From: Streptacidiphilus rugosus AM-16
GTDB lineage: Bacteria; Actinomycetota; Actinomycetes; Streptomycetales; Streptomycetaceae
Length of the DNA: 64,000 nucleotides
Direction of reading: 5' to 3'
Assembly: GCF_000744655.1 (NCBI RefSeq)
Contig: NZ_JQMJ01000004.1
Location: 1,984,001-2,048,000, forward strand
A program made the translations under genes and the position numbers. The notes beneath the pieces were generated by a model. It saw only the letters and a program-made list of their open reading frames with translations, searched no databases and was not told where the DNA came from. Positions 1 to 64,000 of this stretch are shown piece after piece (within the stretch, counting starts at the first letter, position 1; every line of letters starts with the position of its first letter).

Positions 1-69
1 TACATCCACGACCGCTACGGCACCCCCTGCTCGGCGTGGAGTTTCTGGCAAGCGCACAACTGGTACTGA
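1..69 (+). CDS. C-terminal end of a transglycosylase-like secreted protein (partial)
   Basis: The window opens inside a reading frame that ends with the last 22 residues of a protein and a TGA. The tail holds an RYGTPCSAWSFWQAHNWY segment. This is the usual ending of the small secreted lytic-transglycosylase-like (SLT/resuscitation-factor-type) proteins of streptomycetes, where the Cys is thought to form a disulfide. The catalytic part lies left of the window and cannot be seen. The next three genes also act on peptidoglycan, which supports the reading. Confidence 0.55.
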   Translation, partial: YIHDRYGTPCSAWSFWQAHNWY

Positions 70-115
70 TCCATTGTCATGGACCGATCCAGCTCGACGT
101 AGCAAGGAGAACGAA

Positions 116-880
116 GTGACCAGTTCCTCCCTCGACCGCCGGACCCTGCTGCGCTACGGCACCGGCGCCCTCGCGGCGACCGGCGTCGCCCTGGTGGCGA
201 ACGTCGGCCTCGCCCGCTCCGCGTCCGCCTACGGGTGGCCGGGGACGCTCTCCCAGGGTTCCTCCGGCAGCGCGGTGTCCGAACTGCAGATCCGCGTCGC
301 CGGCTGGGCGGCGGACTCCGCCGCGCAGACCTATGTGGCGGTGGACGGCTCCTTCGGCCCCGGCACCGCGGCCGCGGTGCGCCGGTTCCAGTCGGCCTAC
401 GGGCTGAGCGCCGACGGCGTGGCCGGCCCGCAGACCTTCGGCGTGCTCAACTCGCTGGAGAAGTCCGACGGTTCCACCGCGCATTTCAACTGGTCCGAGT
501 TCACCAGCCACGACGGCTCCGGCTTCGGCGGCGGCAACGTGGGAGCCACCGAGGTCAAGGAGAACGTGCGGCGCACCATGTACAAGCTGGAGGCGCTGCG
601 CAAGAAGGCGGGCGACCGCGCCGTCACCATCAACTCGGGTTTCCGCAGCACCTCGTACAACGCCTCGGTCGGCGGTGCGTCCAACTCGATGCACACCTAC
701 GGCGTCGCCGCGGACACCGCCGTCTCGGGTCTGTCCACCCTCAGCGTCTACCGCATCGCGGAGACCTGCGGCTTCTCCGGCCTGGAGACCCACACCGTGT
801 CCTGGCAGCACGTGGACAGCCGGGTTGAGCACGGCAACTACGGCTCCGGCTTCTGGTGGTGGCAGGACGGCGTCGCGTAG
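116..880 (+). CDS. Secreted zinc D-Ala-D-Ala carboxypeptidase-like protein (peptidase M15) with peptidoglycan-binding domain
   Basis: Predicted 254-residue exported enzyme that trims D-Ala-D-Ala or related peptide bonds in the cell wall. I chose the GTG at 116 because AAGGAG lies six bases upstream; an ATG at 74 in the same frame lacks a ribosome site. Residues 8-9 are an RR pair followed by a hydrophobic stretch, consistent with a Tat signal. A peptidoglycan-binding fold covers about 48-112. The M15 zinc site is visible as H193 and D200 in SMHTYGVAAD and H232 in WQHVD. The order matches the Streptomyces albus G-type carboxypeptidase. The exact substrate is not determinable from sequence. Confidence 0.85.
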   Translation: MTSSSLDRRTLLRYGTGALAATGVALVANVGLARSASAYGWPGTLSQGSSGSAVSELQIRVAGWAADSAAQTYVAVDGSFGPGTAAAVRRFQSAYGLSADGVAGPQTFGVLNSLEKSDGSTAHFNWSEFTSHDGSGFGGGNVGATEVKENVRRTMYKLEALRKKAGDRAVTINSGFRSTSYNASVGGASNSMHTYGVAADTAVSGLSTLSVYRIAETCGFSGLETHTVSWQHVDSRVEHGNYGSGFWWWQDGVA

Positions 881-961
881 CGCCCCCGCCCCCACCTCGC
901 ACCGCACCGCACCGCACCTACGTACCACCGCACAGTCACAGCGAACGAAAGAGAATCACCA

Positions 962-1417
962 GTGCGCTCGAACGCCTTCACCAGGACCCTCGTCGGCCTC
1001 GCCACCGTCGCCGCCGTCGCGGGCGGCGGTCTCGCCTCGGCGGGCACCGCCCTTGCCGCGCCGCGGCCGGCCGTGGCCCCGCAGCTCGTCCACCCGATGA
1101 CCGTGGCCAACCTCGGTCTGACCGTCGACCAGGCCAAGCGGGTCCAGCACTGGCTCCAGGAGTTCTGGGGCTACAACGACGGGATCGACGGGCAGCTGGG
1201 CACGAACAGCTGGAAGGCCATGCAGCGCAGCCTCCAGCAGTTCTGGGGCTACACCGGACAGATCGACGGCATCGTCGGCAGCGGCACCGTCAGCGCGCTC
1301 CAGCGGATGCTGAAGGACGGCGGCTGGGGCTACTCCGGCGCGATCGACGGGATCGCCGGACCCGGGACGACGGCCGCGTTCGCGGCCTTCGCCGCGGGCG
1401 AGGGCGGGCCCGCCTGA
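962..1417 (+). CDS. Secreted peptidoglycan-binding repeat protein
   Basis: A 151-residue exported protein with a Sec signal peptide ending near ALA at residue 33. The rest is made of three short repeats, each with a WGY motif (residues 69, 95 and 122) followed by IDG and a G-x-G-T turn. This is the pattern of peptidoglycan-binding_1-like modules. No catalytic domain is present, so it is probably a wall-binding or adaptor protein. It starts at GTG 962 about 80 bases after the M15 peptidase and may be cotranscribed with it. A strong hairpin terminator follows. Confidence 0.75.
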   Translation: MRSNAFTRTLVGLATVAAVAGGGLASAGTALAAPRPAVAPQLVHPMTVANLGLTVDQAKRVQHWLQEFWGYNDGIDGQLGTNSWKAMQRSLQQFWGYTGQIDGIVGSGTVSALQRMLKDGGWGYSGAIDGIAGPGTTAAFAAFAAGEGGPA

Positions 1418-1441
1418 GGGCCCACCGAGCAGTACGGACAA

Positions 1442-1481
1442 GGCGACGCCCCGGCAGCCCGCTCGCTGCCGGGGCGTCGCC
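1442..1481. terminator. Bidirectional terminator, 17-bp perfect stem
   Basis: A perfect 17-bp inverted repeat (1442-1458 and 1465-1481) with a six-base loop lies between the convergent peptidoglycan-binding gene and amidase gene. There is no long T tract, as is usual in high-GC actinobacteria. It can serve both transcripts. Confidence 0.8.
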
Positions 1482-1514
1482 CGTCCTCCGCCGGGACCCA
1501 CGCCCGGTGCCGGG

Positions 1515-2630
1515 TCAGGCGAGCAGCCTGCTCCAGGTGCGGGCGTCCACCACGCCGTCGGCGGGCAGGCCCGCGGACGTCTGGAACGAGGTGACCCCGG
1601 CCTGGGTACCGGGGCCGAAGGCGCCGTCCACCGTCGTGGCCAGGCCGTGGGCGCCGAGCTGGCTCTGGACCGCCATCACCGCCTTGCCCGAGGCCCCGCG
1701 CACCAGGGGTGCCACGGCCTGGCTCCAGGTCTGGTTGCCCGCCACCCCGTCCGCGGCGGCGTGCGTGGTGTTCTGGAAGGTCGTGACCGCGCTCTGGGTG
1801 GCGGGTCCGTAGGCGCCGTCCACCGTGACCGGCACGCCGCGCTGGTTCAGCAGGTACTGCAGCGTCCGCACGTTCTCGCCGGACGCGCCGCTGCCGAGCA
1901 CCGGCCACACGGGCCCGGTCGGATCGCCGCCGATCCGCGCCGCGACGTCGCGGCGCAGCTGCGGGATCATCGCGTAGAGCCGGTCGCCCGGGCACTCGGT
2001 GTTGTTGAAGTCCCGGTGCCCGTAGATCTGGTAGGCGCGCAGGCCGTACTGCGAGCAGATGTAGGAGATGAGGTCCACCAGCGCCGCGTACTGCTGGCCG
2101 CGCGGGTCGACGGTGCTGTAGGTGCCCTCGTTCTCGATGCCGATGGCCACCGTGTTCTGCGAGGTGCAGTGGGCCGACTCCACGTGCTGGGTGCCGGAGG
2201 CCAGCGTGGCCAGGCTGTTGTGGCGGCCCTCCATGATGTAGGCGCCCCGGCTGATGGTGAAGTGCTGTCCGGTGTCGATCCAGTGCTCGGTGTCCATCTG
2301 GTACGTCTGCATCGACTGCGCCAGCGAGTACGCGGCGGCCTGGGAGTAGTCGGTGACGTTGGCGGTCGCGGTGTGATGCACGATCACCTTGTCCGGGACG
2401 CCGGCGATCACGTTGAGCGGGGCGCTTGCCGGGCGTGCGCCCCAGGCGGCGGTGCTCGCCACCGTCGGACCGGCAGCGGCGGCCCGGGCGGTCGCGGCAC
2501 GGGGCGTTGTGGCACGGGCCGCGCTCTCCGGGAGCGCGACCGCGAGCAGCGCCCCCGCGCCGAGCGTGAGGGCGCCGCCGAGGAGGGCGCGGCGTCCGGG
2601 CATGGACGGAAGGGAAGGGTGGTGAGTCAT
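1515..2630 (-). CDS. Secreted N-acetylmuramoyl-L-alanine amidase (amidase_2/PGRP) with two peptidoglycan-binding domains
   Basis: A 371-residue exported amidase predicted to cleave between N-acetylmuramic acid and L-Ala in peptidoglycan. The start at 2630 (MTHH) is preferred over an in-frame ATG 11 codons upstream because a GGAA lies at a normal distance. An RR pair at residues 13-14 before a hydrophobic run suggests Tat export. The zinc site of the T7-lysozyme fold is visible: H85 in VHHTA, H205 in YGHRD and C213 in ECPG. Two peptidoglycan-binding_1 modules follow at about 240-305 and 308-370, each with a VDGxxGPxTQ core. Confidence 0.9.
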   Translation of the reverse strand: MTHHPSLPSMPGRRALLGGALTLGAGALLAVALPESAARATTPRAATARAAAAGPTVASTAAWGARPASAPLNVIAGVPDKVIVHHTATANVTDYSQAAAYSLAQSMQTYQMDTEHWIDTGQHFTISRGAYIMEGRHNSLATLASGTQHVESAHCTSQNTVAIGIENEGTYSTVDPRGQQYAALVDLISYICSQYGLRAYQIYGHRDFNNTECPGDRLYAMIPQLRRDVAARIGGDPTGPVWPVLGSGASGENVRTLQYLLNQRGVPVTVDGAYGPATQSAVTTFQNTTHAAADGVAGNQTWSQAVAPLVRGASGKAVMAVQSQLGAHGLATTVDGAFGPGTQAGVTSFQTSAGLPADGVVDARTWSRLLA

Positions 2631-2800
2631 GGGCGGGTTCCTGATCCTTGACCGCTCGAACATTCAGGCGGGACACGGCTGTTGCGCCCCAATCTCCCCG
2701 GCGGCGCTCCGTCCCCGCACCCTTCCCACGTCCCCGTGCGGCTCGGTCCGGCGTCCCAGGGACGCCGGACCGAGCCGCACCGAAGGAAACCGGGCGGAGC

Positions 2801-4312
2801 CTACGAGCGGCCCAGCGGCTCCTGGGCCCGGGCCGGGCGCGCGGGACGCGGCGGGCGGACCAGCGTGGCCAGCACCACGAAGGCCACCAGCACCAGCGCC
2901 GCCGAGCAGGTCATCGCCATCGAGACACCGTGGGCCAGCGTCGCGTGCTGCGCGGCCGGGCCGGTGCCGGACGGGTGGCTGGTGGCCCGGGTGAACGCGG
3001 TGATCCCGACGGCGGTGCCGAGCGCGCCGCCCGCCTGCTGCATGGTCTGCAGCGTTCCGGACGCCGCTCCGGAGATCTCCGGCCGGACGCTGGACAGGAT
3101 CGTGAGGCTCAGCGGGACCATGGTGAAGCCGGCGCCGAACCCGAAGAACAGCATCGAGGGCAGGATTCCGGACGCGTAGTGGGTGTGCGCGTCGACCCTG
3201 GTGAGCAGCAGCAGACCGGTGAGCAGCAGCAGTGGCGCCCCGAGCAGGAACGGCCGGGCGCCGAACCTGGGCACCAGGCGCGGAGCCAGCCGCGCCCCGG
3301 CGAAGATCGGCACCGCCAGCGGCAGGAAGGCGAAGCCGGCCTGCATCGGCGAGAGTCCCAGACCGTTCTGCAGGTACTGGGTGATGAAGAAGAACATCCC
3401 GAACATCGCCGCAGCGACCAGCAGCATCGCGGCGTAGCCACCGGCCCGCACCCGGTCGGTGAGCAGGAAGAGCGGCAGCAGCGGCTGCCCGACCCTGCGC
3501 TCGATCAGGACGAAGCCGGCCAGCAGCAGGACCGCCGCGGCGAAGCAGCCCACGGTCAGCGGCGTGCCCCAGCCGACCGTCGCGGCCCGGATGAAGCCGT
3601 AGACCAGCGCGACCATGCCGGCCGTGGCGGTCGCCGCGCCCGCCAGGTCGAGGCGACCGCCCTGACGCGGCGGCTCCTGGATCACGCGCGGCGCCAGCAG
3701 GGTGACGGCGAGCCCGAAGGGCACGTTGATGAACATGACCCAGCGCCAGTTCAGCCAGGAGGTCAGCAGTCCGCCCAGGATCAGCCCGACGGTGGCTCCG
3801 CCGGCCGACATGGCCGAGAAGAGACCGATCGCACGGGCCCGCTCGGTGGCGTCCTGGAAGGTGGCGACGATCAGCGCCAGCGTGCTCGGCGCCGCGACGG
3901 CCGCGCCGACGCCCTGGGCGACGCGGGCGAGCAGCAGCTCGGTGGGCGTGGTGGCGAGGCCGCCGGCCAGCGAGGCGAGGGTGAAGAGCGCGATGCCGGA
4001 GGCCAGCAGCCGACGTCGACCGAAGACGTCGCCTGCCCGGCCGCCGAGCAGCAGCAGCCCGCCGAAGGTCAGCGAGTAGATGTTCATGACCCAGCTCAGC
4101 CCGGCCGAGGAGAAGCCGAGCGCGTGCTGGATGCCAGGCAGCGCGATGGAGACGACGGTGGCGTCGAGGATCACCATCAACTGGCAGGTGAGGATCACCG
4201 CGAGCGCCAGCGGATGGCGTGCCCGTGGTGGTGGTTGCACCGAGGACCTCTGCTGCGCCGACGAGGCGACAGCAACGGAGGAAACGGGAGTGGTGAGGGT
4301 GTTCTCGGACAT
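2801..4312 (-). CDS. DHA2-family drug:H+ antiporter (EmrB/QacA type)
   Basis: A 503-residue membrane exporter with about 14 hydrophobic segments. The DHA2 signature is seen in the G-rich helix followed by WRWVMFINVPFG, and the N-terminal helix has LDATVVSIALP, a typical motif D. It probably expels lipophilic drugs or an endogenous metabolite using the proton gradient. Start MSENT at 4312 was chosen because upstream codons run through the operator region. It is divergent from the TetR gene at 4437 with two palindromic operators between, so it is very likely repressed by that regulator and induced by its own substrates. Confidence 0.88.
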   Translation of the reverse strand: MSENTLTTPVSSVAVASSAQQRSSVQPPPRARHPLALAVILTCQLMVILDATVVSIALPGIQHALGFSSAGLSWVMNIYSLTFGGLLLLGGRAGDVFGRRRLLASGIALFTLASLAGGLATTPTELLLARVAQGVGAAVAAPSTLALIVATFQDATERARAIGLFSAMSAGGATVGLILGGLLTSWLNWRWVMFINVPFGLAVTLLAPRVIQEPPRQGGRLDLAGAATATAGMVALVYGFIRAATVGWGTPLTVGCFAAAVLLLAGFVLIERRVGQPLLPLFLLTDRVRAGGYAAMLLVAAAMFGMFFFITQYLQNGLGLSPMQAGFAFLPLAVPIFAGARLAPRLVPRFGARPFLLGAPLLLLTGLLLLTRVDAHTHYASGILPSMLFFGFGAGFTMVPLSLTILSSVRPEISGAASGTLQTMQQAGGALGTAVGITAFTRATSHPSGTGPAAQHATLAHGVSMAMTCSAALVLVAFVVLATLVRPPRPARPARAQEPLGRS

Positions 4313-4368
4313 GGCTCCGCCCCTGGAGTACATGGAGAATGGGAGGTGAGAATTGGCAGGGAACTCAA

Positions 4369-4385
4369 ACGGAGATATCCTCCGG
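4369..4385. promoter_or_regulatory. TetR operator O1 (imperfect palindrome)
   Basis: ACGGAGATATCCTCCGG is a 17-bp near-palindrome whose left half matches the second site at 4402 exactly for seven bases. It lies 57 bases before the exporter start. The centres of the two sites are 33 bp apart, about three helix turns, so two dimers would bind the same face. Confidence 0.7.
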
Positions 4386-4401
4386 TTCCAGGGACAACAA
4401 T

Positions 4402-4418
4402 ACGGAGACAGTCTCCGT
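4402..4418. promoter_or_regulatory. TetR operator O2 (perfect palindrome)
   Basis: ACGGAGACAGTCTCCGT has perfect 8-bp arms around one base. It lies 19 bases before the TetR start codon and would allow autoregulation. Sites of this CGGAGA/TCTCCG type are common in front of TetR-controlled exporters. Confidence 0.78.
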
Positions 4419-4436
4419 TTAGCAAGGGATGAGGTC

Positions 4437-5039
4437 ATGACGGCCGAAACCGCGGCGCAGGACGCCTCCGACCGACCGTCGCGACGCCCCATGCGCGCCG
4501 ACGCCCGGCGCAACTACGAGCGCCTGGTCGAGGTCGCCACCGAGTCCTTCCTCGCCAACGGCCCGAACACCTCACTCGACGAGATCGCCAAGCGCGCGGG
4601 TGTCGGCCCCGGCACCCTCTACCGGCACTTCCCCACCCGCGACGACCTGTTCGACGCGGTCTGCACCCGCTGGACCGACGCGGTGGCGGCGGACGCGCGG
4701 CCCCTGCTCGCCGAGGAAGGCGAGCCGATCGAGGCGCTGCGCGTGTGGCTGGTCAAACTCGTGGACCACGTCGGCGAGTTCAAGGGCCTGGCCTCGGCCC
4801 TGCTGCTGACCGGCGACCGCAAGCAGGAGACGGCCGGAGTGCTGCACCGCACCTCCGAGGAGCTGATCGCGCGGGCACAGGCGAGCGGCGACATCCGTCA
4901 GGACGTCAGCGTGAGCGAGATCATGCAGCTGACCACCGGGATCACCTACGCCTGCAGCAGCGCGAAGCAGATGAACAAGCCCAGCAGCTCGCCGGAGCGG
5001 CTGATCGGCCTGATCATGGACGGGCTCACGGTCCGCTAG
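4437..5039 (+). CDS. TetR-family transcriptional repressor
   Basis: A 200-residue regulator. Residues about 20-70 form the DNA-binding domain: LVEVATESFLANG, then SLDEIAKRAGVGPGTLYRHFPTRDDL, the classic TetR helix-turn-helix. The C-terminal half is the variable ligand pocket. The ATG at 4437 (MTAETA) fits the family length. It is divergent from the DHA2 exporter and shares a control region with two matching palindromes, so it most likely represses both genes until an exported compound binds. The ligand is unknown. Confidence 0.9.
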   Translation: MTAETAAQDASDRPSRRPMRADARRNYERLVEVATESFLANGPNTSLDEIAKRAGVGPGTLYRHFPTRDDLFDAVCTRWTDAVAADARPLLAEEGEPIEALRVWLVKLVDHVGEFKGLASALLLTGDRKQETAGVLHRTSEELIARAQASGDIRQDVSVSEIMQLTTGITYACSSAKQMNKPSSSPERLIGLIMDGLTVR

Positions 5040-5108
5040 CGCGTCGGGGCCGGGGCCGGTTCACGGCGGGCGTCGCCGGACCGGCCGGACCCGGCGGGCG
5101 CGCGGGCC

Positions 5109-5291
5109 CTACCGGGCCCGGTCGGTGGGCTCGCCCTTGCGGGACAGCGCGGCGACCGCGGCGGCCAGCGCGAGCGTCGCCTCCACCTGGGCCACCTGGA
5201 CGTGGTACTCACGGGTGTGCGTCAGGCTGGACGCGCGCGACTCCGCCAGGGCGCGGAAAGCCAGCTGCTCGTGGTGTTCGAAGTCCGCCAT
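5109..5291 (-). CDS. Small conserved-looking helical protein, function unknown
   Basis: A 60-residue protein starting MADFEHHEQLAFRALAESRA. It is rich in Ala, Glu and His and looks like two or three helices, with no signal peptide, membrane segment or cysteine. I do not recognise a family. It is divergent from the CrtI-like gene at 5362, with about 70 bases between. The frame shows normal high-GC codon bias, which is the main reason to call it a gene. Confidence 0.5.
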   Translation of the reverse strand: MADFEHHEQLAFRALAESRASSLTHTREYHVQVAQVEATLALAAAVAALSRKGEPTDRAR

Positions 5292-5361
5292 GCCGCCGAT
5301 CATAGTGGCCCGCCCCCACCCGGCGGAGCCGCCCGCTGACCAGCGCATAGGATCCATGACC

Positions 5362-6786
5362 ATGGCACGGATCGTCGTCATCGGCGCAGGCATGGGCGGG
5401 CTCGCCACCGCGGCACGGCTCGCCACGGTGGGCCACAGGGTGACTCTCTGCGAAGCGGCCGACACCCACGGCGGAATGGTCGGCGACCACCGGCGCGACG
5501 GCTTCCGCTTCGACACCGGCCCGGGGCTGCTGACGCTTCCCGCCGTCTACCGCGACCTGATGCTCAAGACCGGGCGGACCAGTCTCGAGGAGGAGGTCGA
5601 GCTGCGCCCGGTCGATCCCGGCAGCGTGCACCTGCTGCCGGACGGCACCCGCGTCGCCCTCGCCAACGCCTCGCTCGCCAGGGTCGAGAGCGCCCTCAGC
5701 GGCGCGCTCGGCGCGGACGCGGGCGAGCGCTGGGCCGCGATGCTGCGACGCGGACGCGGCGTCTGGGAGGCGACCCGCCGACCGCTGCTGGAGGAGCCGC
5801 TCCCCGAGGACCCGTCCGCACTGCGGCGGGACCCCTACGCCCCGGCCCGGCGCGGCCTGCTCGCCCGCGCGTCCCGGACGCTGGGCGAGGTCGCCGCGCG
5901 GGAGCTGCGCGACCCCGGGCTGACCGCCCTGCTCGACGAGTACGCGCTGCGCTTCGGCCTGGACCCGGAGCGCGCGCCCGCCTCGTTGACCTCGATGCCC
6001 TACATGGAGCAGAGCTTCGGCGTCTGGTACGTCACCGGCGGACTGCGCGCCCTCGCCGACGCGGTGCTGCGCCGCTGCGAGGCGCGCCGGGTCGAGCTGC
6101 GCTTCGGCACACGGGTGGAGCGGGTCCTCGGCGAGGAGCGGGCGACCGGCGTCGCGCTCGCCGACGGCAGCGTCCTGGATGCGGACGCCGTCGTCGACAG
6201 CCGTCCGCCCCGGCAGCCCACCGGTGCGCCCGGCCGCTTCACCCTGCTGCTCGCCCTGCGCGGCGCCAGGCCGGAGGGGACGGCGCACCGCACCGTGCTG
6301 CACGCACCGGACCGCGCCGACGAACTCGACGCGCTCTTCGGCCGCACCCCACGCCTCTGTGCCCGTCCGACGTTGCAGCTGCTCCGGCCGGACGACGCCA
6401 CCCTCGCCCCGGCCGGGCACGGGACTGCGGTGCTGACCGCGACCGTCCCCGCGCATGGACCGGTCGACTGGACCGACGCCGCACGCGTCTCCGACTACGC
6501 CGACGCCCTGCTCGCCCGTGCCGTGACGGCCGCGCCCGAGCTGGGCGACCAGGTGCTCTGGACCCACGCCCGCACCCCGGCCGACACCGAGGCGGAGACC
6601 GGGACCCCCGGCGGCTCGGTCCCCCCGCCCTCCCTCGCGGGCGCGGGCGGCACGTTCCTGGCCCCGCCGAACGCGGACCGGCTGCCCGGCCTCTTCCATG
6701 TCGGCGGCGCGACCCACCCCGGCGGCGGACTGGCCAGGGTCGGCATGTCGGCGACGGTCGTCTCCGGGCTCATCGGCACGCCGTAG
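5362..6786 (+). CDS. FAD-dependent phytoene-desaturase (CrtI)-like oxidoreductase
   Basis: A 474-residue flavoprotein of the carotenoid desaturase/amine oxidase fold. The N-terminus has the dinucleotide motif GAGMGG at residues 8-13, then a Glu and HGGMVG. The C-terminus has LFHVGGATHPGGG followed by GMSATVVSG, the standard CrtI ending. Start 5362 is favoured over the ATG at 5356 because AGGA then has a normal spacing. No carotenoid synthase genes are adjacent, but a polyprenyl diphosphate synthase lies 2 kb downstream, so an isoprenoid substrate is plausible. It could equally be an orphan retinol/phytoene-type oxidoreductase. Confidence 0.75.
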   Translation: MARIVVIGAGMGGLATAARLATVGHRVTLCEAADTHGGMVGDHRRDGFRFDTGPGLLTLPAVYRDLMLKTGRTSLEEEVELRPVDPGSVHLLPDGTRVALANASLARVESALSGALGADAGERWAAMLRRGRGVWEATRRPLLEEPLPEDPSALRRDPYAPARRGLLARASRTLGEVAARELRDPGLTALLDEYALRFGLDPERAPASLTSMPYMEQSFGVWYVTGGLRALADAVLRRCEARRVELRFGTRVERVLGEERATGVALADGSVLDADAVVDSRPPRQPTGAPGRFTLLLALRGARPEGTAHRTVLHAPDRADELDALFGRTPRLCARPTLQLLRPDDATLAPAGHGTAVLTATVPAHGPVDWTDAARVSDYADALLARAVTAAPELGDQVLWTHARTPADTEAETGTPGGSVPPPSLAGAGGTFLAPPNADRLPGLFHVGGATHPGGGLARVGMSATVVSGLIGTP

Positions 6787-6802
6787 CCCCGCGCGGGCCG
6801 TC

Positions 6803-7552
6803 CTACGGCTGCGACTCCGGGTAGTGGTACTGCGCGTACTCGGGCTGCTGGGGGTAGGCCGCCTGGTACGGGTACTCCACCGGCTGCTGGTACTCCGGAT
6901 AGGGCTGCTGGTACTCGGCGTACTGCTGCTGGTCGGGCTGCGGCTGGTACGCGGCGGCGTACTGCTGCTGGTAGTCGGGCTGGGCCTGCTGATAGCCCTG
7001 CTGCGGGTCCTGGTACTGCCCGTAGTACTCGGCGTAGGCGTACTCCTGGGGCTGCTGCACGTAGGCGCCCTGCTCGGTCGCGTAGCCGTAGTAGGCGGCC
7101 TGCTGCTCCTGCTCGCCGTAGCCGTAGTAGACGCTGTCGCCCTCGACCTGGTACTCCTCGGCCTGGAACACCGCCGTCGCCTCGACCGCCGCCACCGACT
7201 CCACCGCGCTGACCTCGCCCACGACCACCGGCTCGGGCGCGGCCACCGCGACAGGACCGGCGGCGGCCGCGCCGAAGAGGCGGCCGACGACCGGCACCCG
7301 CTCCGGCGGGACCAGCGACCAGTAGGGGCCGCCGGGGGCCTTGAGCGCGCGCGAGGCCAGGTACTGTCCCGCGCCGAAACCCAGGACTCCCCCGCCGATC
7401 AGCGGCAGCGAGCCCATCGCTACACCGCCCACCAGTCCGAGGAATCCGGCCAGCGCGAGCGCCCGCCAGGGCAGGGGGGCGCGGCGCTGCAGCAGCAGTT
7501 CGCCGAGCAGCCACAGGGCGACCACCGCGAACGCGGCATACAACAGGGTCAC
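6803..7552 (-). CDS. Membrane protein with long Tyr/Gln/Pro-rich low-complexity tail
   Basis: A 249-residue protein. Residues 1-65 contain two or three hydrophobic helices (a Leu-rich first helix, then a Gly-rich hairpin). A linker with Val/Ala/Glu follows. From about residue 130 to the end the sequence is dominated by Tyr, Gln, Pro and Glu in units such as YQQQY and EYQQP. The start is GTG 7552. No enzymatic domain is visible. Such Y/Q-rich tails are disordered and can phase-separate or bind partners; this is inference. It is convergent with the CrtI-like gene, 16 bases away, and lies downstream of metF on the same strand. Confidence 0.7.
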   Translation of the reverse strand: MTLLYAAFAVVALWLLGELLLQRRAPLPWRALALAGFLGLVGGVAMGSLPLIGGGVLGFGAGQYLASRALKAPGGPYWSLVPPERVPVVGRLFGAAAAGPVAVAAPEPVVVGEVSAVESVAAVEATAVFQAEEYQVEGDSVYYGYGEQEQQAAYYGYATEQGAYVQQPQEYAYAEYYGQYQDPQQGYQQAQPDYQQQYAAAYQPQPDQQQYAEYQQPYPEYQQPVEYPYQAAYPQQPEYAQYHYPESQP

Positions 7553-7621
7553 CTCTCGCCCACCACCTCTCGCACCGTCGAACGGTGGAGCACACCGTAC
7601 CGGTTCGGGACGGGCGCCGGA

Positions 7622-8539
7622 TCAGGCCTGTGGAGTCAGCCCGAGGTTCTGGTAGATCTCCGAGGTCACCGTCGAGAAGTTCATCGTCATGAAGTGCAGG
7701 CCGGGGGTGCCCTCGTCGAGCAGGCGGCGGCACATCTCCGTGGCGTACTCGATGCCGACCGCGCGCACCGCGGCCGGGTCGTCCTCCAGCGCCAGCATCC
7801 GCTCGGCGAGCGCGGGCGGGAACCAGGCGGTGCTGAGCTCGGGGATCCGGCGCAGCGAGCGGACGCTGGTGACCGGCATGATCTCGGGGATGATCGGCAC
7901 CTCGCAGCCGGCCGCGGCGACGCGGTCACGGAAGCGCAGGTAGAAGTCGACGTCGAAGAACATCTGCGTGATCGCGTAGTCGGCGCCCGCGCGGACCTTG
8001 GTCACGAAGTGGCGGATGTCGTCGTCCCAGTTGTCCGAGCGCGGGTGCCCCTCGGGGAAGGCCGCCACGCCGACGCAGAAGTCGCCGGACTCCTTGATCA
8101 GCTCGACCAGCTCGGACGCGTAGTTCACGCCCTGGGCGTGCGACACCCACTCGCCCAGCGGGTCGCCCGGCGGGTCGCCGCGCAGCGCGAGGACGTTGCG
8201 GACGTCCTGGTCGGCGTAGTGGCCGAGGATGTTCCGCAGCTCGGCGACGGTGTGGTCGACCGCCGTCAGGTGCGCGACGGGGGTGAGCGTGGTCTCCGCC
8301 GCGATCCGGCCGGTGATGTTGATGGTGCGGCCGCGCGTGGAACCGCCTGCGCCGTAGGTGACGCAGACGAAGGTCGGCGAGAGCGCCTCGAGCCTGCGGA
8401 TCGCCTTCCACAGGCCCGCCTCCGCCTCGGGCGTGCGCGGGGGCATGAACTCGAAGGAGTAGGACTTGGCCCCGGACGCCAGAAGATCACGAATGGAGAC
8501 CGCGCGGTCAGGGCGGGTGCTGGGGGTTCCGAGAGCCAT
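7622..8539 (-). CDS. metF: 5,10-methylenetetrahydrofolate reductase
   Basis: A 305-residue FAD enzyme that reduces methylene-THF to methyl-THF for methionine synthesis. The family signature FEFMPPR gives catalytic Glu30. [17 protein letters not shown] and [10 protein letters not shown] are the other expected conserved blocks. Length fits the family. The ATG at 8539 has no Shine-Dalgarno site; a TAACCT -10 element (8546-8551) ends six bases upstream, so the mRNA is probably leaderless. It is divergent from the polyprenyl synthase, as in the mycobacterial Rv2172c-idsA2 pair. Confidence 0.95.
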
Positions 8540-8696
8540 AAAGGAAGGTTATCCGCGATCCGGACGCATCCTGAAACAACTGTCCAGTCCTTGGGACGGC
8601 AGGTCGCGGCCGGAACACCCGCCCCGGCAAGCCCCGCCACCCGGGCCGCGGCGCCGCGCGTTACGCTTTTGGTCCCCGTACCGCTCGGAGTCCCCG

Positions 8697-9809
8697 GTGT
8701 CACTCGCTCAGCCCGTCCCGCCGCTCGTCGGCAACCCCGTGGACGAGGAATGGCTGCGGCAGCGGGTCGACCTGGCGCTCGCGGACTTCGTCCGCGACCA
8801 GGAGCGGACGCTGCTGGCGATCTCGCCCCAGCTCTCCCCCGTCTGCGGCACGGTGCGCGACTTCCTGCTCAGCGGCGGCAAGCGGCTGCGGGCGGCCTTC
8901 TGCTACTGGGGCTGGCGCGGGGCCGGCGGCGAGGTCGACGAGCCCGGCGCGGTGGCCGCGGCGGCGTCGCTGGAACTGCTGCAGGCCAGCGCGCTGGTCC
9001 ACGACGACCTGATGGACCGCAGCGACACCCGGCGCGGCCTGCCCTCGGTGCACCGGCGCTTCCAGTCCCTGCACGAGACGCAGGGCTGGCGCGGCGACCC
9101 GGCCCAGTACGGCGGCGCGGCGGCGGTACTGGTCGGCGACCTGCTGCTGGTCTGGTGCGACGCGCTGTTCGGCGACTCCGGCCTGCCCAGAGAGGCGGTG
9201 CGGCGCGCGAAGCCGCTGTTCGACCTGATGCGCACCGAGGTGATGGCGGGCCAGTACCTCGACATGCTGGAACCGGCGGCGGCCTGGTCCGAGCCGACCC
9301 CGGTGGAACGGGCCAGGACGGTGATCCACTACAAGTCCGCCAAGTACTCGGTGCAGCGCCCGCTCCAGATCGGCGGCCTGCTGGCGGACGCCCCGGCCGC
9401 GCTCACCGAGGCCTACGCGGCCTTCGGACTCCCGCTGGGCGAGGCCTTCCAGCTCCGCGACGACCTGCTCGGCGTCTACGGCGACCCCGCCCTGACCGGA
9501 AAGCCCGCCGGCGACGACCTCCGCGAGGGCAAGCGCACCCTGCTGGTCGCCGAGACCCTCGCCGCCTGCGGCCCGGCCGACGCCCGCCTGCTCGACGACC
9601 ACCTCGGCTCCCCCGATCTCGACGCCGCCGGCATCGACCGCCTCCGCGACGTGATCACCCGCAGCGGCGCCCCCGCCCGCGTCGAGGCCCGCATCACCGC
9701 CCTCCGTGCCGAGGCCCTGGCGGCTCTCTCCGCCGCCCCCATCGCCGACCCCCGCGCCCGCGCCGTCCTCCACCGCCTCACCGACGCGGCGACGACCCGT
9801 CGGCACTGA
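8697..9809 (+). CDS. Polyprenyl (geranylgeranyl-type) diphosphate synthase
   Basis: A 370-residue trans-isoprenyl diphosphate synthase that chains IPP onto allylic diphosphates. The first Asp-rich motif DDLMDRSDTRRG is at residues 103-114; the second is RDDLLGVYGD, with GGKRLRA near residue 60. GTG 8697 has CGGAG six bases upstream. Chain length cannot be fixed, but short-chain (C20-C25) actinobacterial enzymes look like this. Its position beside metF matches mycobacterial idsA2. It may feed lipid carriers or the CrtI-like enzyme. Confidence 0.9.
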   Translation: MSLAQPVPPLVGNPVDEEWLRQRVDLALADFVRDQERTLLAISPQLSPVCGTVRDFLLSGGKRLRAAFCYWGWRGAGGEVDEPGAVAAAASLELLQASALVHDDLMDRSDTRRGLPSVHRRFQSLHETQGWRGDPAQYGGAAAVLVGDLLLVWCDALFGDSGLPREAVRRAKPLFDLMRTEVMAGQYLDMLEPAAAWSEPTPVERARTVIHYKSAKYSVQRPLQIGGLLADAPAALTEAYAAFGLPLGEAFQLRDDLLGVYGDPALTGKPAGDDLREGKRTLLVAETLAACGPADARLLDDHLGSPDLDAAGIDRLRDVITRSGAPARVEARITALRAEALAALSAAPIADPRARAVLHRLTDAATTRRH

Positions 9810-9982
9810 GCCGCCACGGCACCGACGGCCCCACGCGCTGCTGACGTCCGTTCAACTGCCCCGCCGGGGCCTGGCAACCGCGCGGCGGGATTCATGAACA
9901 GCGGTGTACACCACGTCACCTGACTATGGTTCAATACCGCTGGATCGTGCCCGGAGGGGGCCGGTCACACGGGGGTGGGACG

Positions 9983-11620
9983 TTGAAACCGCTGCAGGAC
10001 GGGGATCCGAAGCAGGTCGGCCCGTACCGGATCATCGGGCTGCTCGGGGCCGGCGGGATGGGGCGGGTCTACCTGGGGCACCGTGAGGACGGCGTGACCG
10101 CCGCGGTGAAGGTGATCAACGAGGAGCTGGCCCAGGACAGCGGCTTCCGGGAGCGGTTCCGGCGGGAGGTCGCCGCGACCGGGCGGGTGGGCGGGCCGTG
10201 GATCGCGGCCGTCGTCGACCACGACGTGGAGGCGGAGCAGCCCTGGCTGGCCACGGAGTACGTACCCTTCCCCTCCCTGCACACCGTGGTGACCAAGCGG
10301 GGCCCGCTGGAGACCGCCGCCGTCCGGCAGCTCGGCGCGCGGCTGGCCGAGGCGCTGACCGCGATCCACGCCGCGCATCTGGTCCACCGCGACGTGAAGC
10401 CCGGCAACATCCTGGTCTCCGACGACGGCCCCAGGCTGATCGACTTCGGCATCGCGCGCGGCGCGGCGGTCACCACGCTGACCCAGACCGGCGTGGTCAT
10501 GGGCACCCCGCAGTACATGGCGCCGGAGCAGCTGCACGGCCGGTCCCGGGTGGGGCCGGCCGCGGACGTCTTCGCGCTCGGGCTGGTGCTGGCCTTCGCG
10601 GCCACCGGCGAGCACCCCTTCGGCCAGACGGACTCCTACGGATTCGGCTACCGCATCGTCCACGAGGAACCCGAGCTGGACGCCCTGCCCGCGCAACTGG
10701 CGCCGCTGATCGCGCGCTGCCTCGCCAAGGATCCCGCGGAGCGGCCGAGCACGGAGGAGATCGTCGCCGCGCTGCGCGGCGACGCGCCGGTCGCGACGCT
10801 CAACCTGCTCGCCGGGCCAGACGGAGGCGAGGGCGCCCCGACCCCGGTCGTCGCCGCTCCCGCGGCGGGGGAGCAACGGCGGCCGCGACGCCGGGTCCTG
10901 GCGATGGTCGCGGCCGCCGCCGTGGTGCTCGGCCTCGCGCTGACGCCGACCCTGCTGCACGTCGGGGGCGGCCCCGGCACCACACAGGCCCAGGGCGGCG
11001 GCCGCTCGCCCGGCCCCGGCGGGACGGGAACGCCCACGGCGGGCGGCGGCGCGACGGCGGGGCAGTCGGCGTCGTCGGGCACGGACGGCAGCGGCTCTCC
11101 GAGCCCGTCCTCGTCGCCCACCGCCCAGCCGTCCGCGACGGCGGGCGGAGGAGCGGCCGGGAACAGCACTCCCACCGCCGGCAGCGGCGGCGGCTCCGGC
11201 AGGAGCACGGGCGGCTCGTCCGGCACGACGCACACGGGTTCGGGCACCGGGACAGGGACGGGGTCCGGGGCCGGCGGCGGCTCCGCGAGCACGCCGACCC
11301 ACGCGCCGACGCACCCGCCGACCCCTTCCGGCTCCCCGCCCGGGGCGATGGCGGGCTTCAGCGCCTACTTCCACAACGCCTGCGTGGGCTACTGCGCCGA
11401 CATGCCGCTCTCGCTCACCTGGAACGCGAAGCCGGGCGCGACCCGCTACGACGTCCGGTACTCGATCAACGGCGCGTCCCACAGCGCGTCCACCGCGGGC
11501 ACGGCCTACACGGTGGACGGCCCCGCCTCGGGCGACAAGGTCTGCGTGGCGCTCCGTGCGGCCAACCAGTACGGCGCGTCCGCGTGGACGCAGACCTACT
11601 GCTTCGACACGCCTTACTGA
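9983..11620 (+). CDS. Membrane Ser/Thr protein kinase with extracellular fibronectin-like domain
   Basis: About 545 residues. The kinase domain (about 10-270) has GAGGMGRVYLG, the ATP lysine K43, HRDVKPGN, DFGIAR and the APEQ loop, so it looks active. A single transmembrane helix follows near residue 310, then about 130 residues of Gly/Ser/Thr linker outside the cell, and a C-terminal domain with four Cys that resembles a fibronectin type III fold. TTG 9983 (LKPLQDGDP) is preferred because it follows GGGGGTGGG and matches the usual N-terminus of this kinase class; an ATG at 9926 is the alternative. The extracellular part probably senses a ligand. Confidence 0.85.
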   Translation: MKPLQDGDPKQVGPYRIIGLLGAGGMGRVYLGHREDGVTAAVKVINEELAQDSGFRERFRREVAATGRVGGPWIAAVVDHDVEAEQPWLATEYVPFPSLHTVVTKRGPLETAAVRQLGARLAEALTAIHAAHLVHRDVKPGNILVSDDGPRLIDFGIARGAAVTTLTQTGVVMGTPQYMAPEQLHGRSRVGPAADVFALGLVLAFAATGEHPFGQTDSYGFGYRIVHEEPELDALPAQLAPLIARCLAKDPAERPSTEEIVAALRGDAPVATLNLLAGPDGGEGAPTPVVAAPAAGEQRRPRRRVLAMVAAAAVVLGLALTPTLLHVGGGPGTTQAQGGGRSPGPGGTGTPTAGGGATAGQSASSGTDGSGSPSPSSSPTAQPSATAGGGAAGNSTPTAGSGGGSGRSTGGSSGTTHTGSGTGTGTGSGAGGGSASTPTHAPTHPPTPSGSPPGAMAGFSAYFHNACVGYCADMPLSLTWNAKPGATRYDVRYSINGASHSASTAGTAYTVDGPASGDKVCVALRAANQYGASAWTQTYCFDTPY

Positions 11621-11666
11621 CGCGGGCAACCCTCAGGGGCGCGAGGCTCTGCTTGATTCACTGCGT

Positions 11667-11736
11667 GCGCGAGCAACCACCCCGTGCGGATGGCCCTTTC
11701 CAGTGAGGACCCTCCGCACAGGGTGGTTGCTCGCGC
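11667..11736. repeat. Interspersed hairpin repeat, copy A
   Basis: A 24-bp inverted repeat with one mismatch (11667-11690 and 11713-11736) around a 22-base loop, between the convergent kinase and thiE genes. The loop and inner stem (GTGCGGATGGCCCT) match the copies at 18.9, 22.6 and 50.7 kb. A half copy beginning CAGGGGCGCGAGG precedes it at about 11636. It probably acts as a two-way terminator. Confidence 0.85.
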
Positions 11737-11740
11737 CCCT

Positions 11741-12391
11741 TCAGGCGCGTTCGCGGACCCGTCGGGCCAGCGACTGGGCCGCGGCGAAGGGGTCGGCGGC
11801 CTGGGTGAGCGCGCGGACGACGACGACGCGGCGGGCGCCGGCGTCGAGGACCTCGTCGAGGTTCGACTCGTCGATGCCGCCGATCGCGAACCACGGGCGG
11901 TCCGTGACCTGCTTGGCCGCGTAGGAGACCAGGCCCAGGCCGGGCGCGAACCGGCCCGGCTTCGTCGGGGTGGGCCAGACCGGCCCGGTGCAGAAGTAGT
12001 CGACGCCGGGCTCGGTCAGCGCGACGTCCACCTCCGCCTCCGCGTGGCAGGAGCGGCCGATGACCACGTCCTCGCCGAGGATCGCGCGGGCCACCGGGAC
12101 CGGCAGGTCGTCCTGGCCGAGGTGGAGCACGTCCGGGCGGGCGCCGAAGGCGACGTCGGCCCGGTCGTTGACCGACAGCAGCCGGCCGTGCCGGCGGCAC
12201 GCGTCGGCGAAGACCTCCAGCGCCGCCAGCTCCTGCTTGGCCTCCAGGCCCTTGTCGCGCAGCTGGACCACGTCCACGCCGCCGGCCAGGACCGCGTCGA
12301 GGAACTCGGCCAGGTCGCCCTGCTCGCGCCGGGCGTCCGTGCACAGGTAGAGCCTGGCGTCGGCCAGGACCGCGCCTCTCGGCGCCGTCAC
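11741..12391 (-). CDS. thiE: Thiamine-phosphate synthase
   Basis: A 216-residue TIM-barrel enzyme that joins HMP-PP with the thiazole phosphate to make thiamine phosphate. Conserved blocks are [23 protein letters not shown] and [11 protein letters not shown]. The start is GTG 12391, overlapping the stop of the upstream Rv2175c-like gene by four bases, so the two are translationally coupled. Unlike thiOSG at 24 kb, no TPP riboswitch precedes this operon, so thiE seems set by the promoter of the DNA-binding protein gene. Confidence 0.95.
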
Positions 12392-12753
12392 AGGGCCATC
12401 GCCTGGGCGCGGCGCTTGACCTCGGTGCCGCGGTTCTCGTTCAGGGCCTGCGCCGGGGTGCCCGGCAGGGTCGGGTCATCGGTGAAGAGCCACTGCAGGG
12501 CCTCCTCCTTGCTGAATCCGCTGTCCTTCAGCAGTGTCAGCAGGCCGATGACGCCCTTGACGGGCTTGTCCTCGCCGATGAACGCCGCAGGCACCTGCAG
12601 CGCGTTGTTCTCTCCGCGGCGCACCGCCAGCAGGGTGCCGTCGGTGACCATGTTGCGGACCTTGGTGACCTCAACGCCCCACTTCTCCGCGATGTCGGGG
12701 AGGTAGAGCCAGGCCGGAATCAGGGCGTCGATCTTGGGATCAATCTCACTCAC
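12388..12753 (-). CDS. Rv2175c-like winged-helix DNA-binding protein
   Basis: A 121-residue protein starting [20 protein letters not shown] at GTG 12753. The segment [27 protein letters not shown] is a helix-turn-helix followed by a wing, and the C-terminal half has the [21 protein letters not shown] block of the Rv2175c family. In M. tuberculosis the family member is a substrate of the kinase PknL, encoded next to it. Here the likely PknL counterpart lies at 26320, about 13.6 kb away. It overlaps thiE by four bases. The regulated genes are unknown. Confidence 0.85.
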
Positions 12754-12825
12754 GTCAACAGACTGCCATCCCCGACCCCCGGTGTGCACACTCACGACCG
12801 CGACACCGTGGCGCGGATCGGTCGT

Positions 12826-13671
12826 TCAGGACTCTCCGCGCTGCCGCTCGTCCCACCGGGTCTCCAGCCGGGCCAGGCGCTCGTTGAGCTGCTGCACCTC
12901 GCGCAGCAGCGTGCGGAACTCCTCCACCTGGCGGCGCCGCTCCTCCGCCGCCGCCTCCTTGTCGTCCTCGCGGCGGGAGAGCTGGACCAGCCAGCTGGCG
13001 ACCGAGGCGGTGACCACGCTCAGCGTCGCGATCCCGGTGACCATCAGCACCGAGGCGATCATCCGGCCGGTCGCGGTGACCGGGACGTAGTCGCCGTAGC
13101 CGACGGTCGCCATCGTCACCAGCGCCCACCACAGCGAGTCGCCGAGGGTGGTGATGTTCGCCCCCGGCGCGTGGCGCTCGGCCAGCCACTCCGTGTAGGA
13201 GCCCACCAGCAGCAGCATCACGAAGGCCCCGCCGGTGTAGGACGCCGTGCGCAGGATCCGGTTGCGGCGCACCGCCCGGCCGATCAGCGCGAAGAGTCCG
13301 AACGCCCGCAGCGCGCCCAGCGGCCGGAACATCGGGAGCACGAGCAGGGCCAGGTCGAAGATGTGGTCCCAGAAGAAGGCCTTGCGGTACTCGGCCAGCC
13401 AGAGCTTGATCCAGTAGTCGAGCAGGAAGATTCCCCAGATGACCCCGCCGACCACCCAGACGATGATCGTCTGATCCCGGCTCAGGTTCACCCCCAGCAC
13501 GGGGAAGAGGATCACCGCCAGGAAGACGCAGCCGAGCACCAGCAGCGGCACGGCGGTCGCCCGGCTCCACCGCTCGAACCGAGGGCCCTGGTCCACCGGA
13601 GTCGACCGGTCCGCACCGCCTGCCTGCTGGTCCTCCGGATCGTTCAGCGGGTTTGACGAGGAGTCGAACAT
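12826..13671 (-). CDS. Voltage-gated-type potassium channel subunit
   Basis: A 281-residue six-helix channel. The selectivity filter TVGYGD is at residues 189-194 (from the chosen start), preceded by the pore helix SLWWALVTMA. The S4-like helix has spaced Arg residues (FRPLGALRAF...RAVRRNRILR). The cytoplasmic C-terminus is a charged coiled coil. ATG 13671 was chosen because an AGGG lies ten bases upstream; a TTG at 13680 is possible. It is expected to assemble as a tetramer in the plasma membrane and pass K+. It stands apart from its neighbours functionally. Confidence 0.92.
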   Translation of the reverse strand: MFDSSSNPLNDPEDQQAGGADRSTPVDQGPRFERWSRATAVPLLVLGCVFLAVILFPVLGVNLSRDQTIIVWVVGGVIWGIFLLDYWIKLWLAEYRKAFFWDHIFDLALLVLPMFRPLGALRAFGLFALIGRAVRRNRILRTASYTGGAFVMLLLVGSYTEWLAERHAPGANITTLGDSLWWALVTMATVGYGDYVPVTATGRMIASVLMVTGIATLSVVTASVASWLVQLSRREDDKEAAAEERRRQVEEFRTLLREVQQLNERLARLETRWDERQRGES

Positions 13672-13697
13672 ATGCGGCAAACCCTACGTGGCCCTGG

Positions 13698-14096
13698 TCA
13701 GTCCAGCACGGCGATGCCCTCCAGCTCGACCAGCGCCGGCTCGTCCCAGAGCCGGACGACCCCGATCAGCGCCATCGCCGGGTAGTCCCGGCCGGCTCGG
13801 GCGCGCCAGACGCGGCCGATGTCGGCGGCGTGGGCGCGGTAGTCCTCGGGGTCGGTCGCGTAGACGGTCAAGCGGGCCAGCCGGTCGGGGCTGCCGCCCG
13901 CCGCCGCGAGGGCGGCCAGCAGGTTGGCCAGCGCGCGGTCGAACTGCTCGACCACGTCGGCGCCGACGATCGCGCCGCTCCGGTCCAGCGCGGTCTGGCC
14001 GGCCAGGAAGACCAGGGTGCCGCCGGTCGCGGTGACCGCGTGGCTGAAGCCGGTGGGTGGGGCCAGCTCGGGCGGGTTGATCCGGTGCAGCGTCAT
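13698..14096 (-). CDS. RidA/YjgF-family enamine/imine deaminase
   Basis: A 132-residue small trimeric-type protein. It has the GQTALD segment, the AL-NL-ALAAAGGSPD-LARLTVYATDPEDY core and a final DEPALVELEGIAVLD, all typical of RidA relatives. Its ATG overlaps the SDR stop codon (ATGA), so it is the third gene of a coupled operon with an acyl-CoA dehydrogenase and an SDR. RidA proteins hydrolyse reactive enamines and imines. In a 2-aminobenzoyl-CoA pathway the dearomatised product is an enamine, which gives this gene a plausible job; that is inference. Confidence 0.85.
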   Translation of the reverse strand: MTLHRINPPELAPPTGFSHAVTATGGTLVFLAGQTALDRSGAIVGADVVEQFDRALANLLAALAAAGGSPDRLARLTVYATDPEDYRAHAADIGRVWRARAGRDYPAMALIGVVRLWDEPALVELEGIAVLD

Positions 14097-14857
14097 GACT
14101 GCACGCCTCCTCCGTCGACGGTGAGGCCCTGACCGTTCAGGGCCTCCTGTTCCAGCAGCAGCCGGACCACGGCCGCGACCTCCTCCGGGCGGATCAGCCG
14201 CCCGATCGGCTGCATCCGCGCCAGCGCGGCGCGGGCCTGCGCCTCGTCGCGTCCGGTGCGGGCGACGATCGCGGCGACGGTGGCGTCCGTCATCGGCGTG
14301 TCCACATAGCCGGGGCAGACCGCGTTGACGGTCACGCCGGTCCCGGCCACCTCGGCGGCGGCGGCGCGGACCAGTCCGAGCGCGCCGTGCTTGGCCGCCG
14401 TGTACGCGGCGACGTACGGAGCGCCGACCTTCGCCGCGACCGAGGTCACCACGACGATCCGGCCCCAGCGCGCCCCCAGCATCGACGGCAGCGCGCGGCG
14501 GACGCAGCGGAAGGGGGCGGTGAGGTTGAGCGCGAGCTGCTGCTCCCACAACTCGTCCCCGGTCTCGGTCAGCCGGGCCGACGCGCCCGCTCCGGCGGCG
14601 GCGACCAGCACCTCGGCGGGGCCCCACTCCGCCTCGACCCGCCCGAAGAGCGTCTCGGCGGCGTCGGGCGCGGTGAGGTCCACCGGGACGGTCAGGCTCG
14701 GCCCCGGCAGCGCCCGCGCGGCGCTCGCCAGCGCGTCCGGGTCGCGGGCGGCCAGGACGACCCGGTGGCCGGCGGTGGAGAGGTCCGCGGCGACAGCCGC
14801 GCCGATGCCCTTGCTGCCGCCGGTGACCACGCAGATCCTGCTCGGTCCGGCGCTCAT
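14093..14857 (-). CDS. Short-chain dehydrogenase/reductase (probable 3-hydroxyacyl-CoA dehydrogenase step)
   Basis: A 254-residue Rossmann enzyme with TGGSKGIG for NAD(P), a Ser in VVTSVAAK and the YTAAKH catalytic pair. The C-terminus ends in the usual GQGLTVDGG. It overlaps both neighbours by four bases (acyl-CoA dehydrogenase upstream, RidA downstream), so all three are coupled. In the CoA-dependent aminobenzoate pathway of Azoarcus an SDR of this kind carries out the hydroxyacyl-CoA oxidation in a beta-oxidation-like series. The assignment to that step comes from context. Confidence 0.85.
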   Translation of the reverse strand: MSAGPSRICVVTGGSKGIGAAVAADLSTAGHRVVLAARDPDALASAARALPGPSLTVPVDLTAPDAAETLFGRVEAEWGPAEVLVAAAGAGASARLTETGDELWEQQLALNLTAPFRCVRRALPSMLGARWGRIVVVTSVAAKVGAPYVAAYTAAKHGALGLVRAAAAEVAGTGVTVNAVCPGYVDTPMTDATVAAIVARTGRDEAQARAALARMQPIGRLIRPEEVAAVVRLLLEQEALNGQGLTVDGGGVQS

Positions 14858-16191
14858 CGGGCGAGCTCCCTCGCGATGATCGAGAGCTGCACCTCGGAGG
14901 CGCCCTCGTAGATCCGGGGCGCACGGACCTCCCGGTAGAGCTGCTCCAGCAGGTGGCCCTGCCGCAGCGCCCGCGCGCCGTGGATCTGGACGGCGGCGTC
15001 GACGACGTACTGGGCCGTCTCGGTCGCGAACAGCTTGGCCATCGCCGCGCGTCCGGTCGGCCCGTGCAGGCCCGTCCCGCGCTCCTCGCGCCCGCCCTGG
15101 CGGTCGTAGGCGGAGGCCGCCGCGTAGACGAGCAGCCGGGCGGCCTCGGTGCGGGTGGCCATCTCGGCCAGTCGGTGTCCGACGGACTGGAGCTGCAGCA
15201 GCGGTCCGCCGAAGGCCTCCCGTTCGGCGGCGTGGACGAGCGCGGCGTCGAGCGCCGCCTGCGCCATCCCGACCGCGAAGGCGCCCACGCTCGGGCGGAA
15301 CAGGTCGAGCGTGCGCATCGCGACCCTGAAGCCGTGCCCGACCTCACCGAGGCGGTCCTCCGGGCCGACCCTGACTCCGTCGAAGAGGACCCTGCCGATG
15401 GGGTGCGGGGAGATCATGTCGAGCTGCTCGCCGCCCAGGCCCGCCCGGTCGGCCGGGACCAGGAAGGCGGTGACCCCGCGTGCGCCGGCCTCGGGACCGG
15501 TCCGGGCGAAGACCGTGTAGAAGTCCGCCTCGGGCGCGTTCGAGATCCAGCACTTCTCGCCGCTGAGCCGCCATCCTCCCGCTTCGGCCTTCGCCTCCAG
15601 GGCCAGCGCGGCGGCGTCGGAACCCGCGCCCGGCTCCGACAGCGCGAACGCCGCGACGGCCCGCCCTGCGGCGACCTCCGGCAGCCATCGGCCGATCTGC
15701 GCCTCGCTGCCGCTCTGCAGCACGGGGTAGGCCCCGAGGCCCTGCAGCGCCAGAGCGGTCTCGGCCTCGGTGGACACCTGCGCCAGGCTCTCCCGCAGCA
15801 GGCACAGGTCCATCGCGGCCGCCTGCCGCAGTCCGCCTCCGGCCTCCGAGCCGGAGGCGCCGCCGGCCCCCACCCCGGGGAAGAGCCGTGCCAGCAGGCC
15901 GAGCCTCCCCATCTCCTCCAGCAGCGGCCGGTTGACCCGAGGGGAGCGGCCCTCGGGAAGCAGCCTGTCCCCGCGGGACGGCAGGGATCCGCCGCGACCA
16001 GCTCCGCCGACGCCGTCCGGCGCCGAGGAGGTGGCCGTGGGCGGACCCGGGCGCGTCGTGCCATCCGGCGGGAAGCCGCCCGCGCCGTGGGCGTGGGTCA
16101 GCGGCAGCAGCCGCTCCGTCGCCAGCGCGCGGACGTCCGCGCAGAAGCGGTGCTGCCCGTCGTCGAGCGTGAATGCCGCCGTCGCCGTCAT
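14854..16191 (-). CDS. Acyl-CoA dehydrogenase with an unusual Pro/Gly-rich insert
   Basis: A 445-residue flavoenzyme. Conserved acyl-CoA dehydrogenase blocks are present: AFALSEPGAGSDA, KCWISNAPEADFYTVFART and the C-terminal RAPRIYEGASEVQ with the catalytic-type Glu. The start at 16191 (MTATAAF) follows GGGAGCAG. Between helix A and helix B, at about residues 34-83, there is a roughly 45-residue low-complexity insert (GFPPDGTTRPGPPTATSSAP and onward) that I do not expect in this family. It heads the operon with the SDR and RidA genes and is divergent from the aryl-CoA ligase, so it probably oxidises a cyclic or ring-derived acyl-CoA. Confidence 0.88.
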   Translation of the reverse strand: MTATAAFTLDDGQHRFCADVRALATERLLPLTHAHGAGGFPPDGTTRPGPPTATSSAPDGVGGAGRGGSLPSRGDRLLPEGRSPRVNRPLLEEMGRLGLLARLFPGVGAGGASGSEAGGGLRQAAAMDLCLLRESLAQVSTEAETALALQGLGAYPVLQSGSEAQIGRWLPEVAAGRAVAAFALSEPGAGSDAAALALEAKAEAGGWRLSGEKCWISNAPEADFYTVFARTGPEAGARGVTAFLVPADRAGLGGEQLDMISPHPIGRVLFDGVRVGPEDRLGEVGHGFRVAMRTLDLFRPSVGAFAVGMAQAALDAALVHAAEREAFGGPLLQLQSVGHRLAEMATRTEAARLLVYAAASAYDRQGGREERGTGLHGPTGRAAMAKLFATETAQYVVDAAVQIHGARALRQGHLLEQLYREVRAPRIYEGASEVQLSIIARELAR

Positions 16192-16245
16192 CGCCTGCTC
16201 CCTCCTCCGCCGTGAAGCCGTCGGTCCATTCATATCGCGGAAGGT

Positions 16246-16273
16246 TGACTGTCGTCACCAACGCGCTAGCCTG
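16246..16273 (+). promoter_or_regulatory. Putative promoter of the aryl-CoA ligase
   Basis: TTGACT (16246-16251) and TAGCCT (16268-16273) are spaced by 16 bases, upstream of the ligase start at 16328. A GTTGACCGT sequence also occurs just before the PaaX-like start at 17961. The match is by eye to the standard vegetative sigma consensus. Confidence 0.45.
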
Positions 16274-16327
16274 ACTTCGGACCGACCCGGTCCCTGCCAA
16301 GGTCAAGGTGAGGGGGAAACACCCGCC

Positions 16328-17950
16328 ATGCACCTGCTCCCCTCCGCGCACGTCGACACGTTCGCGCGCGATCACCTCCCGCCCGCCGACGCGTGGCCGG
16401 AGCTGCGCTTCGACCTGCCGGAGCTGCACTATCCCGACCGGCTCAACTGCGGAGCCGAACTGCTCGACGCCACCATCGCCGCCCTCGGCCCCGACCGTCC
16501 CTGCCTGCGGCTGGAGGACGGCCAGGTCTGGAGCTACGGCGAGCTGCGCGCGCAGACCGACAGGATCGCCCGCGTGCTCACCGAGGACCTGGGCGTCGTC
16601 CCCGGCAACCGGGTGCTCCTGCGCGGCGTCACCACGCCCTGGCTGGTGGCCTGCTGGCTGGCCGTCATGAAGGCGGGCGCGGTGGCGGTCACGGTGCTGG
16701 CCGCGCAGCGCCGCAGCGAACTGGCCACGATGGTCGAGATCGCGGAGGTCCGCCACGCGCTCTGCGACGCCCGCTTCCTCGACGAGCTCACCGCCGTGGA
16801 CGCCCCAGGACTGACCGTCGTCCCCTACGGCGGCTCCACCCCCGACGACCTGCTCACCCTTGCGGCCAAGCAGTCCGACGCCCCCTTCCCCGCCGTCGCG
16901 ACCTCCGCCGACGACGTCGCCCTGATCGCCTTCACCTCCGGCACCACCGGGCGCCCCAAGGGCTGCATGCACTTCCACCGCGACGTGCTGGCCATCGCCG
17001 ACACCTTCTCCGCCCACGTGCTGCGGCCGACCCCGGACGACGTCTTCACCGGGACGCCGCCGCTGGGGTTCACCTTCGGCCTGGGCGGCCTGGTGATCTT
17101 CCCGATGCGGGTCGGCGCGTCCGCGCTGTTGCTGGAACAGCCCTCCCCCAGCGCGCTCCCCGCGGCGATCGAGCGCCACAGGGTCAGCGTGCTGTTCACC
17201 GCGCCGACCGCCTACCGGGTCCTGCTCGACCACGCCGACGGGGCCGACCTCTCCTCGCTGCGCCGCTGCGTCTCGGCCGGGGAGAACCTGCCCGCCGCGA
17301 CCTGGGAGGCCTTCCACGACCGCACCGGGCTGCCGCTGATCAACGGCATCGGGGCGACGGAGCTGCTGCACATCTTCATCTCCGCGGCGGACGATGACGC
17401 CAGACCCGGCGTCACCGGCCTGCCCGTGCCCGGCTTCCGCGCCCGCGTGGTGGAGGCCGCGACCGGCGCGGACGTCCCCGACGGCACGCCCGGTCTGCTC
17501 GCCGTCCAGGGCCCGACGGGCTGTCGCTACCTCGACGACCCGCGCCAGCACGACTACGTCCACGACGGCTGGAACCTGACCGGCGACACCTACGTCCGCG
17601 ACCCCGACGGCCGCTTCCGCTACCAGGCGCGGGCCGACGACATGATCATCTCGGCCGGGTACAACATCGCGGGCCCCGAGGTCGAGGAGGCCCTGTTGCG
17701 CCACCCCGACGTGCGGGAGGCGGCGGTCATCGGGGTTCCCGACGAGGCGCGCGGGCAGGTGGTGAAGGCCTTCGTGGTGCTGGCGGAGGGCGTCCCCGCG
17801 GACGAGGGGACGGCGAAGGGCCTGCAGGACTTCGTGAAGTCCGCGATCAGCGCCTACAAGTACCCGCGTCAGGTCGAGTTCCGTGAGGCGCTGCCGCGCA
17901 CCCCCACCGGCAAGCTGCAGCGGTACCGACTGCGGGCGACTGATCTTTAG
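16328..17950 (+). CDS. Aryl-CoA ligase, 2-aminobenzoate/benzoate-CoA ligase type
   Basis: A 540-residue adenylate-forming enzyme that activates an aromatic acid as its CoA thioester. The P-loop TSGTTGRPKGCMHFHRD is the form seen in benzoate and 2-aminobenzoate-CoA ligases. INGIGATELLHIF (A5), RFRYQARADDMIISAGYNI (A8) and the terminal PTGKLQR lysine (A10) are all present. ATG 16328 follows AAGGTGAGGGGG. It is divergent from the ACAD-SDR-RidA operon and 10 bases ahead of the PaaX-like gene. The acid could be anthranilate, salicylate or benzoate; the monooxygenase/reductase downstream favours anthranilate. Confidence 0.85.
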   Translation: MHLLPSAHVDTFARDHLPPADAWPELRFDLPELHYPDRLNCGAELLDATIAALGPDRPCLRLEDGQVWSYGELRAQTDRIARVLTEDLGVVPGNRVLLRGVTTPWLVACWLAVMKAGAVAVTVLAAQRRSELATMVEIAEVRHALCDARFLDELTAVDAPGLTVVPYGGSTPDDLLTLAAKQSDAPFPAVATSADDVALIAFTSGTTGRPKGCMHFHRDVLAIADTFSAHVLRPTPDDVFTGTPPLGFTFGLGGLVIFPMRVGASALLLEQPSPSALPAAIERHRVSVLFTAPTAYRVLLDHADGADLSSLRRCVSAGENLPAATWEAFHDRTGLPLINGIGATELLHIFISAADDDARPGVTGLPVPGFRARVVEAATGADVPDGTPGLLAVQGPTGCRYLDDPRQHDYVHDGWNLTGDTYVRDPDGRFRYQARADDMIISAGYNIAGPEVEEALLRHPDVREAAVIGVPDEARGQVVKAFVVLAEGVPADEGTAKGLQDFVKSAISAYKYPRQVEFREALPRTPTGKLQRYRLRATDL

Positions 17951-17960
17951 AGTTGACCGT

Positions 17961-18818
17961 ATGACCACCCGCATGACCGCCGAGGAGGAGTCCGCCGGCT
18001 CCGCACGCGAGCACACGCCGGGCTCGCTGCTCGTCACCTTCTTCGGCGCGCACGGCCGCGACCTCGGCGGCTGGATCGCCGTCGGCGACCTGATCCGGCT
18101 GCTCGCCGCGCTCGGCGTGGACGAGCAGCCGGTGCGGTCGGCCGTCTCCCGGCTGAAGCGGCGCGGCTTTCTGGTGCCGGAGCCGCTGGGGGGCGTCGCC
18201 GGGTACGCGCTGTCGGAGTCGGCGCGGGAGCTGCTGGCCGACGGCGACCGCCGCATCTACGCGACCCGCGCCCCGAGGCTGGCGGACGGCTGGGTGCTGG
18301 CGCTGTTCTCCGTGCCGGAGAGCGAACGGCAGCAGCGGCATGTGCTGCGCTCGCGGCTGGCCCGACTCGGCTTCGGCGTCGCGGCGCCGGGCGTGTGGAT
18401 CGCGCCCGCGCATCTCTACGAGGAGACCCGGCACGACCTGACCCGCCTGAAGCTGGACCGCTACACGGATCTCTTCCGGGCCGAGCATCTCGCCTTCGAG
18501 GCGACGACGGAGTCGGTCCGCCGCTGGTGGGACCTGCCCGCGCTGGCGCGCTGCCACGAGGACTTCCTGGAGGTCCACGAGCCGGTGCTGACCCGGTGGA
18601 ACCGCGCCCGCGGCGCCGCCGCCCTCCCCGAGGCCTTCGCCGACCACCTCCGCGCGCTGGACAGCTGGCGCCGCCTCCCGTATCTCGACCCCGGCCTCCC
18701 CCCTGAACTCCTCCCCTCCGCCTGGCCCGGCCTCCGCGCCGCCCGCGTCTTCCAGGACCTCGATTCCCGCCTCCGCCAGTCGGCCACGGACTTCGTCCGA
18801 ACAGCGGTCAGCCGATAG
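17961..18818 (+). CDS. PaaX-family transcriptional regulator
   Basis: A 285-residue regulator with the PaaX layout: an N-terminal winged helix (SLLVTFFGAHGRDLGGWIAVGDLIRLLAALGVDEQPVRSAVSRLKRRGFL, about residues 20-65) and the PaaX C-terminal domain (GVWIAPAHLY region, then RLPYLDPGLPPELLP). PaaX proteins repress aromatic-acid CoA pathways and release DNA when an aryl-CoA binds. The gene starts 10 bases after the ligase stop, in the same transcript. It is the natural candidate to control all three transcription units of the anthranilate-CoA cluster. Confidence 0.88.
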   Translation: MTTRMTAEEESAGSAREHTPGSLLVTFFGAHGRDLGGWIAVGDLIRLLAALGVDEQPVRSAVSRLKRRGFLVPEPLGGVAGYALSESARELLADGDRRIYATRAPRLADGWVLALFSVPESERQQRHVLRSRLARLGFGVAAPGVWIAPAHLYEETRHDLTRLKLDRYTDLFRAEHLAFEATTESVRRWWDLPALARCHEDFLEVHEPVLTRWNRARGAAALPEAFADHLRALDSWRRLPYLDPGLPPELLPSAWPGLRAARVFQDLDSRLRQSATDFVRTAVSR

Positions 18819-18895
18819 GCGCGCGCGGCATCTGCACGCGAGAAACCAGGCAGTGCCTCAGGGGCGCGGATCCTGCGAGCGGTGATCAGCCGCAA

Positions 18896-19000
18896 CAGGG
18901 GCGCGGGGAACTGCGCGAGAAACCACCCTGTGCGGATGGCCCTGCGCGCTGAGGACCATCCGCGTGTCAGTGGCTTGTCGCGCAGTTCCCCGCGCCCCTG
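18896..19000. repeat. Interspersed hairpin repeat, copy B
   Basis: A 105-base imperfect inverted repeat. The outer arms CAGGGGCGCGGGGAACTGCG are perfect for about 22 bp, and the inner stem GCGGATGG/CCATCCGC is perfect. It lies between the convergent PaaX-like and monooxygenase/reductase genes. A broken half copy precedes it (about 18850-18895), and a tail beginning TGAGTGCAACTGGCCCT follows. The family members are at 11.7, 22.6 and 50.7 kb. Confidence 0.88.
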
Positions 19001-19043
19001 GGTGAGTGCAACTGGCCCTCCGTTGTGGCCTGGCGGGCCCTTG

Positions 19044-21296
19044 CTACTGCTTGCGGCCCGTCTGGGGGCGGCGGCTGCCGGCGCGGTACGGGAGGGGCCA
19101 GTCCACGCCCGGGCCGGACCATTCCTGTTCCGCTGCCGCGTGCAGCGTCCAGGCAGGGTCGTACAGGTGCGGACGCCCCAGCGCGACGAGGTCCGCGCGG
19201 CCGGCCAGGATGAGGGAGTTGACGTCGTCCCAGGAGGAGACCGCGCCCACGGCCACCACCGGCACGCGCACGCGATTGCGGATCGCGTCCGCGAAGGGGG
19301 TCTGGTAGGAGCGGCCGTAGGCGGGGCGCTCGTCGGAGACGACCTGGCCGGTGGAGACGTCGATCGCGTCCGCGCCGTGCGCGGTGAACGCCGCGGCGAT
19401 GGCCACCGCGTCGTCGACCTCGTTGCCGCCCGCCGCCCAGTCCGTCGCGGAGACGCGGACCGTCATCGGGCGGTCCTCCGGCCAGACCTCCCGCATCGCG
19501 TCGAAGACCTCCAGCGGCCAGCGCAGCCGCGCCTCCAGGGAGCCGCCGTAGGCGTCGGTCCGGTGGTTGGTCAGCGGGGAGAGGAAGGAGGAGAGCAGGT
19601 AGCCGTGCGCGCAGTGCAGCTCCAGCAGGTCGAAGCCGGCCGCCGCGCCCCTCCGTGCCGCCGCGGCGAACTGCTCCCGCAGCTCGCCCAACCGGGCGGG
19701 CGTCAGCTCGCTCGGGACCTGGCCGAGGCCGGGCCGGTAGGCCAGCGGTGAGGGGGCGACGACCGGCCAGGCGTCCGCCTGGTCCAGCGGGTCGTCCATG
19801 CCCTCCCACATCAGCCGGGTCGCGCCCTTCCGCCCGGCGTGGCCGAGCTGGAGGCCGATCGCCGCGCCGCTGCTGCCGTGGACGAAGTCCACGATCCTGC
19901 CCCATGCGGCCTGCTGCTCGTCCGACCAGAGGCCGGTGCAGCCGAGGGTGATCCGCGCCTCCGGCGCGACGCAGACCATCTCCGTCATCACCAGGCCCGC
20001 GCCGCCGAGCGCCCGCGCGCCGAGGTGGACCAGGTGGAAGTCGTTCGGCAGGCCGTCCTCGGCGGAGTACATGTCCATGGGCGAGACCACGACCCGGTTG
20101 CGCAGCGTCAGTCCGCGCAGCCTGAAGGGCGTGAACATCGGCGGCGTGCCCGTCGGCGCGCCCGGTCCGGCGAACTCGGTCTCCAGCGCGGCGACGTAGC
20201 CCGGGTCGCGCAGCCGCAGGTTGTCGTAGGTGATCCGGCGGCTGCGGGTGAGCAGGTTGAAGGCGAACTGCCAGCCCGGCTGCTCCAGGTACTGGTCCAG
20301 GTTCTCGAACCACTCCAGGCTCGCCTGGGCCGCACGCTGCGTCGACTCGACGACCGGGCGCCGCTCCGTCTCGTAGGCGGTCAGCGCCTCCGACACGGAG
20401 GCGGCGCCGGGCAGGCTCGCCGCCAGGGCCAGCGCGTCCTCCATGGCGAGCTTGGTGCCGGACCCGATCGAGAAGTGGGCCGTGTGGGCGGCGTCGCCGA
20501 GCAGCACGGTGGTCCCGTCGTGCCAGACCGCGTTGCGCACGGTGGCGAAGGCGATCCAGCGCGAGTCGTTGCCGCGCAGGGCGTGGCCGCCCAGCGCGTC
20601 CGCGAAAAGCTTCTCGCAGGCGGCGATGGACTGCTGCTCGTCCAGCAGGTCCAGCCCGGCCCGTCGCCAGACGTCCTCGCGCATCTCGACGATGACCGTG
20701 CTGCCGTCGGCGGAGTAGGGGTATCCGTGCAGTTGCATGACGCCGTGCTCGGTGCGCAGTACGTGGAACTGGAAGGCGTCGAAGACCAGGTCGGTGCCGA
20801 GCCAGATGTAGCGGCAGCGGCGGGTGTCCAGGGTCGGCCGGTAGACCTCCGCGCCCGCCGTCCTGGTCCGCGAGCGGACGCCGTCGGCGGCGACGACAAG
20901 GTCGTGGGTCCGGGCCAGCTCGGCCGCGGGCGGGGCCTCGGTGCGGAAGCGCAGGTCGACGCCGAGGGCACGGCAGCGGGCCTGGAGGGTGTCCAGCAGC
21001 CGCCTGCGGCTGGTGGCGGCGAAGCCGTGGCCGCCGGAGGTGAAGACCCGGCCGTCGGGGAGGTGGACGTCGATGTCGTCCCAGCGGGCGAAGCCGGCCG
21101 CGAGCTCGGTGTAGAGCTCGGGGTCGGCCTCCTCGATGCCGCCCAGGGTCTCGTCGGAGAGGACGACGCCGAAGCCGAAGGTGTCCCCGGCCGCGTTGCG
21201 CTCCCAGACGGTCACCTCGTGGCCGGGATCCTGCCGCTTGGCGAGCGCCGCGAAGTAGAGCCCGCCAGGACCTCCGCCGATCACCGCGATCCGCAA
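19044..21296 (-). CDS. 2-aminobenzoyl-CoA monooxygenase/reductase-like bifunctional flavoprotein
   Basis: About 750 residues in two fused parts. The N-terminal half (about 1-370) is a PHBH/salicylate-hydroxylase-type FAD monooxygenase: RIAVIGGGPGGLYFA, WERN and a LLGDAAHTAHF FAD motif. The C-terminal half (about 385-750) is an old-yellow-enzyme reductase: TLRNRVVVSPMDMY, QLGHAGRKG and SPLTNHRTDAYGGSLE. This fusion is the hallmark of the Azoarcus enzyme that hydroxylates and then reduces the ring of 2-aminobenzoyl-CoA; it is also annotated as salicylyl-CoA 5-hydroxylase. TTG 21296 after GGGAGG is preferred to ATG 21326, which would have almost no leader. Confidence 0.85.
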   Translation of the reverse strand: MRIAVIGGGPGGLYFAALAKRQDPGHEVTVWERNAAGDTFGFGVVLSDETLGGIEEADPELYTELAAGFARWDDIDVHLPDGRVFTSGGHGFAATSRRRLLDTLQARCRALGVDLRFRTEAPPAAELARTHDLVVAADGVRSRTRTAGAEVYRPTLDTRRCRYIWLGTDLVFDAFQFHVLRTEHGVMQLHGYPYSADGSTVIVEMREDVWRRAGLDLLDEQQSIAACEKLFADALGGHALRGNDSRWIAFATVRNAVWHDGTTVLLGDAAHTAHFSIGSGTKLAMEDALALAASLPGAASVSEALTAYETERRPVVESTQRAAQASLEWFENLDQYLEQPGWQFAFNLLTRSRRITYDNLRLRDPGYVAALETEFAGPGAPTGTPPMFTPFRLRGLTLRNRVVVSPMDMYSAEDGLPNDFHLVHLGARALGGAGLVMTEMVCVAPEARITLGCTGLWSDEQQAAWGRIVDFVHGSSGAAIGLQLGHAGRKGATRLMWEGMDDPLDQADAWPVVAPSPLAYRPGLGQVPSELTPARLGELREQFAAAARRGAAAGFDLLELHCAHGYLLSSFLSPLTNHRTDAYGGSLEARLRWPLEVFDAMREVWPEDRPMTVRVSATDWAAGGNEVDDAVAIAAAFTAHGADAIDVSTGQVVSDERPAYGRSYQTPFADAIRNRVRVPVVAVGAVSSWDDVNSLILAGRADLVALGRPHLYDPAWTLHAAAEQEWSGPGVDWPLPYRAGSRRPQTGRKQ

Positions 21297-21345
21297 GGCC
21301 GCCTCCCTCGTCAGCTCAGAGCACATCCATAGCGCCTACCCGACC

Positions 21346-21374
21346 ATCGTAATGACAGCGCTATGCGCTGTCAC
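21346..21374 (-). promoter_or_regulatory. Promoter and palindromic operator of the monooxygenase/reductase gene
   Basis: On the minus strand GTGACA (21369-21374) and TACGAT (21346-21351) are spaced by 17 bases, a good vegetative promoter. A perfect 21-bp palindrome, TGACAGCGC-TAT-GCGCTGTCA (21353-21373), covers the -35 box and spacer. This is where a repressor such as the PaaX-like protein would act. It also overlaps the stop codon of the enoyl-CoA hydratase gene. Confidence 0.65.
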
Positions 21375-22201
21375 CGCCCCTGCCACTTCGGCGGGCGCCT
21401 GCCGGTGAAGGCGGCGTGGAACTCGGCGTAGTCGGCGCTCTTCATCAGCAGCGCCTGGGTCATCGCCTCCAGCTCGACGGAGGCGGCCAGGCTCATGTCG
21501 AGCTCCTGGGTGAGCAGCGCCTTGGTCTGCGCCAGCGCGAAGGCCGGGCCCTCGGCGAGCCTGCGCGCGAGCGCGCCGGCGGCGGCGTCGAGCTCCTCGT
21601 CCTCGACGAGCTCGCTGACCAGGCCGTAGCGGTCGGCGGTGGCGGCGTCGATGGTGTCGCCGAGCATCAGCAGCTTGGTGGCGTGGCCCAGCCCGACCAG
21701 GCGCGGCAGCAGGTAGGCGGCGCCCATGTCCGCGCCGGCCAGACCGACCTTGGTGAACAGGAAGGCGAACCGCGCGGAGCGGGCGACCACCCGGAAGTCG
21801 GCGGCGAGCGCCAGCACCGACCCGGCCCCGGCCGCGATGCCGTGGATCGCCGCGATCACGGGGATCGGGCACTCCCGGACCGCGCGGACGACCTGGCCGG
21901 TCATCCGGGTGAAGTCGAGCAGCTCGTCGGGACGCATGGCGAGCGTGGCGCCGATGATCTCGTTGACGTCCCCGCCGGAGCAGAAGGCCCGCCCCTCCCC
22001 GCGCAGCAGGACCGCCCGGGTGTCGCCGCGCTGCGGCAGCTCCGCGAGCAGGTCGCGGAGGTCGGCGTAGGAGTCGAAGGTCAGCGCGTTGAGCTTGTCG
22101 GGCCGGTCCAGGGTGACCGTCAGCACGCCCGCCTCGTCGCGACCGAGACGGAAGTGCCGCCAGTCCTCGGTGAAGGGAACGGATCCTCGGAACGGACTCA
22201 T
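21371..22201 (-). CDS. Enoyl-CoA hydratase/isomerase family protein
   Basis: A 276-residue crotonase-fold enzyme. Oxyanion-hole segments are visible as RAFCSGGDV and HGIAAGAGSVLALAADFRV. The start at 22201 (MSPFRGS) follows GGGGAGGT; an in-frame ATG 14 codons upstream is less likely. Its stop codon lies inside the palindromic promoter of the monooxygenase/reductase gene 75 bases further on. It probably hydrates or isomerises a ring-derived enoyl-CoA in the anthranilate pathway, matching the hydratase of the Azoarcus cluster. Confidence 0.87.
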   Translation of the reverse strand: MSPFRGSVPFTEDWRHFRLGRDEAGVLTVTLDRPDKLNALTFDSYADLRDLLAELPQRGDTRAVLLRGEGRAFCSGGDVNEIIGATLAMRPDELLDFTRMTGQVVRAVRECPIPVIAAIHGIAAGAGSVLALAADFRVVARSARFAFLFTKVGLAGADMGAAYLLPRLVGLGHATKLLMLGDTIDAATADRYGLVSELVEDEELDAAAGALARRLAEGPAFALAQTKALLTQELDMSLAASVELEAMTQALLMKSADYAEFHAAFTGRRPPKWQGR

Positions 22202-22341
22202 GATGCGGCGACCTCCCCTGATGGCGACTGGCGTCACGAACACGATATGCCGTCGCAGCCCCTGCGGACAGGGGGAACGGTGGCGCGGGGGGAGGGTTCA
22301 GGCATACTGCAGTCAGACAGGCGTACGAAGGAGTTCTGAGC

Positions 22342-22527
22342 ATGCGCTATGCGCTGATCGCGGTGGCCCTGGCCGGAGTCTGCGTGCTGGAGTGGATCAC
22401 TTCGCCGAGCACGCTGGCCGCGCTGGCCGTCGTCCTGCCGACGCTGGCCCTCGCCCCGATCGCCGTCATGGCGGGCCGCCCGCTCGGCAACGAGGACGAA
22501 GCCCCGGGCAACCGCCGAGTCGCGTAA
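22342..22527 (+). CDS. Small two-helix membrane protein, function unknown
   Basis: A 61-residue protein with two hydrophobic helices (about 3-19 and 25-44) and a charged C-terminal tail ending NRRVA. AAGGAG lies eight bases before ATG 22342, and a CATACT -10-like box lies upstream. I do not recognise a family. It stands between the anthranilate cluster and the reductase gene and ends at a hairpin repeat. Confidence 0.6.
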   Translation: MRYALIAVALAGVCVLEWITSPSTLAALAVVLPTLALAPIAVMAGRPLGNEDEAPGNRRVA

Positions 22528-22538
22528 CGACGACGCTT

Positions 22539-22641
22539 CAGGGGCGCGAGGAACTGCGCGAGCAACGACCGTGTGCGGATGGCCCTGCTCGTTCAGGGCC
22601 CACCACCTGGGTGGCTTGTCGCGCAGTTCCTCGCGCCCCTG
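22539..22641. repeat. Interspersed hairpin repeat, copy C
   Basis: Outer arms CAGGGGCGCGAGGAACTGCG and its complement are perfect for about 22 bp; the inner stem here is GGCCCTG/CAGGGCC instead of GCGGATGG/CCATCCGC. The pairing is kept although the bases differ. It lies between the convergent small membrane protein and reductase genes, followed by a degenerate tail of about 60 bases related to the tail at 50.77 kb. Confidence 0.88.
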
Positions 22642-22702
22642 GTGTGGCAACTCACCCTTTGTCGAGATGTGCCTCGCCGGCGCCCCTTGAAGAGGTGCGA
22701 CC

Positions 22703-23872
22703 TCAGGAGAGTGCGGACTTCAACGGGATCGCCGGGTCCGTCGCCCTGGCGACGTCGAGCCGTGCGCCGGAGTCGATCAGCTTGCGGCCCTGGGCCAGAT
22801 CCCGGGGCCGGTCCACGGCCAGCAGGGCGACCAGCTTCCCCTCGCGCAGCCAGAGGACGGCGTCCTCGCCGCGGGCGACCCACTCGTCGCCCGCGTCCCA
22901 GTGGCCGGCGACCTGGACCATGTGCCCGAACTGCTCGGACCAGAAGTACGGCACCGGGTCGTAGGCAAGCTCCCCGCCCAGCAGGTTGGCCGCCACCACC
23001 CGCGCGCCCTGGAGCGCGTTGTCCCAGTGGTGCACCGCCAGTCGGCGGCCGTAGCGGGCCGAGGGGAAGCTCGCGCAGTCCCCCACCGCGTAGACGCCGG
23101 GGATTCCGCCCGCCCGCAAGCGCGCGTCGGTCGCGATCGCGCCGCGGTCGTCGAGGGCGATGCCGGAGCCGGCGAGCCAGCCGTTGTCGGGACGGGCGCC
23201 GATGCCGACGACCACCACGTCCGCAGGAACCCGGCTGCCGTCGGTCAGCAGCACCGCGTCCGGCGCGATGCCGCTCACCGCCGCGCCCGTCAGCAGCCGC
23301 ACCCCGGCCGCCTCGTACCAGGCACGGGTGCGTTCGCCCAGCTCCGCGGGGAGCGCGCCCGCCAGCGGGGAGGGGGCCGCCTCGACCACGGTGACCTCGC
23401 AGTCCAGCTGCCGCGCGACCGTCGCCGCCTCCGCGCCGATCCAGCCCGCGCCCACGACCGCCACCCGCGTGCCGGGCCGCAGCGCGGCCTTCAGCGCGAC
23501 CGCGTCGTCGTGCGTGCGCAGCAGGAACGCGGACTCCGGCTGACCGGGCAGCGCGATCGGGGCCGCGCCGGTGGCCAGGACCAGCTGCTCGAAGCCGAGG
23601 TCTCCGGCGTCCGTCTTCAGCAGCCGCGCCTCCAGGTCCACCGACAGCGCCCGCCGTCCGAGGGCCAGCTCGATGCCGAGGCGCGCGAAGTCGATCTCGA
23701 AGCGGGAGTGCTCGGCCCGGCCCAGCAGCACGTCCTTGGAGAGCGGCGGCCGGTCGTAGGGCGGGTGCCGCTCCGCGCCCAGCAGGACCAGCGAGCCCTG
23801 GTAGCCCTGCTCCCGCAGTGCCACCGCCGTCTGCACCCCGGCCATCCCGGCCCCGACGATCACAACAGCCAT
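22703..23872 (-). CDS. FAD/NAD(P)H-dependent ferredoxin reductase-like oxidoreductase
   Basis: A 389-residue two-dinucleotide-fold flavoprotein. VVIVGAGMAGVQTAVALR binds FAD, YDRPPLSKDVL is the rubredoxin/ferredoxin reductase signature, and VAVVGAGWIGAEAA binds NAD(P)H. GVYAVGDCAS completes the FAD site. The C-terminus has a reductase_C domain (VQVAGHWD). Start 23872 (MAVVIVG) is divergent from thiO, and its promoter must overlap that of the riboswitch. It probably passes electrons from NAD(P)H to a ferredoxin, perhaps for a P450 or dioxygenase elsewhere. Confidence 0.88.
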   Translation of the reverse strand: MAVVIVGAGMAGVQTAVALREQGYQGSLVLLGAERHPPYDRPPLSKDVLLGRAEHSRFEIDFARLGIELALGRRALSVDLEARLLKTDAGDLGFEQLVLATGAAPIALPGQPESAFLLRTHDDAVALKAALRPGTRVAVVGAGWIGAEAATVARQLDCEVTVVEAAPSPLAGALPAELGERTRAWYEAAGVRLLTGAAVSGIAPDAVLLTDGSRVPADVVVVGIGARPDNGWLAGSGIALDDRGAIATDARLRAGGIPGVYAVGDCASFPSARYGRRLAVHHWDNALQGARVVAANLLGGELAYDPVPYFWSEQFGHMVQVAGHWDAGDEWVARGEDAVLWLREGKLVALLAVDRPRDLAQGRKLIDSGARLDVARATDPAIPLKSALS

Positions 23873-23903
23873 TCGGCCACTGTATAGAGTGGGTCGAGAA
23901 GTA

Positions 23904-23993
23904 GACACGGGAGCCCGGAGCACCGGGCTGAGAGGGAGGCTGGGGCGCCTCCGACCGTCCGAACCTGATCCGGGTCATGCCGGCGAAGGGAGT
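23904..23993 (+). ncRNA. TPP riboswitch (THI element)
   Basis: The leader of thiO has the TPP aptamer hallmarks: ACACGGGAGCCC paired with GGGCTGAGAGGG, then GAACCTGATCCGGGTCATGCCGGCGAAGGGA. A TATAGA -10 box is at 23883-23888. The AAGGGA at the 3' end is also the only ribosome site for the TTG start of thiO, ten bases on. Ligand binding would therefore hide the site and stop translation. Confidence 0.95.
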
Positions 23994-24002
23994 GCAGCAA
24001 CC

Positions 24003-26223
<2,221 letters not shown>

Positions 26224-26306
26224 TCCCAACCCGCGCCATAGGCCGCCAATCCTTACTTTTCGGAGACGGATGGTTCCGCCGTGCGGAGCGGCACACCCCC
26301 GCCCCG

Positions 26307-26320
26307 TACACTCCGTGGGA
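26307..26320 (+). promoter_or_regulatory. Leaderless promoter of the PASTA kinase gene
   Basis: A TACACT -10 box (26307-26312) ends seven bases before ATG 26320, and no ribosome site is present. Transcription would begin at or next to the start codon. No convincing -35 box is visible. Confidence 0.55.
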
Positions 26321-28293
26321 TGGACACCACGCTTCACGACCCCCTCATCGGGCGCCTGCTCGACGACCGGTACCGGGTCGAGCAGCGGATCGCCGTCGGC
26401 GGCATGGCCACGGTGTACCGGGGCGTGGACACCCGACTGGACCGGGTGGTCGCGCTCAAGGTCATGCACCCGGGCTTCGCGTCCGACCCCGAGTTCGTCG
26501 AGCGGTTCATCCGCGAGGCCAAGGCCGTGGCCAGGCTCTCGCACCCGAACGTCGTGGGCGTCTACGACCAGGGCGACGACCACCGGTCCGCCCCGCCTGC
26601 GGTCTTCCTGGCCATGGAGTACGTGCCCGGCTGGACCCTGCGGGACCTGCTGCGCGACCGGGGCGCGCTGAGCGTCCGCACCGTGCTGGACATCCTCGAG
26701 CCGGTGCTCGCCGCGCTCGGAGCCGCGCACCGGGCCGGGCTGGTCCACCGTGACGTCAAGCCGGAGAACGTGCTGCTGACCGAGGACGGCCGGGTCAAGG
26801 TGGCCGACTTCGGGCTGGTCCGCGCCGTCAACGGCCAGACCGCGGCCACCAGCCAGCAGGTCATGGGCACCGTCTCCTACCTGGCCCCCGAGCAGATCGA
26901 GAGCGGCGCGGCCGACCCGCGCACCGACGTCTACGCCTGCGGCGTGATGCTCTACGAGATGCTGACCGGTTCGAAGCCGCACACCGGCGAGAACCCGATG
27001 CACGTGATCTACCAGCACCTCAGCGTGGACGTGCCGCCGCCGTCCGCCGCGGTGCCGGGCCTCGCCCCGCAGCTGGACGCCATAACGGCGGCCGCGACCG
27101 CGCGGGACGCCTCCTGGCGTCCCGCCGACGCGGTCGAGCTCCTCGCCGCACTCCAGCGCGTCCGCCGCGAACTGACGCCGGAGCAGCTGGACGCGGAACC
27201 GCATCCGCTGCCGCAGCAGCAGAGCGGCGCCGACGGACAGTCGGCCACCACCATGCTGCCCTCCGGGCCGCCCCCGGGACTGCCCGCGGTGGAGCGGACC
27301 TCGATCATGGACCCGGCGATGCTGCAGCAGCTGCCGCCGGACCTGGTGATGCCTCGTCGTGAGCAGCCCGAGCCGCCGCCGGTCGCCGTCCCGCGCCGGG
27401 AGCGCGGCGGGCGCCGGCCGCGCTGGATGCTGCCGACGGGCCTGGTGCTGGTCCTGGCGCTGCTGGTGGCCGGGCTGACCTGGGCGCTCAACGGCGGCCT
27501 CTACACCGGCATGCCCGGCGTGCTGGGCGAGCCGCAGGCGACGGCCGTGCAGACGCTGGAGCACGACGGCTTCGTGGTGAGCCTGAAGCAGGACTTCTCC
27601 CCCACCGTGCCCAAGGGCTCGGTGATCAGCACCGATCCCGGCCCCGGCGCCAGGGTCAGGAAGAACGCGGACGTCACGGTCGACGTCTCCAAGGGCGCGC
27701 AGCGTCCGACGATCCCCTCGCTGGCGGGCAAGTCCGTCGACGCCGCGCGGACGGCGCTGCAGCAGGCCGGGCTGGTGGTCGGCAGGGAGCTGCAGCAGGG
27801 CGACGCGACGGTCCCGGCCGGCTCCGTGATCGGCTCCAGCCCGGGGGCCGGCTCGCAGGTGGCCCCGAACACGACGGTGGACCTGCTGGTCAGCACCGGC
27901 CCGCAGCCGGTGGACCTGCCGGACGTCACCGGCGAGTCGGTCGACCAGGCGACGGCCGACCTGCAGGGCAAGGGCTTCCAGGTGAAGCTCGACCCGAACC
28001 AGGTCTTCTCCGACCAGGACGCCGGCACGGTCGCCTCGCAGAACCCGCCGGGCGGGCAGGCCCAGCAGGGGGTCACCGTCACGCTGACCATCTCCAAGGG
28101 CCAGCAGCAGATCGACGTTCCCGACGTGACCGGCCTGAGCGAGAAGGCGGCGAAGAAGAAGCTGGAGGACGCGGGCTTCAAGGTCCGCTCGCTCGGCTTC
28201 ACGCTCTTCGGCAAGCCGACGGTGCACAGCCAGAACCCCTCGGCGAACAGCCAGGCCCCGCAGGGCAGCACCGTCACCATCTGGCTGTACTGA
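26320..28293 (+). CDS. PASTA-domain Ser/Thr protein kinase (PknB/PknL type)
   Basis: A 657-residue membrane kinase. The catalytic domain (about 18-280) has AVGGMATVYRG, ATP lysine K47, HRDVKPEN, DFGLVRA and the APEQ loop. After a Pro-rich juxtamembrane stretch comes one transmembrane helix near residue 390, then four extracellular PASTA repeats, each about 65-70 residues, which in this family sense muropeptides or lipid II. Its position fits the mycobacterial PknL neighbourhood, and the Rv2175c-like protein at 12388 is a likely substrate. The ATG at 26320 seems to be leaderless; a GTG at 26281 is possible but less likely. Confidence 0.93.
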   Translation: MDTTLHDPLIGRLLDDRYRVEQRIAVGGMATVYRGVDTRLDRVVALKVMHPGFASDPEFVERFIREAKAVARLSHPNVVGVYDQGDDHRSAPPAVFLAMEYVPGWTLRDLLRDRGALSVRTVLDILEPVLAALGAAHRAGLVHRDVKPENVLLTEDGRVKVADFGLVRAVNGQTAATSQQVMGTVSYLAPEQIESGAADPRTDVYACGVMLYEMLTGSKPHTGENPMHVIYQHLSVDVPPPSAAVPGLAPQLDAITAAATARDASWRPADAVELLAALQRVRRELTPEQLDAEPHPLPQQQSGADGQSATTMLPSGPPPGLPAVERTSIMDPAMLQQLPPDLVMPRREQPEPPPVAVPRRERGGRRPRWMLPTGLVLVLALLVAGLTWALNGGLYTGMPGVLGEPQATAVQTLEHDGFVVSLKQDFSPTVPKGSVISTDPGPGARVRKNADVTVDVSKGAQRPTIPSLAGKSVDAARTALQQAGLVVGRELQQGDATVPAGSVIGSSPGAGSQVAPNTTVDLLVSTGPQPVDLPDVTGESVDQATADLQGKGFQVKLDPNQVFSDQDAGTVASQNPPGGQAQQGVTVTLTISKGQQQIDVPDVTGLSEKAAKKKLEDAGFKVRSLGFTLFGKPTVHSQNPSANSQAPQGSTVTIWLY

Positions 28294-28307
28294 GCAGCGG
28301 GACGACG

Positions 28308-28925
28308 ATGATCCAGCCGACCGCACGGGCCACGGTGACGACCTGGCATCTCGCCCAGACCTCGCCCGACGCCCTGCTGGCGGAGCCGGTGCCCGCGCCG
28401 GCCGGGCTCGACCTCGCCGTGGTCCGCGCCGAGGCGATCGGCCCGGAGTTCGCCCGGTTCCTCTACACAGCCGTCGGCGGGGTCTGGCACTGGACCGACC
28501 GGTTGGGCTGGAGCTACGAGCAGTGGGCGACGGCGCTCGCGGTCGAGGGCGCGGAGACCTGGGTGGCCTGGGTCTCCGGGAGCCCGGCCGGGTACGTCCA
28601 GCTGGAGCCGCGTGGTGAGGCCGGGGCGCCGAAGGGCGAGGTCGAGGTGCTCTATTTCGGCCTGCTCCCGGCCTTCATCGGCCGCGGCCTCGGCAGCCAT
28701 CTGCTCGACCTCGGCCTGCGGCGGGCCTGGGACCTGGCGGACCGCCATCCCGCGCTGCCCGCGACCCGACGCGTCACCGTGCACACCTGCTCGCTCGACG
28801 GCCCGGCCGCGCTGCGCACCTACGAGGCGCGGGGCTTCGAGCGGGTCCGCGTGGAGACGGCCGAGCAGCCGCTGGGCGAGACCCCGGGGCCCTGGCCCGG
28901 CTCGGGCTTCACCCTCGGGCGCTGA
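28308..28925 (+). CDS. GNAT-family N-acetyltransferase
   Basis: A 205-residue acetyltransferase. The acetyl-CoA loop is LLPAFIGRGLGSHLLDLGL, followed by RVTVHTCSLDGPAALRTYEARGFERV, the normal beta5-alpha4 end of the fold. It starts 15 bases after the kinase stop and is probably cotranscribed with it. The acceptor is unknown. Its last 17 bases overlap the end of the convergent acetyltransferase gene. Confidence 0.82.
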   Translation: MIQPTARATVTTWHLAQTSPDALLAEPVPAPAGLDLAVVRAEAIGPEFARFLYTAVGGVWHWTDRLGWSYEQWATALAVEGAETWVAWVSGSPAGYVQLEPRGEAGAPKGEVEVLYFGLLPAFIGRGLGSHLLDLGLRRAWDLADRHPALPATRRVTVHTCSLDGPAALRTYEARGFERVRVETAEQPLGETPGPWPGSGFTLGR

Positions 28926-29478
28926 CTCCCCACCAGGGCGCCTGCTCGGCGGCCTCCCTGGCGGCCCGCCAGACGACCGTGATCCGCTCACCCTCGGGCT
29001 TCCGCCCGGCCTCGTAGAAGCCCAGCCGCCGCGGCACCGCCCCGCTGGCGTGGTTGTCGGCGTCGTGGTGCACCTCCACGTGCGTGGTGCCCGGCAGCGC
29101 GAAGGCCTGCCGGGTCAGCGCCGCGGCGGCCATGGTCACCAGCCCCCGGCCGGACCCCTCCCGGTGCACCCAGTAGCCGATCTCCCAGCCGCCGGGACCG
29201 ATCCGCGCCATCATCGAGCAGGAGCCGAGCGGGCGGTCCTCCGGTGCGTCGGCGTCCAGGATCGCGTAGTTGTACGCCTCGCCGGAGCGCCACTCCTCGT
29301 CGCAGTCGGCCAGGTACGCGACGGTGCTTTCGGGCGTGTACCCGACCGCCCACGGCATCCAGGGCAGCAGCCGGTCGAGCGACCCCTCGATGAGCCCGAC
29401 GAGCGCGTCCAGGTCGTCGGCCCGCCAACGGCGCAGGACGACCCGGTCATGGCGAAGCGTTTCGGCGGCGTGTTCCAT
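28909..29478 (-). CDS. RimJ/RimL-type GNAT acetyltransferase
   Basis: A 189-residue enzyme of the ribosomal-protein-type N-acetyltransferase group. LRRWRADDLDAL at the start, then IGYWVHREGSGRGLVTMAAAALT with the acetyl-CoA loop, and NHASGAVPRRLGFYEAGR. The start is 29478 (MEHAAE), after AGGA. It overlaps the other acetyltransferase by 17 bases tail to tail. The substrate could be a protein N-terminus or a small amine. Confidence 0.8.
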   Translation of the reverse strand: MEHAAETLRHDRVVLRRWRADDLDALVGLIEGSLDRLLPWMPWAVGYTPESTVAYLADCDEEWRSGEAYNYAILDADAPEDRPLGSCSMMARIGPGGWEIGYWVHREGSGRGLVTMAAAALTRQAFALPGTTHVEVHHDADNHASGAVPRRLGFYEAGRKPEGERITVVWRAAREAAEQAPWWGVSARG

Positions 29479-29529
29479 CCGGTGATCCTGCCTGCACCGC
29501 AGGTCGACGGGCAAACGCTTATGCGCGGC

Positions 29530-30165
29530 TCAGGCGACGGGGCCGTCGCCGGGCTCCTCCTGGTAGGTGTAGCGCTGCTCGCGCCAGGGGTCGCCGAGGT
29601 TGTGGTAGCCGCGTTCCTCCCAGAAGCCGCGGCGGTCGGCCGTCATGTACTCCACGGCGCGGACCCACTTGGGGCCCTTCCAGGCGTAGAGCGGCGGGAC
29701 GACCAGGCGGACCGGGAAGCCGTGTTCGACGGTCAGCGGCTCGTCGTTGCGGTGGGTGGCGAACACCGAGGTGGGGGCGGCGAAGTCGGCGAGACGGAGG
29801 TTGGAGCTGAAGCCGTACTCGGCCCAGACCATGACGTGGGTGACCTCGGGGGCCGGGGGCACCAGGTCGAGCACGGTGGCGGCGGCGACGCCGCCCCAGC
29901 GGTTGCCGAGCATGCTGAACCGCGTCACGCAGTGGAAGTCGCCGCTGACCTCGACCCTCGGCAGCGTCGTGAACTGCTCGAAGTTCCAGCTGTGCTTGGC
30001 GCCGTCGGCGGTCGCGCCGAAGATCTGGAACTCCCAGGTCGCCGGTTTGAAGCGCGGGATCGGTCCGTAGTGCAGCACCGGCCACCCACGTTGGAGCCGC
30101 TGCCCGGGGGGCAGGAGCTGCTGGGCCTCCGAAGCTGCTGCCTGCTCGTTTTCGGACTGACCCAT
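29530..30165 (-). CDS. Sulfite-oxidase/MsrP-type molybdopterin oxidoreductase
   Basis: A 211-residue protein of the oxidoreductase molybdopterin-binding fold. The Mo-ligand Cys sits in SGDFHCVTRFS, followed by NRWGGV and the HGFPVRLVVPPLYAWKGPKWV block that contacts the cofactor. There is no Tat signal, so it should be cytoplasmic, unlike E. coli MsrP. No haem or dimerisation domain is present. The physiological substrate is not known. It sits alone between an acetyltransferase and bfr. Confidence 0.85.
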   Translation of the reverse strand: MGQSENEQAAASEAQQLLPPGQRLQRGWPVLHYGPIPRFKPATWEFQIFGATADGAKHSWNFEQFTTLPRVEVSGDFHCVTRFSMLGNRWGGVAAATVLDLVPPAPEVTHVMVWAEYGFSSNLRLADFAAPTSVFATHRNDEPLTVEHGFPVRLVVPPLYAWKGPKWVRAVEYMTADRRGFWEERGYHNLGDPWREQRYTYQEEPGDGPVA

Positions 30166-30306
30166 GGCTCAATGGTGACAGATGCTCGCATCGGCTCTCA
30201 CCACGGCGTGCCCCGCGACATCTGAGGGTGACCTTGCTGGATTCGCGGGACCGCGAGTGGAACGATGCCTCGAAACCGGACGTAACGGGAGAGAAAGGGC
30301 GGAGCC

Positions 30307-30786
30307 ATGCAGGGCGACCCCGAGGTCATCGAGTTCCTGAACGAGCAGCTGACCGCCGAGCTGACCGCCATCAACCAATACTTCCTGCACTACAAGATGC
30401 AGGAGAACTTCGGCTGGACGAAGCTCGCGAAGTTCACCCGCTCGGAGTCCATCGACGAGATGAAGCACGCCGAGATCCTCACGGACCGGATCCTCTTCCT
30501 CGACGGCCTGCCCAACTACCAGCGCCTCTTCCACCTGCGCATCGGCCAGACCGTCAAGGAGATGTTCGAGGCGGACCGGCAGATCGAGGTCGAGGCGATC
30601 GACCGGCTGCGGCGCGGCATCGTGGTGATGCGGGCCAAGGGTGACGTCACCTCGGCGAACATCTTCGAGCACATCCTGGAGGACGAGGAGCACCACATCG
30701 ACTACCTCGACACCCAGCTCGAACTGCTGGAGCAGCTCGGCGAGCCGCTCTACATCGCACAGCTGATCGAGCAGCCGGAGAGCTGA
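30307..30786 (+). CDS. bfr: Bacterioferritin
   Basis: A 159-residue iron-storage subunit that should form a 24-mer. Ferroxidase ligands E18, E51 and H54 are seen at the N-terminal end, with EDEEHH supplying the last Glu and His. The haem ligand M52 is present in DEMKHAE. ATG 30307 follows GGCGGAG. It is convergent with the ferredoxin gene bfd, 35 bases away, a pairing that supports storage and release of iron by one locus. Confidence 0.96.
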   Translation: MQGDPEVIEFLNEQLTAELTAINQYFLHYKMQENFGWTKLAKFTRSESIDEMKHAEILTDRILFLDGLPNYQRLFHLRIGQTVKEMFEADRQIEVEAIDRLRRGIVVMRAKGDVTSANIFEHILEDEEHHIDYLDTQLELLEQLGEPLYIAQLIEQPES

Positions 30787-30821
30787 GCAGAAACAGGACC
30801 CGGTCGGGCCCGGTCAGGGCC

Positions 30822-31058
30822 TCAGGCCGCTTCGGCGGCCCCGCCGGCGGTCGGAATGCCCAGCCTTGCGGCGAGGCGGGCCGTCGGGCACGGGCGGGCG
30901 CCCTCGTGGCCGAGCAGCGCCTGGATCCGGCGCACGCAGGAGCCGCAGTCGGTGCCGGCCTTGCAGCCCTTGGCGACCTGGCGCGGGGTGGTGGCTCCCT
31001 CGGCTATCTCCTGACGGACCCGCTCCTCGGTGACCGCGTGGCACACGCAGACGTACAT
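30822..31058 (-). CDS. bfd: Bacterioferritin-associated [2Fe-2S] ferredoxin
   Basis: A 78-residue BFD-domain protein. Cluster ligands are C4 and C6 (VCVCHAVTE) and C38 and C41 (TDCGSC). It should donate electrons to bacterioferritin and mobilise stored iron. The start 31058 has GGAGG nearby. An iron-box-like palindrome at 31087-31100 overlaps the likely promoter, so the gene is probably turned on when iron is scarce. Confidence 0.93.
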   Translation of the reverse strand: MYVCVCHAVTEERVRQEIAEGATTPRQVAKGCKAGTDCGSCVRRIQALLGHEGARPCPTARLAARLGIPTAGGAAEAA

Positions 31059-31086
31059 CGGGGTCCTCCAGGGCTTCGGAATGAGC

Positions 31087-31100
31087 TAAGGCTTACCTTA
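31087..31100. promoter_or_regulatory. Iron-box-like site (DtxR/IdeR/DmdR type) before bfd
   Basis: TAAGGCTTACCTTA is a palindrome (TAAGG-CTTA-CCTTA) resembling the core of actinobacterial DtxR/IdeR boxes. It lies 29-42 bases upstream of the bfd start. Fe-loaded repressor there would switch off iron release when iron is sufficient. Confidence 0.6.
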
Positions 31101-31121
31101 CCCAGAGCTCCGGGCAACGCA

Positions 31122-31153
31122 AAGGCCCCCTCGGCCGAAACCGAGGGGGCCTT
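31122..31153 (-). terminator. Terminator downstream of the DAHP synthase gene
   Basis: A perfect 13-bp stem (31122-31134 and 31141-31153) with a CCGAAA loop, 25 bases after the aroH stop. It separates that gene from the bfd promoter. Confidence 0.85.
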
Positions 31154-31178
31154 CGTCACACTGCCCTACCGACCTGCC

Positions 31179-32537
<1,359 letters not shown>

Positions 32538-32624
32538 CTACGTCGTCACGGAAACGATCGACCTCAACTGACCGCTCAGTGAGACGGGTCGTGGACTTGC
32601 GCCCCTCCCGCCCCCGGCGTCCGC

Positions 32625-32630
32625 TACGCT
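32625..32630 (+). promoter_or_regulatory. -10 box of the leaderless trp leader
   Basis: TACGCT ends seven bases before the GTG of the leader peptide, so transcription should start at the initiation codon. No clear -35 box is visible at the standard distance. Confidence 0.55.
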
Positions 32631-32637
32631 CGGCACC

Positions 32638-32706
32638 GTGAGCACGCAGTCGCACTCCTACAGCGCCTACAGCTGGTGGTGGACCGTCCCCGAGGCGGCC
32701 CACTAG
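32638..32706 (+). CDS. trpL: trp leader peptide with three consecutive Trp codons
   Basis: A 22-residue peptide (MSTQSHSYSAYSWWWTVPEAAH) from GTG 32638 to TAG 32706. Three TGG codons in a row at 32674-32682 make the ribosome a sensor of charged tRNA-Trp. The peptide sits between a -10 box and a rho-independent-type attenuator, 128 bases ahead of trpEG. This is the arrangement of classical trp attenuation, known for streptomycete anthranilate synthase genes. Confidence 0.93.
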   Translation: MSTQSHSYSAYSWWWTVPEAAH

Positions 32707-32762
32707 CGAGCGTACCCACGCAGACTTCCACGGCCGCCCCTCGGGGCGGCCGTTCTCGTCTG
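32694..32762 (+). terminator. trp attenuator with antiterminator pairing
   Basis: The terminator stem CGGCCGCCC/GGGCGGCCG (32731-32739 and 32744-32752, loop CTCG) is followed by TTCTCGTCT. An outer CAGAC/GTCTG pair (32721-32725, 32758-32762) can extend it. GGCGGCC at 32694-32700 is complementary to GGCCGCC at 32732-32738 and would form the antiterminator when the ribosome stalls on the Trp codons. Confidence 0.85.
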
Positions 32763-32834
32763 CGACGAGCTGCCTCCCCGAGCGGCGGTCACCGACACCC
32801 GTCACCGACCCGACTCGCTCCAGGAAGGCTCACC

Positions 32835-34763
32835 GTGACCGACACGAGTTCTCTCGTCCGGCGTCTGATCGAGGCCGCCGAGCCGTTCGCCCTGCTGCAC
32901 CGCCGCACGCCGCGCCTCGCCCCCGACACCGTCGAGCTGCTCTTCGGCGAGGTGGGCGACCACGGGACGCTGGCGGAACTGCCGCTGCCCGAGGGCGCTC
33001 CCGGCCGTCCGACCCACGACCTGCTGGCGCTGGTGCCCTACCGCCAGATCCGCGAACGCGGCTTCGACGCCCGCGACGACGGCACGCCGCTGCGGGCGAT
33101 GCGGATCCGCGAGTCGCACGCGCTCCCGCTCGCCGAGCTCAGGGCGGCCCTGCCGGTCCGGCCCGTGGAACTGCGCGAGGGCGGCTTCGACGTGGACGAC
33201 GCGAGCTACGCGGGGATCGTGCGGCGGGTGATCGAGGACGAGATCGGACGCGGCGAGGGCGCCAACTTCGTCATCCGCCGCGACTTCACCGGGACGCTCG
33301 CGGACTTCTCCCCCGCACTCGCGCTGACCCTCTTCCGGCGGCTGCTCGAACAGGAGCGCGGCGCGTACTGGACCTTCCTGGTGTACACCCCTGATCGGGT
33401 GCTGGTCGGGGCCAGCCCGGAGGTGCACGTGCGGCAGACGGCCGGGACGGTGGTGATGAACCCGATCTCGGGCACCTACCGCTATCCGGCCGAGGGCCCC
33501 TCGCTCGCCTCGCTGGTGGACTTCCTGCACGACCCGAAGGAGCTCGAGGAGCTCACGATGGTCGTCGACGAGGAACTGAAGATGATGTGCACGGTGGGCG
33601 ATCTGGGCGGCCAGGTCCTCGGCCCGCGGCTGAAGGAGATGGCCCACCTCGCGCACACCGAGTACGAGCTGCGCGGCCGCACCTCGCTGGACGTGCGGGA
33701 GGTGCTGCGCGAGACCATGTTCGCGGCGACCGTGACCGGCAGCCCGGTGGAGAACGCGACCCGGGTGATCTCCCGCCACGAGCCGACCGGGCGTGCCTAC
33801 TACGCCGGCGCGCTCGCCCTGATCGGCCGCACCGCCGGGGGCGCGCAGACCCTGGACTCCCCCATCCTGATCCGTACCGCCGACATCGACCCGGCCACCG
33901 GCCGGCTCGCGGTCCGCGTCGGCGCGACGCTGGTGCGGCACTCGGACCCGGAGTCCGAGGTCGCCGAGACGCACGCGAAGGCGGCGGGGGTGCTCGCCGC
34001 CATCGGCGCGGTCCCGGCGCGGCGCCCCGCGCGCGGCGGGGCGGCGGCGTCCCCGGTGCTGGCGGAGAACCACCGGGTGCAGTCCGCGCTGGACGCCCGG
34101 CGGAAGAACCTGTCGCCGTTCTGGCTCCGGATGCAGACCTCCGGCCGTCCGTCGGCCCAACCGGCCGCATACGAGACGCTGGTCGTCGACTGCGAGGACA
34201 CCTTCACCTCGATGCTGGCGCATCTGCTGCGCTCACTCGGCCACCGGGTCACCGTCCGCCGCTGGGACCTGCCGGGCCTGGCGGAGGCGGTCGCCGCGCA
34301 CCAGGGCCCGCTGGTGCTGGGCCCCGGCCCCGGCGACCCCGCGGCGGACGACCCGAAGATGAACACGATGCGCGCGCTGGTCGCCCACCTGGTGGCGACC
34401 GGTCGCCCGCAGGGTTTCCTGGCCGTCTGCCTGAGCCACCAACTGCTCTCGGAGGCCCTGGGCCTGCCGCTGCACCGGAAGGCCACGCCGTACCAGGGCG
34501 CGCAGGAGCGGATCGACTTCTTCGGCCGGGAGGAGACGGTCGGCTTCTACAACACCTTCACCGCGCGGGCGGACGAGGCCGCGGCGCGGCAACTCGCGGA
34601 GCGGGGCGTGGAGCTGAGCCGGGACCCGCTCACCGGCGACGTCCACGCGCTGCGCGGGCCCGGCTTCGCGGGCCTGCAGTTCCACCCCGAGTCGGTGCTG
34701 ACGCTGGACGGCGTGGCGATCGTCAGCGAGCTGCTGGGCCGGTTGGTGCCACAATCGGCCTGA
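32835..34763 (+). CDS. trpEG: Fused anthranilate synthase (TrpE-TrpG), PhzE-like class
   Basis: A 642-residue fusion. Residues about 1-430 are the chorismate-binding synthase (NPISGTYRYPAEG, SPVENATRVISRHEPTGRAYYAGALALIG). About 455-640 are the glutamine amidotransferase with the nucleophile Cys in AVCLSHQ and FHPES. It converts chorismate and glutamine to anthranilate, or to ADIC if the lyase step is missing. The N-terminus reads PFALLHRRTPR and lacks the LLES motif that binds Trp in ordinary TrpE, so feedback inhibition may be weak. GTG 32835 has AGGAAGG six bases upstream. The attenuator gives transcriptional control by Trp. Confidence 0.92.
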   Translation: MTDTSSLVRRLIEAAEPFALLHRRTPRLAPDTVELLFGEVGDHGTLAELPLPEGAPGRPTHDLLALVPYRQIRERGFDARDDGTPLRAMRIRESHALPLAELRAALPVRPVELREGGFDVDDASYAGIVRRVIEDEIGRGEGANFVIRRDFTGTLADFSPALALTLFRRLLEQERGAYWTFLVYTPDRVLVGASPEVHVRQTAGTVVMNPISGTYRYPAEGPSLASLVDFLHDPKELEELTMVVDEELKMMCTVGDLGGQVLGPRLKEMAHLAHTEYELRGRTSLDVREVLRETMFAATVTGSPVENATRVISRHEPTGRAYYAGALALIGRTAGGAQTLDSPILIRTADIDPATGRLAVRVGATLVRHSDPESEVAETHAKAAGVLAAIGAVPARRPARGGAAASPVLAENHRVQSALDARRKNLSPFWLRMQTSGRPSAQPAAYETLVVDCEDTFTSMLAHLLRSLGHRVTVRRWDLPGLAEAVAAHQGPLVLGPGPGDPAADDPKMNTMRALVAHLVATGRPQGFLAVCLSHQLLSEALGLPLHRKATPYQGAQERIDFFGREETVGFYNTFTARADEAAARQLAERGVELSRDPLTGDVHALRGPGFAGLQFHPESVLTLDGVAIVSELLGRLVPQSA

Positions 34764-34791
34764 GAGCCGATCCCCGCCGCAGGCCGGGGTC

Positions 34792-34848
34792 GTCCATCCG
34801 ATGTTGACCTTGTCCGTGGATGCTGGACGAGGTCACCATCGGGTGGAC
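34792..34848. promoter_or_regulatory. Large inverted repeat between trpEG and the kinase gene
   Basis: Arms 34792-34810 and 34830-34848 are 19 bp with two mismatches around a 19-base loop. The site is 28 bases after the trpEG stop and 54 before the kinase start. It may be a terminator for trpEG or an operator for the kinase gene; position does not decide. Confidence 0.6.
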
Positions 34849-34902
34849 GGAGCGACCACGGCACAGCCGCGGGCTCGACGGTGAATGACGGGGAGGGGCA
34901 CG

Positions 34903-36396
34903 GTGTCGGGCACGGAGCGCGTGGTGGCGGGGCGGTATCGGCTGCTGACGCAGCTCGGACGCGGCGGCATGGGGACCGTCTGGCGGGCCGAGGACGAACT
35001 GCTGGGGCGTCAGGTGGCGGTCAAGGAGGTGCACCTGCGCGCCGGCCTCTCCGACGAGGAGCGCCAGGAACAGCGCGACCGCACCCTGCGCGAGGCCCGT
35101 GCGGTGGCCAGGATCGCCCACGGCAGCGTCGTCGGCGTCTTCGACGTGGTCGAGGAGGACGGGCGGCCGTGGATCGTCATGGAGCTCGTCGACGGGGGCT
35201 CGCTCGCGGCTCGGATCGCCGCGGAGGGGCCGCTGCCGCCGGCCGAGTGCGCCCGGCTCGGCCTGGCCGTCCTCGACGCGTTGAGCGCCGCGCACGAGCT
35301 GGGCATCCTGCACCGTGACGTCAAACCGGCCAACGTGCTCTGGGAGCGGGCCAAGGACCGCTGGGTGCTGACGGACTTCGGCATCGCCCAGGTCGACGGC
35401 GCGGCCACGCTGACCGAGGTGGGAGCCTTTCTCGGCTCACCCGAGTTCACCGCGCCGGAGCGGCTCCACGGCGACCGGGCGGGCCTCGCCTCGGACCTGT
35501 GGTCGGTCGGCGCCCTGCTGGTCGCGGCCCTGGACGGGCGGTCGCTGTTCCAGCGGACCTCGGTGACGGCGGTGCTGCACGCGGTGGCCTACGGCGAGAT
35601 CACCCTGCCGGAGCGGGCCCGGCCACTGGCGCACGTGGTGCTCCCGCTGCTGGAGCGCGATCCGGAGAAGCGGCCCGACCCGGCCCTGGTGCGGGCGCAG
35701 CTGGCAGGCTTCCTGCGCGGCGGACCCGGCTCCACCGTGCCGCTGCCGCCGCCTCCTTCGCGGCGGCGCTCGCCCGCCGTGCTGGCGGGCGGGGCGCTCT
35801 TCGTCGTCGCGGCGGCGGTCGCCGGCGGGCTCGCGATGAACGCCTGGCTGGGCGCCTCGCACGCGACCGCGTCCCCCTCGGCCTCCGGGGGAACCCCGGC
35901 CTCGGCCGGTGCGTCGGCCACGACCGCCGCCTCCGTCACCGCGCCCGCGGGCTTCGGCCCGGTGCGCGACCCGCGCGGCTTCACGCTGGCGGTGCCGACC
36001 GGCTGGGACCGTTCGGTGGACAGCACCGACGGCAGCCGCGTCTACTACAACTCGCCCTTCGCGCCGGGGCAGCCGGAGGGTCTCTACCGCGTCGGCATCC
36101 GCGTCCAGGACGGCGTGAGCACCGTGCCCCCGCAGGCGCAGGTCTGCCCGGGTCCCAAGGGCTACCCCGGCTACCGGGCGAACGGACCGACGAGTCTGCT
36201 GCTGCACGGCGGAATCGTCGCGATCTGCTCCTTCACCTGGAACGGCGCCGGCGGCCCGGCCCGGGTCTCCGATCTGGCCCTGTGGACCTCCCGCGGACGC
36301 ACCTACACCCTCTGGGCCTCCGGACCGAAGGAGCAGGCCCAGCGCGTCCTGCAGATCGCGGACGTCGCCGAGCAGACCTTCTCCCCCGGCCGCTGA
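34903..36396 (+). CDS. Membrane Ser/Thr protein kinase with C-terminal extracellular domain
   Basis: About 497 residues. Kinase motifs are LGRGGMGTVWRA, K41, HRDVKPAN, DFGIAQ and a TAPE loop; it looks active. One transmembrane helix lies near residue 290 (VVAAAVAGGLAMNAWLG), followed by a Ser/Ala/Thr linker and a 150-residue outside domain beginning GFGPVRDPRGFTLAVPTGWDR, with two Cys, a type often attached to streptomycete kinases. GTG 34903 after GGGGAGGGG is preferred; ATG 34885 lies upstream of that site. It ends seven bases from the convergent MarR gene. Confidence 0.88.
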   Translation: MSGTERVVAGRYRLLTQLGRGGMGTVWRAEDELLGRQVAVKEVHLRAGLSDEERQEQRDRTLREARAVARIAHGSVVGVFDVVEEDGRPWIVMELVDGGSLAARIAAEGPLPPAECARLGLAVLDALSAAHELGILHRDVKPANVLWERAKDRWVLTDFGIAQVDGAATLTEVGAFLGSPEFTAPERLHGDRAGLASDLWSVGALLVAALDGRSLFQRTSVTAVLHAVAYGEITLPERARPLAHVVLPLLERDPEKRPDPALVRAQLAGFLRGGPGSTVPLPPPPSRRRSPAVLAGGALFVVAAAVAGGLAMNAWLGASHATASPSASGGTPASAGASATTAASVTAPAGFGPVRDPRGFTLAVPTGWDRSVDSTDGSRVYYNSPFAPGQPEGLYRVGIRVQDGVSTVPPQAQVCPGPKGYPGYRANGPTSLLLHGGIVAICSFTWNGAGGPARVSDLALWTSRGRTYTLWASGPKEQAQRVLQIADVAEQTFSPGR

Positions 36397-36403
36397 CCCG
36401 CGC

Positions 36404-36889
36404 TCAGCGGCAGGGCCGCTGCGGATGCGGGTCGAGCGCGCGCATCCGGTCGGCCAGCGCGGTGAAGGCGTCCGGCCCCAACGGCGTGACCACGCGGTCG
36501 CGCAGCGCCCCGGCCAGCGCGAGGGCCGCCGCCATCGCGACCTCCTGCCCCTGCGCCGTGAGGGTCGCGAGCACCACCCTGCGGTCGGCCGACGAGGTCT
36601 GACGCCGGATCAGACCGGCCTCGGTGAGCCGGTCGGCCACCTTCGTGGTGCCTGCGGTGGTGAAGTTCAGCGTCGCGGCCAGCTGGTTCATCGGCGCGCT
36701 CTGTTCGGGCGAGGTGAGCAGGTACCAGAGCACCTGGAACTCCGAGGGCGCGATGCCCGCCTTGCTGTCGACGTCCGCGAGCAGTTGGTCGGTGAGTCTG
36801 CGGAACCCCGACTGCAGCGTGTTCCACTGCTCCAGCAGCGCCAGATCCGCCGCGTCCGGACAGCCCCGCTCCCCCGTGTGCTCGGCCAT
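36404..36889 (-). CDS. MarR-family transcriptional regulator
   Basis: A 161-residue winged-helix regulator. Helices SEFQVLWYLLTSPEQSAPMNQLAATLNFTTAGTTKVADRLTEAGLIRRQTSSADRRVVL show the recognition helix and the DRR wing. Start 36889 (MAEHTG) follows GGGAGGA. It is divergent from a YceI-family gene across an unusually AT-rich control region with dyads, so it probably represses that gene and itself. Confidence 0.9.
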   Translation of the reverse strand: MAEHTGERGCPDAADLALLEQWNTLQSGFRRLTDQLLADVDSKAGIAPSEFQVLWYLLTSPEQSAPMNQLAATLNFTTAGTTKVADRLTEAGLIRRQTSSADRRVVLATLTAQGQEVAMAAALALAGALRDRVVTPLGPDAFTALADRMRALDPHPQRPCR

Positions 36890-36927
36890 CGCGCCGTCCT
36901 CCCTCGTCCTCACCTGCTCTTGTCCAG

Positions 36928-36977
36928 GTTAGCAATACCAGCTATTGTCTAACCAGCTAGTAAATATCCAGATAGCT
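36928..36977. promoter_or_regulatory. Probable MarR operators in an AT-rich divergent promoter
   Basis: GTTAGCAATA-CCAGC-TATTGTCTAAC (36928-36953) is a dyad with one extra base on the right. A second, weaker dyad AGCTA/TAGCT spans 36955-36977. The stretch is far richer in A+T than its surroundings, as expected for a promoter with binding sites. Confidence 0.6.
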
Positions 36978-36997
36978 ATTCAGCGAAGGAAACCGCC

Positions 36998-37534
36998 ATG
37001 TCCACTCCCGCCGTCGCCGCCACCACCGCCGCGCTCCCGGCCGGTCGCTACCGGCTCGACGCCACCGCCTCCGAGGTCCGCATCGAACAGAAGACGATGT
37101 GGGGCCTGGTCAACGTGAAGGGACGCTTCGCCACGGTCAGCGGCGAGGGAGAGATCCCCGCCGCGGGCGGCCCGGCGTCCGGCACGCTGACCGTCGCCAC
37201 CGCCTCCCTGGACACCGGCCATGCCAAGCGCGACGCGCATCTGCGCTCGGCCGACTTCTTCGACGTCGAGAACCACCCGGAGCTCACCTTCCAGGTGAGC
37301 GGCGCGGAGGCGGCCGCGGACGGCAGCGTCCTGGTGACCGGGAGCCTCACCGTGCGGGGCGTGACCGAGCCGCTGCAGTTCACCGCCGCCGTCAGCGACG
37401 CCGGCCAGGACTCGGTCACCCTCACCGCGCGGACCACCTTCGACCGCGACCGCTTCGGCCTCGGGTGGAGCAAGCTCGGCATGATCAAGGGCCGCACCAC
37501 CGCCACCGTCACCGCCGCCTTCCGCAAGCAGTGA
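36998..37534 (+). CDS. YceI-family lipid-binding-like protein
   Basis: A 178-residue lipocalin-like beta-barrel protein. GRYRLDATASEVRIEQKTMWGLVNVKGRF at the start, then HLRSADFFDVENHPELTF and VTGSLTVRGVTEPL, are the YceI signature blocks. No signal peptide is obvious, so it is likely cytoplasmic. Relatives bind polyisoprenoid chains or quinone-like ligands. It is probably controlled by the divergent MarR regulator; such pairs often respond to stress or small aromatics. Confidence 0.88.
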   Translation: MSTPAVAATTAALPAGRYRLDATASEVRIEQKTMWGLVNVKGRFATVSGEGEIPAAGGPASGTLTVATASLDTGHAKRDAHLRSADFFDVENHPELTFQVSGAEAAADGSVLVTGSLTVRGVTEPLQFTAAVSDAGQDSVTLTARTTFDRDRFGLGWSKLGMIKGRTTATVTAAFRKQ

Positions 37535-37577
37535 AGGACCGCGCCGCACCCGCTCACCCCGCCTGCGAGGAAGTCGC

Positions 37578-38603
37578 TCACCCGAAGAAGACGTCGAACT
37601 CCTCGTAGAGCTCCGGCGACACCGTCTTGATGCTCGCCGTGGCCTCCGCCAGCGGGACCCGGACGATGTCCGTGCCGCGCAGCGCGACCATCTGCCCGAA
37701 CGCGCCCTCGTGGACCGCGTCCACCGCGTGCAGCCCGAAGCGGGTGGCCAGCCAGCGGTCGAAGGCGCTCGGGGTGCCGCCGCGCTGGAGGTGGCCGAGG
37801 ACGGTGGTGCGGGCCTCCTGGCCGGTGCGGTGCTCGATCTCCGCGGCCAGCCACTCGCCGATCCCGGAGAGCCTGACGTGCCCGAAGGCGTCCCGGCTCT
37901 GGTCCTTCAGCACCATCTGCCCCTCCAGCGGCATGGCGCCCTCGGCGACGACCACGATCGGCGCGTAGTTGATCCGGAAGCGCTGCTCGACCCAGGCGCA
38001 GACCTGCCCGATGTCGAAGCGCCGCTCGGGGATCAGGATCACGTTGGCGCCGCCGGCGATCCCCGAGTGGACCGCGATCCACCCGGCGTGCCGGCCCATC
38101 ACCTCGATGACCAGCACCCTCCGGTGCGACTCCGCCGTGGTGTGCAGCCGGTCCACGGCCTCGGTGGCGATGCCGACCGCGGTGTCGAAGCCGAAGGTGT
38201 AGTCCGTGCCGGCCAGGTCGTTGTCGATGGTCTTCGGCACGCCCACCACCGGCACGCCCTCCTCGACCAGCGCCGCGGCGACGCCGAGGGTGTCCTCGCC
38301 GCCGATCGCGATCAGCGCGTCGACCTCGCGCTTGGCCAGGTTCTCCTTGATCCGCCGCACCCCGTCGACCTCGCGCAGCGGATTGGTCCGCGAGGAGCCG
38401 AGGATGGTGCCGCCCCGCGGCAGGATCCCGCGCACCTCGGCGATGCCCAGCTGGGTGACCGTGTTCTCCAGCGGTCCGCGCCAGCCGTCCCGAAAGCCGG
38501 TGAACTCGTAGTCGTAGACCTGCGTTCCCTTGCGCACGATGCCCCGGATCACCGCGTTGAGCCCGGGGCAGTCCCCACCGCCGGTGAGCACTCCGATCCG
38601 CAT
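37578..38603 (-). CDS. pfkA: 6-phosphofructokinase with PPi-type donor-site residues
   Basis: A 341-residue phosphofructokinase (group III, actinobacterial). GVLTGGGDCPGLNAVIRG starts the protein, and VPKTIDNDLAGTDYTFGFDTA, EVMGRHAGWIA and LGHLQRGGTPSAFDR are conserved. At the donor site the sequence is GGEDTLG and PKTIDND: Asp stands where ATP enzymes such as E. coli have Gly104, and Lys where E. coli has Gly124. Both replacements are associated with pyrophosphate as phosphoryl donor, so this may be a PPi-PFK. Start 38603 has GGGAGGGGA upstream. Confidence 0.9.
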   Translation of the reverse strand: MRIGVLTGGGDCPGLNAVIRGIVRKGTQVYDYEFTGFRDGWRGPLENTVTQLGIAEVRGILPRGGTILGSSRTNPLREVDGVRRIKENLAKREVDALIAIGGEDTLGVAAALVEEGVPVVGVPKTIDNDLAGTDYTFGFDTAVGIATEAVDRLHTTAESHRRVLVIEVMGRHAGWIAVHSGIAGGANVILIPERRFDIGQVCAWVEQRFRINYAPIVVVAEGAMPLEGQMVLKDQSRDAFGHVRLSGIGEWLAAEIEHRTGQEARTTVLGHLQRGGTPSAFDRWLATRFGLHAVDAVHEGAFGQMVALRGTDIVRVPLAEATASIKTVSPELYEEFDVFFG

Positions 38604-38624
38604 GAGCGTTCCCCTCCCGCAGAT

Positions 38625-38639
38625 GTGACGGCCTGTCAC
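38625..38639. promoter_or_regulatory. Short palindrome upstream of pfkA
   Basis: GTGAC-GGCCT-GTCAC lies 22 bases before the pfkA start in a 63-base gap. It may be an operator for pfkA or part of a terminator for the response regulator gene read in the same direction. Confidence 0.35.
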
Positions 38640-38666
38640 TTCACGGTAGGGCCGGTCGGCGGAATC

Positions 38667-39356
38667 TCACCCCTCCTCGTCGAGCCCCGCCTCGATCGCG
38701 TAGCGCACCAGCTCCACCCGGTTGTGCAACTGCAGCTTGCCCAGGGTGTTCTGGACGTGGTTCTGCACGGTGCGCGGCGAGAGCACCAGGCGGTCGGCGA
38801 TCGCCTTGTAGGGGAGGCCCTTGGCCACCAGCCGCAGCACCTCGGTCTCCCGCTCGGTGAGCTTGGGCGCGCTCGACTCCGACTGACCCGCGGGGACCGG
38901 CTCGGCCGCCAGGCGGCGGAACTCCCCCAGCACCAGACCCGCAAGGCCGGGCGTGAAGACCGCGTCGCCGTGGGCGGTGCGGCGCACCGCGTCCAGCAGC
39001 TCGTCCCGGCTGGCCGACTTGACCAGGTAGCCCGTCGCGCCGGACTTCACCGCCTCCAGCACGTCGCCGTGCTCGCCGCTGGCGGAGAGCACCAGGACCC
39101 GCGGCGCGGGCTCGGCGGCCATCAGCTGGCGGCAGACCTCGACGCCCGGCTTGTCGGGCAGGTTGAGGTCGAGCACGACCACGCCGGGCTTGACCGCGCG
39201 CCCGCGCTGCACCGCCTCGCGGGCGTCGCCCGCGGTGGCCACCACGTCGAAGCCCGCGTCGGAGAGGTCGCGCGCGACCGCCTCGCGCCACATGGGGTGG
39301 TCGTCGACGACCATGACCCTGATCGGAGCCGCCTGCTGCTCCGCCGTCTCCGTCAT
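38667..39356 (-). CDS. macR: NarL/LuxR-family response regulator (MacR-like)
   Basis: A 229-residue response regulator. The receiver has D18/D19, phospho-acceptor D63 in VLDLNLPD and a switch Lys in TGYLVKS. The C-terminal LuxR helix-turn-helix is LTERETEVLRLVAKGLPYKAIADRLVLSPRTVQNHVQNTLGKL. It overlaps the sensor kinase stop by four bases. Next to pfkA it corresponds in position to MacR of Streptomyces coelicolor, linked to morphogenesis and actinorhodin; the orthology is inferred from order and domain type. Confidence 0.88.
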   Translation of the reverse strand: MTETAEQQAAPIRVMVVDDHPMWREAVARDLSDAGFDVVATAGDAREAVQRGRAVKPGVVVLDLNLPDKPGVEVCRQLMAAEPAPRVLVLSASGEHGDVLEAVKSGATGYLVKSASRDELLDAVRRTAHGDAVFTPGLAGLVLGEFRRLAAEPVPAGQSESSAPKLTERETEVLRLVAKGLPYKAIADRLVLSPRTVQNHVQNTLGKLQLHNRVELVRYAIEAGLDEEG

Positions 39357-40591
39357 CGCTGCCCCTCCTGGCTGTACTTCTGGTTGCGGGCTCGCTGCCC
39401 GGGAACGGTCTTCGGCACCCGCAGTTCGACCTCGGTGCCCTGCCCGGCCGCGGAGAAGATCTCGGCGGTGCCGCCGAGATCCCGCAACCGGCCGCGAATG
39501 GACTGCGAGACGCCGAGCCTGCCCTCGCGCTCCGCCTGGCCCAGCCGAGCCTGGTCGAACCCGGGCCCGTCGTCCCGCACGCTGACCACGACGGCCTCGG
39601 GCTCGTCCTCGACCAGGATCCAGGCCTGCGCCTGCTCGCCGACGTGCCGGCGGACGTTCTCCAGCGCCGCGCCGACGGCCGCCCTCAGCTCCGCCGCCGC
39701 GCGGGCGGGCAGCAGCACCGGCGTGCCGGGCTGCGCGACGCTGACCCTGGTCCCCGACAGCGGGGCGAGCAGCACCCGCAGGTCTTGCGGCGCGTCCGGA
39801 TCGGCGTCCGCGGCCGACCTCGGGGAGGGAACAGGCCCCAGCCCCTCGGCGATCAGCGCCCGGAGCGCGACCTCCTGCTCGCCCGCCAGCGCGGCGATCT
39901 CGGCCGCCTCGCCGCCCAGCTCCGCGCCACGCCGCTTGACCAGCGTCAGCACCTGGAGCACCCCGTCGTGGATGTCGCGGGCCAGCCGCTCGCGCTCCCT
40001 GGTGGCGGCCTGGATCTCCAGCGCGCGGGCGAGGGTCTCCTCGCTCCTGCGGGCCAGCTCGACCACGAAGCCGATGGCGACGCCTGCGAGCAGCAGCAGC
40101 ACGATGTTGTGCACGTTGGTCGAGGTCGGCTTGCCGGCCTCGACGATGTTCGCGACGCCGACCACCAGACCGGCGACGGCGGCGGGCAGCCACCCGCCGT
40201 AGACGGCGAAGCCGAGCACGCTGCCCGCGGCACGGATCGTCGGCAGCGTGACGTCCCCGCCGACGACCCACCGGTGCGCGTCGAAGGTCCGGGTCAGCAG
40301 GATGCCGAGCACGACCAGGGCCAGATCCACCGCCAGCCAGCGCCGGCTGCAGTTGGCCTTCGACCAGAAGACCTTCACGGTGCCGAGCGTCCAGGCCGTG
40401 AGCACGCCCAGGTAGATCCAGGCGCCGACCTGGTTCACGTAGTGCTGTTCGTGCTCGGCGTAGCGGCCGACGGCGTACAGGACGGTGAGCAGCCGGAAAG
40501 CGCTGACGGCGATCCACAGCGGCTGCTCGACGGAGAACGATCCCCCTGGTCCTTCGGCCCGCTTCCGTATCGCGCTGTCGGTCCTGCCCAC
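39353..40591 (-). CDS. macS: Sensor histidine kinase (MacS-like)
   Basis: A 412-residue kinase with about five transmembrane helices in the first 180 residues and very little outside loop, so it probably senses a membrane signal. The HisKA_3 dimerisation helix has the phospho-acceptor His208 in RLARDIHDGVLQ. The ATPase part retains LENVRRHV (N box), DDGPGF (G1) and GTEVELRVP. It overlaps the response regulator (ATGA), forming a coupled two-component operon. The MacS assignment rests on synteny with pfkA and plsC. Confidence 0.87.
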   Translation of the reverse strand: MGRTDSAIRKRAEGPGGSFSVEQPLWIAVSAFRLLTVLYAVGRYAEHEQHYVNQVGAWIYLGVLTAWTLGTVKVFWSKANCSRRWLAVDLALVVLGILLTRTFDAHRWVVGGDVTLPTIRAAGSVLGFAVYGGWLPAAVAGLVVGVANIVEAGKPTSTNVHNIVLLLLAGVAIGFVVELARRSEETLARALEIQAATRERERLARDIHDGVLQVLTLVKRRGAELGGEAAEIAALAGEQEVALRALIAEGLGPVPSPRSAADADPDAPQDLRVLLAPLSGTRVSVAQPGTPVLLPARAAAELRAAVGAALENVRRHVGEQAQAWILVEDEPEAVVVSVRDDGPGFDQARLGQAEREGRLGVSQSIRGRLRDLGGTAEIFSAAGQGTEVELRVPKTVPGQRARNQKYSQEGQR

Positions 40592-40604
40592 GCCCTGCCC
40601 CCCG

Positions 40605-41330
40605 CTACGGCTGCTGTTGCTGCTTCTTCTGCTGCTTCTTGGCTTCCTGGATCTGGCGCTTGGCCGCCGTCGCGTAGATGTCGACGTACTCCTGGCCGGA
40701 GAGACGCATGATCTCGTACATCACCTCGTCGGTGACCGACCGGAGGATGAACCGGTCGTTCTCCATGCCGTGGTACCGCGAGAAGTCCATCGGCCGGCCG
40801 ATCCGGATGCCGGGCCGCACGCCGAACTTGGGCAGCACCTGGCCGGGCGGCTGCAGCTTCTCCGTGTCGATCATCGCCACCGGGATCACCGGCGCGCCGG
40901 TGGCCAGGGCGATCCGGGCGACGCCGCCGACCTTGCCGCGGTAGAGCCTGCCGTCGGGCGAGCGGGTCCCCTCGGGGTAGACCCCGAAGAGCTGGCCGCT
41001 GCGGATCACCGCGATGCCGCTCTGGATCGCCGCCTCACCCGCGCCACGCGCGCCGGAGCGGTCCACCGGGAGCTGGCCGACGCCCTTGAAGAAGGCCGCC
41101 GTCAACTTGCCCTTGATCCCCGTCCCGGTGAAGTACTCCGACTTCGCGATGAAGGTGACCCTGCGCCTCGGGATGAGGGCGGGCAGGAAGAAGGAGTCGG
41201 AGAACGACAGGTGGTTGCTGGCCAGGATGGCCGGGCCCTCGTCGGGGATGTTCTCCATCCCCTCGACCCACGGACGGAAGAAGATCTTCAGCAGCGGGGC
41301 GACGATCAACTTCATCAGCCGGTAGAACAA
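40605..41330 (-). CDS. plsC: 1-acyl-sn-glycerol-3-phosphate acyltransferase
   Basis: A 241-residue membrane-associated acyltransferase that makes phosphatidic acid. The catalytic NHLSFSD box gives H40 and D45, and FGVYPEGTRSPDG is the second motif. The C-terminus is a Lys/Gln-rich helix ending KKQQQQP. The start is TTG 41330 with GGAGG six bases upstream. Its place matches mycobacterial Rv2182c beside the same later genes. Confidence 0.92.
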   Translation of the reverse strand: MFYRLMKLIVAPLLKIFFRPWVEGMENIPDEGPAILASNHLSFSDSFFLPALIPRRRVTFIAKSEYFTGTGIKGKLTAAFFKGVGQLPVDRSGARGAGEAAIQSGIAVIRSGQLFGVYPEGTRSPDGRLYRGKVGGVARIALATGAPVIPVAMIDTEKLQPPGQVLPKFGVRPGIRIGRPMDFSRYHGMENDRFILRSVTDEVMYEIMRLSGQEYVDIYATAAKRQIQEAKKQQKKQQQQP

Positions 41331-41534
41331 GCCTGACCTCCATACTCACCTGACCAACGAGAACCTTAGTCCGGTTTCCCGCAAACTCCCTCCACCCGGG
41401 CCCGACCCGCTCCCGCCGGGAACACGGAAGCTGTACGGCTGCGTTGCCGACATGGGACGATGGCGCTACTGGCGCGCCATGTTCATCCGCGCACGTTCGA
41501 GACGCCTGTTCGATCCCCTGGGGAAGGACCACCG

Positions 41535-42296
41535 ATGCCGCTGCTGCCCGGCGCCGAGCCGTACCGCCACCACGGGGGGCCCGTGGGGATCCTGGTCTGC
41601 CACGGCTTCACCGGCTCGCCGTTCTCGATGCGAGGCTGGGCCGAGCGGGCCGCCGCGGAGGGCCACAGCGTCTCGCTGCCGCTGCTGCCGGGCCACGGCA
41701 CGCACTGGAAGGACCTGAACACCACCCGCTGGCCGGACTGGTACGCGACGATCGAGCGTGAGTTCCTCAGCCTCTCGGAGGAGTGCGACCAGGTCTTCGT
41801 CTTCGGCCTGTCGATGGGCGGCCTGCTCTCGCTGCACCTCGCCGCGCAGCAGGGCGACAGGCTCAGCGGTCTGGTCCTGGTGAACCCGCTGGTCGTGATG
41901 CCGGGACAGGCGCATGTGGCGCTGCCGGTGGTGCGCCACCTGGTCCCGAGCTTCCCCGGCATCGCCAACGACGTGGCCAAGCCCGGTGTCGAGGAGGGCG
42001 GCTACACCCGCACCCCGCTGCACGCGGCGCACTCGATGAAGCAGCTCACCAAGATCGTCCAGGGCGAGCTCCCGACGGTGAAGCAGCCGCTGCTGCTCTT
42101 CCGCAGCCCGAAGGACAACGTGGTCGCGCCGAGCAGCGGCAAGATGCTGCTGGAGCGCGTGGGCAGCCAGGACGTGGAGGAGCGCCTCCTCGAACGGAGC
42201 CTGCACGTGGCGACGCTGGACTACGACGCCGAGACGATCTTCGACGGCAGCGTGGACTTCGTGCGCCGGCTGACCGTCCCCGCGGCGAAGGGCTGA
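41535..42296 (+). CDS. Alpha/beta hydrolase, carboxylesterase/monoacylglycerol-lipase-like
   Basis: A 253-residue hydrolase. The oxyanion region is VCHGFTGSPFSM, the nucleophile elbow GLSMGG places Ser93, and the catalytic Asp and His are in SPKDNVV and RSLHVATLDYD. This is the Est30/thermostable monoacylglycerol lipase type. The ATG at 41535 follows GGGGAAGGA; an ORF upstream is in frame but lacks this site. It is divergent from plsC, which suggests lipid turnover. Confidence 0.88.
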   Translation: MPLLPGAEPYRHHGGPVGILVCHGFTGSPFSMRGWAERAAAEGHSVSLPLLPGHGTHWKDLNTTRWPDWYATIEREFLSLSEECDQVFVFGLSMGGLLSLHLAAQQGDRLSGLVLVNPLVVMPGQAHVALPVVRHLVPSFPGIANDVAKPGVEEGGYTRTPLHAAHSMKQLTKIVQGELPTVKQPLLLFRSPKDNVVAPSSGKMLLERVGSQDVEERLLERSLHVATLDYDAETIFDGSVDFVRRLTVPAAKG

Positions 42297-42301
42297 GCGC
42301 G

Positions 42302-42799
42302 ATGGCCGAGCCCGAGGGCGCGGAGCGCCCCGAACCCACCCGCTCGGACGACGAGCTCTTCGCAGAGTTGGTCGCCGGCTTCGACGAGCCGGTCGCCGAG
42401 GACGCGCGGAGCTGGCCCGAGGCGGAGGACGTCGCCGACCTCTCCGACTTCGCCCCCCAGGCGCGGCCCCGGCCGGTGATCAGACCCCTGCCGGTGGTCC
42501 AGGCGGTCCCACCGGTCGACCCCCGCGCGTGGTCTCCTGCGGAGGACCCGGACGAGGACCACTACGTCCCCCCGCCGCCTCCCCCGATCACGGCCGAACC
42601 CGCGACGAAGCTGGCCCTGCTCGCCCTGGTGGGCGGCGTGGTCCTGGCTCTCCTCGGCGGCTTCGCCGTGCTGCCCAGCATGGCCACCTTCCTCGGCGTC
42701 ATGTGCGCCGCCGGCGGCGTGGTCACCCTCGTCGCCCGCATGAGGGACCCCGACGAGGACGACCAGGACGACGACCCCAACCACGGCGCGGTCGTCTGA
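42302..42799 (+). CDS. Acidic, proline-rich membrane protein, function unknown
   Basis: A 165-residue protein. About 95 residues of acidic, Pro-rich, probably disordered sequence (including a run of Pro near residue 95) precede two hydrophobic helices, and the tail ends in many Asp residues. It starts six bases after the hydrolase stop, so it is cotranscribed. It may correspond in position to mycobacterial Rv2183c, but I do not recognise a family. Confidence 0.65.
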   Translation: MAEPEGAERPEPTRSDDELFAELVAGFDEPVAEDARSWPEAEDVADLSDFAPQARPRPVIRPLPVVQAVPPVDPRAWSPAEDPDEDHYVPPPPPPITAEPATKLALLALVGGVVLALLGGFAVLPSMATFLGVMCAAGGVVTLVARMRDPDEDDQDDDPNHGAVV

Positions 42800-42857
42800 C
42801 CGCGCCGGAGGCGCGTCACAGGGGCCGTCGCCGCCGAGTGGACGGTCGGGGCAGCCC

Positions 42858-43475
42858 TCAGGTCACCAGGGAAGCCGGTTTGTGGGCCAGCAAGGCGCAC
42901 TGGCGTCCGATCAGGTCGGTCGCTGCCTTCCGGTCCGGGGCCGATGGGTCGTAGTGCCTCACCTCGACCATGACGTTTCCGACCACGGCCGCGACCTTGA
43001 CGCCGTACTCCCCCGCGGAGTCCATCACGCTTCTCTGCCAACCCGAGCCGTGGACGGCCGGGTCGACGAACACGGACGCGCCCGCATCACCGCGCCACGA
43101 CGTGACGACGCTCCGGAACATGCCTGTCGCGTCGTCGGGGGTCGCGAATTCCACGAGGAAGACGTCGTCCTCGGTCCCGTTGTCGTTGAACCACCCGTGG
43201 AATGCCGCGCTCCTGTACCCACGCCGCACGGCCACCGCCAGCCCCGGTCGACGACTGGCCGGGAGGTAGAAGGCGTCGATGAATTCCGACAGGTTCAGCT
43301 GCCCCTGGGGCTGGGTCACGGGTGTCGCCTCGGGTGGAACCCTGAGCAGCCACGAGCTCAGTTGGCCCCCGGGGGCAGGCGGTGCCGGAGCGGCCTCGGC
43401 ACCGGCGGGACGCGTGCAGGATGTCAGGGCGTCGAGCAGGGCTGCGGCCGCCAGGACCCTCGGGAGCAGGGGCAT
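42858..43475 (-). CDS. Secreted lipoprotein, function unknown
   Basis: A 205-residue protein with a short signal and a lipobox-like LTSC at about residues 17-20, so it should be anchored outside the membrane by a lipid. The mature part has a YRSAAFHGWFNDNGTEDDVFLVEFATP segment and looks like a mixed alpha/beta fold without catalytic motifs. I do not recognise the family. It is convergent with the acidic membrane protein gene. Confidence 0.6.
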   Translation of the reverse strand: MPLLPRVLAAAALLDALTSCTRPAGAEAAPAPPAPGGQLSSWLLRVPPEATPVTQPQGQLNLSEFIDAFYLPASRRPGLAVAVRRGYRSAAFHGWFNDNGTEDDVFLVEFATPDDATGMFRSVVTSWRGDAGASVFVDPAVHGSGWQRSVMDSAGEYGVKVAAVVGNVMVEVRHYDPSAPDRKAATDLIGRQCALLAHKPASLVT

Positions 43476-43621
43476 GGGATGACCTTGGAGCCTGGGATCG
43501 TCCCTTTCAAGAGGGATGCGACCCCGCCATGGCGCCGTCGGGCGACATCCCGGGCAAACCCCTGCCCAGGAGCGATGCCACCGCGGCACGTGTGCAGGGG
43601 AACCCGGCTCGGGCGGAGCGT

Positions 43622-44392
43622 CTACCGGACGCGCAGGGCCGCCACGACCGGGAGGTGGTCGGTGGCGAGGATCAGGTCCTTGGGGCGGAGGCCGGGAAAG
43701 CCGTCGGCGGGGACGCCGCAGGCGAGGACCTCGATGTCCGGGGTGGCGAAGACGCCGTCGATGCGCTGGTGGGGGTTGTTCGGTACCGAGCTGAACTCGT
43801 TCCCCCAGGGGCGCGTCGCCCAGCCGTCCCGGAGGCGGGAGGCCAGCAGGTCCCAACCCCGCTCGCCCGGGTGTTCGTTGAAGTCGCCGCCGACCACGTG
43901 CGCGGCGACGTCCAGGCCGTCCAGGTGTTCCCCCAGCAGCTCGAACTGCCGGTAGCGCTCGTCGCGGTCCAGGGACAGATGACAACTGGTCACCGAGAAG
44001 GGCCTGGCCGAGCCCAGCCGGACCACGGTCGTGGCGAAGCCGCGCTGGTGGAGGCCCGGGGTGCGCGGGAGCCAGACGTCGTGGACCGAGAGGGGCTGGG
44101 CGCGCAGGCGCCCCAGCAGGAGCGGCCCTGAGGCCGACTTGCCGCCGCTGAGGACCATCAGGCCCGACGAGCGGGCCAGCCAGGCCGCCTGCGGGCGGGG
44201 GAACCAGAAGCGCGGGGACTCCTGGATGCAGACCAGGTCCGGCTGCAGCGCCCGTAGCACCCGCACCACCGCCGTGCGGTCGTCCCGCAACGAGCGGATG
44301 TTGTAGCTGACCACGCGGACGACCTCGGATCCGTCCGGCTGCGGCCCCGAGGCCGGGAGGTCCCACGTCTGGTGCGCCGCAAGGGAGTCCAT
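43622..44392 (-). CDS. Endonuclease/exonuclease/phosphatase-family protein
   Basis: A 256-residue metal-dependent phosphodiesterase fold. Motifs in order: VVSYNIRSLRDD, DLVCIQES (metal Glu), SCHLSLDRDERYRQ (His), GGDFNEHPGE (Asp/Asn), RIDGVFATP and ATDHLPVVAALR (final Asp-His). Substrate may be nucleic acid, a phosphoinositide or a sugar phosphate. ATG 44392 touches GGAGG directly, and a GACACT -10-like box ends six bases upstream, so it may be leaderless. No signal peptide is seen. Confidence 0.85.
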   Translation of the reverse strand: MDSLAAHQTWDLPASGPQPDGSEVVRVVSYNIRSLRDDRTAVVRVLRALQPDLVCIQESPRFWFPRPQAAWLARSSGLMVLSGGKSASGPLLLGRLRAQPLSVHDVWLPRTPGLHQRGFATTVVRLGSARPFSVTSCHLSLDRDERYRQFELLGEHLDGLDVAAHVVGGDFNEHPGERGWDLLASRLRDGWATRPWGNEFSSVPNNPHQRIDGVFATPDIEVLACGVPADGFPGLRPKDLILATDHLPVVAALRVR

Positions 44393-44478
44393 CCTCCGAG
44401 TGTCGCAGCAGACGGACGCGCCCGCACCGATCACGGTGCGGGCGCGTCGCGTGGAACCGAGCGGGCGTCGGGCGCGGG

Positions 44479-45420
44479 CTAGGCCTGGCGGGCCAGGTCC
44501 GCCGCGCCGATGATGCCGGCGGCCGAACCGATCGTCGCCAGCACGACCTCGGCGCGGGGCCGGTGCACGCCGCCGATGAGGTACTTCTCGAAGGCCTTGG
44601 CGACCGGGTCGAGCAGCAGTCGGCCCGAGTCCGAGACGCCGCCGCCGAGCACGAAGACCGCGGGGTCGAAGAGCGAGGCCAGGTCGGCCAGGCCGCGGCC
44701 GAGCCAGTCGGCCAGCTCGTCGTAGACGTCCAGGGCCAGCGGATCGCCCTCGTTCGCGGCCTGGGTGATCTGGCTTCCGGTGATCGTCTCGGCGACGCCC
44801 TCGTTCAGTTCGAGAAGGCGCTTGCCGCGCACCGGGTCGGCCGCCGCGTGCTCGCGGCCGTAGCGGCGCAGGGCCCGGCCGGAGGCGTACTGCTCCCAGC
44901 AGCCCTTCGAGCCGCAGCCGCAGGGGAGGCCGTCCGGCACCATGTTCAGGTGGCCGATCTCGCCCGCCACGCCGAAACTTCCACGGTGCATCCGGCCCTC
45001 GATGACGATGCCGCCGCCGATGCCGGTGCCGACCGTCACCATGATCATGTCCTGGTGGCTGGCCGCCGCGCCGAACCGGAACTCGCCCCACGCGGCCGCG
45101 TTGGCGTCGTTCTCGATCACCGTGGGGAGGTGGACCAGGTCCTCGATACGGGTCTTGAGCGGCTCGTTCTCCCAGTCGATGTTGGGCGCCATGATGACCG
45201 TGGAGCGCCCGCGGTCGATGTAGCCGGGCGCACCGACGCCGACCGCGGTGATCTCGTGGTCGCGACGCAACTCCGTGACGGCGTCGGCGATGGCGCCGAC
45301 GGCCCACTGCGGATCGGCAGGCGTCGGCACGCGCGTGCGCCCCAGGATCGTGCCGTTCTCGTCCACGACGCCGGCTGCGATCTTGGTGCCGCCGACGTCG
45401 ACGCCGATGGTGAGTCCCAT
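44479..45420 (-). CDS. glkA: ROK-family glucokinase
   Basis: A 313-residue sugar kinase. IGVDVGGTKIAAGVVD binds ATP phosphate, ENDANAAAWGE supplies the catalytic Asp, and the zinc motif CGCGSKGCWEQYASG is present. GTGIGGGIVIEG and GEIGHL complete the ROK pattern. It phosphorylates glucose and, in streptomycetes, also takes part in glucose repression. A GC-rich palindrome lies in its likely leader. Confidence 0.95.
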   Translation of the reverse strand: MGLTIGVDVGGTKIAAGVVDENGTILGRTRVPTPADPQWAVGAIADAVTELRRDHEITAVGVGAPGYIDRGRSTVIMAPNIDWENEPLKTRIEDLVHLPTVIENDANAAAWGEFRFGAAASHQDMIMVTVGTGIGGGIVIEGRMHRGSFGVAGEIGHLNMVPDGLPCGCGSKGCWEQYASGRALRRYGREHAAADPVRGKRLLELNEGVAETITGSQITQAANEGDPLALDVYDELADWLGRGLADLASLFDPAVFVLGGGVSDSGRLLLDPVAKAFEKYLIGGVHRPRAEVVLATIGSAAGIIGAADLARQA

Positions 45421-45450
45421 GTGTCCCTCAGTCTTCGGTGGTTCCCCGCT

Positions 45451-45470
45451 GGGCGGTACCGTACCCGCCC
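45451..45470. promoter_or_regulatory. GC-rich inverted repeat in the glkA leader
   Basis: GGGCGGTACCGTACCCGCCC is a near-palindrome 31 bases upstream of glkA, with a further GGGCGGGTAC copy at about 45477-45486. A TAATGT -10-like box further upstream on the minus strand would place it in the mRNA leader. It may be an operator or a stem; the call is tentative. Confidence 0.4.
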
Positions 45471-45573
45471 ACAGGGGGGCGGGTACACACCTCTGCGTAC
45501 ATTAGCCGAAGACAGGGTGACTGAGCCTCCACTTCGCGGCTTCAGAAGTCGTAAACAAGTCTGCCGACGAGGA

Positions 45574-46068
45574 TCAGTCCAGGTCGATGTGTTCCGAGCC
45601 GTTCTGCTTCGGAGCGGACCAGCGGCGTTCGGAGGCTGAAACCGCCGCGCGGTACGCGGCGATCAGCTCGCCGCCCGCCGCGAGCAGGTGACCGTAGACG
45701 GCGGGGTTCTTGGTCCGCAGCGGGGCCGCGAGGTTCTGCAGGACCTCCATGGGGTCGCTGCCGCCGTTCCCGACCGCGCTGACCTTCTCGCCGACGGCCG
45801 AGGCGAACTTCCGCACCTCGTCCACCAGCGGGCCGAGGTCGGCGCCGAAGGGCAGCTCGGGGCCGCCGGACGGCCGCTGCCCCTTCGCGTCGCCGGACTC
45901 ACCTGCGGGCTGCTCCGCGGCCGGAGCGGCGGCCGGCTCGTCGGCGACCGCGGGTTCGTCCTTGACGAAGGGGACCGGCTCGGTCTCGTTCTGCTGCTGC
46001 TCGGCCACCGCCTCCGCCCACACGTCCGCGTCCGGGCGCTGCTCGGCGCTGTCGTCAGCACTGGTCAT
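45574..46068 (-). CDS. DUF5304-like acidic protein
   Basis: A 164-residue protein. The first 85 residues are acidic, Ala/Pro/Glu-rich and probably disordered. The C-terminal 75 contain an ordered stretch (LGPLVDEVRKFASAVGEKVS and GHLLAAGGELIAAYRAAV). I believe this is the DUF5304 family found in streptomycetes next to glkA, but the match is from memory. No membrane segment or catalytic motif is present. It lies downstream of the ArsA-like gene on the same strand. Confidence 0.65.
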   Translation of the reverse strand: MTSADDSAEQRPDADVWAEAVAEQQQNETEPVPFVKDEPAVADEPAAAPAAEQPAGESGDAKGQRPSGGPELPFGADLGPLVDEVRKFASAVGEKVSAVGNGGSDPMEVLQNLAAPLRTKNPAVYGHLLAAGGELIAAYRAAVSASERRWSAPKQNGSEHIDLD

Positions 46069-46112
46069 CGTGCATCTCCTTCATGGGCCCGGAGGTTCGT
46101 CTGCCTTCGACG

Positions 46113-47294
46113 CTACCTGAGCGGGGCGGGCCACAGGGAAGGGTCGGGAGCGAATCGCACCGACAGCAGGCCGTCGCGCAGCGCGGCCCCGGCGACCGTG
46201 CAGCGGCGCAGCGCGGAGGGCAGCGGAACGGTGCGCCGGTAGGGGCCGACACCGAGGGCGAGCTCGTCGCCGCGGCGGACCAGGTCGAGGTCGCCGCGTT
46301 CCGCGCCGGGAAGGGGGATGTGCCAGACCAGCACCCGGTCCGGGGTGTCCAGCCGGTCCTCCACCTGCCAGGCGACCGCCTCGCGGGCCCGGCTGTCGGT
46401 CCAGGTCACCAGGGCGGCCGGCGCTGCCAGACCGCCCAGGTCGGACCGCTCGGGTTCGCGTCCGAGGTCGCCCACGACATGGACGGGAACGCCCGTCTCG
46501 GCGGCGAGCGCGGAGAGCTCCGCACCCGGCTGCGCGCCGTTCACGACCACGGACTCCAGTGGCAGCTGATGCAGGGCCAGTCCGGCGCGCATCCGGCGCA
46601 GCTCGGCACGGGCCCGCGGTCCCCGCGGCGGGGCGACGACCAGGCGCAGGGTGCTGCCCGGCGCCTCCAGCACGGTCCGCACCTCGGCGAACTCGGCGGA
46701 GGCCCAGGCGCGGGCCTCGAAGAGCCACTGCGAGGGCATCGGCACGCCGGCGAGTCCGGCCAGCACCGGCCGCAGCGCGCGGGCGGCCTGGCGTTCGTCC
46801 GGCAGCAGCCGGGCCAGGTAGGCGTCGAGCTGCGCGGGCAGGCCCAGGGCGGGCACCAGCTCGTGCACGGGCGGCGCGTCGACGACGACCAGGTCCCAGC
46901 CGCCGGCGGGTTCCTCGCGCCCGTGCGTGCGGAGGGCGTCGAGCAGGGCGAGCTGGCGCGCGCCGGGCAGGGCGGTCAGCTCCTCCGGCTCCAGCGGCTC
47001 CACGCCGAGCAGGTCGAACAGCGGCTTGGCGCGCTCCAGCAGGCGGGCTCCGGCAGCCTTGAAGGCCGCCTGCTCGTCGAGCTTGAGCGCGAAGAGCCCC
47101 GGCTCGAAGCCGACGCGCAGCGGCTCCGCACTCAGCCGGTGGCCGAGCAGTCCGTCGACGGCGCGGTGCGGGTCGTCGGCCGCGACGAGCAGGACGCGCT
47201 CGCCCGACTCCGCGGCCAGGGCCGCCGTGGCGGCCGCGACGGTGCTGCGCCCCGCGCCGCCGGCGCCGGTGACCAGGACGAGCCGCGGAGCCAT
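46113..47294 (-). CDS. ArsA-like ATPase with a degenerate Walker A
   Basis: A 393-residue protein of the ArsA/Get3-type NTPase family. The N-terminus is LVLVTGAGGAGRSTVAAATAALAA, but the normal GKGGVGKT has lost both lysines (GAGGAGRST). The switch region VVVDAPPVHEL and the C-terminal small beta domain are recognisable. ATP binding may be altered, or Arg may substitute. It overlaps the SRPBCC gene by one base (TGATG), as the mycobacterial Rv2184c-Rv2185c pair also adjoins. Its cargo is unknown. Confidence 0.78.
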   Translation of the reverse strand: MAPRLVLVTGAGGAGRSTVAAATAALAAESGERVLLVAADDPHRAVDGLLGHRLSAEPLRVGFEPGLFALKLDEQAAFKAAGARLLERAKPLFDLLGVEPLEPEELTALPGARQLALLDALRTHGREEPAGGWDLVVVDAPPVHELVPALGLPAQLDAYLARLLPDERQAARALRPVLAGLAGVPMPSQWLFEARAWASAEFAEVRTVLEAPGSTLRLVVAPPRGPRARAELRRMRAGLALHQLPLESVVVNGAQPGAELSALAAETGVPVHVVGDLGREPERSDLGGLAAPAALVTWTDSRAREAVAWQVEDRLDTPDRVLVWHIPLPGAERGDLDLVRRGDELALGVGPYRRTVPLPSALRRCTVAGAALRDGLLSVRFAPDPSLWPAPLR

Positions 47295-47725
47295 CAGCCC
47301 TCGACGCGCTTCTTCAGCCCGGCGAGCGCGCGGTCGATGATGACCTTCTCGGCCTTGCGCTTGATCATGCCCAGCATGGGGATCTTGACGTCCACGGCCA
47401 GTTGGTAGGTGACCTCGGTGCCGGCGCCGGACGGGGCCAGGGTGTACGAACCGTCGAGGGACTTCAGCATCTGGCTCTTCACCAGCGTCCAGCTGACCTT
47501 GCGGTCGCCGTCCCAGGTGTAGGCGAGGACGTGCTCGTCCTTGATCGCGCCGGCGTCCAGCAGGAGCCGGACCTGCTCCGCGCGGCCCTCGGCGTCGGCG
47601 GCCAGCACCTCGATCTCCTTGACCTCCCCGGTCCACACCGGGTACGCCGCGAAGTCCGCGATCACGGCCATCACCTGGGCCGGGGTCGCGTCGATCGTGG
47701 TGCTCGACCTGGTGTGCTCCGCCAT
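47294..47725 (-). CDS. SRPBCC (START-like) lipid-binding-fold protein
   Basis: A 143-residue polyketide cyclase/dehydrase-type protein. TTIDATPAQVMAVIADFAAYPVWTGEVKEIEVL begins the fold, and the C-terminal helix KRKAEKVIIDRALAGLKKRVEG closes it. The start 47725 (MAEHTR) follows GGAGG. It resembles TB16.3 (Rv2185c) and is coupled to the ArsA-like gene. A hydrophobic ligand is likely; which one is unknown. Confidence 0.85.
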   Translation of the reverse strand: MAEHTRSSTTIDATPAQVMAVIADFAAYPVWTGEVKEIEVLAADAEGRAEQVRLLLDAGAIKDEHVLAYTWDGDRKVSWTLVKSQMLKSLDGSYTLAPSGAGTEVTYQLAVDVKIPMLGMIKRKAEKVIIDRALAGLKKRVEG

Positions 47726-47866
47726 CGGCTGGCCTCCGCCTCTCGCCTGCTGTCGGTGTCTCGCCCTGAGATCCCGCCCTGAGGCTACCGCGTCCGGGGG
47801 CACCCGTTCGGACGGAGGGGCCCGGCAGGGGCGTCAGTTGTGCATCGGCCGCCCCTCGCGTGTCCG

Positions 47867-48634
47867 TCAGATGTCGAGCACCCAGGGCCGCCCGGTCGCG
47901 TTGAAGTGGCCGACGTTCACGCACTCGGTCCGACCGATCCGCATCCGGCGCCGCAGCGGTTGGTGCACATGGCCGAAGAGGGCGTAGTCCGGCTGGGTGG
48001 TCCGGATCGCCTCGAGCACCGCCTCGCTGCCGCGCTCGAAGCGCCGCGCCACGGTGTCGTAGGTCAGCTCCGGCAGCGCCGGCGGGATGTGGGTGCAGAG
48101 CACGTCGACCCGCCCGAGCGCGGCGACCTTCTCCGCGTACTCCTCCTCGGAGATCTCGAACGGCGTGCGCATGGGGCTGGGCAGCCCGCCGCCGACGAAG
48201 CCGAAGCGGCGTCCGCCGATCTCCACGCTCTCGCCGTCCAGCACGGTGACGCCCGCACGGGCGAACTCCGGCCACAGCAGCGGCAGGTCGACGTTGCCGT
48301 AGGTGGCGTAGGTGGGCTCGGGGAAGGCGGCGAAGAGCTCCGCGTACTGGCGGCGCACGGCTCCCTCGATCGCCTCGCGCCGGTCCGTGCCGATCCCCGC
48401 CCAGAGCTCCGCGGACAGGGCGCGCGCCTCGTCGAAGCGCCGCTGGGTGCGCAGCCCGACCAGCCGTGTCGCGTTCTCCGCGCCGAAGAGATCGGGGAAG
48501 ATGCCGCGCCGGTGATCGGCGTAGTCGAGGAAGAGGATGAGGTCGCCGAGGCAGACCAGCGCCTCCGCCCCCTCCCCCGCGCGCGCCAGCGCCTCGCTGT
48601 TGCCGTGCACGTCACTGACCACATGGACCCGCAT
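47867..48634 (-). CDS. Metallophosphoesterase
   Basis: A 255-residue calcineurin-like phosphoesterase. Metal motifs in order are DVHGN (residues 8-12), CLGDLI, YGNVD, CTHIPP and FGHVHQP. Such enzymes act on phosphomonoesters or cyclic nucleotides; the substrate cannot be told. It is divergent from fadD, with about 175 bases between them. Confidence 0.88.
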   Translation of the reverse strand: MRVHVVSDVHGNSEALARAGEGAEALVCLGDLILFLDYADHRRGIFPDLFGAENATRLVGLRTQRRFDEARALSAELWAGIGTDRREAIEGAVRRQYAELFAAFPEPTYATYGNVDLPLLWPEFARAGVTVLDGESVEIGGRRFGFVGGGLPSPMRTPFEISEEEYAEKVAALGRVDVLCTHIPPALPELTYDTVARRFERGSEAVLEAIRTTQPDYALFGHVHQPLRRRMRIGRTECVNVGHFNATGRPWVLDI

Positions 48635-48810
48635 GACTGCCAGCCTAGCCAGCCCCTACTCTGGACCGAGTGTGACCCTGGGAACACCTTGGCGAGTACA
48701 TCTGTTCACAGACTCCTACCCGCTAGTAACGTCCTGGCGTCCAGCAGCGTGGCCGTGACAGCGCCCGGTTCCCCACCGGACCGGCGCTTCGAAGATCGAG
48801 GAGCAGTGCT

Positions 48811-50607
48811 TTGCGCGAGTTCAGCCTTCCGGCGCTCTACCAGGTGCCGAGCGGCGGAAACCTCACCGATCTGGTCCACCGCAACGCCGAGCAGTACCCG
48901 AACCTGCCGCTGGTCGCCCGCAAGGTGGACGGCGTCTGGGAGGACCGCACCGCGGCCGAGTTCCTGGCCGAGGTCAGGTCCGTGGCCAAGGGCCTGATCG
49001 CCTCCGGCGTCGGCCCCGGCGACCGGGTCGGCCTGATGTCGCGGACCCGCTACGAGTGGACCCTGCTCGACTTCGGCATCTGGTGCGCCGGCGCGGTTAC
49101 CGTGCCGGTCTACGAGACCTCCTCGGCCGAGCAGGTCGAGTGGATCCTCGGCAACTCCGGCGCCGTCGCCTGCATCGCCGAGCTGCCCCGGCACGAGGCC
49201 GTGATCGGCGAGGTCCGCGAGCGGCTGCACGACCTCAAGCAGCTGTGGCAGCTGGAGGCCGGCGGGCTGCAGGAGCTGATCCGGGCGGGCGCCGAGGTCT
49301 CCGACGCGGCCGTCGAGGAGCGCCGGGCCACGCTCGGCCCCGACTCGCTGGCGACCCTCGTCTACACCTCCGGCACCACCGGCCGCCCCAAGGGCTGCAT
49401 GCTGACGCACGCCAACTTCATGGCCGAGCTCGGCAACGTGACCACCCGTCTGGAGCCGCTGTTCCGGCCCGGCCACTCGTCGGTGCTGCTCTTCCTTCCG
49501 CAGGCCCACGTGCTCGGCCGGATCGCCGAGATCGCCGCCGCGATGGCGCCGATCCGCATCGGTCACGTCGCGGACATCAAGGAGGTCACCGCGGAGCTGG
49601 CCTCCTTCCGGCCGACGCTGATCCTCGGTGTGCCGCGGGTCTTCGAGAAGGTCTTCAACGCGGCGAGAGCCAAGGCCCAGAGCGAGGGCAAGGGCAAGAT
49701 CTTCGACCGGGCCGCGGACACCGCCATCGCCTACAGCCGGGCGCTGGACTCGGCGGCCGGCGCCTCCCTCGGCCTGAAGCTGCGTCACAAGCTCTTCGAC
49801 GCGCTGGTCTACAGCAAGCTCCGCAACGCCCTCGGCGGGCGGGCCACCCACGCGATCTCCGGCGGCGCGCCGCTGGGCGAGCGGCTGGGCCACTTCTACC
49901 GGGGCATCGGCTTCACCGTGCTGGAGGGCTACGGCCTGACCGAGACCTGCGCGGCCACCGCCTTCAACCCGCACGACGAGCCGCGGATCGGCAGCGTCGG
50001 CCAGCCGCTGCCGGGCTCCTCGATCCGGATCGGCGAGGACGGCGAGATCCTGCTGAAGGGCCCGCAGATCTTCACCGGCTACTGGCAGAACCCCGAGGCG
50101 ACCGCCGAGGCGCTCCGGGACGGCTGGTTCGCCACCGGCGACCTGGGCGCGCTGGACGACGACGGCTACCTCTCGATCACCGGCCGCAAGAAGGAGATCA
50201 TCGTCACCGCCGGCGGCAAGAACGTCGCCCCGGCCGTGATCGAGGACCGCATCCGGGCGCACCCGCTGATCGCCGAGTGCATGGTGGTCGGCGACCGCCG
50301 GCCCTTCATCGCGGCGCTGGTGACCGTGGACCCGGAGTTCTTCCCCGCCTGGAAGAAGCTCCACGGCAAGCCGGACGCGGCCACCGTCGCCGACCTGGCC
50401 GGCGACACCGACCTGCTTGCCGCCGTCCAGGCGGCCGTCGACGACGGCAACGCGGCGGTCTCGCACGCGGAGGCGGTCAAGAAGTTCGCGATCCTGGACA
50501 CGGTCTTCTCCGAGGAGTCCGGCCACCTGACGCCTTCGCTGAAGCTGAAGCGCGGCGTCGTCATGAAGGACTTCGCCGCCAACGTCGAAGCGCTCTACAC
50601 GCGCTGA
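48811..50607 (+). CDS. fadD: Long-chain fatty-acid-CoA ligase (FadD15-like)
   Basis: A 598-residue acyl-CoA synthetase. LVYTSGTTGRPKGCMLTHANF is the P-loop, LEGYGLTETCAA the A5 motif, DGWFATGDLGALDDDGYL and KEIIVTAGGKNVAP the A7-A8 motifs. The start is TTG 48811 with GAGGAG at eight bases. It activates long-chain fatty acids for lipid synthesis or degradation. It lies just before the PimB-like gene, as fadD15 does in mycobacteria. Confidence 0.94.
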   Translation: MREFSLPALYQVPSGGNLTDLVHRNAEQYPNLPLVARKVDGVWEDRTAAEFLAEVRSVAKGLIASGVGPGDRVGLMSRTRYEWTLLDFGIWCAGAVTVPVYETSSAEQVEWILGNSGAVACIAELPRHEAVIGEVRERLHDLKQLWQLEAGGLQELIRAGAEVSDAAVEERRATLGPDSLATLVYTSGTTGRPKGCMLTHANFMAELGNVTTRLEPLFRPGHSSVLLFLPQAHVLGRIAEIAAAMAPIRIGHVADIKEVTAELASFRPTLILGVPRVFEKVFNAARAKAQSEGKGKIFDRAADTAIAYSRALDSAAGASLGLKLRHKLFDALVYSKLRNALGGRATHAISGGAPLGERLGHFYRGIGFTVLEGYGLTETCAATAFNPHDEPRIGSVGQPLPGSSIRIGEDGEILLKGPQIFTGYWQNPEATAEALRDGWFATGDLGALDDDGYLSITGRKKEIIVTAGGKNVAPAVIEDRIRAHPLIAECMVVGDRRPFIAALVTVDPEFFPAWKKLHGKPDAATVADLAGDTDLLAAVQAAVDDGNAAVSHAEAVKKFAILDTVFSEESGHLTPSLKLKRGVVMKDFAANVEALYTR

Positions 50608-50662
50608 GCACGCCCCTCCAGGGGCGCGGGGCTCATGCACGCGAGCAACCAGGCACTGCCTC

Positions 50663-50766
50663 CAGGGGCGCGAGGAACTGCCCGAGAAACCGCCCTGTGC
50701 GGATGGCCCTGCACGTTGAGGACCATCCGCTCATCAGTGGCTTGTCGCGCAGTTCCTCGCGCCCCT
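50663..50766. repeat. Interspersed hairpin repeat, copy D
   Basis: A 104-base inverted repeat with outer arms CAGGGGCGCGAGGAACTGC and complement, and the inner stem GCGGATGG/CCATCCGC as in copy B. It is preceded by a broken half copy (about 50616-50660) and followed by two tail units. It lies between convergent fadD and the PimB-like glycosyltransferase gene. Confidence 0.88.
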
Positions 50767-50930
50767 GAGGAGGGTGCAACTGGCCCTCTGCTCCGAACTG
50801 ACACGCCCACGCGGCGGAACCGGGCAGTTCCCCGCGCCCTTGAGGTGGTGCAACTGGCCCTCTGCTCCGAAGTGACACGCCCGCGCGGCGGAGCGGGCAG
50901 TTCCTCGCGCTCCTGAGGAGGGTGCAACTA
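50766..50930. repeat. Tandem tail repeats (75 and 73 bp units)
   Basis: Two direct repeats begin TGAGGAGGGTGCAACTGGCC at 50766 and 50841, with the start of a third at 50914 (TGAGGAGGGTGCAACTA) running into the stop of the glycosyltransferase gene. The units are 75 and 73 bases with few differences. A single related tail follows copy B (19001 on) and a degenerate one follows copy C. The 320-base gap 50608-50927 holds no gene. Confidence 0.85.
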
Positions 50931-52058
50931 CAGGAGGCTCTCCAGGCGGTCCGCCAGGAGGTCCCAGCGCCAGGACTGTTCGACCCACTGGCGGCCGGCC
51001 GCGCCCATGCGTGCGCGCAGCGCGTCGTCGCCGAGGAGTTCGACCAGGCGGGCGGCGAGATCGCCGCGGTCGTGGCCGGGGACGACGTAGCCCGTCTCGC
51101 CCTCGCGGACCGCGTCCGGCGCGCCGCCGGAGTCGCCGGCGACGACGGGGAGGCCGGTCGCGGAGGCTTCCAGATAGACGATGCCGAGGCCCTCGACGTC
51201 CAGGCCGCCGCGGCGCGTCCGGCAGGGCATCGCGTAGACGTCGCCCGCGCCGTAGTGCGCGGGCAGTTCCTCCCACGGGACCGCGCCGGTGAAGCGGACC
51301 GAGGCGGCGACGCCGGTCGCCTCCGCCAGCTTCTCCAGGTCCGCGCGGTAGGGGCCGCCGCCGACGACGAGCAGCACCGCGTCCGGGACCCTGGCCAGCA
51401 CCGCGGGCCAGGCGCGGATCAACGTGTCCTGGCCCTTCCGCTTCACCAGACGGGAGACGCAGACCACCACCGGACGGTCCGTCAGCCCCAGCCTGGCCCG
51501 GATCTCCGCACCGCCGGAGCCGGGGTGGAAGGTCTTCTCGTCCACCCCGGGCGGGACCTGCACCATCCGCGACGCCGCCGCCGGGCCGACCGCCGAGGCG
51601 ATCCGGGAGCGGGTGTACTCGCCGAGATAGGTGAGCGTGTCGGTGCCCGCGCCGATCCTGCGCAGCAGCTGCCGGGAGCCCGGCAGCTGGGCCCAGGCCG
51701 CCTCGTGGCCGTGCGTCATGCCGAGCAGCCGCTCCGCGCCCGCGCGGCGCAGCGCCGGCGCCATGAGGCCCAGCGGGGCCGCCGCGCCGAACCAGACCGA
51801 ACCGCAGCCGTGTGCCCGCAGCAGCTCCGTGGCCCGCCGGGTCACCCGCGGCGTCGGCAGCAGCATCGTGGTGCGGTCGCGGACCACCTCGAACGGCTGC
51901 TCCGCGTCGAAGCGCCGGACCTCGCTGCCGTCGCGCCAGGTGGAGGCGTAGACGACGACCCGGTCGGCGGGCAGCCGCGTCGCCATGTTGTGCACGAAGG
52001 TCTGGATGCCGCCCTGGCGCGGGGGGAAGTCGTTGGTGACGATCAGGGTCTTGTTCAC
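50928..52058 (-). CDS. GT4 mannosyltransferase, PimB-like
   Basis: A 376-residue GT-B glycosyltransferase. N-terminal TLIVTNDFPPRQGGIQTFVHNM is the acceptor-side motif. RLVKRKGQDTLIRAW binds the nucleotide sugar, and EGLGIVYLEASATGLPVVAGDSGGAPDAV carries the E-x7-E motif. The family adds the second mannose to phosphatidylinositol mannosides in mycobacteria (Rv2188c). GTG 52058 is the start; the upstream in-frame extension is not supported. Neighbours fadD and GT87 make a lipid-linked mannosyl role likely. Confidence 0.87.
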   Translation of the reverse strand: MNKTLIVTNDFPPRQGGIQTFVHNMATRLPADRVVVYASTWRDGSEVRRFDAEQPFEVVRDRTTMLLPTPRVTRRATELLRAHGCGSVWFGAAAPLGLMAPALRRAGAERLLGMTHGHEAAWAQLPGSRQLLRRIGAGTDTLTYLGEYTRSRIASAVGPAAASRMVQVPPGVDEKTFHPGSGGAEIRARLGLTDRPVVVCVSRLVKRKGQDTLIRAWPAVLARVPDAVLLVVGGGPYRADLEKLAEATGVAASVRFTGAVPWEELPAHYGAGDVYAMPCRTRRGGLDVEGLGIVYLEASATGLPVVAGDSGGAPDAVREGETGYVVPGHDRGDLAARLVELLGDDALRARMGAAGRQWVEQSWRWDLLADRLESLL

Positions 52059-52095
52059 TGCGTTCGCGTTCCTCGGTCCGGAGAGGGCTGATCCG

Positions 52096-52108
52096 TACGA
52101 TAGGGCAA
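52096..52108 (+). promoter_or_regulatory. Leaderless promoter of the GT87 gene
   Basis: TACGAT (52096-52101) ends six bases before ATG 52108 and there is no strong ribosome site. Transcription should start at the A of the initiation codon. Confidence 0.5.
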
Positions 52109-53427
52109 TGCGGACATTCGCCGACGGCGACCCCGAGAGCCGACGGCGCAGGCGGAGGCCGCTGTCCGCGTTCCCTGCGCCGCCCACGCTCCCGGCCTGG
52201 GCCGGTTGGTCGTCCAGTCGGCTGCTGGTGCTGCTCATGGTGCTCGGCGTGCTCCAGCTGCCGCACATGGACGTCACCAGCGACGTCAAGGTGATCTACC
52301 AGGGCTGGGCGGAGGTGCTGCGCACCGGCACCTACCCGATGGACGACGTGACCTGGCAGTACCCGCCGCTGGCGGCAGCCGTGATCATGGTTCCGCTGTG
52401 GCTGCCAGGCTCGTACTTCACCGGGTTCCTCACCCTCGTGGTGGCCTGCGACGCGGCCGTGATGTTCCTGCTGCTGCGCCGCCGGCAGGGCCAGGGGGGC
52501 GGGCCGGACCGGTGGGACGGGGCGCGGCTGTGGGCTGTCGCCGTGCCGCTGCTGGGTCCGACCGTCTACTGCCGGTTCGACCTGGTGGTCACGCTGTTCG
52601 GCGTCGTCGCGCTGCTCGCGCTGACGGAGCGGCCGCGGCTGGCCGGGGCGCTGGCCAACCTCGGCGCGCTGCTGAAGGTGTGGCCGGTGCTGCTGCTGGT
52701 CGGCGTGGCACCGGGGCGCCGGGGCCTGCGGGCCTGGGTCTCCTGCGCGGTGACCGGGATCGCGGTCTGCTTCCTCGTCGCGGTGTCGATGACCGGTGCT
52801 TTCTCCTTCCTCGACTTCCAGCAGAGCCGGGGCATCGAGATCGAGTCGCTGGGCGCGCTGCCCTTCTACTTCGCCTCGCTCTTCCTGCACTGGCACGGCC
52901 GAACCCAGATGCACTACGGCTCGCTGGAGTTCCTCGGACCGCACGTGCACGCGGTGAGCCGGCTGATGCTCGTGCTCACCGCGCTGGCGCTCGGGTTCCT
53001 GGGGCTGTGGCGGCTGCGGGCCGAGCGCTGGAGCGCCGCCACGGGGGCCGACGCCGGGCTCGCGGCACTGCTGCTGTTCACCGTGACCAGCAGGGTGATC
53101 AGCCCTCAGTACCTGGTCTGGCTGATCGGCGTGGCGGCCGTCTGCCTCTCGGTGCGGGGCAGCTGCCAGCGACCGGTGGCCTGGCTGCTGCTCGCGGCGG
53201 TCCCGCTGACGACGCTCGAGTTCCCGGTGATGTTCGGCGATCTGGTCAACCGGACCCCGATCGGCGCCGCGCTGATCTCCGTCAGAAACCTGCTGCTGCT
53301 GGCGGCGGCCGTCCTGGCCTGCGTCCGGCTCTGGCGCTCGACGGTCGGGCCGTCGGCCGTGGCCGCACCGGGGCGGACGGCTACGGTCGCAGCGCCGCCA
53401 GCAGATCTGCGCGCCACAGCGCGGTGA
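52108..53427 (+). CDS. GT87-family integral membrane mannosyltransferase
   Basis: A 439-residue polytopic protein with about ten transmembrane helices. The first outside loop has SDVKVIYQGWAEVLRTGTYPMDDVTWQYPPLAA, with the Asp and QYPP typical of GT87 (DUF2029) polyprenyl-phosphomannose-dependent transferases. It should add alpha-mannose on the outer face of the membrane. In mycobacteria the GT87 Rv2181 lies in the corresponding region and branches lipomannan. The last 47 bases overlap the convergent gene. Confidence 0.83.
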   Translation: MRTFADGDPESRRRRRRPLSAFPAPPTLPAWAGWSSSRLLVLLMVLGVLQLPHMDVTSDVKVIYQGWAEVLRTGTYPMDDVTWQYPPLAAAVIMVPLWLPGSYFTGFLTLVVACDAAVMFLLLRRRQGQGGGPDRWDGARLWAVAVPLLGPTVYCRFDLVVTLFGVVALLALTERPRLAGALANLGALLKVWPVLLLVGVAPGRRGLRAWVSCAVTGIAVCFLVAVSMTGAFSFLDFQQSRGIEIESLGALPFYFASLFLHWHGRTQMHYGSLEFLGPHVHAVSRLMLVLTALALGFLGLWRLRAERWSAATGADAGLAALLLFTVTSRVISPQYLVWLIGVAAVCLSVRGSCQRPVAWLLLAAVPLTTLEFPVMFGDLVNRTPIGAALISVRNLLLLAAAVLACVRLWRSTVGPSAVAAPGRTATVAAPPADLRATAR

Positions 53428-54748
53428 AGGCCGCCGTACCGAGGCCCAGCGTGCCGCGCAGCGCCCGGTCGAGGACGGCGTCCTGGCTCTGCTGCGCCCC
53501 CTGGCCACCGCCGTCGGCCGCGACCGCCGCGTAGAGCGCGACCAGCTTCTGCTGACCGTAGCGCTGCACCACCGTGCGGCAGGCGAACCAGGCCTCCTGG
53601 TAGGCCTGCTGCAGGCTGGTCCCGGCGCCCGTGCCGGCGAAGGCGGCGTCGGCGGGCAGCGCCGCCAGCAGGTCGGGCCCGGCGGCGCCGGCCCTGGCCA
53701 CCGCCGCGGCGAGCTCGGGGGTGATCTCGCGCGGGGTGCGGCCGGTGCCGAGGAATCCGGTCCAGTCGGCGACGCCCTCGGAGAGCCAGCGCGGGGTCCA
53801 CCGCTCGGTCTGGGTCCTGGTCGCGACGTGTGTGGTCTCGTGGGTGGTGACCACCTGGCGGCCGAGCGCGTTCAGGCCGTCCCAGGCCGCGGGGTTGATC
53901 GTGATCCGTTCGGTGCGGCCGCGGTCCGCCGCGCCGAGCTCGCCGGTGGTCACCGCGGCGAGGCCGGTGAAGCCGGCCGGGTCCGCGCCGAGCAGGGCGC
54001 CGAACTGGGCCGTACTCCGCGGCGCGAGCAGCACCGTGCGTTGTCCCCAGCCACTCCCCCAGACGGCGCTGACAGCGGGCACCGCCTGGTCCGCCTGCGC
54101 GCCGATCGCGGCGAGCACCGCCTGCTCGCGCAGTCCGAGCACGATGCTGTAGCGGCCGAGCACGACGCCCACCGGGCCCAGGTCCCACAGCTGCACGTCG
54201 CCGCCGGGGTGGTCGCCGTCCGAGGCGAGCAGCCACTCGCCGTCGGCCTGGCGCTCGAAGGTGAGGTACTGGGTCGCCGTCACCGGCTGCGCGTCGAATC
54301 CGGTGAACCGGTAGCCGAGCTCCGCCCGCACCGCGACCCGCTCGCCGCCGCCGATCGCGGCGGGCAGCGGATAGGCGTCGACGGAGACGACGCGCCAGGT
54401 CCACTGGGCCAGCGGCACCCGGGCGAGGTTCGCCACCAACTGGTACTGACGCCGTCTCAGCCCGGCCGCACCGGGGTCCGGCACGACGGTCGCGGCCAGC
54501 GCCGCCGCGTCGCGGGCCCGGACCGCCGCCGAGCGGCGGTCGAGGGTGCGGACGACGCCCGCCAGACGCTGTTCGCGCCGGTCGTCCCCCGCGTCCGCCC
54601 AGGCGCGCCAGGCGGTGGTGCCGCCCCCGCCGAGCACCGCGAGACCGGCGGCGTACCTGAGCACCCGGCGCCGGGTCGGCCCATGGCCGCCCCGGGGCTC
54701 CGTCGGTGAGGCGGGTCCGCTCTCGGGCTCGGGTCTCGGCACCGCCAT
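53381..54748 (-). CDS. Exported gluzincin-like metallopeptidase candidate
   Basis: A 455-residue protein. TRRRVLRYAAGLAVLGGGG near residues 25-44 is a Tat-like signal. A long N-terminal domain follows with an NTF2-like look (ADGEWLLASDGD). Near residue 300 the HETTH sequence matches HExxH zinc peptidases, and WLSEGVADW about 25 residues later would give the third ligand Glu of the gluzincin clan. It overlaps the NlpC/P60 gene (TGATG), which suggests a shared cell-envelope role. No specific family name is recognised. Confidence 0.7.
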   Translation of the reverse strand: MAVPRPEPESGPASPTEPRGGHGPTRRRVLRYAAGLAVLGGGGTTAWRAWADAGDDRREQRLAGVVRTLDRRSAAVRARDAAALAATVVPDPGAAGLRRRQYQLVANLARVPLAQWTWRVVSVDAYPLPAAIGGGERVAVRAELGYRFTGFDAQPVTATQYLTFERQADGEWLLASDGDHPGGDVQLWDLGPVGVVLGRYSIVLGLREQAVLAAIGAQADQAVPAVSAVWGSGWGQRTVLLAPRSTAQFGALLGADPAGFTGLAAVTTGELGAADRGRTERITINPAAWDGLNALGRQVVTTHETTHVATRTQTERWTPRWLSEGVADWTGFLGTGRTPREITPELAAAVARAGAAGPDLLAALPADAAFAGTGAGTSLQQAYQEAWFACRTVVQRYGQQKLVALYAAVAADGGGQGAQQSQDAVLDRALRGTLGLGTAAFTALWRADLLAALRP

Positions 54749-55830
54749 CAGACGCGGACCACCGCGACGGCGGGCATGTCGCGGACGCTCTCGTAGCGGA
54801 CCCGGGCACCCGGGTACGGAGCGTGGATGATCATGCCGTTCCCGGCATACATGCCGACATGGTGCATATCACCGTAGTAGATCACCAGATCCCCCGGACG
54901 GGCCTCGGACAGCGGAACACGACGCCCGGCGAAGGCCTGCTCCTGCGACGTGCGCGGCAGCGCGACCCCGCCGTGCCGCCAGGCCCAGTACATCAGACCC
55001 GAGCAGTCGAACGCGCCCGGACCGGTCGCTCCGTAGACGTACGGCATGCCCACCGCGCTGCGCGCCGCCGCGAGCGCCAGCGCGGCGCCCGCACTGGCCG
55101 GCCCCTCGCCGGGCGGCAGCGCCGCCCCGGCGGCCTGGGCGGCCAGCTGCGCGGCGGCGTCCTCCTGCTGCTGCAGCTGGTCCCGCTGACCGGCCGTCAG
55201 GGTGCCGAGCAGCGCCTGGGCCCGGCCCAGCCGGCGCTGCGCCTCCGCCTTGCCGGCCGCGATCGAGCGCCGCAGCTGCTCCAGCTCCGCGTACTGCTGC
55301 AGGGCCTCGACCCGGCCCTGCTGGAGTTCGCGTTCGACCGCGTGCAGCCGCTCCAGCTCGTCGCCGGTCCTGGAGTCCGCCTCCGCCAGTGAGGCCGCGC
55401 GACTGAGGTAGTCCCCCGGGTGGGCGCTGAACAGCAGCTGCACCACCGGGTCCATGCCGCCGCCGCGCTGGTACTCGGCGCTGGCCATCGCGCCGAGCCG
55501 GTCCGCGAGGACGTTGGCGCGCTCCTGCTCCTCGGCGAGCTCCTGCTGCAGCAGGGCGGCCTTGTGCAGCAGCGCGCGCTCCTGCTCCTGCGCGCTGTCG
55601 GCCCGCTGCCCCGCGGCCTCGGCCTGCGCGTACAGCGCGTCGACCTGCCTGCGCACGTCCTCCGGGCTGCCGGACCCCGCTCCCGGACCCGCCCCGCCGC
55701 CGGACGGACCCGGCAGCGCGTCGGCCCCGCCGGACGCCGTCAGCATCGCCGCCGTCGCCGCGGCGACGGTGATCGCCGCTCGTGACAGCACGGACGGGCC
55801 GACGGGCTTGCCTCGTCGATGGGACGCCAC
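54748..55830 (-). CDS. NlpC/P60 peptidoglycan endopeptidase with coiled-coil domain (paralogue 1)
   Basis: A 360-residue exported hydrolase. An N-terminal signal (ASHRRGKPVG then a hydrophobic run) leads to about 180 residues of coiled coil and then a catalytic NlpC/P60 domain. The Cys is in FDCSGLMYWAW, the His in DMHHVGMYAG and the polar third residue in IIHAPYPG. The start is GTG 55830, though GTG 55836 has a better-spaced GAGGAG. It should cut D-Glu-meso-DAP-type stem peptide bonds. It resembles mycobacterial RipA-type proteins. Confidence 0.88.
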   Translation of the reverse strand: MASHRRGKPVGPSVLSRAAITVAAATAAMLTASGGADALPGPSGGGAGPGAGSGSPEDVRRQVDALYAQAEAAGQRADSAQEQERALLHKAALLQQELAEEQERANVLADRLGAMASAEYQRGGGMDPVVQLLFSAHPGDYLSRAASLAEADSRTGDELERLHAVERELQQGRVEALQQYAELEQLRRSIAAGKAEAQRRLGRAQALLGTLTAGQRDQLQQQEDAAAQLAAQAAGAALPPGEGPASAGAALALAAARSAVGMPYVYGATGPGAFDCSGLMYWAWRHGGVALPRTSQEQAFAGRRVPLSEARPGDLVIYYGDMHHVGMYAGNGMIIHAPYPGARVRYESVRDMPAVAVVRV

Positions 55831-56090
55831 CTGCACGCACTCCGCTCCTCGGGGACCTGACCGACCGCAGACGCTAGCGAGTGGGACAGAAGCAGTCCAA
55901 GCTCCCAGAGGCTGAAAAATGGCATCGAATCCCGACCAAACGAACGAATCAGCAGGTCGCAGCGGGCTCCTGACCCTGCGCGAGGGCCGACTCGCCCCGA
56001 AGGGACTCACCGCAGCACACCCGTCCGAGTGAACGCGCTGCGCGAAGGAGCAGGACTCGTGAAGATCGGCGGCGGCTCCCCGGCGGATCG

Positions 56091-56684
56091 TCAGTTCGCG
56101 TGAGCCCGCGCGAGGGCCTGGACGGTGTCCGGCAGGAGCCGGTGCTCGACCCGCAGGACGCGTGCGGCGAGCGTTTCGGGAGTGTCGTCGGGCAGGACGG
56201 GGACCTGCTGCTGCGCGATGGCGGGGCCCTCGTCGTATTGTGCGGTGACGTGGTGGACCGTGGCGCCGGAGACGGTGTCGCCGCTCGCCAGGACCGCCTC
56301 GTGGACGCGGATGCCGTACATACCCGGTCCGCCGTGACGCGGCAGGAGCGCAGGGTGGACGTTGACGATGCGGCCCGCATAGGCGTCGAGGACCGCCGGG
56401 CCGAGCTTCTTCATGTATCCGGCGGTGACGACCAGGTCGATGCCGTGCTCCCGCAGCGCGGCGAGCATGGTCCGGTCGAGGACGTCCGAGTCCGGGTGGG
56501 TGCGGCCGGACAGGTGGAGGCAGGGGATCCCCTGTGCGCGGGCGTGGGCCAGCGCGCCCGAACCGCTGTTGTTGCTGATGACCAGGGTGACGCCGAAGGC
56601 GCTCGTGGGCCGTCGTCCGGCGGCGGTGAGGGCCCGCAGGTTGGTCCCGGTGTGCGAGGCGAGGACGGCGACGTCGAAGGACAT
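56091..56684 (-). CDS. PurN-like formyltransferase (phosphoribosylglycinamide formyltransferase family)
   Basis: A 197-residue formyl-THF-dependent transferase. ASHTGTNLRAL begins the fold, SNNSGSGAL binds phosphate, and NVHPALLPRHGGPGMYG contains the catalytic Asn-His. VTAQYDEGPAIAQQQVPV is the end motif. The loop GGPGMYG differs from the standard PurN PKYPGLHTH. No purine genes are nearby, so it may be a second PurN or act on another amine. ATG 56684 places the first strand at the usual distance; ATG 56696 is possible. Confidence 0.75.
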   Translation of the reverse strand: MSFDVAVLASHTGTNLRALTAAGRRPTSAFGVTLVISNNSGSGALAHARAQGIPCLHLSGRTHPDSDVLDRTMLAALREHGIDLVVTAGYMKKLGPAVLDAYAGRIVNVHPALLPRHGGPGMYGIRVHEAVLASGDTVSGATVHHVTAQYDEGPAIAQQQVPVLPDDTPETLAARVLRVEHRLLPDTVQALARAHAN

Positions 56685-56714
56685 ACGACCGATCATGCCC
56701 CCGGACGCACGAGA

Positions 56715-56753
56715 AGGCCCCTGGTCGGCGGAGAGTCCGCCGGCCAGGGGCCT
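56715..56753 (-). terminator. Terminator after NlpC/P60 paralogue 2
   Basis: An 18-bp stem with one mismatch (56715-56732 and 56736-56753) and a three-base loop, 16 bases after the stop of the minus-strand hydrolase gene at 56770. Confidence 0.85.
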
Positions 56754-56769
56754 CAAGGGCTCGCGTGGC

Positions 56770-57810
56770 TCAGATGTGGCGCATCGCGTAGATCGAGCCG
56801 ATGTAGCTCAGCTGCTCGTACTTGACGACGGTGCCGGTGTGCGGGGCGTGCAGCACCATGCCGTTGCCGGCGTAGATGCCGACGTGCGAGTTGCCGTTGA
56901 AGAAGATCAGGTCGCCCACCTGCAGGTCGGACACCGAGGCGACCGGGGTGCCGTAGTTGATCTGGTCGTAGGTGCTGCGACCGATCGAGTAGCCGGCCTG
57001 CGCGTAGGACCACTGCACCAGACCGGAGCAGTCGAACGAGGTCGGACCGGTCGCGCCCCAGACGTAGGGCATGCCCAGACGGGTCTGCGCGGCGGCGAAG
57101 GCGGCGGCCTCGATGCTGCTGCCGGGCTTGGCGCTGCCGAGGTTGGGACGGCTGGTGGAGCCGGTGTCACGGCTCGCGGCGCCGCTGCCCGTGCTCTTGG
57201 CGAGGGCGGCCTTCTGCGCGGCGGTCATCGAGTCGAGCAGCGCCTGCGTCTGCGCGATCTTCTTCTGGACCTCGGCCTTGTTGGCGGCCAGCTGCTGGTT
57301 GGTGGCCTGGATCTGCTGGAGCGTCTGCTCGGCCTGGGCCTTCTCCGCGTCCAGCTTGCCCTGCTCGGCCTGCAGCGACTTGATCTCGCTCGCCTGGTTG
57401 TCGGTGATCTGACCGAGCGAGGAGGCCTGGGCCAGGTACTCGTCGGGCGTCGACGAGAGCAGGAGCTGCACCGTCGAGTCGACGGCGCCGGAGGCGTACT
57501 GCTGGCTGGCGACCTCACCGAGGGCGTCGAGCCTGCTGTTGACCGTCGACTGGGAGCGAGCGATCTGGTCCTGCAGGGTGTTGACCGCGGCCTGCTGGGT
57601 CTTCAGCTTGGCCTGGGCGGCATCGAACTTCTGGATCGCCTGGTCCGACTCGGTGTTCAGCTGCTGGAGCTGGGCCTGGAGCTGGGCCGTCGTCGGCTTC
57701 GGCGCGGCCTGCGCGCTCTGGGCGGACACCGCGACGGCGGTGGCGGCGGCGGCGGTCAGCACGGAGATGCGCGCCCGACTGGGAGACTTGGGACGACGAT
57801 GGGACGCCAC
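56770..57810 (-). CDS. NlpC/P60 peptidoglycan endopeptidase (paralogue 2, c-di-AMP controlled)
   Basis: A 346-residue secreted hydrolase starting GTG (MASHRRPKSPSRARISVL), with a signal ending near AQA at residue 35. A long Gln/Ala-rich coiled coil covers 40-190. The catalytic domain has FDCSGLVQWSYAQAG, NSHVGIYAGNG and LHAPHTG. It is the best-preserved of the three paralogues. Its leader holds a c-di-AMP riboswitch of about 230 bases, so its synthesis is tied to that osmotic and wall-stress messenger. A terminator follows. Confidence 0.92.
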   Translation of the reverse strand: MASHRRPKSPSRARISVLTAAAATAVAVSAQSAQAAPKPTTAQLQAQLQQLNTESDQAIQKFDAAQAKLKTQQAAVNTLQDQIARSQSTVNSRLDALGEVASQQYASGAVDSTVQLLLSSTPDEYLAQASSLGQITDNQASEIKSLQAEQGKLDAEKAQAEQTLQQIQATNQQLAANKAEVQKKIAQTQALLDSMTAAQKAALAKSTGSGAASRDTGSTSRPNLGSAKPGSSIEAAAFAAAQTRLGMPYVWGATGPTSFDCSGLVQWSYAQAGYSIGRSTYDQINYGTPVASVSDLQVGDLIFFNGNSHVGIYAGNGMVLHAPHTGTVVKYEQLSYIGSIYAMRHI

Positions 57811-57835
57811 GAAGGCGAGCTCCTTCTTCCTACGT

Positions 57836-58065
57836 CCGCCTACCGGGTGAGCTGACGGGTTCGGGCCAGGAAGGCAGCCCTACGACGCTTCACCGGACCG
57901 GGATCTCACCGGTCCGTCCAGGCGTCGATTCACCCCGGGGGGAAATGGTTCCCCGGCTCCGACTCGACGGCTTCCCCAGTACGGACTCCCCGCCCTCAGG
58001 CGGTCGGCCCTGCCGCGTCGTCGAACTCGACGGAAACCTCCGCTGCCGCCCGGATTGGGCGAACG
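57836..58065 (-). ncRNA. c-di-AMP (ydaO/yuaA-type) riboswitch
   Basis: On the minus strand the leader of the hydrolase gene reads CGCCCAATCCGGGCGGCAGCGG near 58060-58039, then GGGGAACC and GGGGTGAATC (about 57955-57924), and ends CCCGAACCCGTCAGCTCACC followed by CGGTAGGCGG (57865-57836). These are the conserved pieces of the ydaO aptamer, which in streptomycetes commonly precedes wall hydrolase genes. c-di-AMP binding normally turns expression off. The 470-base gap 57811-58279 holds this element, its promoter and a Crp-like site, and no gene. Confidence 0.9.
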
Positions 58066-58249
58066 ACTGCGCGGCGGTTCGGGGACCGACCCTAGTAACC
58101 CAACCGTGATCGGTTCAAATCCTTGTCAGTAAAAACTCTCATCACTTTCGACGCCCCATCAGATCAGGGACGCTGCGTAGTCACATCATGACCAGATGCC
58201 GACGACATGGGGGTCAAATCGGTCATTCGCGCCCCACCAGTCACACGCG

Positions 58250-58265
58250 TGTGAGCTGACTCACA
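58250..58265. promoter_or_regulatory. Crp-type palindrome TGTGA-N6-TCACA
   Basis: TGTGAGCTGACTCACA is a perfect match to the Crp core consensus. It overlaps another 14-bp palindrome (TCACACGCGTGTGA, 58241-58254). It lies about 150 bases upstream of the likely start of the riboswitch transcript and 14 bases after the stop of paralogue 3. Streptomyces Crp is known to bind such sites. Confidence 0.6.
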
Positions 58266-58279
58266 GAGGCGTCGTCGCG

Positions 58280-59311
58280 TCAGATCCGACGGATCGCCAC
58301 AATGCCGCCGAAGTAGGACATCGGCTGGACCGACACGTCGTAGCCGTACTCCGGGGCGTTCAGCAGCATGTTGTTGCCGGCGTAGAGGCCGACGTGGTTG
58401 CCGTGCTCCATCACGATGATGTCGCCGGGCTTGGCGTCGGCCAGGCTCGGCACCGCGGTGCCGACCGACTCGTCCGCCTGGGAGGAGTGCGGCAGCGAGA
58501 CGCCCGCCTGGGCGTAGGCCCACATCACCAGGCCCGAGCAGTCGAAGCCGGCCGGGGTGGAACCGCCCCAGAGGTAGGGCGACTTGCCGATGCGGCTCAT
58601 GGCCGCCTCCATCGCCGTGTGCGCGGCCGCGGAGATGCCGGTCAGGTCGATGGTGCCGTTGTAGCTGCCGCCGGAGGGCGTCGAACCGTAGCCGCCACCC
58701 ACGGTGGCGCGCTGGGACGGGGTGAGCGCGTCGAGGACCGACTGCGCGTGCTTGAGCTTGGCGAGCGCCGCGGACTTCTGCGAGCTCATCTGCTGCAGCA
58801 GCGTCTGCTCCTGCGCCAGCTCCGCCGCCGCCTGCGCCTTCTCCCGATTGAGGGTGGCCTCCTGGGCGACCAGCTGCTCCAGTGCCCCGGTCTGGTTGGC
58901 GGTGAGCTCGCTCTGCGAGGCGGCCTTCTGCAGGAAGGTCGACGGGTCGCTGGAGAGCATCAGCTGGAGCGTCGGGTCCACCTCGCCGGTGGAGTACTGC
59001 GCGTTGGCGATCTGCCCGAGGTTGGCCAGCTCGCCGTTCATCTGCGCCTGCTGCCGGGCTATCTCGTCCTGCAGGATCGCCACCCGCGCCTGCAGGGCCT
59101 GCTGCTGGCTGTGCGCGGTGTTGTACTGCTCGGTGATGTCCGAGGCCGCCTTGCGGTCGGCGTCGACCTGGGTCTTGGCATCCTTGGTCGAGATCGTCGG
59201 GGCCGCCTGCGCGGCCGTCTGCGCCGATATGGCCACGACGGTCGCCGCTGCCGCGGTCAGCACGGAGACACGGGCACGGCTGACCTGGCGAGGACGGCGG
59301 TGAGAAGCCAC
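58280..59311 (-). CDS. NlpC/P60 peptidoglycan endopeptidase (paralogue 3)
   Basis: A 343-residue secreted hydrolase, GTG 59311 (MASHRRPRQVSRARVSVL). It has the same design as paralogue 2: signal, coiled coil (about 45-185), a Gly/Ser linker and the NlpC/P60 domain with FDCSGLVMWAYAQAG and GNHVGLYAGNN. The third active-site position reads LLNAPEYG, so Asn stands where the others have His. Its leader (59312-59493) shows no c-di-AMP aptamer. Confidence 0.9.
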   Translation of the reverse strand: MASHRRPRQVSRARVSVLTAAAATVVAISAQTAAQAAPTISTKDAKTQVDADRKAASDITEQYNTAHSQQQALQARVAILQDEIARQQAQMNGELANLGQIANAQYSTGEVDPTLQLMLSSDPSTFLQKAASQSELTANQTGALEQLVAQEATLNREKAQAAAELAQEQTLLQQMSSQKSAALAKLKHAQSVLDALTPSQRATVGGGYGSTPSGGSYNGTIDLTGISAAAHTAMEAAMSRIGKSPYLWGGSTPAGFDCSGLVMWAYAQAGVSLPHSSQADESVGTAVPSLADAKPGDIIVMEHGNHVGLYAGNNMLLNAPEYGYDVSVQPMSYFGGIVAIRRI

Positions 59312-59493
59312 GACGAATGCAATCCCTTCACACACGGAAACGCCCGCATGCACGAAGAGAGAACACGAGTACGGACGTTGAGTGGAGAGAATAGTGAGGT
59401 TCGGGCCTCGTTGTCTCCCCCGGTACCCCGCTCTCTTAACAAAGCCTCAAGATCGCGGCCCGGCACCGGGCTCGAACCCTACACGCACCGGAC

Positions 59494-60954
59494 TCAGGTG
59501 CGGACCAGGCGGCGGAGAAGCATCGTGGACGGAACGGGCCTTGCGCCCGATTTGCGTACTCCGTCCGCGACTTCGCGGTCCGTGGAGACCACCACGACGG
59601 GCCGGCCCTCGGGCTCGGCTCGGACCAGGCGACGGATCAGCTCGTCCGCCGTCTCCCCGGTCCGGCTGAACAGCACCCTGACCCCGCGCGGCGGCGGCGC
59701 CATCGGGATCGGGCCGTCCAGGTCCTGGCCGTCGAAGACGCAGGTCACCTCGGCGCCGGTCTGCACCGCCACCAGGCCGAGCCCGCGCAGCAGTTGCTGA
59801 CGCTGGCGGTCCAGCGGCATGTCCGGCCAGCCGGTCTTGGTCACGTTGTAGCCGTCCACCAGCAGGTGCACCTGCGGCAGTTGGAGCAGCTGCTCGAGCA
59901 GCGCCGGGTCGTCGCCCTCGATCGCGCGGCGGGCGACGTCGTGCGGGGACGCGGCCACCGGCGAGACCGCCTCGACCGAGTCGGCCGGACGACCGCTGAG
60001 CGGCGCGAGGCCGAGCTCGCGCTGGAGCCCCTGCGCGCCCTGCACGACCGTGTCCAGCAGGAGCCGCAGCCGCATCTCCTCGGCGGAACGGCCCTCCCGC
60101 GCGGCCCGCTTGGAGGCCTCCAGCGCGGCCTCCAACTCGGCGACACGGTGCTTGAGTCGGCGCACCTCGCTGTCCTGCGCGCCGCGCTCGGTCGCGCCGG
60201 TCGCCCGCAGCGCGTCGAGCTCCGCGTTGGCCTTCCTGGTCGCCGCCTCGGCCCGCTTGGTGTCGGCGGCCAGCGAACGCAGCTGGCGACGGAGGCTGTC
60301 GCCCTCCTTCTTCGCGCTCTCCAGCTCGACCTTGGCCCGCTCCGCGTCCGCCCGCACGACCGCGCGCAGTTCGGCCAGCTCGCTCTGGAGCTTCTCGGCC
60401 AGTCGGGCCGACTCGGCGGCGTGCCCCTCGTGCTCGGCGCGCTCCACCTCCTCGCCGACCTCGCCGACGATCCTGGCCCAGCCCGCGGTGCGCAGCAGGT
60501 ACGCGGCGGCGGCGACGTCCTGCGGATCGGCGGCGGCGGGAACGGCCCCCGCCTCCAGCGCGGCCACCAGGTCCGGCTGGCCCTGACGCACCCGCTCGGC
60601 GATCCGGGCTCGGAAGGCGGGCTCGGTCTCCAGCGCGGCGGCGATGGCGGTCGCCCCGCGCTTGACCCTGGCCTCACGGGTGAACTTGACGTACGGCCGG
60701 AGCCTGACCGGCAGTTCGGCCGGGGTCAGGCCGCTGAGGCCGTCGGCGGCGATGCCGACGACGCGCTTGCGCACGCCCTCCGGCAGCGGCCGCTCCAGCG
60801 TCTCGCCGGCCGAGGCCTCGGGCGCGGCGGGGAACTCGGGCGCAGCAGGAGGCGCGGGCGGGGCGGGAGGCGCGGGCGGCTCGGGCAGGGCGGCGCCGGG
60901 CACGGCGACGTCGCCGCCCCCCTCGGGCGCCTTCGCCTGATCTCGCTGCTCCAC
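59494..60954 (-). CDS. NYN-domain (YacP/Rae1-like) ribonuclease candidate with long coiled coil
   Basis: A 486-residue protein. It begins with a Pro/Ala-rich stretch, then a helical domain with LPVRLRPYVKFTREARVKRGA. A coiled coil of about 180 residues (Glu/Arg/Ala-rich) follows. The C-terminal 170 residues are a PIN-like NYN domain: HLLVDGYNVTKTGWPDMPLDRQRQQLL, VTCVFDGQD and VVVVSTDREVADGVRKSGA, with the expected acidic residues. It is likely a ribosome- or RNA-linked nuclease. GTG 60954 follows CGGAG at three bases. Confidence 0.82.
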   Translation of the reverse strand: MEQRDQAKAPEGGGDVAVPGAALPEPPAPPAPPAPPAAPEFPAAPEASAGETLERPLPEGVRKRVVGIAADGLSGLTPAELPVRLRPYVKFTREARVKRGATAIAAALETEPAFRARIAERVRQGQPDLVAALEAGAVPAAADPQDVAAAAYLLRTAGWARIVGEVGEEVERAEHEGHAAESARLAEKLQSELAELRAVVRADAERAKVELESAKKEGDSLRRQLRSLAADTKRAEAATRKANAELDALRATGATERGAQDSEVRRLKHRVAELEAALEASKRAAREGRSAEEMRLRLLLDTVVQGAQGLQRELGLAPLSGRPADSVEAVSPVAASPHDVARRAIEGDDPALLEQLLQLPQVHLLVDGYNVTKTGWPDMPLDRQRQQLLRGLGLVAVQTGAEVTCVFDGQDLDGPIPMAPPPRGVRVLFSRTGETADELIRRLVRAEPEGRPVVVVSTDREVADGVRKSGARPVPSTMLLRRLVRT

Positions 60955-61090
60955 GTGCTCCGCTCCGATCCGCTCCGGGGGTCCTCACCGCCCGGACCGC
61001 CATTCTCCCCGCTGCCGCCCCCCGCCCGTCACTCCGCCACGTTCGATCAGCCCCGCGCCCCGCCGAGGGCCCCGAGCCCGCCCAGAGGCC

Positions 61091-61357
61091 TCAGGCCCGC
61101 TTGGCCTGCTCCGCCGCCTCGGCCGCCGCGCCCGGACGGTCCACCAGCTCGATCTGGTCCACGGCGTTGCACCAGCGGCAGCGGACCGACTCGACGGTCT
61201 CGGTCAGGACCTCGCGCTCCTCGACGTTCGGCTCTCCGGCCAGGTCCAGGTGGACGAACTCGACGACCCGCGAGGAGCGGGTGACGTCGAAACGGGTCAG
61301 GTTGCCGCAGAGCGTGCAGCGCCACCTGGTCGCCTCGGTGGGAAGCGGAACGGCCAT
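61091..61357 (-). CDS. Small zinc-ribbon-like protein, function unknown
   Basis: An 88-residue protein starting MAVPLPTEATRWRCTLCGNL at 61357. Two CxxC pairs (CTLC near residue 15 and CRWC near residue 63) should bind one zinc. The rest is acidic, with no other domain. GAGAGG lies ahead of the start. It is downstream-neighbour to the rhomboid gene on the opposite strand and follows the NYN gene's promoter region. Role unknown; a partner in RNA or protein contacts is possible. Confidence 0.7.
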   Translation of the reverse strand: MAVPLPTEATRWRCTLCGNLTRFDVTRSSRVVEFVHLDLAGEPNVEEREVLTETVESVRCRWCNAVDQIELVDRPGAAAEAAEQAKRA

Positions 61358-61484
61358 GGCGAGATCCTCTCGTCGGTCTCTGTACCTGAGAAACCCTATG
61401 GCCTCGGGGATGCGCGCGGAGACCGTCCCCCACACGCCCCAGCGGTCGGGTGTCAGATTCGTCCCGACAAGGAATGCTTTGCCC

Positions 61485-62288
61485 ATGGTGAGCCTGGCAA
61501 TTCCGGAAAGCGTTCCCCGCCCCGTGCCGTACCTGCCGGTGGCGACCTACGCGCTGATCGTGCTGTGCGTGGTCGTCTTCCTGGTCGGCCCGGTCTCCGG
61601 CCTGGACCCTTTCTACGGCTCCGGCGCCGCCCGCGCCTGCGCCCAGACCGCCTACTACCACCGCTGGGGCGTCATCCCCGCGGAGCTGCTGCACAACGCG
61701 GCCCGCCCGCTGCACCTGCCGCCCCGCTGCCCGGCGGACAACGGGCTGCCCAAGATCCCGGCGCTGTCGGTGCTGACCGCGATGTTCGTCCACGGCGGCT
61801 GGGTGCACCTGGCCGGCAACATGCTCTTCCTCTACGTCTTCGGCGCGATGGTGGAGGAGCGCGTCGGCCCGCTGGCCTACCTGCTCCTCTACATCGCCCT
61901 CGGATACCTGGCGACCTACGGCTACGCGCTCGTCGAGGCGGGCAGCCCCGGCGCGACGCAGACGCTGGTGGGGGCGTCGGGGGCGATCGCCGGCATCCTC
62001 GGCGCGTATCTCTGCCTGTATCCGCGGGCCAGGATCACCAGCCTGATCCCCCTGCTGCTCTTCCTGCCGCTGCGCTTCCCCGCCTGGCTGGTGCTCGGGT
62101 TCTGGGTCGCGGTGCAGTGGCTCTCGGTCCGGGCCACCGACCCCGCCGTGCCCGGCGTCGCCTACGCGGCCCACCTGATCGGCTTCACCGGCGGCCTCGC
62201 CTTCACCTGGCTGCTCTTCCGCTACCGCGCCCGCCGCCCCGGCGGCCTCGGCCTCACCGCCGCCCTCTCCCGCCTGCGACGGCGCTAG
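61485..62288 (+). CDS. Rhomboid-family intramembrane serine protease
   Basis: A 267-residue membrane protease with six or more helices. The L1 region is followed by HLAGNMLFLYVFG, the catalytic Ser is in VGASGAIAGILGAYL, and the catalytic His is in YAAHLIGFTGG. ATG 61485 follows AAGGAA; GTG 61488 is also possible. It would cut a membrane-spanning substrate, not known here. Confidence 0.92.
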   Translation: MVSLAIPESVPRPVPYLPVATYALIVLCVVVFLVGPVSGLDPFYGSGAARACAQTAYYHRWGVIPAELLHNAARPLHLPPRCPADNGLPKIPALSVLTAMFVHGGWVHLAGNMLFLYVFGAMVEERVGPLAYLLLYIALGYLATYGYALVEAGSPGATQTLVGASGAIAGILGAYLCLYPRARITSLIPLLLFLPLRFPAWLVLGFWVAVQWLSVRATDPAVPGVAYAAHLIGFTGGLAFTWLLFRYRARRPGGLGLTAALSRLRRR

Positions 62289-62345
62289 ACGGTCGGACAG
62301 GCCCTAGCATGAGCAGGGCCCGCCCCCGCCGACAGGAGACTCCGC

Positions 62346-62627
62346 GTGATCACCGCCATCGTGCTCGTCAAGGCCAGCGTCGACCAGATCCCGGAGATCG
62401 CCGAGAGCATCGCCGCGCTCGCCAACGTCACCGAGGTCTACTCGGTCACCGGCGGCTGGGACCTCATCGCGATGGTGCGGGTCCGCGCCCACGAGGAGCT
62501 GGCCGAGGTGATCCCCGGCCAGCTGAACAAGGTGCCCGGCGTCGCCCACACCGAGACCCACGTGGCCTTCCGCACCTACTCCAGCCACGACCTCGACGCC
62601 GCGTTCGCCATCGGCCTGGACGACTGA
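62346..62627 (+). CDS. Stand-alone Lrp/AsnC ligand-binding (RAM) domain protein
   Basis: A 93-residue protein made only of the RAM domain: AIVLVKASVDQIPEIAESIAALANVTEVYSVTGGWDLIAMVRV and a terminal HVAFRTY. It lacks the DNA-binding half of Lrp. Such pieces bind amino acids and may act as sensors or co-regulators. GTG 62346 follows AGGAG. It starts 57 bases after the rhomboid gene and may be cotranscribed. Confidence 0.88.
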   Translation: MITAIVLVKASVDQIPEIAESIAALANVTEVYSVTGGWDLIAMVRVRAHEELAEVIPGQLNKVPGVAHTETHVAFRTYSSHDLDAAFAIGLDD

Positions 62628-62640
62628 CGAGCCGCTCCGG

Positions 62641-64000
62641 TCAGCGGCGGGTGTCAGGGACGCAGCGGCCGCCCTCGGTCCGGTAGGACCACTGCGCGCC
62701 CTCGCTGACCAGCTCACGCACCGCGGCCAGGAAGCGGTCGACGTGCTCGTCCGGCGTCCCCGCGCCGAAGCTGACCCGGATCGCGTTCAGGCTGCGCTCC
62801 CCCGGCAGCGACGCCTCCGGCGCGCCGCACTCGGACGGCGCCGCCTCCTCGCCGCCCAGCAGGGTGCGGACCAGCGGGTGCGCGCAGAACAGGCCGTCGC
62901 GCACACCGATGCCGTACTCGGCCGACAGTGCGGCGGAGAAGTGCGAGCTGTTCCAGCCCTGCACGACGAAGGAGAGCACGCCGACGCGCGGGTGGTCCTC
63001 GCCGAACAGCGTCAGCACCCGCACCTGCGGGATCCCCGCCAGCCCCTCGCGCAGCCGCTCGACCAGCTGCTGCTCGCGCGCCTGCAGCGCCTCGAAGCCC
63101 GCCTCCGTCAGAGCCCGGCAGGCGGAGGCGACGGCGTAGGCGCCGATCACGTTCGGCGAGCCGGCCTCGTGCCGGGCCGGCCCCTGGTGCCAGTCGACGG
63201 CGACGGAGCCGTCCGCCTCCCGCGCCACGGTCCGGCTGGCGCCGCCGCCCGCGAGGTAGGGGTCGGCCGCGTCCAGCCAGTCGGCGCGCCCGGCCAGCAC
63301 GCCCGCGCCGAACGGCGCGTAGAGCTTGTGACCGGAGAACGCCACCCAGTCCACGTCCAGCTCGCGCACGGACACCGCGTGGTGCGGCGCCAGCTGCGCG
63401 GCGTCGAGCACGATCCGCGCGCCGTGCCGGTGCGAGACCTCGGCGAGCTCGGCGACCGGCCAGATCTCGCCGGTCACGTTCGAGGCCCCGGTGACGCAGA
63501 AGAGCTTGGGCCCCTCCCCTGCGGCGGCGAGCGCGGCGTCCAGTGCGGCGACGGCCTGCTCGGGCGAGCGCGGCGCGCGCAGGTAGGTGACCTCGAGGCC
63601 ACGGCCGGGCCAGGGCAGCAGGGACGCGTGGTGCTCGGTCTCGAAGGCGAAGACCCGGGTCCCCGCGGGCAGCGCCGAGGCGAGCAGATTGAGCGAGTCG
63701 GTGGTGGCCCGGGTGAAGACGACCTGGTCGCCCTCGCGCAGGTCCAGGAAGTCGGCGACCGCGGCGCGGCTCTGCTCGAACAGGTCGGTCGACAGCTGCG
63801 ACAGGTACCCGGCCCCGCGGTGGACGCTGCCGTAGTAGGGCGCGTAGGCGGCGACGTCGTCCCACACCCGCTGGAGCGCGGGCGCGCTGGCGGCATAGTC
63901 GAGCGCGGCGTAGGTGACCTTCTCACCGGAGACCAGCGGCACCTCGACGTCCCGGCCGAGGACGGACAGGGGCTGACAAACCTCGACATTACGGGCGACG
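62641..64000 (-). CDS. PLP-dependent class V aminotransferase/cysteine-desulfurase-like protein (5' end outside window)
   Basis: At least 453 residues, running open to the right edge. LDYAASAPALQ at the N-terminal side, GASNVTGEIWPV, VLDAAQLAPH with the PLP-contacting Asp, and AFSGHKLYAPFGAGVL with the Schiff-base Lys are all present. RDGLFCAHPLVR near the end may supply a reactive Cys. A GTG at 63942 is within the conserved part: upstream codons encode VCQPLSVLGRDVEV with no stop, so the true start lies past 64000. Confidence 0.88.
   Translation of the reverse strand, partial: VARNVEVCQPLSVLGRDVEVPLVSGEKVTYAALDYAASAPALQRVWDDVAAYAPYYGSVHRGAGYLSQLSTDLFEQSRAAVADFLDLREGDQVVFTRATTDSLNLLASALPAGTRVFAFETEHHASLLPWPGRGLEVTYLRAPRSPEQAVAALDAALAAAGEGPKLFCVTGASNVTGEIWPVAELAEVSHRHGARIVLDAAQLAPHHAVSVRELDVDWVAFSGHKLYAPFGAGVLAGRADWLDAADPYLAGGGASRTVAREADGSVAVDWHQGPARHEAGSPNVIGAYAVASACRALTEAGFEALQAREQQLVERLREGLAGIPQVRVLTLFGEDHPRVGVLSFVVQGWNSSHFSAALSAEYGIGVRDGLFCAHPLVRTLLGGEEAAPSECGAPEASLPGERSLNAIRVSFGAGTPDEHVDRFLAAVRELVSEGAQWSYRTEGGRCVPDTRR

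Follow-up and report, generated by a model that had tools for sequence, protein, structure and literature searches.

Which aromatic acid is degraded by a gene set at positions 13698–22201 of a 64,000-nucleotide stretch of Streptacidiphilus rugosus AM-16 DNA (contig NZ_JQMJ01000004.1; hereafter the window) is the question raised by this locus, for which a first-pass annotation had proposed CoA-dependent degradation of anthranilate (2-aminobenzoate). Profile matches, orthology and promoter motifs point, with a probability of about 0.88, to a PaaX-controlled gene cluster for aerobic catabolism by the 2-aminobenzoyl-CoA (abm-type) route, which very probably lets this soil actinomycete degrade anthranilate via CoA-bound intermediates.

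Genes of the cluster and its flanks

All seven claimed genes were matched by family profiles within 13698–22201, and two operator-like motifs were placed beside them.

13698–14093, strand -: RidA-family protein, 131 aa (PF01042, 68.5 bits), proposed hydrolase of a CoA-bound enamine
14093–14857, strand -: SDR dehydrogenase, 254 aa (PF00106)
14854–16191, strand -: acyl-CoA dehydrogenase, ACAD (PF00441/PF02770)
16228–16273, strand -: operator-like motif in the divergent ACAD/ligase region (core and PWM)
16325–17950, strand +: aryl-CoA ligase, 541 aa, benzoate-CoA-ligase-type AMP-binding protein, predicted 2-aminobenzoate-CoA ligase
about 17961–18818, strand +: PaaX-family regulator with three PaaX Pfam domains, predicted repressor released by an aryl-CoA
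19044–21326, strand -: FAD monooxygenase/OYE fusion, 760 aa (NF006101), of the 2-aminobenzoyl-CoA monooxygenase/reductase type
21371–22201, strand -, start ATG at 22201: crotonase-superfamily protein named 'enoyl-CoA hydratase' (NF006107, 394 bits; cut-off 330)
22207–22252, strand -: another operator-like motif, lying immediately 5' of the crotonase-fusion operon (PWM and exact pattern match)

The arrangement is not due to chance, since it is found again elsewhere in the genus and in the order. The beta-oxidation-like genes for an enoyl-CoA hydratase (ECH), ACAD and SDR were all found within the cluster, on the basis of Pfam families and identities to Azoarcus evansii proteins. The protein named 'enoyl-CoA hydratase' is of the crotonase family but has neither of the two hydratase glutamates, and it carries a PaaG-like loop. 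The solved relative 3g64 matches it with 414 bits in an alignment that begins at the MSPF start; a longer version starting from GTG at 22243 would run across the operator-like site. With at most 44 candidates scored per genome, an SDR match at E ≤ 1e-50 was obtained in at least 10 of 61 genomes (eight belong to the window's genus and are all type A; the other two share its class), and none of 17 related loci in which this region could be inspected carries the SDR.

A ferredoxin-reductase-like gene at 22703–23923 was considered and not counted as a member, its dioxygenase-reductase matches lying far below the cut-offs. A scan of 12 flank genes within the first 40 kb did not confirm the 'conserved envelope block' said to surround the cluster; these include MTHFR, a prenyl-synthase-like gene, a PASTA kinase, DAHP synthase and PFK, three have no family, and a connection to the envelope is likely for the PASTA kinase alone. 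In addition, thiE and thiO were read from open reading frames in the flanks.

Substrate and proposed pathway

In the proposed pathway, anthranilate would be converted to 2-aminobenzoyl-CoA by the ligase, hydroxylated at C5 by the FAD half of the fusion and reduced in the ring by the OYE half to 2-amino-5-oxocyclohex-1-ene-carboxyl-CoA; the enamine would be hydrolysed by RidA to 2,5-dioxocyclohexane-carboxyl-CoA and ammonia, and ring opening and oxidation in a beta-oxidation-like manner would fall to the crotonase-family protein, ACAD and SDR. The anthranilate reading of the first-pass annotation is supported by a gene content equal to that of the A. evansii locus, an intact OYE motif and the RidA neighbour.

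A role for the cluster in the metabolism of a related 2-aminobenzoate (3-hydroxy-, 5-hydroxy- or N-substituted), or in biosynthesis of a reduced aminocyclohexenone unit, is improbable: ring-substituent specificity is not readable from these data and no lower-pathway enzyme assay was found for an actinomycete, but the occurrence of a match to the fusion in 224 of the 245 genomes from the order suits core catabolism, the matching A. evansii locus is a catabolic one, and kynurenine-pathway genes can supply plain anthranilate. Anthranilate is a tryptophan breakdown product, and genes for tryptophan dioxygenase and kynureninase are adjacent elsewhere in the strain's own genome, so that tryptophan may be a source of the substrate; within the order alone, the association with tryptophan dioxygenase is weak (p 0.055). 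The literature yielded no wet-lab experiment on a type-A cluster.

The salicylyl-CoA route, which the first-pass annotation had named as the main alternative, would have the ligase activate salicylate and the fusion form gentisyl-CoA for hydrolysis to gentisate. Its name is borne by NF006101 (NCBI model salicylyl-CoA 5-hydroxylase), whose cut-off of 1078 bits the window fusion passes with 1191; since the gentisate-type paralogue in the same genome fails that cut-off (1012), the NCBI name was rejected as a guide. The Arthrobacter pAL1 fusion, 61% identical to the window fusion, has the same NCBI name, yet growth on anthranilate and none on salicylate is recorded for Arthrobacter sp. Rue61a. The ligase carries the GCMHFHRD loop, reached 338.9 bits against TIGR02262 (below the cut-off of 375.25) and is 56% identical to the A. 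evansii and 57% to the pAL1 ligase (536–539 aa aligned); its pocket motifs FTFG and LH[IV]F are common to anthranilate-type and gentisate-type loci, which suits the salicylyl-CoA route, and the ligase was therefore dropped as a discriminator.

The fusion is more informative. It carries the motifs GGGPGG, GDAAH and HCAHGY with both halves intact, and the comparison with the Azoarcus enzyme proposed earlier gave alignments over the FAD half (46%) and the reductase half (61%), with 53% overall. The OYE motif HCAHGY (residues 571–576) is intact in the window copy and in the readable loci of types A (15/15), A2 (8/8) and B (13/13), as well as in 20 of 20 g9 loci and 80 of 80 loci of a further set, and is changed in all seven readable gentisate-type C loci. 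Thirteen positions separate anthranilate-type from gentisate-type fusions, 11 of them beyond residue 390, that is, in the reductase half. In the own-genome paralogue, Hx[AG]HGY, kept by the window copy, has become QxGHGH, and that fusion lies beside a gentisate-dioxygenase-like gene, with FAH, nitrilase and thioesterase genes also at the locus. Gentisate dioxygenase was found in seven of eight type-C loci and in none of the A (0/14), A2 (0/8), B (0/14), g9 (0/20) or P (0/83) loci. Nothing related to the paralogue's gentisate dioxygenase, FAH, nitrilase or thioesterase was found anywhere in the window, such genes adjoin the other fusion copy, and salicylate offers no amine for RidA to act upon; the salicylyl-CoA route is very unlikely.

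For the 2-aminobenzoyl-CoA pathway, the RidA neighbour recurs near the fusion in 11 of 14 A, all eight A2, all 14 B, 17 of 20 g9 and 61 of 83 P loci, and in none of eight C loci; of the type-A loci without it, L002 and L057 have no RidA in the stretch and the third, L029, is cut. An equivalent of Arg105 of the archetypal RidA imine deaminase, presumably the Arg in PAR of PH0854, is absent from the window RidA when aligned to that motif; Met occupies the position here, as it does in all A, A2, B, P and X loci for which it could be read. According to PMC4433059, an ordinary RidA that has lost Arg105 is almost inactive. Given the Met at this position, RidA hydrolysis of the enamine, as proposed earlier, is plausible, not established.

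The PaaX regulator and a putative operator

The N-terminal, central and C-terminal PaaX domains (PF07848, PF20803 and PF08223) scored over their cut-offs in the regulator; against TIGR02277 it reached 148.7 bits, below the cut-off of 264.55, a match that does not identify it as the PaaX of phenylacetate degradation. It is 43–44% identical to two pAL1 PaaX proteins. The motif at 16228–16273 overlaps a TTGACT -35-like box, and its core is exact in 24 of 34 type-A loci. A PWM of 27 columns, built without the window's genus, gave this site 32.9 and the 22207–22252 site 22.5 or 23.5, against 0.1 or 5.0 for the next-best window site and a null maximum of 17.5 (60 simulations); the 64 kb thus hold two high-scoring sites, both at cluster promoters, and no others. 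In a genome-wide scan, a 15-base pattern matched the second site exactly and was also found preceding the paralogue's ligase. The operator claim is based on this PWM and pattern and not on the 13-base core, for which two matches with at most one mismatch (both exact) were found in the window against 1.81 expected, 49 of 100 shuffles giving two or more.

Across related loci, a site near the crotonase start ranked among the best four in 33 of 34, several with low scores (down to -4.4); the second site scores low in many of them, and in three the higher-scoring site lies outside both promoters (L164, 20.1; L151 and L154, 12.0). The palindrome reportedly bound by the pAL1 regulator MeqR2 gave four matches with at most one mismatch in L001 against 1.26 expected (as many in 3 of 100 shuffles). 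The predicted operator sites, with a single motif shared by both promoters, support control of the cluster by PaaX, as first proposed. PaaX would repress three transcripts (ACAD-SDR-RidA, ligase-PaaX and crotonase-fusion) via one operator, and anthraniloyl-CoA may be the effector that releases it. A putative PaaX operator is now defined and open to direct testing.

Relation to known systems

The pathway is known and the novelty of the window cluster modest: the set had been called little described, but the fusion family is common in the order, and published work on Arthrobacter Rue61a already places PaaX-type regulators next to genes of this kind. Among relatives the pathway appears to be common, entered in databases under the misleading name 'salicylyl-CoA'. 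For proteins called 'bifunctional salicylyl-CoA 5-hydroxylase/oxidoreductase' we propose that Hx[AG]HGY with a RidA neighbour be read as anthranilate, and QxGHGH with a gentisate dioxygenase neighbour as salicylate. Near-universal anthranilate-CoA catabolism in Streptomycetaceae under the salicylate label, one PaaX-type operator for both clusters and a separate RidA clade without Arg105 acting on a CoA-enamine are, taken jointly, a tentative proposal that may well fail in some part; if true, one operator at anthranilate-type and gentisate-type clusters of the same genome would make cross-regulation possible. The cluster also points to a way in which many Streptomyces relatives may clear anthranilate from tryptophan, a precursor of some of their antibiotics.

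Azoarcus/Aromatoleum evansii KB740 has a cluster for aerobic 2-aminobenzoate (abm) degradation, the original paper being Schuhle 2001. That locus (L107) contains fusion, SDR, ECH, ACAD, RidA, MarR-like and ligase genes, and all six enzymes are shared with the window cluster (fusion 53%, SDR 46%, ECH 50%, ACAD 47% over 360 aa, RidA 35%, ligase 56%); it differs in a MarR-like regulator (by similarity) in place of PaaX, and in one same-strand run where the window cluster would have three divergent transcripts.

The salicylyl-CoA 5-hydroxylase/gentisate route is described for Streptomyces sp. WA46 in PMC4600096. This type, represented in the own genome by the paralogue (L022), shares a ligase, a related fusion and PaaX with the window cluster and differs in its gentisate dioxygenase, FAH and thioesterase, in having no RidA and in the lost OYE motif.

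The one experimentally studied actinobacterial relative is plasmid pAL1 of Arthrobacter Rue61a, for which the published account reports assayed ligase activity on anthranilate, and anthraniloyl-CoA and a C7H8O4-CoA in anthranilate-grown cells. Its lower-pathway genes differ from those of the window, the pAL1 run having FAH, cupin and acyl-CoA thioesterase instead of ECH, ACAD and SDR, whereas ligase, fusion, RidA (49% identical) and PaaX-type regulators are common to both.

Cluster layout and the predicted operator

All seven genes claimed in the first-pass annotation were present at 13698–22201. They were grouped by strand into three probable transcripts:

From 16191, minus strand: acyl-CoA dehydrogenase (ACAD), SDR and RidA
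From 16325, plus strand: ligase and PaaX
From 22201, minus strand: crotonase (21371–22201) and FAD monooxygenase/old yellow enzyme (OYE) reductase fusion (19044–21326)

The crotonase ('enoyl-CoA hydratase', ECH) was started at ATG 22201 because the GTG at 22243 given by the ORF finder would cross an operator-like site and because the alignment with the solved relative 3g64 begins at MSPF; GTG 22243 was therefore set aside. At 31179–34763, about 9–12 kb away from the degradation cluster, a class II DAHP synthase gene (TIGR01358, 767 bits) adjoins a gene of the anthranilate synthase family (161.8 bits for the best model, cut-off 645).

In the divergent ACAD/ligase region the motif core GGTGACGNCAGTCAA was exact in 24 of 34 type-A (window-like) loci; in many of them TATCG-like and CGCGATA arms lie on either side of it. 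A 27-column position weight matrix from 17 sites outside the window's genus scored 32.9 at 16228 and 23.5 at 22207 in the window (next best 5.0); a matrix from all 24 sites gave 44.2 (self included) and 22.5 (next 0.1), and with this second matrix 60 first-order Markov simulations of 64 kb gave scores no higher than 17.5. The second site (22207) lies immediately ahead of the crotonase start, where the site was often weak in other loci. The 9 Mb genome was searched with TTSGTGACGNCAGTC, allowing up to one mismatch: five matches were obtained (reversed control, one), including both window sites, exact, and one ahead of a gentisate-type ligase at C4:3805989. The remaining two, with one mismatch, lie at G000:C4:2432358 and 6124406 (G000, own genome). 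The core resembles what we take to be the palindrome of MeqR2, a regulator of plasmid pAL1 (Arthrobacter sp. Rue61a) whose effector is presumably anthraniloyl-CoA; on pAL1 this assumed palindrome was matched exactly before one PaaX gene and with one mismatch between the RidA and FAA-hydrolase-family (FAH) genes. Judged from these motif matches, PaaX likely controls the cluster through the predicted operator.

Anthranilate-type and gentisate-type fusions

The alternative substrate, salicylyl-CoA en route to gentisate, was weighed using a second fusion gene of the same genome (C4:3801474–3803741, 59% identity to the window fusion). Its neighbours encode PaaX, FAH-family, nitrilase-family and Amdase-like proteins, a ligase fused to a 4HBT thioesterase and a gentisate 1,2-dioxygenase-like protein (TIGR02272 317.7 bits, under the cut-off of 442); RidA was looked for at this locus and none was found. 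The nitrilase-family and Amdase/EutA-like genes of this locus (L022, G000:C4:3792500–3812000) were each matched in 7/8 type-C (gentisate-type) loci. RidA was a neighbour in 11/14 type-A loci, in 8/8 A2 and 14/14 B loci (other anthranilate-type classes), in 17/20 and 61/83 loci of the further sets g9 and P, and in 0/8 type-C loci; a gentisate dioxygenase was a neighbour in 7/8 type-C loci and in none of A, A2, B, g9 or P. Matches outside type C to FAH (B 9/14, P 4/83) and thioesterase (B 5/14, P 2/83) count against a clean split. Across the whole 64 kb window, no match to any gentisate-type gene was obtained.

The fusions differ in the OYE motif, which read Hx[AG]HGY in all readable loci of types A (15/15), A2 (8/8) and B (13/13), HxAHGY in 20/20 g9 loci and in 80/80 of the best 80 of 581 loci of a scan with proteobacterial fusions, and QxGHGH in 7/7 readable type-C loci; its His and Tyr are presumably the OYE catalytic residues. 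At thresholds of 95% and 85%, 13 positions split gentisate-type from other fusions fully or nearly, 11 of them past residue 390 (reductase half), including H571 to Q and Y576 to H. Both fusion halves were aligned with the Azoarcus (now Aromatoleum evansii) enzyme, the check proposed at first pass: the window reductase half shared more with A. evansii (61%) than with the own paralogue (56%), whereas the monooxygenase half shared more with the paralogue (62%, against 46% for A. evansii). In a quick-search tree of 61 fusions, P, B, A2 and C were each set apart by a single branch (SH-aLRT 99–100); type A takes three changes, owing to two unclassified rows nested within it. Our reading is that gentisate-type enzymes would no longer need ring reduction, whereas the window enzyme would. 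The OYE motif together with the neighbouring genes offers a usable rule for telling an anthranilate-type cluster from a salicylate enzyme. Two fusion genes, L052 (G026:C3) and L051 (G022:C189), lie outside all types; L052 has an altered QYAHGS motif and no RidA match, and may have a further function.

At the RidA Arg105 position, Met was found in all readable rows (A 12, A2 8, B 13, P 2, set X 1). A. evansii RidA reads FPAM, and 59 stretches from the scan loci (best 80 of 581) comprised 28 [FY]PAM, 4 other PAx, of which one or more are perhaps from elsewhere in the protein, and 27 unaligned. In ordinary RidA, Arg105 contacts the ligand at its free carboxylate, and enzymes that lack this residue are almost inactive (passages of PMC4433059). 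The proposed substrate of the window pathway would carry a CoA thioester in place of that carboxylate, so absence of Arg105 might be expected. A RidA step in the window pathway is likely. The window crotonase is without both hydratase glutamates, at the positions we take them to occupy, and carries Asp in a PaaG-like loop; isomerisation or ring opening is as likely as hydration, and no order of the last steps is claimed.

Occurrence among related genomes

A fusion match (E ≤ 1e-100) was obtained in 39 of 61 genomes; by classification of fetched loci, 14 held type A, 8 A2, 9 B and 7 C, and three (G022, G051, G058) held unclassified fusions. A or A2 occurred together with B in no genome (chance of zero A–B overlap 0.012, relatedness ignored) and A together with C in two, a pattern compatible with A and B replacing one another for a single substrate and with C serving a different one. 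Tryptophan-dioxygenase-family matches were found in 38/39 fusion-bearing versus 13/22 other genomes (p 0.0002) and, inside the order alone, in 37/38 versus 11/14 (p 0.055), relatedness being ignored in both; in the own genome such a gene adjoins kynureninase (TIGR01814 300.6 bits, over the cut-off of 246.4) at C4:6970275–6972217.

In the order, 224/245 genomes drawn had a fusion match (E ≤ 1e-150; types A, B and C not separated), with identities among the matches listed of 70–74%, the window itself aside, which is the type-A range. Five of these fusion genes (G219, G148, G135, G230, G279; 71–72% identity) carry one in-frame TGA, through decay or sequencing error. Most matches came from the large genus g9, probably Streptomyces. 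Among 20 g9 loci picked from this search, ECH, fusion, ligase, PaaX and ACAD were matched in 20/20 and RidA in 17/20, the other three stretches stopping at ACAD; SDR was matched in 0/20, hence 0/17 with the region in view. At E ≤ 1e-50, with part of the many SDR candidates scored, SDR was matched in at least 10 of the 61 genomes. Eight of them belong to the window's genus and all carry type A; two more are from the same class. The core therefore looks like six genes in these relatives, and the window's genus looks to have kept or regained SDR.

Comparison with described pathways

The fusion of pAL1, found by plasmid collection search, shares 61% identity over 99% with the window fusion and is named 'bifunctional salicylyl-CoA 5-hydroxylase/oxidoreductase' in its record. 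According to passages of PMC3534580, Rue61a grows on anthranilate and not on salicylate, the pAL1 ligase and its chromosomal paralogue were anthranilate-active after E. coli expression, two PaaX-related regulators are encoded there, and anthranilate-grown cells contained anthraniloyl-CoA together with the CoA esters of two acids, C7H7NO3 and C7H8O4, the latter tentatively cyclohexanedione-carboxyl-CoA. The C7H8O4 ester is compatible with a ring product that has lost its amino group, and so with a RidA-like step, an assignment absent from the passages of PMC3534580 examined.

At first pass the full seven-gene set with PaaX control had been judged to look little described. An anthranilate pathway has been predicted in print from abmG, kynU and TDO genes of Streptomyces thermocarboxydus DF3-3 (passages of PMC9277890). 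A literature search of titles, abstract starts and passages (subscription papers mostly outside) turned up no experimental work on this cluster from Streptomyces, which is no proof of absence.

The described pathway belongs to A. evansii (passages of PMC4539516). Contigs were scanned with three aligned proteobacterial fusions, and the locus of strain KB740 (L107) was one of the best 80 of the 581 loci confirmed. Among the 53 of these 80 loci longer than 19,500 bases, RidA was matched in 47, ECH, ACAD and SDR in 46 each, MarR in 32 and ligase in 29 (tblastn >45 bits; the SDR and ligase counts may include other family members). In the Sinorhizobium meliloti AK21 cluster, 3-hydroxyacyl-CoA dehydrogenase and pcaF thiolase come next, an arrangement suggestive of thiolytic last steps in that organism. 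One contig, titled Bacillus subtilis SK6B4 (L108), carries a proteobacterial-type fusion with 69% identity to the Comamonas fusion and is possibly mislabelled or contaminated.

Compared with annotated proteins of Ruegeria and with those of the window, L107 reads by similarity as fusion, SDR, ECH, ACAD, RidA, MarR, ligase, with identities to the window of 53% (fusion), 56% (ligase), 50% (ECH), 47% (ACAD), 46% (SDR) and 35% (RidA); RidA and the beta-oxidation-like genes therefore belong to the reference set. The window cluster is well supported as a newly added example of an already known cluster type, differing from A. evansii KB740, as noted at first pass, in a regulator of the PaaX rather than the MarR family.
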